NCBI GenBank assembly: GCA_033065855.1
Contig: JAVXUO010002601.1
Span: 806,001 to 870,000, forward strand
Origin: Escallonia rubra
Lineage: Eukaryota; Streptophyta; Magnoliopsida; Escalloniales; Escalloniaceae
Direction of reading: 5' to 3'
Length of the DNA stretch: 64,000 nucleotides
In this document: positions 1 to 64,000 of the stretch, piece by piece
Position numbering within the stretch: the first letter of the stretch is position 1
Layout of the letters: each line of letters opens with the position of its first letter
The notes under the pieces: model-generated
The model's input: the letters and a program-made list of their open reading frames with translations, nothing else
What the model was told of the DNA's origin: nothing
The model's database searches: none
Program-made: the position numbers and the translations under genes

Positions 1-228
1 TTCATCAACAGTGGATGCATATATGCACAAAACTTCATCCTTTTGCCTGTTTGGGATTGATTTCAATGACACTGCCAGAGTTGTGGTAAACTAGACACAA
101 AGCTGTTTGTGAGCTTTGACGAAGTTCAGAAGGGTGGCATTAAGTTAATTTAGTAATGATCATTTCAGTGCACTCCTTCTATGAAGTTCCTTTGTAATCA
201 TGCCCCCGATCGAGTGCTGCTTTATACT

Positions 229-304
229 GGACATATTTCTTTTTGATCATGTCAGTGAATATCCCGTGGACATATTTCTTTTTGATCATGTCAGTGAATA
301 TCCC
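229..304. repeat. 39-bp tandem duplication, two copies
   Basis: Two nearly identical adjacent copies (229-267 and 268-304) both begin GGACATATTTC and end GTGAATATCCC. It looks like a recent local duplication. The rest of 1-500 shows no gene that I can support; a short poly-T tract lies near 336-346. Confidence 0.85.
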
Positions 305-539
305 AATTAGAACAAAGAGAGAAAGTTCAAAACATTTTTTTTTTTATAACATCGAGAATTGCATAGATAAAGAGCTCAGTGATGAGCATATTATAGGAAT
401 CATGGCAAGCCATGATTTAGTAAAGTTTGAACATCCAAAAGGAAAAACAAAGCATATAAAAGGACCCTCCATGTGTTGATTTTTCATTATACATTACAAA
501 ATTGGTGGGTTCAAGGGCAGGCATCACGTGATAGCAAAA

Positions 540-1565
540 TAGTATCAATTCAGTCTTAATGTACATCAATTCTGGCTTGACACGCAAACGAAGCGAGGGC
601 CTTAGCCTCCTTAAGCTATGATTTACTGGCTCTGCAAATACTATAATAATGGAAATTAGAGATCATATAGCAAAAGTCATAAAACATGGTTGCCACCGAG
701 TCCATAATGTCTTCAGTGTCCGAAATCTGAGAGAGTAAAAAGGAAGAGTCAGTATATACATTAATGTGAAGAAGATTTTTTGTTAGGGCCCATTGTGATA
801 TAGTTAGTAGGCCTTTCATAATAGCTGAATAAGAGTCCGATGCTAAGGAAGAAAATGCAGCAGAACCACATCTCTTATGAATTGCAGTCGTACAGGTCAT
901 GCCTATGCCAGTTCTAAGGCTAGACTTGTTGTAAGAAATGGCTAGGAAGATATTTATAGAGTTTCGAAGGTTATAAGAACAAAGAGGGATTTTGGGTTGT
1001 ATGACGAGAGGGTATTGAGAATTATCATATAGATACTTGGTTGTAGGTTTGATATTTCGGAGAGAGGTATTGTAGTTGATTATTCTTTCACCCATAAGGA
1101 TAATCTGTCTGATCGTATTTTCTGGCTTATCGTTAGAGTTTCGAAAGATTTGTTGGTTCCGGTTCAACCATAGGAACCAGATGGTGGAAGCAATGAATGT
1201 ATTGTAGTAAAGATGTTTGTTGGCGGGAGAAGTGTTGTTGAGCCAAGCAATAAGCCAGACTCTAAAGGAGGACCGAAAAAGGTCAGTTTTAACGCCTAGA
1301 GGGCCGCCATACCAAACAGGCCGAACTTGAGGACAAAGAAAGAACAAGTGATCAATAGATTCCTCCTGCAAGTTACACATGGGGCAGAACAGTGAATCGA
1401 TAATTTTGAGTTTATGGAGTTTTTCTCGGGTTGGTAGGCGGTTCCAGAGAATTTTCCAGAAGTGAAAGGTAATTTTATAAGGGATTGGAAGGGACCATAG
1501 GGTGTTTCAAATTGGGGGTTCGATAACATTCCCAACTGAGCTTTGGCCTCGTGCCACTCGTTCAT
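540..1565 (-). pseudogene. LINE zf-RVT and RNase H-like C-terminus (broken)
   Basis: Around 1380-1300 the minus strand encodes CPMCNLQEESIDHLFF and CPQV, the Cys/His pattern of the zf-RVT domain that follows plant LINE reverse transcriptases. An RNase H-like segment follows, with NVYTDSSFLLSQI resembling the V..DS..L motif of the family, and the frame ends near 560 after a stop at about 616. Frameshifts separate the two parts. Both belong to the same dead element as the reverse transcriptase upstream. Confidence 0.8.
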
Positions 1566-2312
1566 TCTGGGAGTTGGAGTATAGAAGGTTATAGGCAGAG
1601 AGCACAGAGAAGTTGCCTGATCGAGTAGATTTCCATAATTTTTGGTCAGCCAAAGGATGTTTGGAAAGGTAAATAGCGAGGATTTGGGTGGCTATGTTAG
1701 GCGGGAAGAGTTCCCGAACCAAAGCAGTATTCCATGAATTTTGGGTAGTAAGATCTTTCACCGATGTAGGATGATGAGGCCGAAGATTTTGAATATCCAA
1801 TATGTGATCCAGATTCTTGCCCAGGCCCAGAATCTAATCATCAGACCAAATATATATTTTTGACCCTGTACCTACTTGCCATTGGAGTCCATGATTTAAG
1901 ACTTGGCAGCCCGCAAGGATACTCCTCCAACCCCAAGAAAAGTTACCAATGTCAAGGCAGTCTTCGAAAACTTGACGGATACAATATTGCCAGTCAGGAC
2001 TCTGGAAAGAAGGTAGTCCGGGTCCGTCAGAATTTTCCAACTTGATTTGGCTAGTAATGCCAAGTTGAAGAGATGTGTGTCCTTAAAACCAAGACCACCC
2101 CTTACTTTTGGAGCACAGAGGGAGTGCCAATTGATCCAATGCATACCTTTTTGGTTATCTTCCCCTGACCAACAGAAGTTGGAAATAACAGAGTTAATCT
2201 GTTTACAAACGTATTTAGGGAAAATATATACATGCATGTGGTATATAAGAAGAGCCGAGAGGGTCGATTGAATGAGAGTTGCACGTCCAGCTTTGTTGAG
2301 AATGATACTTTT

Positions 2313-3437
2313 TCATCCAGCGCATTTTTTTCGAAGCTTTTCAATAAGCTGAAGAAAAAATTCTTTCCGGTGTGTAACGATATCCAGCGTACCACCCAGA
2401 TATTTGCCAAATGAGTCCAAAATTTTGAAGCCTAAGTATTTGGAGACATGCTGATAGAGTACAAGGGTGGATGATGGACTTAAGGTGATGGCTAATTTTT
2501 TATGGTTGATCAATTGTCCTGAAGCTCCGCAGTAAATGTCTAAAAGCTTTTTGATAGCTTTGCAAGACATGTAATTTAGCTCTGAAAAGATCAAGGTGTC
2601 ATCAGCAAAAAATAAATGGTTGATTGGAGAGCTGCGAGGTCCTGCTTTTATGCCATTGATTACTCCTTGTGCCTTAGCTAAGTTCAATGCTGCAGATATA
2701 GCTTCTACACAGAGTATGAAGAGATATGGGGATATCGGATCTCCCTGACGTAACCCACAAGTAGGTTTGAAAACTGATGAATGCGATCCGTTCACTAAAA
2801 TTTGGTAAGAGACTGAAGTTACACAAGTCATAATGAGATTGATCAAATGCCTTGAGAAATTCATTTTTGTGAGCAGTGCTCTCAGGAAAGCCCAGTTAAC
2901 ACGGTTGAAAGCTTTACTCATATCCATTTTGATTACCCCGAGGTGGAGATTGCATGTCCTATGCTTACGAATCTTGTTTGTGAGTTCTTGGGCAATAAAG
3001 AGATTGTCGCTAATGTGGCGTCCATGGACAAAGGCATTCTGTTCTTCAGAAATGAGTAGGTTGAGGACTAGTTTGATCATGTTGGCTAGAGTTTTAGCAA
3101 TCACTTTATATATGGTGTTGCAAAGGGAAATAGGTCTGAAGTCATCTGCATTTGACGGTGAAGGTACTTTAGGGATGAGCACAATAAATGAGTTATTGGC
3201 CTCTGTAAGCATATGCCCCGAGCGAAAGAATGATAGAGCTGTCGCAGTGATTTGTCATTCTAAAAAGTGCCAACAGTGCTGATAGACCACTGCAGGAATA
3301 CCATCATGACCGGGAGCTTTGAGAGGATGAATTTGGAATAAGGCTTGTTTTACTTCTGAAGCAGTATAAGGTCGATTGATCCACTCAGATTGTGCATCTG
3401 AAATCGCGCATGGATTTGCAAAACATTGTTAAGGTTT
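2313..3437 (-). pseudogene. LINE reverse transcriptase domain (broken)
   Basis: The longest intact frame covers 3212-2313 on the minus strand. It shows reverse-transcriptase landmarks: the LIPKV block followed by DFRPISLCN, the KMDMSKAFNRV motif, GLRQGDPISPYLFI, and the catalytic box written here as FFADDTLIF, which fits the [FY]xDD pattern. Upstream, 3430-3213 translates as typical LINE sequence (KAPGHDGIPA) but carries a stop codon and frame change just before the main frame. The catalytic aspartates survive, but the frame is lost on both sides, so I call a pseudogene. Confidence 0.88.
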
Positions 3438-3766
3438 TTGTAAAATTACTACAGTTGAACATTTGATAGTACTTTTTGGCCATTTAGTAGTAAAATTTTG
3501 GGCAAATTACACTTATATCCCTGAGGTTTGGGTATAATTACAGTCAAGGACAACGAGTTTCAAAATGTAACATTCCGTGACCAAACACTTTTAAAATGTA
3601 TCAGTCGTGTCCATCCGTTAGGGTTCCATCCAAAAATTGTACTTTTTGTATGATGTCATCAATACGTATTTTTTAAATGACAATACTACCCCTTGTACTG
3701 TATATACTGAATATTTTTAAAAAATTTAAATTAAAATTTCAAGCCTTAATTTAAAGTCACAATTAG

Positions 3767-3958
3767 GATTTTATTGAAACCTTAATTTAGAAATTAGGAT
3801 ATTCTTGAAACCCTAATTTGCAAATTAGGATATTCTTGAAACCCTAATTTGCAAATTAGGATTTTCTTGAAACCCTAATTTGCAAATTAGGATTTTCTTG
3901 AAACCCTAATTTGCAAATTAGGGTTTCAAGAAAACCCTAATTTGGAAATTAGGGTTTT
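3767..3958. repeat. AT-rich 31-bp tandem array with self-complementary units
   Basis: The unit (CTTGAAACCCTAATTTGCAA and following bases) recurs every 31 bp at about 3770, 3801, 3832, 3863 and 3894, and then appears inverted near 3920-3958. Each unit contains AATTTGCAAATT, a perfect palindrome. The array lies inside the left half of the Mutator-like element. Confidence 0.85.
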
Positions 3959-4149
3959 ATGTTCTCTCTCCCATTGCCGGTAAATCTGAAGTCCCCGCCG
4001 ACCGTCGCCTCCCTCCCCCGCCCCCGCCGTCGCAGTCCTTCCTTCCCCGGCCCCTCACCGCCGGCAGCCCCTGTCCACACCATTTTAGTGGTAGTCTTTC
4101 TGGTATTCAGAGGAAACGAGCTTTGGGTGTGCTTGTGCAAACAAAGGCG

Positions 4150-4515
4150 ATGGCGACGGACAGCAAATAAGAGATCCGAATGCTAGAAGCTCCTCATTCC
4201 TACCGACCGACGTGGTCCACCGCAGCCGCAGACGTTATAGATGCACTGCCGTACATCGACGACGACTACGGCGACCCCAAAGTGAAACAAGAGGTGGACC
4301 GGTTGGTCGAAGAAGGAGGAGGCATGCGGGGTGCGGCGTCGGGGAAGGGGAGCAGGCGGGGTGCGGCGCCGGGGAAGGGGAACATGCGAGGTGCGGCGCC
4401 GGGGAAGGGGAACAGGCGAGGTGCGGCGCCGGGGAAGGGAAGCAGGCGGGGTGGGTGGGTGACGGGGAAGGGCGAGGGGGATGCAGATGGGGTGGGGGGT
4501 GTTTTTCTTTTCTGA
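4150..4515 (+). pseudogene. Captured fragment of MOS4/BCAS2/SPF27 splicing-factor gene
   Basis: The frame starting at ATG 4150 reads MATDSK, a stop (TAA at 4168), EIR, and then from 4180 MLEAPHSYRP, followed by DVIDALPYIDDDYGDP and EVDRLVEE. That block is the conserved N-terminus of the plant MOS4/BCAS2/SPF27 proteins, core members of the Prp19/NineTeen spliceosome complex. Homology stops at about 4315, where an intron or the rest of the gene would begin. The frame then runs into a 30-bp GC-rich repeat coding RGAAPGKGN units, to a stop at 4515. The in-frame stop and missing remainder make it a gene fragment, not a working splicing factor. It lies inside the Mutator-like element. Confidence 0.82.
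4326..4445 (+). repeat. 30-bp GC-rich tandem repeat, four copies
   Basis: Four head-to-tail copies of a 30-bp unit start at 4326, 4356, 4386 and 4416, each close to GCGAGGTGCGGCGCCGGGGA plus ten more bases. Thirty bp keeps the frame, so the unit extends the captured MOS4-like frame with a basic Gly/Ala/Lys/Arg repeat. Confidence 0.85.
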
Positions 4516-4708
4516 TTTTCTTTTCTAAAAAGAAACAATGGCATTTAAAAAATTAACTTTCTAACATAAGGGCAATAAAGTCATTTTGTTAAAACCGTTA
4601 GGATTTTTAGGGTTCCGTTTGTCAATGGACACAAGTGTTACATTTTGAAACTTTGTGTCCTCGCGTGTAATTACCCCCAAACCTCAGGGATATAAGTGTA
4701 ATTAGCCC

Positions 4709-5312
4709 TAAAATTTTCTCATTAGGTAATTGTTAAACTGGTATTTGAGCTTTCGCAAGTGTCACTCAAGTAACTGTACGATGACACCTAAGAGACCACT
4801 GAAGTGAAGCTCATTTGCAACCAAAGCATTTACCGTCACAAATACGTAGTAATCCAAGTCTTGTCTCTCTCCAAACTGGAGAATAGTTCCACAAATCGAA
4901 ACCGATCCCAAAATGCAAAGAAATTTGTTCATTAAAAATGGATTAGTTCAGTTACTTTTGTTTCTCCCGAACAATGTTCTTCATGAATTTTAAAGCAAGT
5001 CTCTTGAGATCCTCGTGGTGTCTGAGGTTAGAATATTTCGAGCTGCATCTTAATTTTAAAACTTGACTCACGCTCATGCCCCACTTCTTTTTGAATCAAT
5101 TGCGATTTATTCGGTTTTCGATCCAGCTGACATAATGAACTAGTCAAGACGTTAAACTGTCAATTTACGTCTAGCTCCGTCAACCTATTAACTTAAGTCT
5201 AGTTCGGTTCGATTCAGTTCAGTCCAACAAAAGCTCGAACTAATGAAATATAAGGTCCATAAAATTTCCCTTCACAAATCCCGTCGAATCAGAGAGAGAT
5301 TCAGATTTCAGA
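4709..5312. other. Intergenic, upstream of the reductase gene
   Basis: After the 9-bp target duplication this stretch shows no coding frame or repeat that I can support. It must hold the promoter and leader of the reductase gene starting at 5313, but I see no clear TATA box. Confidence 0.5.
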
Positions 5313-7022
5313 ATGGAGGACGTAGGCGTACTGATGACATGTCCAATGTCGTCCTACCTCGAAGAACATCTCGACAAGCGATTCAACCTCTTCAGGTTCT
5401 GGACCGTCCCTTCCAAGAACCAATTCCTCAGAGAGAATTCCAATCATATCCGTGCAGTAGTCGGCAATACCACATTTGGGGCGGACTCGGAGCTGGTCGA
5501 ATCGCTGCCCAAACTGGAAATCGTGGCGAGTTACAGTGTGGGTCTGGACAAGATTGATTTGGCGAAGTGCAATGAGAGAGGCATCAGGGTCACCAACACT
5601 CCCGACGTGCTGACTGATGATGTTGCTGATCTCGCAATTGGGTTGATATTGGCGACTTTAAGAAAGATTTGCGCGTGTGATGGGTTCGTGAGAAGTGGAT
5701 CGTGGAGGAATGGCGATTTTGAGCTCACAACCAAGGTTTGTCATTTCCCTTCTTTCTTACACACAACCATACACACGCATAAACACTCAAAGAAGTGTCA
5801 ACTTTCAGGCGTTTTCCACTGTTTTCTACTTCCCACATGATGTTAGTTTTTTTCTTTATCATTAACGTGATCCGAATTCGACTTGTTATGCTTGAATTAG
5901 AATGTATATCATAGTGCATGCAATCTACTTCCTGGTCTGGTGAACTGTGGGTTCTTCTCTCCCTCTCTTATAATGGTGAAGCCATCTTGGACTTGGTTGT
6001 TATATCTGGCCATTTCTGGTGGAATGAGGACATAACTGAGAGATAATGAAATGCATTTATGTTTACATTTATCCTCTATTTGCGTTCTACATCCTGTTAA
6101 GCTGAACTGTTGAAAATTCTTAACGTGAACGATCAATTGCTTTGTGAAATTGCAGTGAGAAAGGAAAAGTAGATGCGATTATGCACTTGGATTGTAAAAC
6201 CAAGACTTGTAGGGGCGGCAGCATGTTACTGTTGATTTAGACGTCTCATCTTCTATATCACATAGATGTTCATCGAGTTCGGTACAAAATTCATGCATGG
6301 GGTGCAATATTCCTTGTTCACTCAATTGTCTTCGTACAAAATTCCAAATGCACATGACTTTCTGATAGTGCCGTAATGGACTTTCTAGCAATGCTGGGCG
6401 AATTTGTTGCTTCAAGGTTTATTTTCCAGCATAATTAAGTGCCTTTTATTAGACCTGGGAGTTTGCTTCACATGTCTCTTGTACTACCTTTTCTCTCTTT
6501 CAGTTCAGTGGTAAATCAGTTGGGATTGTTGGATTGGGCAGGATCGGCTCAGCCATTGCAAGGAGAGCTGAAGCATTTGGCTGCCCTATTAGTTACTACT
6601 CCAGATCGAAGAAACCAAATACAGATTATAAATATTACACAAATATCGTCGAGTTGGCTACCAACTGCCAGATACTTCTTGTTGCGTGCGCGTTGACTGA
6701 TGAAACCCGCCGCATAGTCAATCGTGAAGTAATTGATGCATTGGGTCCAAAGGGCATTCTCATCAACATTGGGCGAGGCCAACACATTGATGAACCTGAA
6801 CTTGTTTCTGCATTGCTCGAAGGCCGGTTGGGAGGGGCTGGGCTTGATGTGTTTGAGAATGAACCTGATGCGCCTAAACGATTGTTTGGACTCCAAAACG
6901 TTGTGCTCATGCCACATGTTGGGAGTGACACTCTTGAAACTGGCAAAGCCATGGCAGACCTTGTCATTGCAAACTTGGAGGCACACTTTATGAAGAAGGA
7001 ACTGCTGACTCCCGTTGTTTAA
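5313..7022 (+). CDS. HPPR: Hydroxyphenylpyruvate / hydroxypyruvate reductase (2-hydroxyacid dehydrogenase)
   Basis: Two exons, 5313-5735 and 6504-7022, joined in phase 0 over a GT-AG intron, give 313 residues, the usual length for this family. The N-terminal substrate-binding half ends with [13 protein letters not shown]. Exon 2 opens the NAD(P)-binding half: GLGRIG at residues 151-156 is the dinucleotide motif, and SRSKK at 174-178 suits NADPH. The catalytic trio is visible as Arg232 (INIGRG), Glu261 (ENEPDAP) and His279 (MPHVGS). Family members reduce hydroxypyruvate in a cytosolic photorespiratory bypass, or 4-hydroxyphenylpyruvate on the way to rosmarinic acid and in tyrosine catabolism. 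Sequence alone does not separate these substrates. The ATG at 5313 gives the standard start ([12 protein letters not shown]). Confidence 0.93.
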
Positions 7023-10000
7023 GTGTATTTAGAAGGTATGGATGTTTCTGCCTAACTATAGCGCGTGCTAGCATAGACCATGGTGTGCATCCTTATTGTT
7101 GTTTTTTTTCACTTGCATGAGTTAAAAGGAGAAAACCCATTAAGGCACAGTAGCATCGGAGTAGTGTTCTTCTGCATCTGATAACATTTGCCCTTTGCTA
7201 TTCGCTCCATCCATATAAAATTCCTATTTCTAGTAAATTTTTTCTCTTCTCCTTTTCAACAGTGACACAACAAGATTCCATTCCACAAAGTGTTCTATAG
7301 TTCTGTAATGCAGCTCCTAGGTTGAACTTGCTAGGCATCCATATGTCTCAGTTGGTTGCAATGTACCTAGGAGTCACTGGGAAGAAAATTCTCTGACAAC
7401 ATTACTTACCAAAAAAATTCTCTGACGACACTTGAATGTAGTACGAAGGATGGAAATTGCTGATAATATATAGTCACTGATCAGTCATTTTAATCACTCC
7501 ACTGAGAAACTGTCTGAAGATTTCCGATATAAGCAATATCAAGGATAAAAGTAAGGGTTAATTACACTTAGGTTCCTGGGCTTAAGATGAAATTACACTC
7601 GTGTCAATTTGTTTAAACAAAGCAGTGATGTTCATTAACCAATACTGTTAGTAATTTGGAAGATAGTTGTTGGAATGCCCTTTATCTCTCCTCTTGCTCT
7701 TTGAGTACCAACCAGCACCTGCGCCGGCATCTAAGACCGTCGCCTCCACATCACAGACCACCACCATCACGGCATCACCACCAAGGCACCAACCACAAAC
7801 CACTGCACCACGTCAACACCACCAACCAAAGTTACCGAATTCATTAAAGATCTAGCTAAAAATCTATGGAGATATAAGATCCAAAAATCCACCCCAACAG
7901 TCACACAAATAGAAAAACTGACCCCCACTGCGACACCATTCCTTTTCACCAGCCACCATGTCGTTGCCCAAGCCGGGCTAGAATTCCTGCAGGTTCAGGT
8001 CAAAACCTTGGTGGGTGTTAGTGGAACCTACGTCCACTGATGAGTGATGACGTCACGACATTGCTATAGATGGTGACGCTTCCCTCGTAGTGGTGCCGCT
8101 TGTGACCTCCCAAGGCACTTTCAGTGGGGAAGGACTTGTGGCACATAGAGCCCTCGTGGGTCCTACCCCCATCATTGGGGGTAGCAGCGGCTGTGTATGT
8201 GTTTGTGAGTCCATGTGTGCAGATTTGTGTGTGTGTGTGTCGGTGTACAGATTCGTGTGTGCATTTGTGTGTGCGCAGATTGATGATGGTGGTGTCGTGT
8301 TGGGTGCTGGTGTTAGGGTGGTACGGTGATTGTGGGGGGGTGGTGGTGATGCACTGGTGGTACCATGGTGGCGTTTGGACTTGGTTTTTGGGATTGAAGG
8401 CTAAGATGGGCGAGGTGGTGTTGGAGTCAGGAAATTAAGGTTTAAAAATTATAGTGTTTGCATTCTGTATACAACGTATAAGGACAATAGTAACATCTTG
8501 AAAATACTTATTAATAACACCAACAAGAACTTACACTGCAATCAATGACTGACAGATGAATACGACTGACACAAAAACCTTTTTAAATATTATGTCATTG
8601 ACCATATGCTCACATAATGCGCTCCTTGTAATTCTAAGTTGTCAATAAAAGTTGTAGCGGATCCGACTTGGCCAGCTCTAATAAAACTTGAGTTTGACCT
8701 GTTCATGCAATACACTGGCGAACTCTACAATATCCTCAAGTTTGAGTTGTTTAATTGATGAGTCAATCTCAATCCTGAACAAGTCTCTAACTCAGCACCT
8801 AATGCCCTTGTTACCAACACGGCAAAAAATGAAAATAAAGCCAACAATTTCACCATGTCCCAATTGCTTCAAACTCGAGTGTTTTTTAACTTTATCAGTT
8901 TTTTCTCAAAACCAAACTGAACATAGATAGTTACAGATAAGAAAATACAGGAGGAGGAAAATGGCGGGAATTTTGTGATTTTCTAGATTTAGAACTACAA
9001 ATAAGGCAATAGAGCATTACAACAGGGGTAGAGGATATTTCAAGTCAAAATGTCCCATCTGGATACATGGTATTGGTACCTGCTTCTCGTTTGCTCTTCT
9101 TTCGCATTTGTACAAGTGCCAAAACCAACTCTGAAGTTGGGGAAAGTAACAGATAAGATTGTGTGCGTGTGGGTGTGGGTGTGGGTTTTTTTGGGGGGAG
9201 GGGGGTGGTGGTGACTATGGACATTGAAAGGAGTATGACTTATTGAGGGAGAGATCTTGGAATGCTCTTCTTTTCCCGTTTTGTTGATCTGTGGCACTTC
9301 GCTTTACCCTTCAAAGGAGTTTACATGTAACCAAACGTTCATCATGGAGGCGATGAGGACCCTTTGAAGATGAGAAAGTTCAGGGTTTCCAGTGTGAAAT
9401 AGATGAAAGTTCCTGTAGTATGCGTGAAGAAACACCCGAAGTTTGATCCCACCACGCATTGCCATCCATTTCCATATCTCAGGTCAAACTCCTGTTACTC
9501 AAGACGAGATACTCAGGAAGGAGGAAAACTGTATGAAAGTTCAAACTAGGAAAAAAATCAGATTTTTAGGACAGCAGAGAGGTGGATTACCTTTTTTATG
9601 TGGCCAGCAATGGATTTGCAGTCAACCACATCATAAAGATCCAGAGCTTGAGAAGCAGACGCCATTGCTTGGATCTGCATCTTTGCCGGCATGTCTGTGT
9701 CCTCTACCAAAGCTTTCCCTTCCAACATCTTGTCCACCTCAATCGCTCACTAATGCCTTACTGTGAAGAAAAACCCAGATGGGAGGGACTCTGCTATGTG
9801 AATAGTAATTAGTAAGTAGCTCTTTTGGTTCTTATCTCAAAAACCCGGGGAGGAAGAAAAGTTCTCTGGTTCTTGGCTCTGTTTTCAATAAAGTGAGATT
9901 AAAGGAGGAGGAAAGGGTAATACTAGGATTTTAAAGCACCTCTTTGGCTCCCTCTCGTTCTCATCCATCCCCAGTCAAAAGTAGTCGGTATCTTCCAAAT

Positions 10001-10442
10001 GTGAAGGAACCATTTGGTAGGCATTCTGGTGCTGGCACATAGCCCAATTTTTGTCCTTTTGCCTCCTGACCTGAAGGACCCTTTTGGCTCTATTCTGGAA
10101 ATATCACTCCTCTCTCTCCTTCATGTGGATGATGACGTTTGAAGAGGATAAAGATGGTGAGGCCCAAATTAACCTTATCATGGACTCCTGGATTTTAGTT
10201 ATGATTGCAAGCCAAATTTGCGTTTTAGGTTTGAGCACCTTAGGCCTTGCTGTCAAATATTACTTTGTCCACCTTAATCTCTGAACATATTTTCGTAATC
10301 CGTGGGCTCTCACAGATTATGATCGATCCACGAAACCTCATCACCTTTCATTCCTTTTGTTAGACGGGCACATGGATGCACAAAATTTCTGCACATTTCG
10401 TAGTTATTGCTTTGAGGACCGGCTCTTATTATCCTTCTCATG
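7023..10442. other. Gene-poor intergenic region with simple repeats
   Basis: No gene can be supported here. Near 7556 a segment reading GGGTTAATTACACTTAGG resembles a Mutator-type end, but no matching inverted partner was found. A GT-rich stretch covers about 8185-8350 with a run of alternating GT near 8226-8242, and G/T-rich low-complexity sequence occurs at 9160-9215. Several short open frames (for example 9443-9812 and 10084-10284) resemble no family I know. Confidence 0.5.
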
Positions 10443-10788
10443 TACTCCCTATTTCTCACATAAATCACTTAGTTTGACTTTACATACATCTTAAAGATTT
10501 AAATTATATATTGTGTATTTTTTATTTTACCCTTTAGAAAGAGAGAGTGGGAAGAGAGTGAGCAAAAAAAAAGAAAATTAGTTAGTAGAGTATTAAATGT
10601 GGAGAGATAAATAAAATAAAAAAGTGTAAGAAGGTGGGACATGAGAGAGAGAAAATGAATCGATGGAGTTTTAAATGTGAAGAAAAAAATACAATAAAAA
10701 ATTATAAAATGGATAAATATGTAAGATTAATTTTTGTAGGACGACTCAAAAAGGAAATATGATCAATTTATATGAGACGGAAAAAGTA
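10443..10788. mobile_element. Stowaway-like MITE, degenerate
   Basis: The left end reads TACTCCCTATTTCTCACATA and the reverse complement of the right end reads TACTTTTTCCGTCTCATATA. Both match the common plant Stowaway/mariner pattern TACTCCCTCCGTCCCA, and both ends lie on TA. The interior is AT-rich and non-coding, and the length of about 350 bp is normal for a MITE. The arms have diverged, so the insertion is old. Confidence 0.7.
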
Positions 10789-13700
10789 TTATATGAACCT
10801 CCGACTTTTGAAAGTGTTCATCGACGCACCATTCTGAATATCTCCTCACGACAAAAAATTAGTCTCGGAAAGCCAAATTGACTTTTGTAGAGCGTTTTAG
10901 CAACAATAGCAAAAACATCTCTTTCCGTTTTTTCAAAGCATAACTGTGGTTTTGGCCAGATAACTAGAATGAAGGAATTTTAGACCCAATGACTACTGAT
11001 GTATACTAGGTGATTCTTAGGAGGATGGCGTCTGTAGAGAAGTCTCGGTTCTTTTCTTTTTTAAAATAAAAATAAAAATATATACAACTATATATAAACA
11101 ACTATAAAGCACCGATTTAACCCATGCTCGGTTTCTAGTTAATTATTTGCTCAGTTTGCAATATCAGATTCTTTGGCAGCTAATGCCAGTCCTAGAAGCC
11201 TACAGGCAGCCAAGGATCCACATCCACTGCAAGGACAGCAAACATTGACTCACCCAAACATTGACTTTAGATTTTGGTTTTGCATCCAGATTCATGGTCC
11301 CTCTCTGCACGTTTTCCTTTTTCTTATATACTAATAAAAAACTGTTTCCTTTATTTTCCAAGATAATATTATAAAGTTTGAAAGAAAAGATATCTGCATT
11401 TCACTTGTAAACTAACATAACATATCACTAATAATATAGCTAACGGTAGCCATGTACATTCTATGCATCTCGCCCGTGGCACTGATTGTGTTATGCAATT
11501 ATCTTCTGCGATGGCGTTATTTGCATCACATTGATTCAGGACAGCCTCTGCATCAAGAGTGGTTTGAGGATCAGACTGTTCATGAATTGCACCATCGTTG
11601 TTGAGCTACCACAGCGCGTTTCCCCTCCCTTTTTTGGGTCACTTGCCCCTTCCTCTATGTATATTTTCTGCTTATGTACAGCTGTACTTTGGTTTGAGGT
11701 GTAAAACCTTTTTTTTTTTTTTTTTTTGTTGGTATATATTTCTAAAAAAATCTAAAAAAAAAAAACATATCACTAATAATCATCAATAAGCACAGGAAAT
11801 AAAATATGAGGAAAAAGGACTGGGCTGGCCCATGGATGATGAAACCGTGCTTCGGCAAAAGGAAAAGTTTCTGGCCCATAACCTAGGTCTTAATACAAGT
11901 AGCTTGGGCTTGGGCTTGGGTTTGTAAGACCTGAGCTACCGGCCCAGCCTGTACCACGGCCTACTTACAAGGCTTGCAGAAGAAATGAGAGGACAAAATG
12001 CAAAAGAATGTGCCTAAACTAAAGTTGATCAAACGGTTCTGTCTAACTTATGCCCCACTAATTCATGGATTACAATACCGATTGATTCTTCTATTTTGGA
12101 TTAGAATTCAATTTTTGAGTTTTGTTAGCCGAAAGCTAAAGATTAAAACCAACATCCCCTCCTCCCCGAACGTTTTATTTGGCTTTTTAATTTTCACAAA
12201 AAGATGCTACTAGTGCAACTCTAACGGAAAAGAGTTTATTGTTTTTGTAAATATTTTTTTAAGCAATACTTAGATGCCGTTAGTGATTGATTCTATAAAG
12301 CAGAATTATATGCTTAAATTTTAATCAGAGTTAAAAGTCAAATTTAATCTACTCTAAGCAGAATCACGTTACTGTTTGAAAAAAGTAGTTGTAAACTAGA
12401 TTAAAGTTATAAAAGTATTTGGATAAAAAGTGCTTAAATCAGTTCTACTATGCCAAGATGACCATAGAGGACACTTAATTAATAAATTTCTAATAGGAAT
12501 GTGATGTTCCATTTGTAAATAACTATACTACACAAATAATTATCAAAAAGTTATTTTCGTCCACCTACAAAAGTTATTTATTTTTTACTAAAACATTCAC
12601 GATCTCACATTAGTGCTTATAATACAATAATTTTCTTAAATTAGTTAAAGGATATGAAATGTCCTTTTGTGAGAAATACGAGGATATTATGATAACTGAG
12701 AAGGTGAAACCTGATTATGAGAAAAATTATTATTTCATAATCCTCACTTTCCAGAATTATGAATTTATTAGTTTTGAGCTTTTTGAGGCAAATCAAATCT
12801 CTTAATCTGTTTTGTCAAACACCCGCCAACCTGATTTAATCTAAATTAAATCAGATTTGACTATCCCAAAATCAATCCCAAACATAAATTTAATATGCAT
12901 CCGATCTGATTTGATTTTGTGAAAAATGCGTTTATCCTCGAGAAAAATGCCTAGAGAGTTATCAATGCCATCGAAAAAGTAAAACTTTTGCTTAGACCCA
13001 AACTAAATATCTTATGATTCCCTTCGAGACTGTTTCTTACGGCGAAAAAAAAACTTAATGTAGTAATAATAGCGATGACTTGATGTAATTAAGGGGTGAG
13101 ATGAAAAGATAGTACGACCTTGATCTCCTTTGGTTGGAAAATACCTCAACTTTTTAAAATTTTTCTTGTTTCTTGGATCATATTATATTGATCGCTGTTG
13201 CACAATTTTTTTTTTTAATTTAATTGGTCAGCTGTGGTGCCCTTGGGGAGGAAAGGATTGGGTTTTTTTTTTGGTGGGGGGCTAAGAAGACGGAAGGGGA
13301 TGTGAGGTTACTCAGTCTAATTTGGGTACACAGTAGGTGGGGTCGGGTGCTTAGGTCTAGGCATTTGTTCCTCGGTATAAATGTTCCTCATTCTCATTTT
13401 CTAGCAACAAGGCGTCATTGGTGTATGGAAGTGGCAGTGGAAGGGCATGGAGAGGATTCTTTGTTCGTACCGTGGTCAACTCCAGCTCTGTACCACGACA
13501 TGTAATAGTCCGTAATTGTAATAAGGGTCATGGTATGTTATAACATTATCACTATTATTTCATGTTAAAAATAAAAAGTCAAGAAAGGCTAATTAGTGAA
13601 AACCTTATAACTTTTATGTTATCAATGTCATTCTTTTATTATAAAAAAAAAAAAGAAGAAGAAAAAAGAGAGCATAGTAAATCAGTCACTCGTGAGTGAT

Positions 13701-14000
13701 GATTCTTTAAGGGAACATTAGCAACCTTTCAACTTCAAAAGATCAATAAGAAAATATTGATAAAATACAAATCAAAGGTTTTTTTTTTCTTGATTTAGAA
13801 TCTAGTTAGGTCACTTGTCAAACCCCCTACCTCCAAAAAGGGCAAAAGAAAAGGAAAAACTCCACAAAACTTGCCTAAATGCAATTATTAGTATTAATTA
13901 ACTACTAATAAACAACACGGTTAGTTCCACCCTCTTTTTGTCCCATTTTGGCAAGATAATAATAATAATAATAATAAAAAGCTCTGCCGACACTTATTCC
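10789..14000. other. AT-rich intergenic region
   Basis: No gene can be supported. Poly-T tracts occur at about 11709-11727 and 13200-13216. A run of the word GGGCTT occurs near 11905. An AAT-type microsatellite sits at about 13955-13977. A weak open frame lies on the minus strand near 11430-11600, and another on the plus strand at 13224-13505 with no recognisable domain. Confidence 0.5.
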
Positions 14001-14694
14001 CGAACCTACATTCTGCCGCAGGCTTGGCACCAGGTCCGGTGCCAGGCATGTCAAGTAGTTGGTCACTTGGTTGTGGCTCCTCCTCCACACACACACACAC
14101 ACAGCTTTACTTTTCGGTCCTACACTCTATAACTAGGACTGCTACAATACCACTCCTCCTCTTTCATGCACAGCACCCTCACACACCCACAGAAAGCAAG
14201 AAAAAAGCTGAATTGCCACTTGGGTTCTGGTTATCAGTTCAAACTGAGATACTCTCCCTTTCCCTTGTTGAAAAATTTGCAAATTTCACCTCTTCTTGTC
14301 ATTTGCCGACTTGGGTTTGTCCTTCTTTGTTCTATCAAGGTTATATATTTGCATTTCTCTCAAGTGCATGTACTTTTTTCTTGCTTTTATCCCCTCTTAG
14401 ATTGTGGACAACACAGGACTGAACTATCACTCCCTCTTGTATCGACCCTGGCCTTCGCTTTTGGTTTCAATTTCTTCTCTTTTATCACCTAGAAGTTGTG
14501 CTAGTTGCTTTCTTGAAAATCTTATTTGGGTAATGAGGCTTTGTACCCAATTCTTCAATTATTTCTGGGTATCTCTGAATTCCCACTTTTTTATGCCTGT
14601 AAGCTGATTCTTGGAAAGTTTATGAAGCCAATTTGTTGAAAATAAGCAGAATTCAGCTTGTTTGATAAGTTGATTCGAAGAAACATCTAGAAAT

Positions 14695-17600
14695 ATGTTG
14701 CATACGAAGTCAGAGTCCGATATAACTAGTTTAGCCCCGTCATCGCCTTCGAGGTCACCGAAGCAGCCAGTGTACTTTGTGCAGAGCCCTTCAAGGGATT
14801 CTCATGATGGGGACAAGTCGTCATCAATGCAGGCCACTCCAAACTTCAGGTCTCCAATGGAGTCACCTTCACACCCTTCATTTGGCCGCCACTCTAGGAA
14901 CTCTTCGTCCAGCCGGTTTTCGGGGATATTTAGGTCGTCTTCGGGGAGAAAAGGGGGCCGAAAAAGGAACGATAAGGGGTGGCCTCAGTGTAATGTGATT
15001 GTGGAAGAGGGCAAGTACGATGAGTATGATGAGGACAAGGGTTTTACGCGGCGGTTTCAGGCTTTGATGGCTTTGTTGGGCTTTGTTGTTCTGTTTACTG
15101 TCTTTTGCCTGATTATTTGGGGTGCTGCCCGGCCTTTCAAAGCAGAGGTTATTGCCAAGGTAATGCGCAATTACTCTGCTTTATTGATATGATTTCATGT
15201 ATGCATGTGAACATTAGATTTGGAGCGTAAGAGATTTATTACCTTAAGCGGTAGATACCAACATATACCCCTAATTTGCTTGTGAAGATAAGTATTTCTG
15301 TGTGTTTGGAATGAAGAACTCGTTAGATTTGACATATTGTCACCGAAGGCAGCATTATATAAAGCCCCCCTCCCCACTTGGTGTGATATAATGCAAGGAT
15401 CTTGGATAATGGCATGCTTTTAACTTTTACTGAACCAGTCAATAGATTTCAAATCTCAATAGTTCTTTCGAATCACTTGCCCTCAAGCACGAGCAGTATA
15501 ATCCGAATGGGTGGGAGTTTGAATGTTGCTTTGGGGAACAAGTTCATCCATAATTGGTCGTAATGGATGTCAGTGGAAACAAGTACAAAGGAACCGATAA
15601 CAATCATGCAATTCATCGTAGAACTAGTTGGATTGCTTGTAATCCATGTAGAATTGTATTTATGACAGGTTGTTTCTTCAACCTTAGTTCTGTTTGGATA
15701 TCAAGGCACCTAAGGAGAGCAGAAAGTAAACCTGCGAACTTAAATAATGCCCTTTGATCCTAATATGGATCTGAAATAATATGCTCTTTTCTACTTCGGT
15801 ATATTGTATAACAGGACTAAAAGGAACAGTAAAAGCTAGGTAGGCAACCCCAAGAATATTAGCTTGGAGGTGTTTCCCCTGCACATCTGGTGGAGTCGTA
15901 AAACTAGCTTACATCAATCTGGAAGAGTCTTTGCTTTGCTACAGCTGGCCCAGTCCCTTCCAAACTTATACCTGCAGTCCAGAATTAGCTCATCATGGGT
16001 GGGTCGGCTAAAGCCTCTGCTTTCTCGATGAAATGCACAACCACCTTGTAATCCAGCTCCAGTTTACTTGGTTAAAGCCCATGTCACATGCCATAAGAAG
16101 TCTCTATCTGCACCCACGTGCTTGTGTCAATTTTGTCTATGCCACAGGTTCAGCATTACTTTCCTCTTGTCATGTCTATTCTGTATCCATATCCCTGCAT
16201 TCCAAAAATGTCACTGCATCACAAAAATTTGGGAGGTAGATCTTCTGCTGTAAGTAGGGCTACAGCAGAGGTGCTGTTACTCGAATCGTGGCCGTCGATC
16301 TTGATCTTGTGGCTAGAAGATAGCCACTTTGGCTGAGGCCTAAAGCACTGTTGTTTACTGCAAACATCACAATGTTACGCAGTCTCTTCATCACCAATTT
16401 AAAGAATCTTAAGCTAAGATTTCAACAAAGCACTCGTGATATTCCAAATTGTTCTGAAAATAGAAGTGTTCTGCTTTCTTTCCTCTTCTAACCCTCGATC
16501 TTCCTAGTCAAATCCGTTCCATAAATCCATATACCACCAGTAATTTCCCAGATTAATGCAAATGAACGAACCAGAAGCTGAAGAACAATTACAGCTCAAA
16601 CTTCTTCTTTTCTGGATATTCCAAGTCTACCTCTCTCTGCTTATCATCTCCATCTTCTCCAGAACAGTCCCATCATTCGGTCCATGTAAGACCCACTTCA
16701 AAGATCTCTTATCCATCAACGGAGATAAGAGCAGATGTGTCAAATTCATTCTCGCCTGCAAATTCGTTCCGCTTGAAAGGCGTCGTCGACGCTTGGACTT
16801 AGGCACAACTACGACGACGGCAAAGAAGAATTTGACATGGCACCTTTATGTTTAGTTAGTACAGAGTGTTGTGTTTTGACCCCTTCCAAGTCTCCTCATG
16901 GACGTGGCATCTTGGTAGGCACTGAATCAAGATTGACGGCCACGATTCTAGTTACAGCGCGCGTCAGCGATAGCCCTAGCTACAGCGGCTACAGCAGAGG
17001 ATCCATGTCCCAAAATTGCGCATGCCTTCCGACTTTTTATTCAATTTTGTTGGACCTTTTAATCAACCATCAAATTTATCTTTTTCCCAAACAGTAATTA
17101 TGAAGGTAGCTATGTAGTACCTGACAAGTCAAATAGGGTAAGAATGAAGAATATAATAAATATCCATGCATTTAGATTCTTATCTCTCACGTATTCACCT
17201 GCTGATGGTGTACATCTTTGCAGAGCTTGACAGTCAATAACATCTACATTGGGGAGGGTACGGACTTCTCTGGAGTTCCCTCAAAGATGCTAACAGTCAA
17301 TGGCTCGTTAAGGTTGAGCATATATAATCCTGCTACATTCTTCGGGATTCATGTTAGCTCCTCACCTGTCAATCTCGTCTATTCGGAGATTCCCGTTGCA
17401 ACCGGTCAGGTAGTTAGTGTTCCCATGCTTCCCTTTTTTATTCAGTTTTTGTTAAAATGGAATGATGGATGCAGCAGTATGTAATGATAAGATATATTGC
17501 TTCTTATGTGTCAGATAAGTTTTTTAGATAAAGCAGCATGACATCAACATCTTGAATTAACGTGCCCAAAAATGAAAAGAAACATCTTAAATAACAGAAA

Positions 17601-18069
17601 TTGATTCTGGATAAATAACTCATTGGCTCCAAGGGAGTTTCTATGGAGAAATTTATGGTTTACGAAGCGAACGACCCCCATGGTGGTCGCCTAATTGAAT
17701 TAGGATCACTAGCTTGTTTAGTTTTTTTCTGTTCATTTTTAGGGATGCATTCCTGTCTAGTAAAATAAGCATATGCTGCGATTGCAGGTGAAGAAATACT
17801 TCCAGCCAAGAAAGAGTAGTCGAACTGTCTTGGTAAACTTAGAAGGAACCAAGGTACCCTTATATGGGGCTGGATCAAGCTATGCAGCAATGTCCAACAA
17901 CGGTGTCAAAGTTCCATTTACATTGCAATTTGAAATTCGGTCACGAGGAGAGGTGGTAGGGAAGTTGGTAAGGATCACACACCGGAGAATAGTTTCTTGC
18001 CCTCTGGTCGTCGACTCCACCAGCACTAAACCAATAAAATTCAAGAAGGATTCTTGCACCTACCGCTGA
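14695..18069 (+). CDS. LEA_2 (NDR1/HIN1-like) membrane protein
   Basis: Three exons (14695-15159, 17224-17409, 17788-18069), all joined in phase 0, encode 310 residues. The N-terminal 115 residues are Ser-rich and carry PVYFVQSPSRDSHDG, a signature of the Arabidopsis At1g45688/At5g42860 group. One membrane segment follows at about 122-143. The C-terminal half, TVNNIYIGEG through SCPLVV, is the LEA_2 beta-sandwich seen in NDR1/HIN1-like proteins. The likely topology is cytosolic N-terminus and extracellular or lumenal LEA_2 domain; the exact role is unknown. Intron 1 is 2.06 kb and contains an inverted-repeat insertion. The leader upstream is pyrimidine-rich with a CA microsatellite at 14087-14102. 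A possible poly-A signal AATAAA lies at 18154. Confidence 0.9.
16218..17025. mobile_element. Inverted-repeat element inside LEA_2 intron 1
   Basis: Roughly 110-bp arms at 16218-16320 and 16915-17025 are reverse complements with mismatches. Shared blocks include TCTGCTGTA and GAATCGTGGCCGTC followed by ATCTTGA. The 600-bp interior contains an open frame (16556-16855) that I do not recognise. The arrangement fits a non-autonomous DNA transposon or foldback element. I could not define a target duplication or a family. Confidence 0.65.
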
Positions 18070-19107
18070 TATCTGTTTGGTGGCTAGACCTCTTGCATGA
18101 GGATTGCTGCACATGACGAAGGATAAATTTTAGTTTTGAGCTATCATCATAAGAATAAAGAGTTGTGATAAGCTGTAAAAAGGTTACTTTGTTGTATTGT
18201 TCACTTGTAAGTTTTCCCTTTCGAGGTTCAAATGCCCCTCAAGTCTGGTTACATCTAGTTGTTGCCTGTTGGTTACTCGGACGAATTCATTTTCGAATTG
18301 AAAGTTCTGGCTCCTGTAAATATCGTAATAGAACTGAGACATGATTGTGAGTGGCAAGTCACTTCTCTACCAACCATTTCATCTGCTCAGTGTACATGAA
18401 ACGAATCATAACCTTCACCATTGCCTAGTACCCGAAGAAGTTAACCATAGACAAATGCATGACAGCCTTTATTAATTGACAAGGTAAGCTAAATTTGTCA
18501 AAGAATAATGAATTCCTTGAAACACTCCTTCAAAAACAAGCGCTGCCTCTGCAAAAACAAATTGTTTGTACCAAGAAAGGTGGTTCTCGTATGTGCTCAT
18601 TCCTCGTTAACTACGAGAAGGACTTGCTCAAACGTTGTGAAGGCTTTGAATTATTGACCCCGATTGAGCCTGAATAGAATCAGATTGCAAGTCTACGACC
18701 AAATTTTCGGTCAAGTTTGTCTGAGTTCAAAATTTAACTGTCTAAATATATTCCATTGCAGTTCAAAATTTCATAATTTTCTAAATATATTCCATTGCAT
18801 CACGTCATATTCGGCTGGTTTAAATCCTCTCATCAAACCCGGATAATCCGGAGCACGACGTTGTAAGTGAAATAGTTGTCTAATTCTGTATCCATTACAC
18901 ACCTTTGCCGTCATACAAAGTGCTACTATTTTCTCTCATCGAAGTGAACTTCTCTCAAGTCTCAACGCTCTTCCAATCTGAAACCCTTCACTTTTTGACC
19001 TTTTCACATTCATGCACCGGTACAAGACAGATCTCACTCAGAAGTACTGAAAACTTCACCCTGCAGATCGAATCCTCACAATTCATCATAATTTAGTCAC
19101 CATCACC
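18070..19107. other. Intergenic region upstream of the PDI-like gene
   Basis: It holds the end of the LEA_2 transcript and the promoter of the disulfide-isomerase gene. Two tandem 36-39 bp repeats lie at 18725-18799, both ending AAATATATTCCATTGCA. No gene is seen. Confidence 0.6.
18800..18807 (-). promoter_or_regulatory. Possible bZIP / UPR-type element
   Basis: The minus strand reads TGACGTGA, which fits the TGACGTGR pattern bound by plant bZIP factors, including those of the ER stress response. It lies about 300 bp upstream of the start codon of an ER-resident PDI-like protein. An 8-bp match can occur by chance. Confidence 0.3.
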
Positions 19108-22100
19108 ATGTATGCTCCAAAACCCACTTCAAGATTCATCAATCTCACAGTAACCCTCTTGCTGGTACTCAGTTTCTCACTCACCATTGCATCTTCTGAT
19201 GTGGACGATATAGATGGAATCGAAGAGCTCATAGCATTGGATGAAGAAGAAGAACAACTACAACAGCAACAATCAGAAGTGACTAGTCATGTAAAACCCT
19301 CAGAGGCCGAGGTTTTGAGCAAAGCTCAGAGGATAGTTCTTGAACTAAACCATGATAATGCAAAGAAGTTGATTGATGAAAATGAGTATGTTCTGGTTCT
19401 GGGTTATGCACCATGGTGTCCGAGAAGTGCCGAGCTTATGCCTCGTTTTGCAGAGGCTGCGACGACGTTGAAGGACCTAGGAAGCCCCCTTACCATGGCC
19501 AAGATTGATGGGGACCGGTATCCCAAGGCCGCTTCGCTTCTTGGTATCAAAGGGTTTCCAACACTGCTATTTTTCGTGAATGGCACTTCTCAACCTTATA
19601 AGGGCGGGTTTTTATCGTAAGCAGCCCCTCATCTATTGAATTTCTTTAAGCGTACATGAATGTGTTGATCTTGTATTGAACTGCTTTGCGGGTCAGTCAA
19701 TTAGGGAGATATTCAGTTAGTTTAGGTATGGATTTATGCGTGAATGTGGAGCATTTATTAATTTGATCTTCAATCTAGGGAAGAAATTGTGACCTGGGCG
19801 AGGAAGAAGACCGGTGCACCTGTTGTTAGAATTAGCTCAGTGGCTGACGCGCATGAGTTTCTTAAGAAGCAGACTATGTTTGTGGTTGGGCTGTTTGAAA
19901 AATTTGTGGTACGTGCATTTCAGATCATTGTGGGAATTTCTTGATTGGCATTTCATTTTTTTTTTTTTGGTACTAGATTGGCATTTCATGCGAAGGTATT
20001 ATGCAAACATAATACATGCTCTGTGTTGCAAAACTTGTCATTCGGTTTTAAAGTATATGTAGATTGAAAAGGAAGTGCTTTAGAGAACTCAAGAAATAGT
20101 AGTTTAACTAAGATTACTTCGTTTTGTGTAAAATAAGGGTAACTGCAACTAGGGCTGTGTTGGTACCTGCTATTAAAACATCCATTCCAATATTTAACAT
20201 ATTGCAAGTCCAGATTCATGTTAAGACAACTCTGTTGCTACAATAGTCCTATTTACCTCCAGAGACATACAAACTTTGAGATCATTAGCCTTCTATGACG
20301 TTTGATCTCAAAGATGATGACAACGCATTTTGCAAGCTGATCACTTCCCGTCTGTGATCATAGACCATGACAGTCAACTTTGTAAAATAGAATATTGCCG
20401 AGTCAACTTTGAGGAGCTGCGTTTATTTTGCAAAGCTGGTTGTTATCGTCTTAGTCCATAACGATTTTTCAGTCAGATCTCATTATGTATCCAAATTCTT
20501 ATGTTCGACTTTTGAAATCATACGTAAAATGTACTGTAGCAGTCTTAGAAAGTAAAAGCAGAATCATAATGAAACTACGAAGACAACAGAATTTCTTGGA
20601 CAAAGCAGAAAGCAATTGCTGAGGCTAGAGGACAAAAAAAGGATTTGAGGTTCAGTCAATAAGGAACCCCATTCATGTAGCCGACCCCAACAGTTTGGGA
20701 CAAAGGCTTATATGACGATGATGATGATGATGATGATCTCGAATTCTTAAGAGACAATAATATGAGTCACTGTTTAGTTGTCTGTAAACATGCCAAAAGG
20801 CGTATTTACCTTGTAATATGAAGGGGTAGGACAATATTGAGAAGATGAGGGCGCATTGAGATGTTTTAGACATTCAACCAGGACTTGTAAAAAACGGAGG
20901 CTGAGAAAAACATGGATCGAAGTAGTGAATCAGACCTCAGTGCTTGAAATTCAGGACACGAGTTTGGCTATGGAATTCGTATAGCTGGCCCCAATCACTT
21001 TGAGATAAAGACTTACTCGAGTTGAGTGGAATAAGGTTACTAGTTGGTGTTCAAAAGTGAGATATATGTTAACTGTTTGCGAGAGCTTGGTAATGGAACC
21101 GGTTGCATGGATGAAAGAACATTTGGCTCCGTGATGACCATCAAATTGGCAGGTTGCATTATGTCCTCTTCCATTTGGTTCATACGCGATTTTAGGATAA
21201 CTATGACTTTATTAAGATTTCCCTTATACGAGCAAAACCCTTAACTTAGATTTAAAGTTATTTTATTTTTCTTGTTGAGGCGTCCGAGGCCTTCTGGGGT
21301 GAAGGGTAGGCGCCATTGGTTCCATAACGTGCCATATAATTGAATGACTATAACATGTAAATAAGAAGTCAAGATTGGCTCATAACAAGATGTGTTTCTG
21401 ATGCTTTAATTAACTTATCACTCGATGAAATTTGTCAGGGACCTGATTATGAAGAATTCATTGAAGCAGCAACTTCCGACAATGAAGTTCAATTTGTTGA
21501 AACTAGCAGCGCTGAGATTGCCGGCATACTATTCCCAGACACTAAACCTACTGATATTTTCCTTGGTCTTGTTAAAAGTGAGCCAGAGAGATACACTACC
21601 TTTGGTAAGTTAATCTACTTGGTAAGTTAATCTATTTGGTAAAAGGAAAGAAAGGCCCATTTGAACGTGATCCAAGCTGAGGAATATCCTAATGCCAATT
21701 GAAGAAGCTTATCTCATTCATTTCGCTTATTAGCTTGAGCAGCATGGTTAGAACCTTCTAGGCTAAGGTCTTCACTTGCATATTGGTTTCCTCAGCATCG
21801 GCATCCATAATATATTCATTTGTCACTTTATTCTCAATCCTTCCAAAGAGTAGAAGAAGCATCTTTTCATTTCATTGATCAAATTGGTGAAAAAATTCAG
21901 ACTCTGCTAGTTTTGTTTCGGTAAAGAAGAGTAAAACGTGATGAGACTTCTTCTCCCTTCTCCTGGTCAAAATGAGAATAACAAGCTGATCAATTTTTCT
22001 CCATTCATGTTTGGATTTAATGTTTCTGCTCTATCTAGTAAATTGTCTTCCATTCGCGTAATGGATTTGTTTGGCTTTGCAGAAGACACCTTCAAAACGC

Positions 22101-25100
22101 ACAACATTTTGCAGTTTGTGGAGACTAACAAGTTCCCATTAGTCACTATAATGACTGAACTCAATTCTGCCAGGGTTTACTCCAGTCCAAACAAACTCCA
22201 GGTTTCTGTTACTTTTGACTTGTCTATGTTTATGTTCTTCTTAGTAGTAAGTAGTTCCAAATTGTTTTTGAAATTCATATTTGCTCTTACATCATTAAAC
22301 TCAAAACCATCCTTTTCTTTTATATAGTTGTGCTAAATTTCACTGGCCGCCCTAGATTTAAAGTACTCACTTTTGCAATGATTGGAGTCCTCTCCTCTGT
22401 TTTAAATGTCAGCACAATGACCTCCAACAAAACAAGTGGGAGAGGCAGGGTACATAGGCGGTTATCCCTCAATCTTGCACCCGGAACCCCACCACAACCT
22501 TGCAAGTTGACGCTTAAAACTTTTCTCCGTCTACTACCCTATCCTCCTCACCAAATCCTGCAGCACTACTCACAACCACTATTCAATAGCCGCGTTCCCC
22601 AAATGCATATGAAAAAAATTAATGTTAAGCGTTTGCAGTCCTCCACACTTACTCCAAAAAAGTACAAAACTTAAATTTCAATCTCTTTTTAGTGTCAATT
22701 TGCAGTTACAAAGTCTACGCAACCCCATCTGCTGCTATAAGTTCGTGACTAATTATGAACCAGTGATTTAGGAGACTTTCAAACTTATCAAGTTTAGCAA
22801 AAAGGAGAATAAGAAAACTTATCTCTGTTTTGAAATATAGTTACTTGTGCTTAGGCCAACTTATCAAGACATTAGGTCAAGAGCAAAGAATAAATTCCAT
22901 AATGCGAAGCTCAGATATTCATTTGGCACGATGTCAATGGGATTGAAGAGGGATTTGGAGCTTTTAATGCAACCCTTCGCTTGGTCAGTGTTTGGTCCAA
23001 AGTTGGATTCTTCTTTTCTCTGGCTTGCTCTTCCAAATAAGATTTTGGCCTGCAGTAATGTAATCGGGATTTAATCTCCTAAATTTATTTTCTATGAAAG
23101 CAAGAGATGGAAAGCTGGTGGATGGTTTATTAGAAGCACGTGGTGAGATCTGTGTTTGTAAAAAGGGTGTGCAGTCTGATATACCCTATCATTTATGAGT
23201 GTAACTGATAGTTTATAAGTTCCTTGGGGCACTTTTTCTATTTGTAACCAATGTGGCATCATATAATCAACATTAAGAAAGGAAGGACTAGTCTGTTTCC
23301 TTTGTAGACAAATAAATTTACAAATCACCATTATACTAGCAAGTTCATAGGAAAGGTATGAACTTAGTTCCCCTGCTACATGTGCCTGGGTAAGTGCCAA
23401 AAAGAGTCAAACTACACTACTCTTATTCTAGTAAGGTGCTGCAGATCCTATACCTCAAGATATGTGACATCGTCCCCTAGTCTGGTGCAGGTATGTATAC
23501 AGCAGTTGGATTCATCTAGTTTTTCTAGTCTACAGACAGGAATGAAATCTAATAAAAAAAGAATTCATACCTGTCCGTTGATTTTAGGTTAAGGTTGCAT
23601 TACATGACATGCAATGTCCATACTGTAAGCTTCATCCATGTTGAAGCAATTATGAAACAAATAAACATGCAAGATAGTGTTTGTCTTCCAAAAGACAAAG
23701 AATTGACCTACTCACAGTAGTATTCCCATGACATTGCCCAGGTCTTGGGTGTCTGGCGTGGGTTGTATAAGGAACGTGCCATGTAACATTGGCCTAAAAA
23801 TACAGAAAGGTTGCTATTAGTTCTATCCTTGACCATGATGTGGAAATACCTAGTCATTGACTAGTACTTTTGCTTTACACCTATAATTTTTTTGTTGGAT
23901 GGATAATTTCTTTCAGTTTGCGGATAAATGAAAACCATATCCTTTGTTAAGCCATAACGTTCCTGCTACTTTAATATCTTTCTATCCGGAGTTGCCTGTC
24001 TTCTGAACATCCTCTGCTTGCTCCTACATATCTGCTCTATTCCCATTCAAAAAAGAGTGAGATTAAGTCAATCCTACTTGGTAATTTTATGCATTATCAA
24101 GTATGACCGGTGCTTACACCTTTTATTTTTCTTCTATGAGGACCAGGTTTATGTCTTTGCAGAAGCTGATGACTTCAAGAAACTTCTTGAGCTATTTCAA
24201 GATGTTGCGAGGAAGTTCAAATCCAAGGTTGACTAACCCGCTCTTGAAAGCTACTGGACTAATTCCTTGTTAACTTTATCTGATCTCTTCTAGTATCGTC
24301 TCCTTGTTGCAGATAATGTTTGTGTTTGTAGACATTAGAGAGGAAAACCTTGCAAAGCCATTCCTAACTTTATTTGGGCTAGAAGAATCAAAAGAGACTG
24401 TTGTTAGTTCTCTAATCACTTTTATCCCTTTGGTGCCACTTTGAGTATTGACTTATTATTTCACCTGAACACTTATTTGCTTCATGTGGTTGGCAGGTAA
24501 CTGCTTTCGATTACAAGACCAGCTCCAAGTATTTGTTAGAGTTGGATCTGACACCAACAAAAATAGAAGTAAAAATATTGATCTAGTTCACTGTTTTTGA
24601 ATATACCCATGTGACCAAGTATCATTGTGTGAATTGATTGTTGTAGGAGTTCTGCACGGGGCTTCTTCATGGTACTCTGTCACCGTTTTACAAATCACAG
24701 CCAATACCAGATAATGTGAGCGTCTTAATCAGCAATTATAAAAACTCATGCTACTGTGACCCCTTTGATTGTGCTAGTTGGTTACTAGTATTTTTATCAA
24801 ATCAAAGCATGTATGTTAACTAGGCATCAAGACCAGTAAATGAAGTGTTTTTCTTTGCAGTTTTCTATCTGACTTGTCTGGAAAAAATGAGTAGTTTTCT
24901 ATTATCCAGGAAACATGATATTCCAGTAACTCTGATGTTACTGTTGCATGAAGAGCTCCATCAACAACCCTCGAGTTAAAAGCAACCTTAGAAGCAACCT
25001 TTTCCTGGAATTTGTATATTCAGGACTTGCGTTGCACTCTAATTACTAACTTCAAAATATTTTTGGGCTTGAAAATTGCAGAAAGAGGCAAGCATTCTGA

Positions 25101-26732
25101 CCATTGTGGGGAAGACATTTGACAACTTGGTTCTGGACAGTCCAAAGAACATTCTTCTCGAGGTATGTGTCACTTCATATAGTTCATATTTTTATGTCTT
25201 CAGATTTAATTCCCATGCTTTTGCTGCAGCGTAAGAAAGAATGCAGGCACTTGCAGCCTTTAGCTGAACTTTTAAAGTGCTAATGTTTCTAGTGTGTGCA
25301 GTGATTAGCCAATCACATTTACTTCCATGCATTGTCTACTGCCTCTTTAATTCCAAAAGTTTGATTTTGAAACCTTATTTGACAACTCTGAATGTATTTA
25401 AGGTACACACACCGTGGTGCTTCAGCTGTGAAACCACCAGTAAACAAGTAGAGAAGTTAGCGAAGCATTTCAAGGGTTTGGACAGCCTAGTTTTTGCAAA
25501 GATAGATGCTTCTACAAATGAACATCCAAAACTAGAGGTCAGTTTTTGCTAAACTTTGAAGTGATATATGAGACCAATAGAAAAATTACTATGATATCTT
25601 TTCTTGAATTCCAAAAACCTGTACATAGATTCAGTTACAGTTTTTTGTATAGTATGCAAAACAGACGGTATCTCTCCTTTAGTATCGGTGTATCTATAGG
25701 TCTATTTGCGTCATCAGTTCACACCTCCAGCACCTACTTGCTGAAAAGAAGGCCCTCGAAAATGGTTACTGTTTGATGTGGCGTGATGGTTAATTAGAAA
25801 TTCAGATTAGAAATTCAGACCCGAGACCTGCATGTTCGCACCCTTAATCAAATCAAGCGGATTCTTTTTTTAATAAGAACCATGTGAAGAACTTTATTAT
25901 ATCCCTTCTGAGCATTCTATTCCATCTGGTTTCCCATGGATAAGGATGCACCCACATTGCAAAAAAAATTACTTCTCGCCTTCATCAAACTATACTACTT
26001 TTCCATCTGAAAAAGTTTCTGATTTACGACAGGGTTACTCCAAGCAGTTGGCAGAAGTCTTTGTTGGGTTGATTATTTACGTAAATCGTGTATTTATCAT
26101 CCCATTCTTCTTTTTTATGAGCTCGACTTCATGCTTCAGGTCTATGAAGGTCTTGTTGTAGGTTTCAACCAGACCCGTCTTTTCTTTTCGGTTCTAGCTC
26201 AAACTTCTAAATTTGCACGTGTGCTGAATGTTTCAAGCAATTGACTAGAGCCTGTGACATTAGTTTCTGCCAGTCGTTAAGAACTCCCTTACGATTTTAT
26301 GCGTATCTTGAGTCTATTCGTGAACATTTTTGTCTTGAGGACATAAAACTGTTAACTCATTGGTGTTTCACCCTGCGCTGACGAACAAAGTTCAATCGAG
26401 GTAACCCACTTTTGTTGCTCGAGTTCTCCGCAATTGATAAGTGTTTCCTGATTGTGCTTGTTGCAGGTAGATGACTACCCGGCGCTGCTATTCTACCCAG
26501 CGGTTGACAAGTCGAACCCTGTACTTACTCCATGCCATTCTTTTTTTCCTTCGTCCTTCTCTTTTTTTTTTTTTACCTTTTCTCTCATTTTTCCCCTTAT
26601 ACCTACTCTTGCCTGACGTCTTGATTACCTCTGCAGATCAAGCTTTCCACAAAATCTAGCTTGAAGGACTTGGCAGCACTCATCAACAAGAATTTAAAAG
26701 CCCAGGATCAAATTACCAAAGATGAACTATAA
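19108..26732 (+). CDS. PDIL1-6: Protein disulfide isomerase-like 1-5/1-6, ER-resident
   Basis: Twelve exons with consistent phases: 19108-19616, 19779-19908, 21439-21604, 22083-22201, 24147-24227, 24313-24402, 24497-24568, 24647-24715, 25082-25162, 25403-25537, 26467-26520 and 26637-26732. The product is 533 residues. A hydrophobic signal peptide (about 1-29) is followed by an acidic stretch (33-52). The first thioredoxin domain has WCPRS (Cys104, Ser107) in place of CxxC. Two redox-inactive thioredoxin-like domains follow. The last thioredoxin domain has WCFSC (Cys445, Cys448), and the protein ends KDEL. This matches Arabidopsis PDIL1-5/PDIL1-6, which have the same kind of altered first site. 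The expected role is disulfide formation, isomerisation or chaperoning in the ER lumen. Exon 2 is ended at GTG|GTACGT because it preserves the frame and gives a better donor. Confidence 0.93.
20640..20740 (+). mobile_element. 3' tail remnant of an RTE-type LINE or related SINE
   Basis: The phrase GTAGCCGACCCCAACAGTTT, then GGGACAAAGGCTTATATGA, ends in a GATGATGAT run (about 20716-20736). That conserved tail with a short terminal repeat is typical of plant RTE-type retrotransposons and SINEs that share it. It lies in intron 2 of the disulfide-isomerase gene. Upstream similarity was not resolved. Confidence 0.6.
20950..21035 (+). mobile_element. Second, diverged RTE/SINE-type 3' tail
   Basis: A related phrase, TATAGCTGGCCCCAATCACT followed by TTGAGATAAAGACTTACTCG, repeats the pattern of the tail 240 bp upstream in the same orientation. 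It lacks a clean terminal microsatellite. Confidence 0.45.
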
Positions 26733-27002
26733 CCATAGCTCCAGTTATACAGAGGAAGATTCGAGTATAGAGCTAAATTGCCAATATAGTTAATTTATAG
26801 ATACTTAGAGAAATACTTGAGAAGCGAGTATCGTATTATGTGCTTGCATCGATTAATTTTCTGCGGAGCTAGTAAAGTAGCAGGAACTCACGTTCCGTGA
26901 CAGCGAAGATTTACCCTACGATATAGTGTTCGATAGTCGATAACTTCTTCATCTTGCAACTTAAATCTATTATTCCAAAGTTTTTGATCTAAAGTTGAGG
27001 AC

Positions 27003-27035
<33 letters not shown>

Positions 27036-27305
27036 AGCTAACAGACTAGCTTGTACGAGATGTTCATCCTTGAAGTTGCTTGATATGCTCATTCGTTATG
27101 CACTTCCGCATCTAGCAATGTTTGGAATCATCCCACTGTCATATCAAGTCTTTTCTAGCAGGTAATTGATCAGAGAATCGATAAACTTGGTCTGTTCTCC
27201 AGGCATGCAAATCTTGGAAGTTTAGAACGTATGCATAACTTAGGTTTAAATCATACACTAGCATTGACCTTAAATTAGCCTTCTAATTAGCTACGATTAT
27301 TTCAT
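26733..27305. other. Convergent intergenic region with a CT microsatellite
   Basis: This is the shared 3' region of the disulfide-isomerase gene (plus) and the acidic-protein gene (minus). A CT dinucleotide run lies at about 27008-27037. Nothing else is recognisable. Confidence 0.6.
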
Positions 27306-27842
27306 CTATACATAGGTTTCAGCCAAAATGGGCCTTTCACCACCTTCTTCATCTTCTTCCTCACTCTCACTCTCACCTTCACCATTCTTCAGCTTGTTGC
27401 CCTTCCCTCCTATCTCCAGCCCTTGTAATCCATCCACGCACGACTCCCCTCCCTCCGGCAAATCACCCGGCCCCAGCAGCTTATCCTCCGCCGCCGCCTC
27501 CTCCCCACCGACCGCCACCTCGTCGCCAATATCCTCCGGCACGCGGCCCTTCTCGACGGCGCACGACCCCTGGGGCTCACCCTCCGGCGTGATGCACAGC
27601 AGCGCATCGGACGGATCCTCGAGGGTCGGCCACGGGTCGTTTACGCATTTGCCTTGGGGCTCTTCGTCGTCGTCCTCCGATGGTGAGAAAATGGTGGAGT
27701 TGACGGCGGTGGCGGCCTTGAGGAAGGCCTCTCTGATGGACTCCGGCGGCAGTGCGCAGTCCTCGAGGCCCGCATCTTCCAGTCGCGGTGGCCGGATCTT
27801 TTCCAGCAAGCCCGCTGCTGCAGCTTCGGCTGTTGCTTCCAT
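27306..27842 (-). CDS. Conserved-looking acidic plant protein, function unknown
   Basis: A single uninterrupted frame of 178 residues starts at an ATG on the minus strand. The N-terminus is Ala-rich, then comes KIRPPRLEDAGLEDCALPPE followed by SIREAFLKAA, which looks like a structured conserved motif. The rest is rich in Glu, Asp, Gly and Pro, with a run of acidic residues near the C-terminus. I see no catalytic motif, signal peptide or membrane segment. Its GC-rich coding bias stands out from the AT-rich surroundings and supports a real gene. The plus strand is open across the same interval, but that frame is a low-complexity Ser/Pro shadow. It sits between the PDI-like and Rab7 genes; Arabidopsis has one unknown gene at the equivalent spot (At1g52270, as I recall), which may be its counterpart. 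Confidence 0.72.
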   Translation of the reverse strand: MEATAEAAAAGLLEKIRPPRLEDAGLEDCALPPESIREAFLKAATAVNSTIFSPSEDDDEEPQGKCVNDPWPTLEDPSDALLCITPEGEPQGSCAVEKGRVPEDIGDEVAVGGEEAAAEDKLLGPGDLPEGGESCVDGLQGLEIGGKGNKLKNGEGESESEEEDEEGGERPILAETYV

Positions 27843-28312
27843 ACTTGAACCTCACCTGAAACCCTAACCTAACCCTAAAATTTCGAGCTGTGTATAACGG
27901 CAACGAAGATAAAATACGCCAATCGCGCACTTGCTTGTCATAAGTAGGACCCAACCGACGTTTTAGGACTCGTGTCGGCTAAAATGAGCCTAACACGTGG
28001 AGGCTTTAGTCATCAGCACATGTCCAGAATTTTCTACGGGACACATGATTGCATAAAAATAGTCCAGTCTAATGTGAGTGTGACAAAAGAAAAAGATGCC
28101 GCCACAAAAAACATTACATATTTTTTCTCAAATCTCAAATAATGTCACATGCATTGATTTATTTGAGTCGTGTAATATCCCGACACTTGTGGTAATATCG
28201 CTTATTAAGCGATGGTAAATTAATTAGTACCTCATCCTTTAACAGACGAAGAACGGAAAAATGTTAGTGCAAAATGAGAACTACAGTGATTGTTGCAGCT
28301 CGTTAAGTTGAT

Positions 28313-28560
28313 TTAAGTAAGAAAAATAATATTAAATAAAAACTCTATGAAACGTCCTATACTTTAGTTTTTAAGTAATACCTATAACCTGTTTAACCAA
28401 TTTAAGTAACAAAAACAATATCAATCAAACAATCCATAGAACGCCCTACTCCTCTAGCTTTCTAGTAGTACTTGTAGTTGTTTAATTTATTCAGATAAGG
28501 CAAATAATATCAACCAAAAACTCCATAAAAATGCCCTACTTCTCTAGTAGAAAATCGACA
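28313..28560. repeat. Diverged 89-bp tandem repeat, three copies
   Basis: Copies start at about 28313, 28402 and 28491. Each begins with a TTAAGTAA-like word, continues through AATAAT or CAATATCAA and ends near GCCCTACT.CTCTAG. They have diverged from one another, so the array is old. It lies in the upstream region of the Rab7 gene. Confidence 0.7.
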
Positions 28561-28566
28561 AAGCTA

Positions 28567-28613
28567 CTCTCTCTCTCTCTCTCTCTCTCAAACACACACA
28601 CACACACACACAA
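28567..28613. repeat. Compound CT/CA microsatellite
   Basis: A run of CT dinucleotides (about 28567-28589) passes directly into a run of CA dinucleotides (about 28592-28613). Confidence 0.9.
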
Positions 28614-29143
28614 ATATTCTCCTTATCATTGGTGTCAAAAAGAAATCAAGAACGATTATTTGGCGATGTTCTACTTTAAAAGGGTATTTTTATACAGCAA
28701 GGATGTCGTTTTGGTGAAAACCGAACCGCGACCATTCGCAGTAGCAGCAGTAGAATTTTAGCCTGAGAGGACAAGGAAGGTGTTACATGGGAAGTGAGGG
28801 TAGTGACATAATTTGAGCAAGAGGACCATGCATTACACTTGTCATATCTTATGGGCCTTAATATACAACCTACCTCCGATTATCATGTAACTCTCGATCG
28901 TTTTTTGGGTACTTATAAAATATTTATACCTAGCGCAGCTAGGTATAAAATATTTATACCCATCTCTCTTTAATTAATTCGCAATTGCTAAAACTTTTAA
29001 CGAACTGGCTTCGTGGGCAAAATCCGGGGTATCCAAATTGCATATCTTTCCCCCCCGTCGATCGATCGTAGTTTATTTTGTCTCTCTCCTTTGAGAGACT
29101 TGCAATATTCAAAGCAGATTTTTGGGGGGTTGATCTGATTTCA

Positions 29144-32100
29144 ATGGCTTCTCGGAGGCGAATGCTTCTCAAGGTCATAATTCTCGGAGACAGCGGGTAT
29201 GTATGTTTGCCGATCAATGCCCACATTTGGTTTTCCTGTTAAATTGGTTTTCTTGCTGAGAAATCTGATGAAGAATGAAAGAGGATTCCAACTTTGCATG
29301 TTTCTTTCTTGGTTTTTCAATCAAATTGTTGCATCACTAGATCAATTTATGATTTTGTTGGGTCCCATAAGTTTGTTACATCTGAGATTCAAGAAATGTA
29401 AAATTCGGAGTTTCTTTGCCCCTCTTTTTCCTTTGCTTTGTCTTACCAACTAAACAGAAACAATGTCAATTTAAAGGCATGATTTGGTTTCCATTTGCTA
29501 ATTTTTTTTTTTTTTTTGAGTGAATAGATATTACATTGAAAGAAGTAAATCTTAGTTTGAACACCGAGCTGGAAATGAAATCTTTACAAAAGCTAACCAA
29601 AATGGTCTCCAGAAAACCACAATTAGTTTATTGATTGTTTGATCAATCATGCAGGTTGGTGTTATGTGTGCTAACTTAAATTCTTTTGATTTGTGGCAGG
29701 GTTGGAAAGACATCGCTTATGAATCAGTATCCTCCAAACCCTACTCCACAAATTCCGAGTTTTAAACTGTTTTTCTACTTGCGTGGCCGACGATTTTGAT
29801 TGCCTGTTTTCAACATGTGGTTAGGTATGTGAATCGCAAGTTTAGCAACCAGTACAAGGCGACCATTGGAGCTGATTTCTTGACAAAGGAAGTTCAGTTT
29901 GAAGATAGGTTGTTCACTATGCAGGTGAGAGGCAGGAAATTTTTTGTTCATTTGTTCAATGATGTTTAGCTGACCTTTTTTCCTTTCCTTTCGTTGGATT
30001 TTGGCCAGTGAACTAGTTTATATTTTGTCATTAGTAGAAGTTTTATTTGCATGAAGTTTATATTTTGTCATTGGTAGAAGTTTTCATTTGCATGACTCTC
30101 ATGTATATAATAATCCATAGAAACATCACAATAACGTTTGGCCAGACCATTAGACACTGTCTATTCTCGTGGATTTTGTTGTTTTGCTCATTGCTGTACT
30201 CTAGATGTCAAGCTTTAGCGGATATGGCTGGGAAGGTCCCTGAACATTTTAAGTGCAAGAGAAGTATTTTTATATTTCTGCCTTGTTTTGTCGTGAATTG
30301 CATTTGCCTACCAAGACCAAATTTGAAGGGAAACGTTAATTCTTTCGACTTTTCAGATGGTGCCCAAAACAGAACCATTTAACTTAGAACAGGAACCTGC
30401 CGGCTCTAAATTCTGACACCATTTTTATTTTTTATTTAGACCCTCAATCCTGATTTTCTGTTAGCAAGGTTTGAAACAATCATTCCTTCTTTGCATTCAT
30501 CTGAAAACCACCAAAGCATCCTTACCGCTTGCTATTTGTTGCAATTGGGGGAACCTGCTGTAGTACGCCACGTCCCAGGCCAAATGTCCACAAGAAATTA
30601 TAGTCAAACTCGATTTCCCTTAGTATGGTCCACTATCTTCAAACCACAATGAGTGAATGCCTTTTACACAAATCCTTGCTGTGGTGGGATCTAACCTCCA
30701 ACATTTCGCACCCCCATGGCCGTCCAAATAATACGAACTACAATCTGTCACTACAAGTATATAAATTCTCGCCAATTGGGCTGACAAGCTGGACAGAGCA
30801 CTCATAAGCAAGTTCAGCCAAGTTCGCCGCCGGAGAGGTACTATCTTTCCAACCTCACTAGCTTCCTTTCAAGCCATTCCACCACCAAATCCCAAATCCA
30901 AGAAGAAAGCCTCCCTGAAGGAGTTCAAATCATGACCCTCAGGTTATATTCCCCAGCTTAAATGCCAGGTATTTGCTAGAACACCTAAGTGAGTTAACTT
31001 TTTGCCATAGCTTTCCTTTAAACAGGAATGAAAGATCTAGACACAAGTAGCTCAACTGGGAAATCTTGGCCCAGAAAAGAATGGTATCCTTGACAAAGAG
31101 CCGAAGAAAAGTGCAACACAGAGTCACAGACATCCCATCTCCTTCCCTGCTTGCAGCCCGAGCCACCAAGAAGAGGAAAGAAGGCTACCCTGTCTATTTC
31201 CTCTAGAAATGGAGAAGAATCTCTCAGGACCTCCATTTGTGAAGATAGACACGTATAAATGCACAAGTTGATGCGCTTCCTAAGAAAAATGGTGCAATTG
31301 AATTAATAATTACATTTAAGCAGAAGAATACTGTGATCATTTGCTAAATTGGGAGGTTGTTAAACTAATGCGAAGATGGGAGAGATTTAAGCTTGGTACC
31401 GACTTGGCTAGAAATGACTCTGTGTCCAGTTTGGAATGGTAATAAAGTTTTATATGTTTTGGAATGGCGGCCTTTGCCTAGATGTAGAATCAGGCCCTTA
31501 TTGTCACTGTGTGAACATCTCTCTCGCTTTTGTCTCTCTCTGTGTCATGTGCACTTCTACGCAACTTATATTTCCAGATTTTAAGCATGGGCTACTATGT
31601 CACTGGTTTAGCGGCACCTTCAGGGCTGCAAACCCCAGTTAATTTATTATACTAAATTTACATGGTTACAAGTGATTCCAAGGCTGAGGCTTTGTCTCCG
31701 GTGCACCTTTAGTAACAAAAAAGGCCGTGGAAATAGCCCCATTATGTTGAATAAGGAGACGTATTGCTTTGTGGATTTTCATGCTGTGTGACGTCGCTAT
31801 AGAAGTACAGGAAGCAGGTCTGGAAATTATATTGGTTCAAGAATTTAGATTTTTTTTGGATTCAAGGAACTGGCAATGATTTTAAAGATTTTAGATGCTT
31901 GAAAAGTCCTCATTTGGAGGTTTGGCGAGATAGGATCAGTTTTCTTGTAGTTGTTCATGACGACAATCTTTCTCTTGAACTTTTGCTAGATATGGGACAC
32001 TGCTGGACAAGAAAGGTTCCAAAGCCTTGGAGTGGCTTTCTACCGGGGGGCAGACTGTTGTGTTCTTGTTTACGATGTGAATGTCACGAAATCATTTGAG

Positions 32101-33386
32101 AATCTTAATAACTGGCGTGAGGAGTTTCTAATTCAGGTATCATTTATTCATTTGTTTGTTAGCTTCAAATAGGGGCTGTAAGTTAATAACTAATGGCTTT
32201 GTTACTCAGGCTAGCCCATCTGACCCCGAGAACTTTCCATTTGTTGTACTGGGGAACAAGATAGATATTGATGGTGGCAACAGTCGAGTGGTAAGTTGGT
32301 TGATTTTGTCTTGACTGGCACGAACTTCCTATATGGAGGTGGTTTTTTGGTGTTCTTGGTCCTTGGATGCATTTAAGTGGTATTTGCAAATAATCTGCAA
32401 TGGCATTCCTCCTTCATTTCAGGTCTCTGAGAAGAAAGCTAGGGCATGGTGTGCTTCCAAGGGCAACATACCTTATTTTGAGACTTCGGCAAAAGAAGGA
32501 TTCAATGTGGAAGCTGCTTTCCAGTGCATAGCCAAAAATGCTCTCAAGAATGAACCTGAAGAAGAGTTGTAAGTATTTCTTGAGAAGTCTCTGGTTCAGC
32601 ATAAAATAGCTGCAATTAAAAAAATTTGTAGCTGAACTTTTTGCTGCCTCACCTAACTCCTTTTATAGAGTCGGAAAAAAGTTTATGGAAAATTTAGGTA
32701 AAATGTTCTTGCCATTTGTCTATGTTTAGTTTAGGCAATATTTACTTCATGGTTTAAATTTTATTATAAGAAGTTGCCGATTTTAAAGAAACTTGTCAAA
32801 CATACAAATTTTTTTTTATCTTTATGCTATTATTCGAAAATCAACTTTTCCTTTCCTTGATAGCGATTTTGGTGTAATAGCAATTTACAGAGCTGAAACT
32901 GAATGCAAATAATGTCGAACCCTGTGCATATCAAGTTCACAAGTTACTGTCCTCGTGGGTAAAGTTTTGGTTCTTTTCATGAGTACAAAAAGTAAATTTT
33001 TGGAACACAAGAAACTTTATCTTTGGTTTGAATATATTCCTCATCCTCACTGGAAAATAAAAAGCTTCTTGAACTGAAATTCTAATATTCGAGATCAGAT
33101 TCTGGCATTTAGTTGGTAGTGCCTTGTATGGTATTTTTTTTTTTTTTGCCCTTTTTATGTAAGAAGTGCTGGGGGACTATGGAGGCACATTTGTTCCCTC
33201 TGCAAGGAGAGTTCTCTTTTCTTTTAAATGAGCTAATGGAGTGCAATCGTTATTTCTTAATCGCTGGATCCAAAGGATAAATAATTGACAAAATTTTGTT
33301 TTTTTGATGGTGGAAGATATCTTCCTGACACAATCGATGTCACGGGTGGAGGGCAACAACAAAGATCTACAGGATGCGAATGTTGA
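29144..33386 (+). CDS. RABG3: Rab7 small GTPase, RABG3c/d type
   Basis: Seven exons (29144-29196, 29700-29726, 29825-29924, 31990-32136, 32210-32290, 32423-32568, 33317-33386) encode 207 residues, the standard Rab7 length. All GTP-binding motifs are present: GDSGVGKTS (15-23), the effector loop YKATIGADF (37-45), WDTAGQE with Gln67, NKID (125-128) and SAK (158-160). The C-terminus CEC (205-207) is the double-geranylgeranylation site. The start [18 protein letters not shown] and the segment [11 protein letters not shown] match RABG3c/d best. Rab7 acts on late endosome and vacuole membranes in fusion with the vacuole. Intron 3 is 2.07 kb and intron 6 is 748 bp; I found no clear transposon in them. 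Confidence 0.95.
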
Positions 33387-34573
33387 AGGCTCTAAGGGTT
33401 TCCGAAGCTGTCTGTGTACTTTGTGATATGATATACGAACTGTAGTATGTGTTCCCAAGGCCCTCATTCATTTACTGTAACACTATATTGTTTGAAGTTA
33501 TAAATGTCCTGTAATGTATTTGAAACGCATCAGACGAAACAAATCAAGTACATTCCATATTTATGCACATGATTAGTTGCTATGGAAGATCGAGTACATT
33601 CCTATGATTTTTCTCGGAATGCTGGAAGATATGATCGTTTCTTTTTTATGGATGCCGAAATTCCAGATTTGTGCACGCAGAGTGGGTTATGCTGAATGTT
33701 GATCATTAGTGTATTTCCTTTGTTGTGGACTTGCACAGAACTCTTTAACAGATATGGAATCGTTTTGGTAGAACCTTCTGCTGCCCTCTTGTTATGATCT
33801 TCCAGGGCACTAGTAAAGTATAGAACTTGAATTTGTGCAGTAATGAGTCATTGCGTCGTCTGAGAAAGCTCATCAACGACGTGAACGAGCCTGAATCCAC
33901 AGAAGCAATTGCAGCTCCACAAACCGGAGTTTCACTTGGACATTCGGGTTATTCCAAACGTAATATTTGAGCAATGAAATCGTTTACTTATCATGACAAG
34001 ATGAACCAAGTAAAGAGCATGGTTAGAGGAGTTTAATTACCATCTTGACCAACTTTATCATAATCCTCTTGTACCAACCAATTCACATTCGTCCTTCAAT
34101 ACTTGCTCGCTGTGACCTGAACTTCGCATTGATTCGGTTTCCAGTTGATTAAAATTTTTGCTTTAACATTAAACAAATAAAATCTGTACCAAGTCCAAAA
34201 TGTGAACTTTAACATTAAATAAATCATAATATTCAATTTTCGCTACAATAATCTACGTAACGAAGGCATACGCCCACATTCTTTTGCATCAATGAAGCAA
34301 AACTTCCATATGTACGATAACATGATAATCTGTACAGCTCGGAGAGTTACCTGTGACCTCCGAATAATCCCGAACCAAAAATTAGTTACAGATCTAGCTA
34401 ACGCGATGGGCTTGTACCATCAATCCTAACCAAGAATCATACCTCAAGTTGTATCGACGAGTAGGCAGCCTTTCTTTTTTCTTTTTTTCCCCCCTCTTTA
34501 CACAAACTATGCACCTATATGCTATAAAGGAAGAAAAAAGAATGAAACTAGTTACTGTTGAGGTGACAAATCA
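33387..34573. other. Convergent 3' region between Rab7 and the PX-domain gene
   Basis: It contains the 3' ends of two converging genes and, apart from the orphan exon-like frame, no coding or repeat structure that I can support. Confidence 0.5.
33839..33970 (+). other. Orphan exon-like open frame downstream of Rab7
   Basis: After a plausible acceptor (TTTGTGCAG) the sequence reads in one frame as NESLRRLRKLINDVNEPEST and on through GVSLGHSGYSKRNI to a stop. The composition looks protein-like, not random. No upstream exon was found that joins it in frame, and I do not recognise the family. It could be a duplicated last exon or a chance frame of 43 residues. Confidence 0.25.
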
Positions 34574-37500
34574 TCAATTCCGCTCAAGTTTTCCGAACTT
34601 TTCCTTTTGCTCATGTAGTTCCCTGAAGACATAATCCAGCTCTGGAAATGCCGACAAGAGCAGCAGCTCAAGCAGGTCAAAAGCTAGTTGCTTTAAGCAG
34701 ACAGATGACTGAAAGTAAAAGAGCCAATAATCTATTAGAAAGTGCAGAACAGGAACAAAGATGACTAGGTATATGACTGCTAAATGGCAGATCAATGGTT
34801 AAATACAGTAGAGTTGCCAGAAAAGTAACAGACGTGATGAGGTGATAATTTTCAGTGGCATTAGGAATTACGTGCATTGACACGTGACACAAATTGGATC
34901 ATTTAGAGTTCTACATGATTTGTATCATCTAGAGAAATAGAGGTCGACAGAAAAAAGGAATCAAGGTTCTCCCATTTTCTTGGGCAGGGCCCCCTGGAAA
35001 GTTTCAACAGTATACATAGAGAATGAAGCATGTAATTTGGCTGTGAGAGACTGCTGATTTTTCAAGGCATATATAACAAAATAAGGCAATCCTATTCTTA
35101 AAGGACACAACTTAGCAAATGAACCGACAATACGTAGGCCCTACTCAATAACATTAGCCGCAAGTAGTCCTGTCTAAAGCCTACAGCAGTTGAACTCGAG
35201 TGACAGTGCACGGCACAAACCTAGCATACATAAACCCAACTCAAACTACAGGGGCTTAGTATCAAGTATCGAATGACAAGAAAAGGGCCTTAATCTGATC
35301 TGTTACACAAAAGGGTCATGGGTCATATGTAACTGCATTGAATTACAGAAGCAGGAACTAAATTGTACCAACGGTCAAACAGAAAAAGGAAAGCAACAAC
35401 CAAACAGTGTTCAGTTACAGGCTATACAGGATAAGATGTGCAGAACATGTCAAAAGTGACCAACTTACTGTACTGATGTAAATTGTTGCACAAAAAGATT
35501 AGCTTGTTATTCAAGATTGGATTACCTGAAGGAAGTAATACAAATCCTTTGCACACCGTTCATACTCCTTGCGACCAACAAGACTTACGATGGCAGCAGG
35601 TGCATTATCTGCAGAAGAGTACCCAGATCTTAAACCAATATATGATGCTTCCTTGATAATAATGGGCAGGATTTCTGCAGGATTATATGTTACCAATCAT
35701 TAGCTCGTAAACAAATTCTGCCCGCCGTTGAGCTTCCTTTTGTTGCAGCTCCTCCAGTTTCCAGATGTTATCATCATTAGCAGAAGATAGTGGAGTGGGA
35801 GGCCTCCCATGAGGGGAATTATATGGACTCACCGAGGATCTCGGCCGTTGTCGCTTTGGATGCTTTGTTATGAAATATCCATCGGGCCAAAGTATCTATG
35901 CATAACAAATAGGCCCATAATAAGAATTTCATCAAAGAACCGTCTTAAACACAACTGCACTCACCTTCCAATACAATAGAAAATCTGAAATGCATGGCGA
36001 TAACCTAAGCTCTCAACATATGCAATTAATAGAAATCAGCCTTAATATTTTTACATGCACGTGTATACTATATACGGAGAAAAGTTCTCAACAAGTCCTC
36101 ATGTTAAACCTCAGTAAATGCCTTACAAAATGCCATCAACGTAATTAACACATGTTAATGGGAAAGTAAAATTAAGGGAAGACCTGCATAACATTGGGTC
36201 CAGAAAAACAAAATAAAAATGGTCGGTTTGAGACTTTAAGCAGTACAAGTGTCCTATGGCTTCAATGAGATAACATGAGAAGTTGGTTTAGTGACAAATC
36301 TAATGTTATGTCCATGTCTTCTCTGTTTGATCAAGCTCCAATCTCAGCTCCCAAGGAGTTCATATGGAGTATTAGACACAGATTTGTAGCCCTAGGACAA
36401 GAATCCTGCACTTATTATTTAAACGCCTCCAAGAAGAAGACTAAAACAAACACTAGATACAGTTTCCAATACAGATCTAAATCCTTTCCTGAGAAGTTCA
36501 AGCATTACATTATCTTCTCAAGGAACCAAATAGAAAAAGAAGTATAATTTGCCTCACATTCATAACAGCAATAAATTCACATGAAAATTGCAGGGGAAAA
36601 AAAACAAAGGTCTGTGAGATTACCTGCTCAACCCGATTGATCCCTGAAGCAACCACTGATCCCCTGCGGAGAAGCTGGATTTTTTCGATCAACCAATCAT
36701 CTAAGGCATCACCCATACCCAGTTGTAACACCTGCTTGGCCACCCAAAATGCCTTTCGCCTGCAATGGAATCAAAGCTAAGCCTCAGGCAGAACTGATGA
36801 ACAGATATATTATGACAAAAGATACCATCTCATTGTGCATATCTCATACCTCATCCATCCACCATCTTGAAGCTGGAAAATAACATCAACCAAATCCAAT
36901 AAGGGTACACTTAAATTCGGCGGCACCCACTGCATTAGAAAAACACAGGTTATGGAACCCATGAAGAGCATGAACAGGAAAGTAAACACCTATCATGAAC
37001 CAAGATAACGTATATCTTTAAGAGATCATATCATTACCTACAGATTTTTAATGACACAAATAAACATAATTAAAGTTAAACCAGTTCAAAATGTTGGGTT
37101 CAATACAGACAACAACTACCAAGTGTTACCTCAGTAGGGAGGGTTGAGTCTATAGCAGCATTGATAAGCGGGTCAGATGATGCATGTAACTCATCACCTC
37201 CACCTTCCTTTACCGTCTTCCCCAATTTTTTGTTTGGATTTGTATGCTTTTGCAATGCACTATCAGAGTCGCTACGTGAATCCTCAACTGGCTTTCTACG
37301 TTCTTTGGCAGGCTTTTTCTGTGGAGATAGAGCTACACTTTTTGTGTTCAATCTTGACATATCAGCCACGGCATTACTCTTCACCGTTGATGCAGCTTCC
37401 TTATCATTCAAAATCTCTCTTCTGGAGAACATGGCGTCCATTGCAGGCCCAACCATATTGCAACCCTCTTTATTCTTTTCACGAGCAGTGTTGTCTAGGT

Positions 37501-40500
37501 TTACTAAAGTTCAATAAAAAAATGAGACAAAACAGAGATTGGGTAAAAGCAAGGAAAAATAACGACAGATCCAAAACGCTGCAAGGAATATGATTCACCT
37601 GGCAATGTCTCAACTATAGATATAGAATTTGAGAAACTATATGTCTGCATTTGACAAAACAAAATGGTCAGAGATTTTTCTTAAGAGAGTAGCGAAGAGT
37701 TTACCTAGTGATTGTTCAAACCTGCGAATCAACACTGAGAAAATCCCAAACTTCAATGGATCCAGATACAGTTGGCAGCTGCAGAAGCTTCTGAGAAACA
37801 GCAACACACAATTCCATCAAGGAATGATTACTTCAGGGGGAAAATTCCATAGAAAAAAACATTAGAACATATATTGACCAAAGAATTTAGATCGACTTGT
37901 TTAATGGGAAATAGAAGCTCCAAACCCCACCTACAGTACTTATGTACAGATTGAAAATAAGTAAAGTTATCGATCTGATGAAAAAGCACTATAAATGCAG
38001 AAAGCAATGCACACTGTAAGGAACCATTGGGGCGAACGAACAACTTGACAACCTACTGAATGCAAAATGAACTGAATGTCAACATTGTCTTCTACCGTCC
38101 CACAGTGGCTGACCTTTAAAGCACTTGATCCTGGAGGCTATGGTTCCTCTCACAGATGACCATATAACATTTTCTTTCCTCCTTTACCCTTTTCCTTCTT
38201 CAAAATAACATAAATCATAACAAAAAGAAACTAGCTCCAATTTTGGCCCAGCTAATGCGTTTCAAAGATTAAAAAATACTGTATACTGTGATACATGATA
38301 CTAAAGAAACATGTAATTACTTCATACCATAAAATTTCAGAATGGAAAAACATCATAAGAATCTAGAAGAGAACTGAAATACTCCTTGTGGCACAAAGAA
38401 GAGTAGATATAAACACCGAGCAAAGAAATTGTCCTAGCGAAATATATAAAGAGAAATTTGTAACCTTCAAGTATATGTCTAGCAGTTGACAGCGCTCTTG
38501 AATGACAGGCATATCCAGACCAGTTGACAGAAAATGTTTAGGTGGCAACTGAAGATTGTACTCTGGAAACTCCTTAAGACGCCGGTGTAGTTCTGCGAAA
38601 TGACGAAACCTGCAAGCAGCCACAGAATGGAAATTATCAAGAGTAGAAAACTCTCAAGAAAACAGACCAGGCATATAGCATGAGAAAAGAGGACTAGAGA
38701 ACACAAAAATGTATTACGGCAGATTTTAGCACCTTCTTTTGATAGACCAGCTACTGTTATCTACATCGGTAACAGATATAGAATAAACAGCAAATGTTCT
38801 AGAGCCACTCCTTACAATATTGGCACCCAAAACCTGCAAAAAAAAAATAAAATTAAACAAATAAAACATTCAAGCATAGCTGAAAGAGGACATGTTGAAA
38901 CAAATAAGTACCAAGGAATAAGCCAAGTACCTCACATCTTAACTTCAGAAAAGAATCTCCCAATAGTGAGATTTTCGGGCCATTGACGGCTAAGCTATGG
39001 CTTTCAGGTAAAGAAAGTGAAGATACAGATGACGAAGCAGTTCCACCGCTTCGAGTTCTACCCAACAGCTCTGCCTCAGAGTCAGCACTAGAATCCTCAG
39101 ATTTTACATCTCCTTTAGAAAAATGCAATATATCTTGCCCATCTCCTGATAAAAAGGTCGTTCTCTCAACCTCTTGCCACACATGCAGCTTCTGACTGCC
39201 TAATCTAGACCTCTTTCTTGAAGATGATGTTCTAGGTAATCTTTGAGATTGAACACGCCCTTTACCTGTCTTTCTTGTCTTTTGGCCTCCAGAACTTTCC
39301 AAGGGATGGTGGATGTGAGAGACGGAAAGATTTCTATTGTTTTTACCATCCCAAACTTTGATGCCAGGAGAATCAAGACCTGTTATGTTGTTGGTTTCTT
39401 CATCAGTAGGATAAGAACTGCTGCTTCCTGATTCAACCCCATCGAATTCCAGGTTCTGATCATCATCTTCAGATGAAATTAATTGAGGATGACTTGATGT
39501 GCTGAAATTATTATGTGGAAATAAATTATCTGCTGCAGGCCTTTCAGTACATCCAGCACTATTGCCATGGAAAGTGCCCTTGCTTGCCCCAACCTTCTCT
39601 CTATGCTTAGACGATGCTTTGGAGTGATCCACTGTCTTAGAAGACCCTGCTGAAGCACTTTGTTGAACTGCCAAACTATTTGCACCTTCCTTCTTTTTAT
39701 AATTTCTCCCTTTTGCCCACATGTTCTCAAAATGCTCTGGAGCCAAGACTTCAGTCTTTCTACGTGAAACCAAATCTAACATATCACCCCATTCTCCTCC
39801 AGAACGATGTCGCTGAATACCCCCTCCATCGTTATTCTGGGAGTCTGAAGGCAAGGAACTCCAGGAGCGGGTAGATCGAGTATCAATGGAAAGCAATGGA
39901 TCCTTTGAAAGAAGCATTCCCTTCCCATTGTCTGATGTAGAATCTTCTCTGGAAGAATTGGATTGGTCCTTCTTTAACTGCACGAGTTCGACACCCTTAA
40001 CAGAAGGATCTAAAAACCGAGAAAAATGATCAGATGATATTTTTGTAGATCCATTTGGTTTGGATGCCGATGCCACTTGTGCTGTAGTAGCTCCCTTATC
40101 AGCCTTGCTTAACGAAATAACCAGAGATACAATCCTCTCATTTATAAACCTGACAAAAAATTTGGAAAACTTAAAAACAGAAATCAAAAGCAATCAAACT
40201 ATAAATTCAAAAAAGCATAAATTATTACTTTGGGCTAGCTAAGTTTAACACTGGTCGTATCACTGCACAAGCAAGAAGTTCCCTGACAATATAACGGAAT
40301 AAAGAGCAACGAAGATCCTCAGGCTCGAATGTACAAGAAATGAGACCATCCATAAGATGCTGCAGAACCTGTGAGCACAGAGGCTTAAGTATCCTATATT
40401 CACCGCATAAGAATGAAAGAACTAAAGACAAGATACATTTTTATGTGGCTATCAAGAAATCCAGTACACAACCTTGTGCTCTGCCTCAGCTGAAAATAAA

Positions 40501-43117
40501 GCAGGATGCAGTTTGTTCTCTGCAGCCAGAACATATTTTAATTCCAAATCTTGCTGTTCTGTTGTAAGCAACCCCAATTGCTGCTTCTCAATCTTTGCCT
40601 GACTTGCCCGGAAAAGCTCTAAGTGGGTGCAAATTAAATTAATAATATCCCTGCAGCAATCAGAGCAAATGACTTCCATGTAGGTATATTTACAAGTAAA
40701 TCTCTCAAAGTCAGAGAAACATGGTGGGTAAAATCTCTGCAATTCGAACCTTGTCAAAAGATCTATAAGGTTGATACTTTTCATTCGACGTGAAGCTTCC
40801 CCTAGTACACCATTTATGATCTGCATCAGCTCTTCAGGACCTTGTCTATCAGGAGTTATGCGAGAGTACCAGAGATCCGTCACCCATTCAGAAACTAGAT
40901 GCCTGGTGAAATGATCTATTGCTTCCTCAACAACAGGGGAATTTACTTTTTTTCTCCAATCAGACTTTTGAATGAAATTCTTGGTAACCTCGGGATGTTT
41001 CCTTTGGGAAGAAATGTTCGCCGAGGATGGTTTGCTGTTGTATGCAGCAGCTTTCCTCCGCAAGTCAAAATCCAGAGACAAATAACGAAGGATTGTTATC
41101 AACAAGGCAGCAGCAGGCAAGTTAACCCAAACTGAGGAGCTTGTTACTGAGACAAGTATGGGAGAGTAAGTCACTAAGTTGCACGACGTGACAAATTCCA
41201 TGGTTGACCCATTAAGAACACATTTCTAAAATCCATCCTTAACATATAAACAGTGAGCCTGTTCGACTCTTCAACCAATTCAGCATGAACTGAGCCATTA
41301 AAACCCCGATGTGCCAGGTACATTGGTCTTTGAAGGATACTCACATCATTGAAGAGCTTAGCACCAGATTTTTCAGGAAAAAAAAATAACTAATTGCATA
41401 AAAATATCAGACTATCAGAACCATAAGAGACAAAACAAATTAGTTAGAATAGATAATAAACCTAAAAAGGGTTCAGACATTAAAAAGCACAATAAGCTTC
41501 TCAGTTCTCACTCTCTTTCACAACCTTACAAAGATATAAATCACCAACATGGTCCCAGACCACCACAACCCACCATCAAGTCAGAGGTCAAGTCTTGTTA
41601 GAAATTAGAGGACGTAGCATCTTTTTGGTTTAATATCGTGCGTCTTGTCAGAAATCAAGTTTGTTAAATGCATGTAGAGAGTAACTAAACAAGTTATGCA
41701 TTAAATTAACAAAACAAAAACACAAGGATGATGTTACATGGTTCGGCAAAGCCTATATCTGCATACTTAATTTGATTAGATCCTTTTTGTTTTGTAAGAA
41801 AAGAGAGACCAGAACGACAAAATATTTGAAGTACAGTTGTCTTCTTGTATGATTTATGACGCGTGGATCTCGCTAGATTTTGTGTATGCAGATATAGGCT
41901 TTGCCGAACCACGTAACATCATCCTCGTGTGTTTGTTTTGTTAATTTAATGCATAACTCGTTTAGTTACTCTCTACACAAAATCTAGCGAGATCCACGTG
42001 TCAGAACACAAATCATGCAAGAAGACAATTGTACTTCAAATATTTTGTCGTTCTGGTCTCTCTTTTCTTAGAAAACAAAAAGGATCTAATCAAATTAAGT
42101 ATTATGTCCAAAGGCATGGTAATAACTAATAATATCATTCCAATGGTGAATGCAATATTTTTCAGCTTGTGAGCTCGTCATCAACCATTAGGGCATTCAT
42201 TTTATAGTGTAATACAATAATTGAACACATTTATCAATAAATGTCATCAGTGACCCCAGATGAGGAAAAGTTCACTTGACATCCTAAAGTGTACTTAAAA
42301 ATATTTTCGTAAAATAAACCAACTTCTTAGTGATCGTTGCACAATACAATGAGCATTTCAACCTAAAACGTATCGTGATGCTACTCTGAACTCGTGGAAA
42401 GATGACAAAGTACTCCATAGGTCTTGGATAAGGCTTCAACCGCAAAAGACATAGCAATAAGATCACACACAATATTAACATTAATATTTACTGCCATAGC
42501 CAAGACATAATATATGTCCCTGAAAAAAATTCCGGGACCAGAAAATTGAGCGTATAGCTAAACGATATAGGTATATTACCTTCCGTAACAGGATTCTTTT
42601 TCTTGGATAGTTAATACTTCTGATACTTACAGCGCCTAGATTATGCACCATGGCATAAAAATCCTAACCATAGTCTAAGCCATACAGACCGAAAAGAGTT
42701 AAAACCTACTTCCAACTTTGTAAATAACGACGAGTGTCATCATTTAGAACAGCGTTCTTTACTACGGTATAATGACTTATCACGTCACAAGTTTCTAGTT
42801 TCATGTGTAAAGACCAGCAATGCCGTCAACAGATTCTCCACAGGATAACTAACTCAGTTCATTCCACATTCGCAATATACATACATATAAGCACCGTATA
42901 TACACATGCAAAACCTCAATACCGGTATACAAAATCCAAAGGCAACAGATGAACAGCATAATACTCGACCAAGAGATTGAGAAAAGCTGAAACACTAAAC
43001 ATACTTACAGGACATGAGATAAGACAGTCCGACCACGCATATGATCAGGAAAACAATCCGCTTCTTCGCTTCCTCGACAAGGTCCCGAGCCGAAACCGCC
43101 TGCTTCTGTGTGCTCAT
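34574..43117 (-). CDS. PXA-PX-Nexin_C sorting-nexin-like membrane protein
   Basis: Fifteen exons on the minus strand, in coding order: 43117-43009, 41146-40750, 40650-40473, 40368-40229, 40149-38931, 38833-38733, 38609-38465, 37790-37722, 37644-37599, 37503-37130, 36929-36850, 36759-36624, 35895-35694, 35608-35526 and 34708-34574. Phases agree throughout and give 1137 residues. Two hydrophobic segments lie at about 20-36 and 44-58. A PXA domain follows (about 85-285; HFTRHLVSEWVTDLWYSR), then a long Ser-rich linker, a PX phosphoinositide-binding domain (about 680-775; RRFRHFAELHRRL and PPKHFLS) and a Nexin_C domain (about 925-1120). It resembles Arabidopsis At2g15900/At1g15240. The likely place is an ER or endosomal membrane in lipid-linked trafficking; the exact role is unknown. 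For exon 14 the acceptor at 35609 is used, because the upstream one would leave a 19-nt intron. Confidence 0.9.
41671..42100. repeat. Interlocked inverted repeats (A-B-A'-B') in intron 1 of the PX gene
   Basis: Segment A (41671-41764) is the reverse complement of A' (41884-41976), and segment B (41765-41883) is the reverse complement of B' (41977-42100). The order A, B, A', B' means that the two stems overlap instead of nesting. Segment A contains ATGGTTCGGCAAAGCCTATA, a word like those in LTRs of plant retrotransposons, so this may be a rearranged LTR or TRIM fragment. Confidence 0.75.
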
Positions 43118-44710
43118 TTTGAGCCTCAGATTACCTCCGCGCTATAAACAAAATGCATCAAACTGTCAAATTAAAGAAACAACAACTTCCAAATCAAATT
43201 CTGGATCGCGTAACTTCGTCTCCACTCTCCATAACTCCCAATTGAAGCAATCGGATCCTCCAAAAACGCACACAATTCTATGCATTCTTAACTTCACCTG
43301 ATCGTAACAAACACTTCATCCACAAACGAATGCAGTGCGAAACCGAAGGCGAGAACGATTCAATCGGTTGAATTCATAACCAAATAGAAGGTAAGACCGT
43401 TAGGTTTTCTTTTGTGTGTGTGTGTGTGGCTTTCTATCTCTAACTTTCTCGCTCTAAACTACTAAGGGGGGGCGTCAAATAGTATTCAACAGGCGAGTAC
43501 TGGTAGGTTCGGTGTGGAATATAATATAACGGGTACGACGTCGACCGCTGTATGTAAGGCAAACACACACACTACTGTGTGCGTTTACAGAGTCGTCTTC
43601 TTCGGTGAAATTTCTGGGGAAATGAGCCGAATCCCATTTTCGTAAATTCGATTTTCCTGTTCAAAGTGGATTTATTTCCGGATTTTCCACGCGACGGGAG
43701 TTACGCTGTAGCCTGCGTGGACAGATCACGTGCTAAGGTGAAAAATAACAACATTCGGCTGTAAAACAACAAGTTACCATGGATGTCATTAATTATTGCT
43801 AAGATCTTTGAATCAGGTTTGTAAATCCTTGATTTGGATGATACAGCCAGACAAATTCATATAATTAATTTACTCATATGTCGGTTTGCCAAACTCGTTT
43901 TTGTTTGAAAAATATTTTTGCTCGAATCACTTAAAATTTAGTACGTGTTATATCCCGCATCGGATGTGAAATGATTTGCGATTGGCCTTATAAGATCCTT
44001 CATGTCTATTCCTTTTGAGGGAGACTTTGTGCTGTGCTGGGGCCGTGGACAAGGTCGTTACGGTACGACAGTAATCAACTCTAACACATCTCGCCTCCAC
44101 GGCTCCATGTATGCATGACAACGTCAAATAATATTTTTTAGTTGATGGCTGGTCTAAAATTAGCCTAGTGAATATCGAAGGCTAGCTAGACATCCGTATG
44201 TGCGACTTATCTTATGTCATCTTAACCACCACGCTTAGCTCATGAATTACTTACTCATCACTAATCTGATACTATCTTCTTAGTGTTTGAAAAATCAGCA
44301 CACCAGCTCCCCTCATCTGATGGTCAGAGACCATTCATACGATGCAATTTCTTACCGGTTCTAATAGAAAATCCTAACAATGCATTTAAAAGAATGGAGA
44401 TAGCATTTATTTATCGGCATGTCCACACGAGACAAAATCCCTTAACTTCTTACACTAACCCATGGTTGCATTAGTGTCAAAAATTACACCCAGCATAAAA
44501 TGGAAAGAACATGGCAAAATTAGAATGAAAAGCTGTTCTCCATAATCAATTTGTTTTGAATCGGACACCGATATAATCCGATCGAGTTAATTACCGCTAC
44601 AAAAATCAATTATGTTCTTAAAAGAGTCTCAAAAATAATAGTACGTATTGTTTCTCAACCCGAGCGTCATTTTGAAAATCAACTTTGGAAGAACAACGTT
44701 CGCGTCCTTA
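43118..44710. other. Intergenic region upstream of the PX-domain gene
   Basis: It holds the PX-gene promoter, a GT microsatellite at about 43413-43429, and a segment at 43950-44100 starting TATCCCGCATCGGATG and followed by CCTTATAAG, which resembles a repeated plant element. Nothing else is supported. Confidence 0.5.
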
Positions 44711-47120
44711 TCACACGTCGCACGCACCATCTAGATCATCACAGGGAAAATAAGTTCCTTCTTGTCGCCCGCAGCAAAAATCATGCAGGCCTGCTTCTAA
44801 ATCTGCCCAAGTGATAGTAGACTGATCATCCCTCTCAACATCATCACCTGCAGAGGTGAGTCTGCTATTCGAGTACTCTTTACCATTTTGTAGCGCTGAC
44901 CATACCAGATTTGCATTGTACTGACTGCGTAATGCTTCAGTTGTCTCTTTGGCTATAATCTTCTCAACCATATCCACACTGCAACATGGATGCAACTTAT
45001 AGCAATGCATGTAACTCAGTTCATCGTATGCTTGATTATCCATCTTTCTTTTCAGAATCGTGGCAAGCTCTTCACAGCCGAAGTCATTGAAATGTAATGA
45101 AACCGACAACCTATCGTATATCCTTTTGTTCATTTTCATGTATTTGTTCAACTCTTCACGCTTCCCAGCAAAGATAACTGCAGTTTTTCCTCTATCCATC
45201 AGGGATATGAGCTGCTGTGCACCCTCAGGGTCATGTTCCGGTTCACCGATATCAACACACAAGACTCTTCCATTGGCTTCTTGAATCTGAAATGAAGTAT
45301 TTAGGTTGATTTTTCTATACTTTTCTACAAGGAATCACCACGAAAAAAGAAATTGTGGGCAGAGAAAAAAGTATCATGTGTTGCAGCAAATTTTTTCAGC
45401 TAGATTATTAACGTACTCTTTCTCTTTGTCCGCCCATTTGCTGCATTTCAACTACTTCATAGGAAGGTAATGTTCCTGCCAAATAAAAGAGCTTTCCTAG
45501 AATTCGAGCTACCATTGATTTGCCTGCACGTTGAACACATACAAGATGAAGAGCATCTTCCCCATATTCTTCAATTACAAAGTCATTAGTGAGAACTAGC
45601 ATACGATGAGAAAATTATCCTCCTATCGGGTCCGAATTCTGAACTAGAAAAGTACAGGTCAAGTATGCCTAAAAAACACTTAATAGTGCAGGTTAAGTTT
45701 GTCAAGAATATTCCTTTATTGCTAATTGACCTGGTGTCGTTAGATTAGAAGATTTAAAAGTAAGGCCAATTGACAAGAAACACTGAATATGCTGTGCAGC
45801 TAAAATTGGTGCTTCACCTCGTGTGACCTTGTTCAGATATCACGTAGACGATGGAGAAATGCAGCTAGGCCAGTTTTCTTTCTCAGAAATCTACGTCATG
45901 ATTTATTTTTCCTTTGGGGGTTGGGGGACCGCAGATAAGATGTCAAGGCTTTGTGGCCACAGTGCTAATTTTGTGAATTGCAACTTGCCTATCGTGGATT
46001 TTTCTAAAAAAAATGCATTGATGATCGCCTCCCGGCGGCCTTAAACTCTCAATCGATGTGGGCTCGAAAATGTGAAATAGTAGAAGCTCCCTACAAAGAC
46101 CACATCTCTCTCACATCTTTGTCCATATGCTAGCTGTTCCTTCTGCCAAGGTTCCGAGAGCTCAAGAACCAAGGAGTATTCAGGAACTAGGCAGACGCCA
46201 AACGTCACCATTCTTCTACTCGTTCTAGTAGTCAAAGCGCAGATTACAAAAGGACTTCTTTTAAAAAAATATGCAGCAACTTACTACACTAGAGGAGGCT
46301 CATGTAGAGAGTTTAAGAAGTCAAGCGAGACTAGAATACAAGGGAGAAGTGTGTTGATCAACTCCACGGTGGGTATCAATCCCACGTCGGGTAAATAATA
46401 AATAATACTTTAATATATATCCCTTGTAAGCATCTCCCCTCATTTTGAGGTGGATACTTTCACAAAGTGGTCGGACAGACAGCGAGCGGATCAGCACGGG
46501 GTCTAGCTAGAAGGTGTTTTCTTCAATGAAGTCTGCCTCTCATTGTATTGAATTTCAGTGAGTGTCGCGGGGGTAAAGGAGGCTAACAATTATGCTGTGA
46601 ATGATAAAAGGGCTGTGATCAAGTTTCTTTCCCTTCATACATATTTTGGGTTAGCGGAAAAACGTGGAATTATAGTTCAAGTAAGAGGCCTCGTAATTAA
46701 ACCACTTGCGACTAGCAATCAAGAAGATAATAAAGATCGATCGAGGTTCTTAATTAGCTAGCGTACCAGTTCCATGATTGCCGAAGAACACCACATGAAA
46801 GGGTTTAGGAGGAACAACTTCAAACCCTAGACTCGCTTGCTTGTTTGCTACGGTAATTTTCTTCAGTATTGTTATGAGTTGTGGCTTGATGTCCTGCAAC
46901 CCCACGATGCCATTGATCTCCTCCTTGACGTCGCCTAGCTGATCAGAAACAAGAAAAACAACAAACCATCTCAAAACAAACAAGAAGTCACTTACCTTAG
47001 TACCAACTCAAATTAAAGGACTCAAAATTATGCACATAATGAGAGACAGAAGGAGAGGAAGAGCTTTAGTACTGTAGGCGAATCTCCATAGGAGTAATCT
47101 GAAAACATGAACGATGACAT
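44711..47120 (-). CDS. Shortened CbbX-like AAA ATPase with degenerate Walker B
   Basis: Four minus-strand exons (47120-47073, 46938-46767, 45523-45417, 45286-44711) join in frame to 300 residues. They align with the AAA module of plant ankyrin-AAA proteins such as Arabidopsis At3g24530: IVGLQDIKPQL, then Walker A GNHGTGKS (69-76, split by intron 2), MVARILGKL, VIFAG (sensor-1 region) and a C-terminus ending TWADLEAGL. The ankyrin half is absent. The conserved VGEFVGHTGPKT region is missing at the exon 3-4 junction, and Walker B reads VLCVDIG, with Ile where the catalytic Glu should be. It may bind ATP but probably cannot hydrolyse it. It could be a decaying copy or a regulatory pseudo-ATPase. 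The 16-residue first exon is the least certain part. Confidence 0.6.
46379..46420 (+). promoter_or_regulatory. USE-like box plus TATA, snRNA-promoter-like
   Basis: AATCCCACGTCGG at 46379-46391 is close to the plant snRNA upstream sequence element RTCCCACATCG. TAATATATAT follows at 46411-46420, a spacing of about 22 bp that would fit the RNA polymerase III class. No known snRNA follows. Similar words also occur in plant LTR-like repeats, which is the simpler explanation. Confidence 0.25.
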
Positions 47121-49738
47121 TGTGCTAGCTTGGTCTGTGAAATCAAAACTAGGTTTATGAGAACAGATGATGCATATTTATATATGTTTATACATAGACC
47201 AGAAAACCCTATAGCAGTTAACACATTACCTGTTAGTTAGTTTCCGAACATGCAAGCGAAGTTTCTATAAAAATCAAGGACTTGCCAAATTAAGGGGTGG
47301 ATTCCCTTTCTAATGTTTATAGGACTTTGTACAAATATGGAAATAACCTAAACTGGTTCCATCCCATTAATTAGGCCTTGGGTTAGATTTCTTTTTTATA
47401 TATATGTTCTGTATAGGACGTTTTATAAATTTTGAAAAAAAATAAATTAAGGAAAAGGCTGAACAAAAATCCACTTTGGAGTTTGCAACATGTGTGTCCC
47501 CAAGATAACAGTGGCAAAAAAAAAAAATTCAGGGTTTGCAAAAAAGCCCACTTTTATCTATTTTCTTTCTAATGAATGTACACATATACTATGTCGCTAT
47601 GACTTTGTACACATGTATACTTCCCTTTACTTTTGTCGCTTAAGATTGTTTGGAGCGGTGAATATGTTTCGTCGACACTCAAATGATGTGCATATCCTCT
47701 CGTCAAAGGAATGACTTGTGTATTTCAAAACATTTGTTTTGGTCCCCAAAAGAATTTTGTAGTCGATGTCAGATTAACCTCCATGTAGTGTCACTTTAAC
47801 CCCACGGCTGATCACTACCCGCCATGCTTTCCGTCGCTTGAAATTGACACGGAAGTTGGTTTTAATGTCCAAGATCCCCAAACGATTATTTATGTGTCAA
47901 GAAATAAAAACCTCCTCTTTTTATCTAAATAGACTAATTTTGGCAAAAAAATTTGTAGAAGAATTTGCCGCTAAGCAAAAATTACTTTTCCCCTACTTCA
48001 TTGTTCAGTCTTCTATTTTCTGCATTGGTGACACACGTTAAACAGTAGGATAAACTACAATATTGTCCCTGACCCATATGAGTTGTCCTTTACCTAGGGT
48101 CTTAGTTTCGACCCGGTTTCTTGAGCTTCTTCTTCAAAGGAAGCTCTAGCAGCCCACAATAATAGTTCTTCTCACCATCATCATCTAGCAATGGTGATGG
48201 TGAAAAGAACCATTATCGTGATGAGGAGAAGAGGGGTGGCGGCGACAATTCGCGCTGATGGAGAAGGTCGGGTGGCAACACGATAACGTGATAGTGACAA
48301 GATGTTAAATCAACAGGGGTAATTTGTTGGGTTTGTATATAGGGATAATTTAGATATTTCGTTCATTCTGTTACGGAAGCTGATTGATACAACACTTATG
48401 CAACTAACACGGAGAAAAACTTAACAATGTTTTATCTCTTCACCCACTTCATGCAGTCGTCGCCTACTCTCCCTCAGATCTCTCATTTGACGGTTCGCTC
48501 TCGCGTTCTCCATTTCTTACCGTTATTAATTTCTTTGGGCTCTTACAAACACGTTGTTCTGGCACTGAAGATTCATACATAAAACACTTCCAGGATTTTC
48601 GTGGAAAATAAATAGGAGAAAGAGGAGTTCAAGAAGCAAGATTATATTCTGTTTTTCGTCTCCTGCTGCTTCTCTTTACTCTCTGTCTTCATCCTTGACG
48701 CAGAAAAACAAGTTACCTAGTAATCTACCTTGTCCTGGTTGCAAGAATGACCTGGACCAATGCAACCCTCCTGCTTGCCAAAGTCTAGTTGTGGTGCGCA
48801 ATGCCGTAGCAGCCGATTTTTGGTTTCCCAATTTTTCTTTCAATAGAGACACAAGGCCCCTTTCCTGTGGTATCCTTCATCTTAACAGCTTAACGGTCTA
48901 ATCATAAATTGGCCGCTGAAGGAAATGAAGATAGTGGAGCGTGAAAGCAAGGCTGGGATTTGTACAGAAGTTCTAAAAAATCAAAGCTGCTTCACCATGT
49001 CCAAAAACCTTTTACTTAAATCGTGAAAGCACTACACGCATGAGAACAGCAATATATGCCAACAAGCAGACTGTAATCAGAAGAACACTTTGATGGCTGG
49101 ACACCTTTTGTTTTTCGGTCAAGTGAAAATTTTGTGCGCCCCTCCCATCTAAGATCCAAGTTTTCCAGGTTAAAGTGTGAACAATAATATAATAACTTAT
49201 TGCAGCCAAAAGAAGCGTACATGTCCGTGATTTCCAACAACAGTAATGGTGAAAAGTTGCAAACCACACTCACTGTCACTGGTGGTTACAAGCAGTTGAC
49301 AATGGGCATTCTTCTAACAAGTTCACACCCATAAATAGTGCAATAATAACTTAGAAAAAGAAAAGGCAAGATCATTTGGAATTTGCAACCATGATCAAGA
49401 AACATTGCCCTCAAATTCATGTACAGCAAATATTTGGCAAGGACGAGTAAACAAGAAGATAAGTTGCATGCTTTAACTTCTTGTACTATCTGAAATTGTA
49501 AACTTTCTTAGTTGGCCATCAGTGGTCTTTCGTTGGAACCCAGTAACCTTAATTCCAGGAACAACAGATTACCTACATGTTAACGCTCCTAAATAACAAT
49601 GCCAGAGAAAGCAAAACAACCCCACCAGTACCTCCATGTAAACCGAATAACAAAGTGAACAAGAGATGACCAAAGAATCATGTCGTCAATAGGGTCAAAA
49701 ACAAATGACCGAGGGCCGGTCAGTCCAAACCCTCGACG
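47121..49738. other. Intergenic region between the AAA-like gene and the hAT-like element
   Basis: No gene can be supported. An imperfect 22-bp inverted repeat with a 10-nt loop lies at 48161-48214 (arm TTCTTCTCACCATCATC against GGTGATGGTGAAAAGAA). An open frame at 48695-48901 with the Cys-rich word CPGCKNDLDQC is not recognised. Confidence 0.5.
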
Positions 49739-50554
49739 CAAGGTAGCACGGACACGGACACGGTGTCGGACACCGACACTGACACCGGACACCGCAATTT
49801 CCAAAAAATCAGATTTTGGACACCGCAGGACATCGCTATTTTTTAATATATTTTTTTATTATATATATATCAAATACATTTCACAATCTAAAATAATAAC
49901 TAAGTCAAAAAAATATTTCTGAAATGTACTGGATAAAATAACAAAGTAAAAAGAAGAAAAAAAAGAAAGGGGGACTTTCTTCACTTAATCAGTACTAATG
50001 CAAGAAACATAGGGAGAAAAAATAAAAATAAAGAAAGAAAGAAATGACTATTGACGGAGGAAAAAAGAAGAAGAAAGGATGGAAGAGTTCACAGAGAAAG
50101 AAACGGCGGGGAATAAAAGAAAAAGAAGAAGAGATGAGGAAGAAGGATCTGTGGGTCAGCGACGGCGGCGGAGGACCTCCGGCGACGATCAAGTGAGCTC
50201 CGGCGATGGCGACGGCGATAGCTGCTTCGGTATCTGGCGACGGCGACTGGATTAGTCGGCTTCGGCTTCTCCTCTGTTGGCGACTGAGCTCCGGCGACAG
50301 CTCCGAGTCAGTAAGCGCTCAGAAGGGCACCTGTGAGGTGAGTGAGAAGGAATCGGCTATGAGGTAAGAGAAGCAAATGGTCCGACACTGCTCCACGCTG
50401 TGTCCGACACTCCTCGGTGAAGTGTCCGACACGGTGTCGGAAAATTTTAAAAAAAAAAATTCCGACACCGATTTGCGGTGTCCGGAGGGTGTCGGGGTGT
50501 CCGTCCGTTTAGGACACCAAACCTCCACCTAGGAGAGGTGTCCGTGCTTCAGAG
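49739..50554. mobile_element. Non-autonomous hAT-like element with 8-bp target duplication
   Basis: The ends share AGCACGGACAC in inverted orientation, and the element is flanked by the perfect 8-bp direct repeat CCTCGACG (49731-49738 and 50555-50562), the duplication length of hAT transposons. Inside both ends the words GTGTCGG and GTCCGACAC recur many times, a subterminal repeat pattern also seen in hAT elements. The interior is AT-rich on the left and GC-rich (GGCGACGG runs) on the right. No transposase is present. The outermost bases differ (CAAGG against CTCTG), so the family call is moderate. Confidence 0.75.
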
Positions 50555-51355
50555 CCTCGACGTCACGAAGGAAGCCACATCAGAGGATCCCAATCTCGTA
50601 CTACCTGATGTGATCAGGCCATTCAAAGTATTCAGTATTGAATAGGCACCCAATCCTAAAACGGGGAACTAGTACAATGACAATGGAAAATTTCTGCCAA
50701 CGTCTTAATTCCATTCCCCCACCACAACCATCCTTTCCTTTCTGCTAGCAGTCGCCTTCTCAATTGTAAGCATTTGCTTTAACAGTAATACTCTCACGCA
50801 AATTAAGAGTAATCACGACTTCAATCAAAAGTTGACAGGTACAGAGAACAGGGGAATTTGGCATCATTATCCATGAGTCAAATAAACACACCAAATTAGC
50901 TGGAAAGGAGGAGAGTTCGCACACAAGCCAAATCACCACATAGAATCCAGCTACAACCCCAACACTCTCTCCACCTTACGAGTCCAAGAGCATGAATAAC
51001 CCCCACAAAAGCCACCGAATTGGTTCATATCTTGCTTTCGTGAATTTAAGAGTCAGTGCTATGTGCAGGAATACATAAAAAAGCAAACATGGTTGACAAC
51101 ATTTCACTTCGACCACTGACATGCAGACAAACATAAATCACAAACCAATCAAAAAGCATCAAGAACATGGACAATGACTAACAAAATTGCGTCCACGACA
51201 ATTCATGTCCAAACAAATTAAAACACAACTAAATATCAAACGGGTACAAAACCCTTCAAATAATGTCTCCAAAATTTCGTTCTGACAATAGAGATGCCTA
51301 ACAAGACTATAACATAACGATACCCAATTCATTCCAAAACGTAACCTTGCACTCC
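50555..51355. other. 3' region downstream of eL37
   Basis: AT-rich sequence with no coding frame or repeat that I can support; it includes the 3' untranslated region of the eL37 gene. Confidence 0.5.
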
Positions 51356-51931
<576 letters not shown>

Positions 51932-51950
51932 TGTTGCTTTGCAATTGCAG

Positions 51951-52170
51951 AAACCCTAGGTCTGTGAGCTCTTGGCCGAAGAGATAAGGGCGGCTGTGTG
52001 CAGAGCGTTTATATATGATGGTAAAATGATGCGGAGGGAAAGGTTTTTAGGGTTGGAGGTTTTCGTTATGGTGGGCTCGGGCCCGGTTTCTCTTCTCGGG
52101 CCTCTAATTTCTAAGTGATTTGGCCCATGAGGCTTACTGTTGCTGCTGTGTTTGGGGTTTGGCGATGGGT
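51951..52170 (-). promoter_or_regulatory. eL37 promoter: telo-boxes, TATA and site II motifs
   Basis: On the minus strand the leader has a telo-box (plus-strand AAACCCTAG at 51951-51959) and a TATA-like TATATAAA near 52008-52015. A second telo-box (TTAGGGTT, 52048-52055) follows. Several site II-type words (TGGGCT at 52072, GGGCCC near 52080, GGCCCA at 52122, TGGGCT near 52178) lie further up. This combination is characteristic of plant ribosomal-protein promoters driven by TCP-class factors in dividing cells. Confidence 0.7.
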
Positions 52171-52664
52171 GTTCAATTGGGCTATGTTCGGATAGCCTTT
52201 TGCTGTTCCAGTGTTAAAAACGAGTCTTAAATATCAGTTCCATTTGGAAATACCAAAGTTAATGTTGTCATAGCACTATTCATCAATACGATATACAAAC
52301 ACATAAGAAACCTTCTTTCATAATTGACATAAAAAAAATAACTTCATAATTGATCTCTCACATGTACAGTTGTTAATTAACGTAACTTGGTGTTCCCAAC
52401 CTATTCTGGTCGTACTCAAGGACTCAATAGGGGTCGCATTTTACGCGAACCCGTCGACATGGTCAACGGTCAATTTTTCAACGCATCGAACCGGTCAAAG
52501 TGCGCGCGCCCAAGTCACGTGCATTCTTTGCTTCGCACGGCTCACGCGCAACTTAGTCACCAATTATTTTACGTCAACGTCACTCACGCTAGCACTTTCG
52601 TCACACAGAGTGCACCCGAACACATTTTCATCAAAAACATCGGCTGACGGCGCATTTGGAGCAA

Positions 52665-53110
52665 CGGGGTCAAGTGGACATTGGCCTTGGCCTCCCCCTA
52701 GGGGCGGCCTCGGCCTTCCCCATGCCTAGAGGGTCGGCCTTGGCCTCCAGGAAGGGTTGGCCTCGGCCATATTCCCCCGGTGGTTCACCCCTTTCGCACA
52801 ACCCCATTTTCACACTTTTTTTGCTTCGTACGCTTCATACGTAACTTTGGCACCTTGTTCGTCACATGGGTATGATTCACGTCGACACGCTCATCGTAAC
52901 GCAACTTTCGGATTCTCCATTGCTCATCAAAACACCTACCGTCAGCGCGCCCGAAGTTCACCGAAGGGGGGAGTGGCCTTGGCCTCCCTTCATGGGAGTT
53001 GGTCATTGGCCTCCCTTCATGGGAGTTGGCCATTGGCCTTGGCCACCCCCTAGGGTCGGCCTCGGCCTCCCCAGGGGTGGTGGCCTTGGCCTTCCCCCAA
53101 TTTTGGCCTA
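52665..53110. repeat. Minisatellite-like GGCCTTGGCCTCC repeats
   Basis: Imperfect repeats of GGCCTTGGCCTCCC-type words recur across this interval. A longer near-exact duplication, GGCCTCCCTTCATGGGAGTT, lies at about 52981-53030. It forms the first array of the LTR-like block. Confidence 0.7.
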
Positions 53111-53167
53111 TGGCCTCCCTTCCCGTGCGCACTTGTTTTCTCGAGTCTTTGCACCTCTGTGATGTTT

Positions 53168-53352
53168 ACAGACGTTCGTACATCAACCTCCCGACGTCCG
53201 TCGTGCATCGACCTCGCGACGTTCGTTCGTGCATCAACCTGGCGACGTTCGTTCGTGCATCAACCTGGCGGTGTCCGTCGTACATCAACCTCGTGACGTC
53301 CGTTCGCGCATCACCCTCGCGACGCCCGTCGTGCATCAACCTTGTAACGTCC
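53168..53352. repeat. 25-26 bp tandem repeat, about seven copies
   Basis: Units resembling CATCAACCTGGCGACGTTCG plus five or six bases follow one another from about 53178 to 53350, with small differences. It is the second array in the LTR-like block. Confidence 0.8.
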
Positions 53353-53554
53353 ATTGTCCGTGACCACACCACTCCTGCGATGCCCATCGCCCAAAATTGC
53401 GCGCTACCGCCGAATGAACCGTCGCCGACAACCGCATACCATCACTCCCAACTTTGTCATTACTACATGTTGCATTCATTATCTTGTTATGATAGGTACA
53501 CTCAGCTCACATCCCGTCTTTGGGACCCCCGACGCGCGCCCGTGCACCTTCTTC

Positions 53555-54330
53555 GCGACGTTCTTCGCCGGGCCCGGGTGCCATCCTCATGATACGTGCC
53601 CCGCCACCTAGTATTGCTCCGCGACATTGGTCGTCGCGCCTGCGCGTTATTCTCATGATACATGCCCCGGCACCAAGTATTGCTCTGCGACGTTCGTCGC
53701 CGCGCCCGTGCGCCATCGTCATGATACGTGCCCCGACACCAAGTATAGCTCTGCAACGTTCGTCGCCACGTCCAGGCGACATCCTCATGATACGTGCCCC
53801 GGCACCAAGTATTGCTCTGTGACGTTCGTCGCCGCGTCTGTGCATCATTCTCGTGATACGTGTCCCGACACCAAGTATTGTCTCCGCGATGCTCGTCGCC
53901 GCCCCCGGGAGCCATCCTCATGATACGTGCCCCGGCACCAATTATTGCTCCGCGATGTTCGTCATCTCGTCTGCGCGTTATTCTCGTGATACGTGCCCCT
54001 GGCACCAAGTATTACTCCGCGACGTTCATCATCGCACCACTTTCATAACACGTGCCCCGGCACCAAGTATTGTCTATGCGACGTTCGTCGTCGCGCTCGT
54101 GCGCCACTTCCATGATACGTGCCCCCGGTACCAAGTATTGCTCTGCGACATTCGTCGTCGTACCACTTTCATAACACGTGCTTCGGCACCAAGTGTTGTC
54201 TCCATGACGCTCGTCACCACGCTCGTCCGCCACTTCCATGATATGTGCCACGGCACCAGGTATTGTCTCTGCAACGTTCGTCGCCGCGCCCGTGCGCCAC
54301 TTTCATAACATGTGCCCCAAGCACCAGACA
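53555..54330. repeat. 66-bp tandem array, about twelve copies
   Basis: The word ATGATACGTGCCCCGGCACC recurs with small changes near 53589, 53655, 53721, 53787, 53853, 53920, 53986, 54045, 54112, 54171, 54238 and 54305. The spacing is 66 or 67 bp, with two shorter 59-bp units. Because 66 is a multiple of three, long frames stay open on both strands (for example 53853-54308 plus and 54008-53502 minus); I read these as by-products of the array, not genes. Confidence 0.92.
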
Positions 54331-55310
54331 TTGTCTCGTGCTGTAGGCACTGCGCTCATGCGCCACAATCATGTTACACGCGTCCGGGAGGGGCTCACAA
54401 CCTTATAGCCATCGTCGTCTCAATCACAGGGGGGCTTCGGCCCTCGCACCGGGATGGGCTCACAACCTTATAGCCATCGCCGTCACAATCACGGGGGGCT
54501 CCGGCACGAGGACCCCTCGCAGCGGACTCTGAGCACTGAGCTGCGAGCATGTCCACTCATGTTATTGTTGATCGTCGACACCACCAGGGCAATGACCCAC
54601 GGGTCACTCCGGGACTGGAGCAGGTCCTCGGAGGGCATCGCGCCTAATCCGCCTGGCAGTTGGCTACAGGGGCAACCCTCACCGCTGTCAGGTTCTCTGC
54701 GCGTCTCTTGACGCACCTCGTGGGATTCAGTAAGGGCTTGGACCGGTGGCTGGAGCAACGGGCTTACTCTGATCATGCTACCGCGGTGTGGTCAGTCTTC
54801 TCAGACAGGTAGAGCGACGCTGTACGAGGCAGGCAACGCGAATTTGGGAACCGGCAGTCCAACAGAGAACCGGTATTTTGGGACCCCCTGGTGACGTGTC
54901 ACTCCCAGGGGACGACATGTGGCACTTTATGACATAAGCACATTGTTTCCTATAAATAGTGAACTTTATGACTCAAAAAAGGACTTTTCTTCATTCTCAC
55001 AAAATCGCTTTCTCACTCTAGAATTTGAGAGCTCTTGGATTCTAGAGAGAAAAACACAAAATTAGACATAACTTTGGACCGTAACATTGGACCCCGACTC
55101 GGACCCTGACTTGGACTGTCGACTGCCGGCCCTGTTCGTCTCAGCCTTGTCTTCGTAGCACTGCCAGTCTTCACGGCCTGTCTGGGAAGCCTTGCTCTCT
55201 GCCCTTACTCCGCCCTCACTGTCTCTCACTTTGTATACTTGAAAGCTGACTCGGACTGCAGCCTTTACGGCATCTCCACATAGGTATGAACCCACTTTCC
55301 TTGGCATCAC

Positions 55311-56341
55311 TTGGTATTAATAAGAATTTTTCATTAAAAATATAGAATTACATTTATATTAGAAGGAAGATGTAAGTACATGTATCACATTGCACATTGA
55401 TCATTCAGAGGTACCTACTTCTGGCTCGTGGCTAAAATACATACTATAATACCATACAAATAACCTAATACGATGAAAGCCGATAACAAAAGTAGCTCTA
55501 GTACACGTAATCGGCACAAACTTGGCAAAAGAACATGAATTAGATCTTCCAAAGTCTTCATGAAATCGGTGCCCGTCTATGGTTAATGGACGAGTTTACT
55601 AAACCGTTCACCAAATTATTTGGCTTCATTAAGCATGTCTCGAATCCATGTGATTAAGCTACACACCTCAAATAGCTTAAGTGACATACACCGTACATAA
55701 TAGACTTGATTATGTTTATTAAGCTCTTCAACTCAAGTCATCTGCAGAAAGAAAAAAAAAAGTACTTTGAATTGAGCTTGAAGTATAAGAAGTTTGAAAT
55801 TATGATAGTTTACTCATAAGCATGTCGTTTTGAACTTGTCGTAGCATGTAACACACCTGGACCCATAAGCATGCATGTACTCCAGATGTAATGTCTACGC
55901 GTTTTGAACATTTCTAATCTTTATATATTTTTCATCAAATTAGAGGATTTTTATTTCTTTTAATTTTTTGTAAAATAGTTGTTTCTTTCATAATAATTTT
56001 CCAAGAAACGCGTAACCTTCACTCTAGTCCCGCACCTGGCCATAGCATTGTAAAAATTCAATCATGTAAATTGTAAGTTGGATAGTATCTATGGATTTTA
56101 CTTCTATTTGAAATGTTTTCTACATTATTATTACCACCCCCAAAAAAGAGAGAAAAGAAATGTGTTTGGACAAATAATGGATTAGGGTGGTCCGAACCCG
56201 ATCCGCCACCGGGTCTACGAATTTCATTATCGTCTCTGCAAAGCGCGGGAAAATGGACTGCGAGTAAAGCGCCATTAGTTTCAAACACACACACACACAC
56301 ACACACCAAATTGCATAAATTCAATCTAAGAACGAGAAAGC
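55311..56341. other. Upstream region of the CHL1-type helicase gene
   Basis: AT-rich intergenic sequence containing a poly-A-rich stretch near 55751 and a CA microsatellite at about 56285-56306 in the leader. No other gene is seen. Confidence 0.55.
56245..56252 (+). promoter_or_regulatory. E2F-like site upstream of CHL1
   Basis: GCGGGAAA, the reverse complement of TTTCCCGC, matches the E2F consensus TTTSSCGC. It lies about 90 bp before the start codon, inside the longer AAAGCGCGGGAAAATGG. E2F sites control S-phase genes, which fits a replication and cohesion helicase. Confidence 0.5.
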
Positions 56342-59300
56342 ATGACCACCGAACCAAAGATGGAGCGAAAGAGTGACCCTAAATTCCCAGCATTCCCATT
56401 CAAACCCTACTCGATTCAGATCGATTTCATGAACGCTCTTTATCACTCCCTCGACAAAGGCGGCATTGCCATGCTAGAAAGCCCCACTGGTATTTCCTCT
56501 CTCCCTATTTATAAGCACACAAGCTGTTTGTATTTTATGTCTCATACTGTGCCAATTTGCAGCCGTGGGTTTTGTTCTTTCACCATATAAAAGCTAGATA
56601 AATCTCGTTGAAATTAAATTCAATCGCTTAATTACGTAATTTTTTGGTGGATTAGGGACTGGGAAAACCCTAAGTATTATTTGCAGTGCCCTCCAATGGC
56701 TTGTTGATAGGAAGCGGCAGGAGGACTCTGAGACTACAGCTGATCCAAGTGAGAATCAGGATCGATTAGGTTCAGACGATGAACCTGATTGGTTGAGAAA
56801 CTTTGTGGTGAGCAAAGACAGCGAAGGACCGGAGAAGAAGATAGCTGAGAAGAAAAAATTTGGGTTCAGATCAAAGAAACGCGATAAGACAATAAATGAG
56901 GGGAATTTCAAAGATCTAGTTAATCGTAGTGGGGAAGAGGAAGATCCGTATAAGAACGTGGAGAAGAATTTGAAGGTGAAATGTAATGATGAGGAGTTGG
57001 AAGATAAGGAGTTTTTGGTGGAAGAGTATGAGAGTGAGGAGGAAGGGAGTGGGCAATCGAAGAGAAAGGCTGGCAGAGTTTCCATTAGTTCATCAAGTGA
57101 CGAAGGAGAGGAAGGAGAAGCTTTTAGTGACGAAGAGGAAAGGGCAAAGCTGAAGATCTATTTTTGCAGTCGGACACATTCACAGCTATCGCAGTTTGTA
57201 AAGGAATTGAGGAAGACAGTGTTTGCTAGTGAACTGAGGGTTGTGTCCTTGGGCTCTAGGAAGAACTTATGCATCAATGAAGGTACAATTATTTGGTACT
57301 ACTTTGTCTGTTGTCTATGCTTCTGAAAAAATAGTACAATGTTGAATTATACACAAACTTTCACGTGTCAAAAATAATTCTTTTAGAGTTCCTTTTCAGA
57401 GGTGTTGAAGCTTGGGAACTCTTCTCGAATTAATGAGCAATGTTTAGAGCTTCAAAAGAATAAGAAAACTGAAGTTTCTAAAACGAAGGTACAAAAGCAT
57501 GTTTCTTCTATTTTCTATCAGAATTTGATACAGCTACCCATCATTGAGTTTGTGCACATTGTCCACTTAAAAACGTCCCATCACGCCTGTAGTCCATTTC
57601 CCTTGGCACATCTCAAAGACTCAAACCCAAGTGGATAGGTATGAAATTGTAGCAACCATGCAGGCTATACCAAAGAATAAGTTATGCCCAGTATTTGGTA
57701 AATTACACATCAATTTCCTTAGAGATTATGGATGTTGTTCACATGTTACCATCCTGTACCGCACTTTCTCACAGCACATCCCCTTTTGTCCTAAAACAAA
57801 GTCCAATTAACTCCCAATGTATGCAAGTAAGGAACTTGGTTATATATCTTATCATTGATGGGCAGGTTGTGCATTTCAAGAGTTCAGACCCATTGCTGGG
57901 ACGAAATTATGCCAGCCATTGGGCCCAACTAAACTACCTAGCTGCTAAAATTTGAGTGCGGCAATCAGCTTAAGACAAGTAGGCATGGCCTGCTTACACT
58001 GATTGACTGGTTCTGGTCACTATGTCAAACTTATTCACAGTAATTACCTTGAGAATAATATTGTCTATCTTGTTTGGCATGTCTGAAAATTTAACTTTTG
58101 GTACGGAGAAAGAAAGAAATTGCATTTATGCACTGATTGGCCTTTCTATGAATCATTGCACTCATCATCAAGCCACCAACGACTTTAAAAGGCATTTTTA
58201 TTATTATTATTATTGAGAAACTTTTTGAACATACTTGGGCTGCTGGGACATGAGTCCTTTTTCTAACCATTTTAGCAATGTCGACTTGCAGAACTTGGGT
58301 GCTGGGGGAAGAGTACGTCGGGCTAAGGCTTATTGCGGATGTCCAATGCTTAGAAAACAAAAGCTACAGAAACAGTTTAAAAATGAGACGACTAACCAGG
58401 AGCCTCTGGATATCGAAGACCTTGTTCACCTTGGAGTGAAATTAGGAACTTGTCCTTATTATGGCTCCCGAAGCATGATCCCTGCAGCTGATCTCGTGGT
58501 CCTTCCCTATCAGTCTCTTCTTTCAAAATCATCACGTGAATCAATTGGCTTAGATTTAAAGAATAACATTGTTATCATAGACGAGGCTCACAATCTAGCC
58601 GACTCTCTCATCCGCATGTATGATTCAAAAATTACTTCACCCCAGGTAAAGATTATTATGTTAAAGAAGCCGTGCATCCATTTTATGCAGTAATTTTCAT
58701 TCCCTCTTGGAAGCTAGTTGCATGGGTCATGTATTTGAGTTCATCTCTCAAATTACTGAAACATTTAGATCTTAAACAGTTGGCATGCTTATGTTTCAGT
58801 TGGAGCACGTCCATTCCAATTTAGAGAGGTACTTTCAACGCTTCCGCAATCTCTTAGGACCAGGCAACCGAAGATACATCCAAACACTGATGGTTCTCAC
58901 TAGAGCTTTTCTACAAACTCTAAGCAACTCCTCATGTTCTGAGGAAGTTTACGATGCAAAAAGTTCCACTGATGCTTCAATGACCATTAATGAGTTCCTA
59001 TTTTCTCTCAACATTGACAACATAAACATAGTTAAAGTGTTGCAATACATGAAGGAAAGCAATATCATTCACAAGGTGAGGGGTTGTCATTGTTGTGGTG
59101 CATTTATGTTTCTTTGTCCGACATGATTCTTTATTTCTTGCCCGTTCCTTACTTTATAAGATCGCTAAAGATATGGTATCTCAGGTCAGTGGCTATCAAA
59201 GTAAAACAAATAGCTTGCAGAAAGGTTCAGCACTTGTAGATGATGGAGAGAGTGGTGAGGAGAGAAGCACTATATCAAGTTTTCGAGCATTGGCTGATAT

Positions 59301-61604
59301 GTTGCTGTCGTTAACAAACAATAACGGGGATGGAAGGATAATAGTTTCGAGGACAGGATCTACACGCTCCGATCAACGAGGAGGCTATCTAAAATATATC
59401 ATGCTCACTGGTGAAAAGATATTTTCTGAGGTTTGCCCAAAAATTGATGTTTGAAGATTATCAGTAAGGTTTGCAACTCGGTATGATGTGATGCCACTTG
59501 TAAAATCTGACAGATTGTGGATCAAGCACATGCTGTCATATTGGCTGGGGGAACTCTACAACCAATAGAAGAAACAAAGGAACGTCTTTTCCCGTGGTTA
59601 CAACCGGATCAGTTGCATCTCTTTTCATGTGGTCACATAGTCCCTTCAGAGAACATTTTACCGCTTGCTGTTTCACATGGACCCTCAGGCCAGTCCTTCG
59701 ATTTTAGCTATAGCTCCAGAAGTTTATCTGTAATGGTGAGTAAATTGAATCATTTCATCACTCTTTGGCTGGATATCTTTCAATATATCTTCTCCTGTTG
59801 TTAAAAGTGCAATTATATATGCAGCAAAATTTTCAATTTGTATTTGTAGGAGGTGCTAGAGCCAGAGACAAAAAGTTAGTCATTTTGGTCCCCGGTGGCC
59901 TATAGCTGGATAAAATTAACAGGATTAGAAAGTATTAACAATGTTTAAGAGACAGTAGGTGTAAGACAAATATATGTGGAATCATGATTGGATGACAGAC
60001 CCAACCCCTACTTTGCTTTGCTTTCATTGCAACAAAACCTGGCAGCCCAGTTATAACCCTGATTGATATTCTTCCCCTCGGCTAGTTTTCAAAATCTAAG
60101 CAGGTTCATTGAATCTGTTAAAACATATCTAGCAAATCGTTATTGATAAATCTCAAGTGGCCGCCTTGTGTAGTCAAATATATGTTTACTAGGGGAGATA
60201 GTGAATCAACACCTTCTATACATGCCTGCACCACATTGGTTGCTAAAAAGTGCATTAGCAACAAAATAATATTCCCTTTTAACAGCAAATGGGGTGTTAA
60301 TTAGCATGAGGGTGTGGATTTAGCATGTCCTGCATGGATTCAGTTAAGTTAGTTATAATTTCTTTCTGTTGTCTTCAGTATGATAAATTTGTATAGGTCC
60401 TTGTACTTTCTTATAAAATTTCCTCCAGTTATAGACTGCTTACTAAAGCATGTTGATGGGCTTGTATTGACAGGTCGAGGAGCTAGGGCTTTTACTTTGT
60501 AATTTGGTGACTGTGGTTCCCGAAGGCATTGTTGTGTTCTTCTCTTCATTTGATTATGAAGGACATGTACATGATTCATGGAAGGCCTCAGGCATCCTTG
60601 AGAGAATTATGAAGAAAAAGCATGTATTCAGAGAGCCTAAAAGAACCACAGACGTGGAATTTGTTCTAGGGAAATACAAGGAGACAATTGATGCATTATC
60701 CAGGGGTTCCCTTGTAGATGATTCTCCACCTCACAAGGGTGCAATTCTCCTTGCTGTTGTTGGTGGAAAGGTATCAGAAGGTATCAACTTTAGCGATGGA
60801 ATGGGACGATGCATAGTCATGGTTGGACTGCCATACCCGAGCCCATCTGATATTGAGTTGATGGAGAGAGTGAAGCATATTGAAGGTCTCGGAGATACAA
60901 CTTCGTTTAAGGCACCCAAACTAGTCAATAACCAAAGTCACAAGGGAGATGCTCAAGCTGGTTTTGACATTTTACGGAGCTGCAAACAAAGAGGAAGAGA
61001 GTACTACGAAAATCTATGCATGAAGGCCGTAAATCAATCAATTGGTACGTGCTATAAAAGCCTGGTAGATCTTTCTCTTTTTGTCTCAAATCTTGCACTC
61101 CACCCAACTAAATTTTTGAAATTTGGAACCTGAACATCTGCCACTGGAACACAGCCAACACCACATTCTCTATACAGTATAGTCATTTGCAATTTTGACC
61201 AGGGAAAGATGCTGGTAACTGGATTTATACAATAAACATAGTAACACCATCTTTTGTTTGCAAACTCCTTGATCAAACCTAATGGTACGGGTCTGGCCCG
61301 CCAGAATGTAAGTGTAATTCCTTTCGGTTATAGATGTTTGTTACATAAAACTGATGTCTAATATCTTTTCCTTTCATCGCGTCTTCTAGGTAGAGCAATT
61401 CGACACGTTAATGATTACGCAGCTATCCTGCTGGTTGATAGGCGTTATGCATCTGATTCCTCAAAAAGAACTTCTTCTCACCCAACTAACAAGCTCCCAA
61501 TGTGGATCAGAGGTCCTCTTGTCTCAACTGACAATTACGGCCAAGTCCATAGACTTTTACATCAGTTCTTCAAAGTCAAGAAGAACAGAGGTGGTAATCA
61601 GTAG
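56342..61604 (+). CDS. CHL1/DDX11-type Fe-S DNA helicase
   Basis: Nine exons (56342-56489, 56656-57282, 57400-57488, 58292-58645, 58800-59075, 59185-59430, 59514-59735, 60474-61044, 61390-61604) join in frame to 915 residues. Walker A is SPTGTGKT (47-54, split by intron 1). The four cysteines that hold the iron-sulfur cluster in the XPD-like family appear as Cys255, Cys273, Cys305 and Cys342. The DEAH box is at 385-388 (IIDEAHNL), and motif VI is [11 protein letters not shown] in the last exon. An acidic Ser/Glu/Lys insert fills about 75-215, as in CHL1/DDX11. Relatives unwind DNA during replication and help establish sister-chromatid cohesion. Arabidopsis At1g79890 is the likely counterpart. 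A second in-frame ATG lies at 56360. Exon 6 begins at the acceptor that yields VSGYQ. Confidence 0.93.
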
Positions 61605-63050
61605 AATGTTTTGCCAGAAGTGTTGCTGATATGGAAGAGGATATTGTGTACAATTAGTTTGCACCAATTAATTAACTCCACTAGCAATCAACACAGTTGG
61701 AAACGAACTTGACATGGATCTATAGTTACTTTATTTACTTCGAACAGAAAGCTCTTTGTATATCCTCTGTACAAGCATATATGATGGTTGATGCAACACA
61801 TACAGTTCATAATGACTATAGTGTGTACTTAATTATTCTTCTGGTCACCCTTTGATCGTTTATCCTACAATAATTTGAAGTAAATTCACAATGCAAGCCA
61901 CTGTAGCTAACGGTCTTAAGCAGGGGTCTTCTTCTAAGACAAACAAATTGCTCCCTATCTATGAATTTTATGTGACATATGGGACACAGATGGATCACAG
62001 GGTCACATGGGATATCGTGATATAATCCGGGTTGCAAGCATTCTAAGCTTGGTTTATAAAAACCGAAAAAATGAGCTGCTTTGAGTAGGTTGATGCTACA
62101 ACCGGGCATGTTATCCTTCTGCTAAAACACTCAAATGCTAGATTTCTTCTAATTGCAGACACAAGCCAGCTTAACCGAGGATGATGGCTGTTTTCGACTT
62201 GATAACTGTGGGAAAGTGACACCACTGGACAGATATTGAATTGCACCTTATCCTTGGTTCCCAGTTTGGTTGTTTTCTCTCTTCTCCAACCAATACTGGT
62301 ACAGACACTCCAAACATGGTGGTCCATGCAGCTTTCTTATATATGCAGTGAGAAGCCACCTACAGTTTTACAATGCCAAAGGCTAATGAAATTCAAACTT
62401 CAACAGAATCAGTGCAATAGTATTGTATAACAGAGCGTGGGCTACTTCAATCATCAAAGTCCCCTACTTTAGGTCCCATGGTTTGAAGGACTAAAGACAA
62501 ATAAGTAGGTGTCGAACTTTTGTATTACCACAATGATATTTAACAACCCACCATACCTTTTACTTTTCTTCTTAATTGATGGCACCTGCACCGGTCTAAA
62601 GTGAATCATTGATTATCATTTCATTCCTAATTCTATTAGCATATAACCATTAATTTGTCTAGAGCAGGAGATCACCATGAACCTATTAAAATCACCTTCT
62701 GACTGCATACTTCGCCTTCGTGATCGTGCGATGGTATCATCCAATGGCCACCAGTGTTCGTTCCAACACGAGCAGGTGCACATGAGCGCACACAACCACA
62801 TGCTAGAAAGAAAAAAAAAAAGATAAATATGAGGCTATGGAAATAAAGGGGGGAAAGCGGTAGCAAAAGCTGAAGACATTGTCCTCTGAGTTCCATCGCC
62901 TTGTGTTCAAGGTAATGGAAAGAAACTTCAACTGTCTCTGTCTCTCCTAGCTGTATATTGGGAGCAACACCTGGCTAGTAAAACAAACTGCTTTATCTTC
63001 TTCTTGCTGATAGAGTGATAGAGAGAAGCAAGCCTTGCAACAGAGCCCCA
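61605..63050. other. Intergenic region
   Basis: Contains the 3' region of the helicase gene and the promoter of the next gene. No coding frame or repeat is supported; a poly-A run lies near 62809-62820. Confidence 0.5.
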
Positions 63051-63749
63051 ATGTTGCTTAAAACCTTTCACAAGACCAAGAACTTCTTTCACAAAACTCT
63101 GCAAAACCTCAAGTCATATGCCCTTGAAAGGTACCAAAAGCTACCCAGACCTCGTTTCCTCAATCCCTTCTCTAGCAGCAGCAACCCCCCAAACGTCCAG
63201 CAGCTGGAAAGTTTCTACACAAACGCCTCAGAGAACTGGGAACCGAATGGCGATGTTGGGACTCAGAGAAACAAGAAGAGCACAATGTCAGCGAAAGAGC
63301 CGACGAGGAAAGAGAAAGCATCCAATGGACACAACATGAATTATGCAGAGCATCATGTTACAAAGAATGCAAAAGAAGAGAAAGGATGGGAAGAGAGTAA
63401 GCTAGGAAGCCACCGTGAAGTTAAAAGAGGCGACTCTCGTTCGCAAAGTGGACATAAACGAGGAGGGCCTGTGTTGGCAAAGAAGATGAAAGAATTAGAG
63501 ATGATGGATGTCCATGATATGGATCATGTTCTGGACATAGAAGAGGTTCTCCATCTCTATTCTCGCCTCACCAGCCCAGTTTACCTCGACCTCGTCGACA
63601 AGTTTTTCGTGGACATGCATTCTGACTTCCTACCACAACCCTCTACCAGTGTCAACAGTTCAATGCGGAGACTTGGCCCTGTGTCACGGGGTGACTTTCA
63701 TGAATCCTCACGGTCGTTTCGCTTCGGCACGACCATGTGCGGGCCGTGA
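63051..63749 (+). CDS. OVATE-like plant protein of unknown function
   Basis: A single exon from the first good ATG (63051) encodes 232 residues. The N-terminus is basic and hydrophobic (MLLKTFHKTKNFFHKTLQNL), followed by a Ser/Pro stretch and a charged, disordered middle. The C-terminal part (about 160-195) reads DIEEVLHLYSRLTSPVYLDL and then VDKFFVDM, which follows the pattern of the OVATE domain (LL..Y.SLNSP.YHD.I...F). OVATE proteins are plant repressors that also bind TON1-recruiting microtubule proteins and shape organs. The match is to the pattern only, so the family is tentative. The frame is open 12 codons upstream but without an ATG. Confidence 0.6.
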   Translation: MLLKTFHKTKNFFHKTLQNLKSYALERYQKLPRPRFLNPFSSSSNPPNVQQLESFYTNASENWEPNGDVGTQRNKKSTMSAKEPTRKEKASNGHNMNYAEHHVTKNAKEEKGWEESKLGSHREVKRGDSRSQSGHKRGGPVLAKKMKELEMMDVHDMDHVLDIEEVLHLYSRLTSPVYLDLVDKFFVDMHSDFLPQPSTSVNSSMRRLGPVSRGDFHESSRSFRFGTTMCGP

Positions 63750-63795
63750 CACCCTGTGAGGACATAGATGCTGCGGCAAAGATTCCTATGCATAC

Positions 63796-63831
<36 letters not shown>

Positions 63832-64000
63832 CTGAGTGAATGTGCGGCGTGTGTGTTTGTTTACTTGGTTGTGATTTTCAACTGGCATTCTATGTCGATG
63901 TTTGCAAATTGAATAGTTTCACCTTAGTTCTCTCAAGGGTGGAAATAGCAGTTCCCTTACTTTTTTAATACACTAAATAGATAATCGAGATATGGAGTTC
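63750..64000. other. 3' region with a CT microsatellite
   Basis: A CT run at about 63800-63829 lies just after the stop of the OVATE-like gene. Nothing else is recognisable to the window end. Confidence 0.7.

Follow-up and report, generated by a model that had tools for sequence, protein, structure and literature searches.

Mutator-like elements (MULEs) are recognized by target-site duplications of 9-11 bp and by terminal inverted repeats (TIRs) of typically 100-500 bp, with a binding motif of MURA of approximately 32 bp situated within the ends (PMC3310237). Non-autonomous MULEs that lack a transposase and contain part of a known host gene are termed Pack-MULEs. In rice alone, more than 3,000 of them have been reported (PMC13317346; on these elements, both this review and PMC8903248 cite Jiang et al., 2004). 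Pack-MULEs of rice and maize prefer GC-rich sequence (PMC3310237, PMC4858842), and MULEs supply the 5' ends of monocot genes with GC-rich sequence (PMC4858842). The Arabidopsis SPF27/BCAS2 protein is MOS4 (PMC2709443), a core subunit of the NTC/MAC spliceosome complex, with a role in plant immunity within this spliceosome-associated complex (PMC2709443). Among publications on Pack-MULEs and the spliceosome, one deals with a CACTA element carrying gene fragments, and a search for literature joining Pack-MULEs and MOS4 returned none.

In the window, that is, the whole 64,000-nt stretch of Escallonia rubra DNA analyzed here, we have identified a transposon-like element of 1209 bp at 3500-4708, with inverted ends and a perfect 9-bp duplication in its flanks (Table 1). 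Judging by its sequence, this is very probably a complete, non-autonomous Mutator-like element that belongs with the Pack-MULEs and has captured the 5' end of a MOS4/SPF27 gene, the fragment being most likely passive cargo. The identification as a Pack-MULE, based on the ends, the duplication, the Pfam match, and the absence of a transposase match, is well supported, short of proof. A complete Pack-MULE with a MOS4/SPF27 fragment had been proposed in the initial annotation, and its limits prove exact.

Table 1. Features of the element and of the sequence to its left (positions in the window)
Feature	Position	Strand	Basis or remarks
Zinc-binding piece of retrotransposon	619-1506	-	zf-RVT, 8.4e-17; RNase-H-like RVT_3 match below cut-off
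Reverse transcriptase piece	2316-3254	-	RVT_1, 2.2e-34
Retrotransposon piece	3258-3428	-	Assigned by eye; no Pfam match
Left 9-bp target-site duplication, TAAAATTTT	3491-3499	.	Sequence comparison
Left terminal inverted repeat, clear part	3500-3583	+	73 bp ungapped, gapped to 3583; weak continuation to 3682
31-bp tandem array, AT-rich, self-complementary	3761-3958	+	6.4 copies; seven exact telo-box-like motifs AAACCCTAA; predicted hairpin
GC-rich (68%) left inner arm	3959-4085	+	3992-4076 weakly inverse-complementary to 4343-4435
Stretch preceding the first ATG	4086-4149	+	Position alone
MOS4/SPF27 (BCAS2) 5' coding fragment	4150-4314	+	ATG 4150, TAA 4168-4170, Pfam match 4234-4314; probable extent outside 4234-4314
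Open frame, 111 codons	4180-4515	+	Second ATG 4180 to TGA 4513-4515; MOS4 block in frame with GC-rich 30-bp array
GC-rich 30-bp tandem array after MOS4 block	4312-4453	+	4.7 copies; tandem-repeat listing
Right terminal inverted repeat, clear part	4626-4708	-	Alignment; weak continuation to 4539
Right 9-bp target-site duplication, TAAAATTTT	4709-4717	.	Sequence comparison

The two copies of TAAAATTTT match at 9 of 9 positions and each directly adjoins an element end, in line with the duplication length known for MULEs and with the perfect target duplication claimed earlier. Two random 9-mers from the window match by chance with probability 9.0e-6, and the AT-richness of the site makes the true value somewhat higher; on the plus strand of the window TAAAATTTT occurs four times, including both element flanks. 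We scanned the window for inverted ends flanked by a 9-bp repeat, requiring an exact inverted 12-mer no more than 30 bp from the ends (a condition that diverged elements would escape), a spacing of 200-8000 bp, 9/9 flanks, and an end identity of at least 24/30; the single result was the 3500-4708 element. Given the match probability and this sole result, we reject chance inverted repeats.

The ends begin with GGGC(A/T)AATTACACTTATATCCCTGAGGTTTGGG, giving the outline GGGC...GCCC. Without gaps, they are identical at 64 of 73 positions; 32 of the 33 outermost positions agree, as do 32 of the following 40 (Fisher p 0.035, the cut having been chosen post hoc on an alignment already seen); the higher identity at the outermost tips would fit a transposase-binding site. 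Gapped alignment extends to approximately 84 bp of the left end, and a looser one reaches 183/170 bp, weakly (score 140, whereas none of 300 mononucleotide shuffles exceeds 56). Hence, of the long inverted ends described initially, the ends themselves are real, but their clear part is short, the 100-500 bp typical of MULEs being attained only in the weak gapped alignment, a point against the Pack-MULE reading. Arms of 84 bp at 86% and a BLAST match of 82 bp at 88% both extend into the flanks, AAAATTTT being self-complementary. In the left end, an imperfect tandem duplication of approximately 31 bp is seen at about 3556-3615 in the alignment, without a shuffle control, and it may be the reason why the end-to-end alignment weakens past 73-84 bp. 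This duplication recalls the MULEs whose TIRs are multiple or in tandem (PMC3310237), but here the doubling affects only a short inner segment of one end instead of a whole TIR, and we do not assign the element to this type.

In its overall organization the element is similar to Pack-MULEs, being non-autonomous, with a 9-bp duplication, inverted ends and no transposase match; a GC-rich piece of a host gene is enclosed by its AT-rich ends, and it is located close to the 5' side of a gene. It differs from them in the rather short clear part of the ends and in two tandem arrays (31 bp, AT-rich, and 30 bp, GC-rich) occupying much of the interior. When 3500-4708 is translated in all six frames with stops ignored, no transposase family matches at E<=1. 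The host-gene fragment is recognized by Pfam as BCAS2, and three other matches in the element are weak and below their cut-offs (DUF3447, 0.11; L51_S25, 0.18; TMEM181_GOLD, 0.15).

No second copy of the element is present within the 64-kb window. A lone stretch at 7554-7601, with GGGTTAATTACACTTAGG at 7555, resembles the right end of the element (75% across 48 bp, E 0.005) and has no convincing inverted mate nearby; perhaps, by its sequence, it is a broken relative.

The BCAS2 match scores 30.3 bits against the curated cut-off of 24.5 (E 3.9e-7) and covers profile positions 2-28 of 206, so the fragment, unlike full MOS4/SPF27/BCAS2, holds only the beginning of the domain. The block regarded as diagnostic in the initial annotation, DALPYIDDDYGDPKVKQEVDRLVEE, is located at 4240-4314 and shares with MOS4/SPF27/BCAS2 the N-terminal block DALPYIDDDYGDP...RLVEE. 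Comparison with PDB retrieves SPF27 alone (5mqf and others, E 0.07), which agrees with Pfam and is weak by itself. Pattern matches to the fragment in viral and prokaryote contigs, 44 and 459, respectively, contained no confirmed relative, and a plant gene would not be expected there.

The remaining part of a MOS4 gene is not seen at the locus: further BCAS2 matches are absent both from the six-frame translation of the element (E<=1) and from the three forward frames of 4315-13901 (E<=0.1), a one-strand search of 9.6 kb from which short exons could escape. An intact MOS4 gene at this locus is therefore rejected within that range, and so is the continuation of 4150-4515 as such a gene, the outcome that had been named as fatal to the Pack-MULE reading. 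A truncated MOS4 pseudogene, or a piece of a real MOS4 gene, lying between chance inverted repeats would agree with the colinearity of the fragment with the start of the BCAS2 profile; we nevertheless consider it extremely unlikely, as the ends with the 9/9 duplication are the sole such pair in the window scan and enclose the fragment, and neither the element nor the 9.6 kb following it on this strand matches the other 178 profile positions.

The fragment is too short for an SPF27 protein, and the frame of its first ATG closes after six codons. The in-frame stop at 4168 pointed out earlier is real and lies in the frame of ATG 4150, but by itself it does not close the conserved block, because an in-frame ATG at 4180 follows; the block could in principle be translated from there. 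The resulting open frame would encode the MOS4 N-terminal block followed by a decapeptide repeat rich in R, G, and K, and may be read as a new chimeric protein gene, given that the fusion stays in frame across 111 codons and that MULE-derived chimeric putative genes have been reported from rice (PMC4858842). From the sequence features considered, this seems very unlikely: two of the three frames are open over 4180-4512 in the real sequence, at least one frame is open in 334 of 2000 dinucleotide shuffles and exactly this one in 108 of 2000, a competing frame at 4095-4556 is longer (153 aa, with no Pfam match at E<=0.01), and the ORF is preceded by the upstream ATG with its early stop. With two frames open and the frame kept in 108 of 2000 shuffles, we have rejected its length as evidence for a gene.

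Returning to the Pack-MULE with a most likely passive fragment, the interior is ordered as an AT-rich end and stretch, the 31-bp array, a GC-rich arm, a mixed stretch, the MOS4 fragment, a GC-rich stretch, and an AT-rich end. The GC content is 47-73% in 3959-4512 (68% in 3959-4085, 47% in 4086-4149, 55% in the MOS4 fragment, and 73% in 4315-4512), and this region is bordered by stretches of 19-36%. By its position, 4086-4149 may stem from the 5' untranslated region of the parent gene, captured together with the coding piece. The inverse match between the GC-rich arms has a score of 77 vs. at most 71 in 500 dinucleotide shuffles, a narrow pass in a lenient test, as shuffling destroys the 30-bp periodicity, so that we take it as a hint only; the arms may form an extended inner inverted repeat.

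In the 31-bp array we observe seven of the nine exact AAACCCTAA motifs of the window, with 1.02 expected in the whole window. A text search of a paper on the telo-box, PMC3022908, found no mention of transposons. The region 3730-3970 is predicted to fold into one long hairpin of -100.5 kcal/mol vs. -41.1 in shuffles (z -13.0); a fold predicted for the entire element, without shuffle control, was left out of the evidence. Rfam gave 0 matches in the window at gathering scores, and bacterial promoter and terminator patterns are uninformative for a plant.

Capturing elements, maize Pack-MULEs included, have been described in a review as siRNA reservoirs against their donor genes (PMC13317346), and the element could, by analogy, yield small RNAs repressing the parental MOS4 gene, an idea already raised in the initial annotation. 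The strong predicted hairpin could feed Dicer-like enzymes, and the GC-rich arms, flanking the fragment on both sides, may pair. However, the hairpin is formed by the AT-rich array at 3761-3958, separate from the MOS4 piece, and therefore this structure gives little support for MOS4 silencing. Moreover, the piece is found in the element once and in a single orientation (six-frame Pfam comparison), and therefore only secondary small RNAs would match MOS4; the same review also considers that selection may remove lines with a silenced essential donor. We thus regard such repression as improbable, the fragment as passive cargo being the reading that we prefer.

To the left of the element, the minus strand contains interrupted pieces of a non-LTR retrotransposon (616-3428), which by eye looks cut short at about 3428. 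When the element is removed, no retrotransposon frame is seen by eye to run on across the site, and therefore the element seems to lie beside the retrotransposon piece and not inside its coding part. To the right, there is a D-2-hydroxyacid dehydrogenase frame (PF00389, PF02826) with the first ATG at 5313, 604 bp past the element. It is barely conceivable that the element is a portable regulatory cassette, whose telo-box array and hairpin would alter chromatin or expression of the dehydrogenase, while the frame joining MOS4 and repeats would serve as a decoy N-terminus meddling with the MOS4-associated complex.

For the Pack-MULE with passive cargo, we suggest the following history. The element would first have acquired the beginning of a MOS4/SPF27 gene of the host, the capture, at some earlier time, probably bringing along some leader sequence. 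A Mutator-like transposase made elsewhere would then have moved it in trans to the present site, and the insertion, to which the observed ends and duplication point, would have left the 9-bp duplication approximately 0.6 kb upstream of the dehydrogenase frame. At present the element is presumably inactive, and the fragment is most likely carried passively.

The element is ordinary, and nothing indicates a benefit to the host. For now it is a further example among the many known captured gene fragments, elements of this kind being common in plants; it would matter more if the fragment affected MOS4, or if the telo-box array affected the neighboring gene.

Elsewhere in the window, a large near-palindrome is observed at 41673-42102, the part from 41763 to 42102 matching its reverse complement at 79%; it may represent a foldback or MITE-like element. 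A cluster of GC-rich tandem arrays is found at 52969-54505, the listed periods including 26, 27, 65, and 66 bp.
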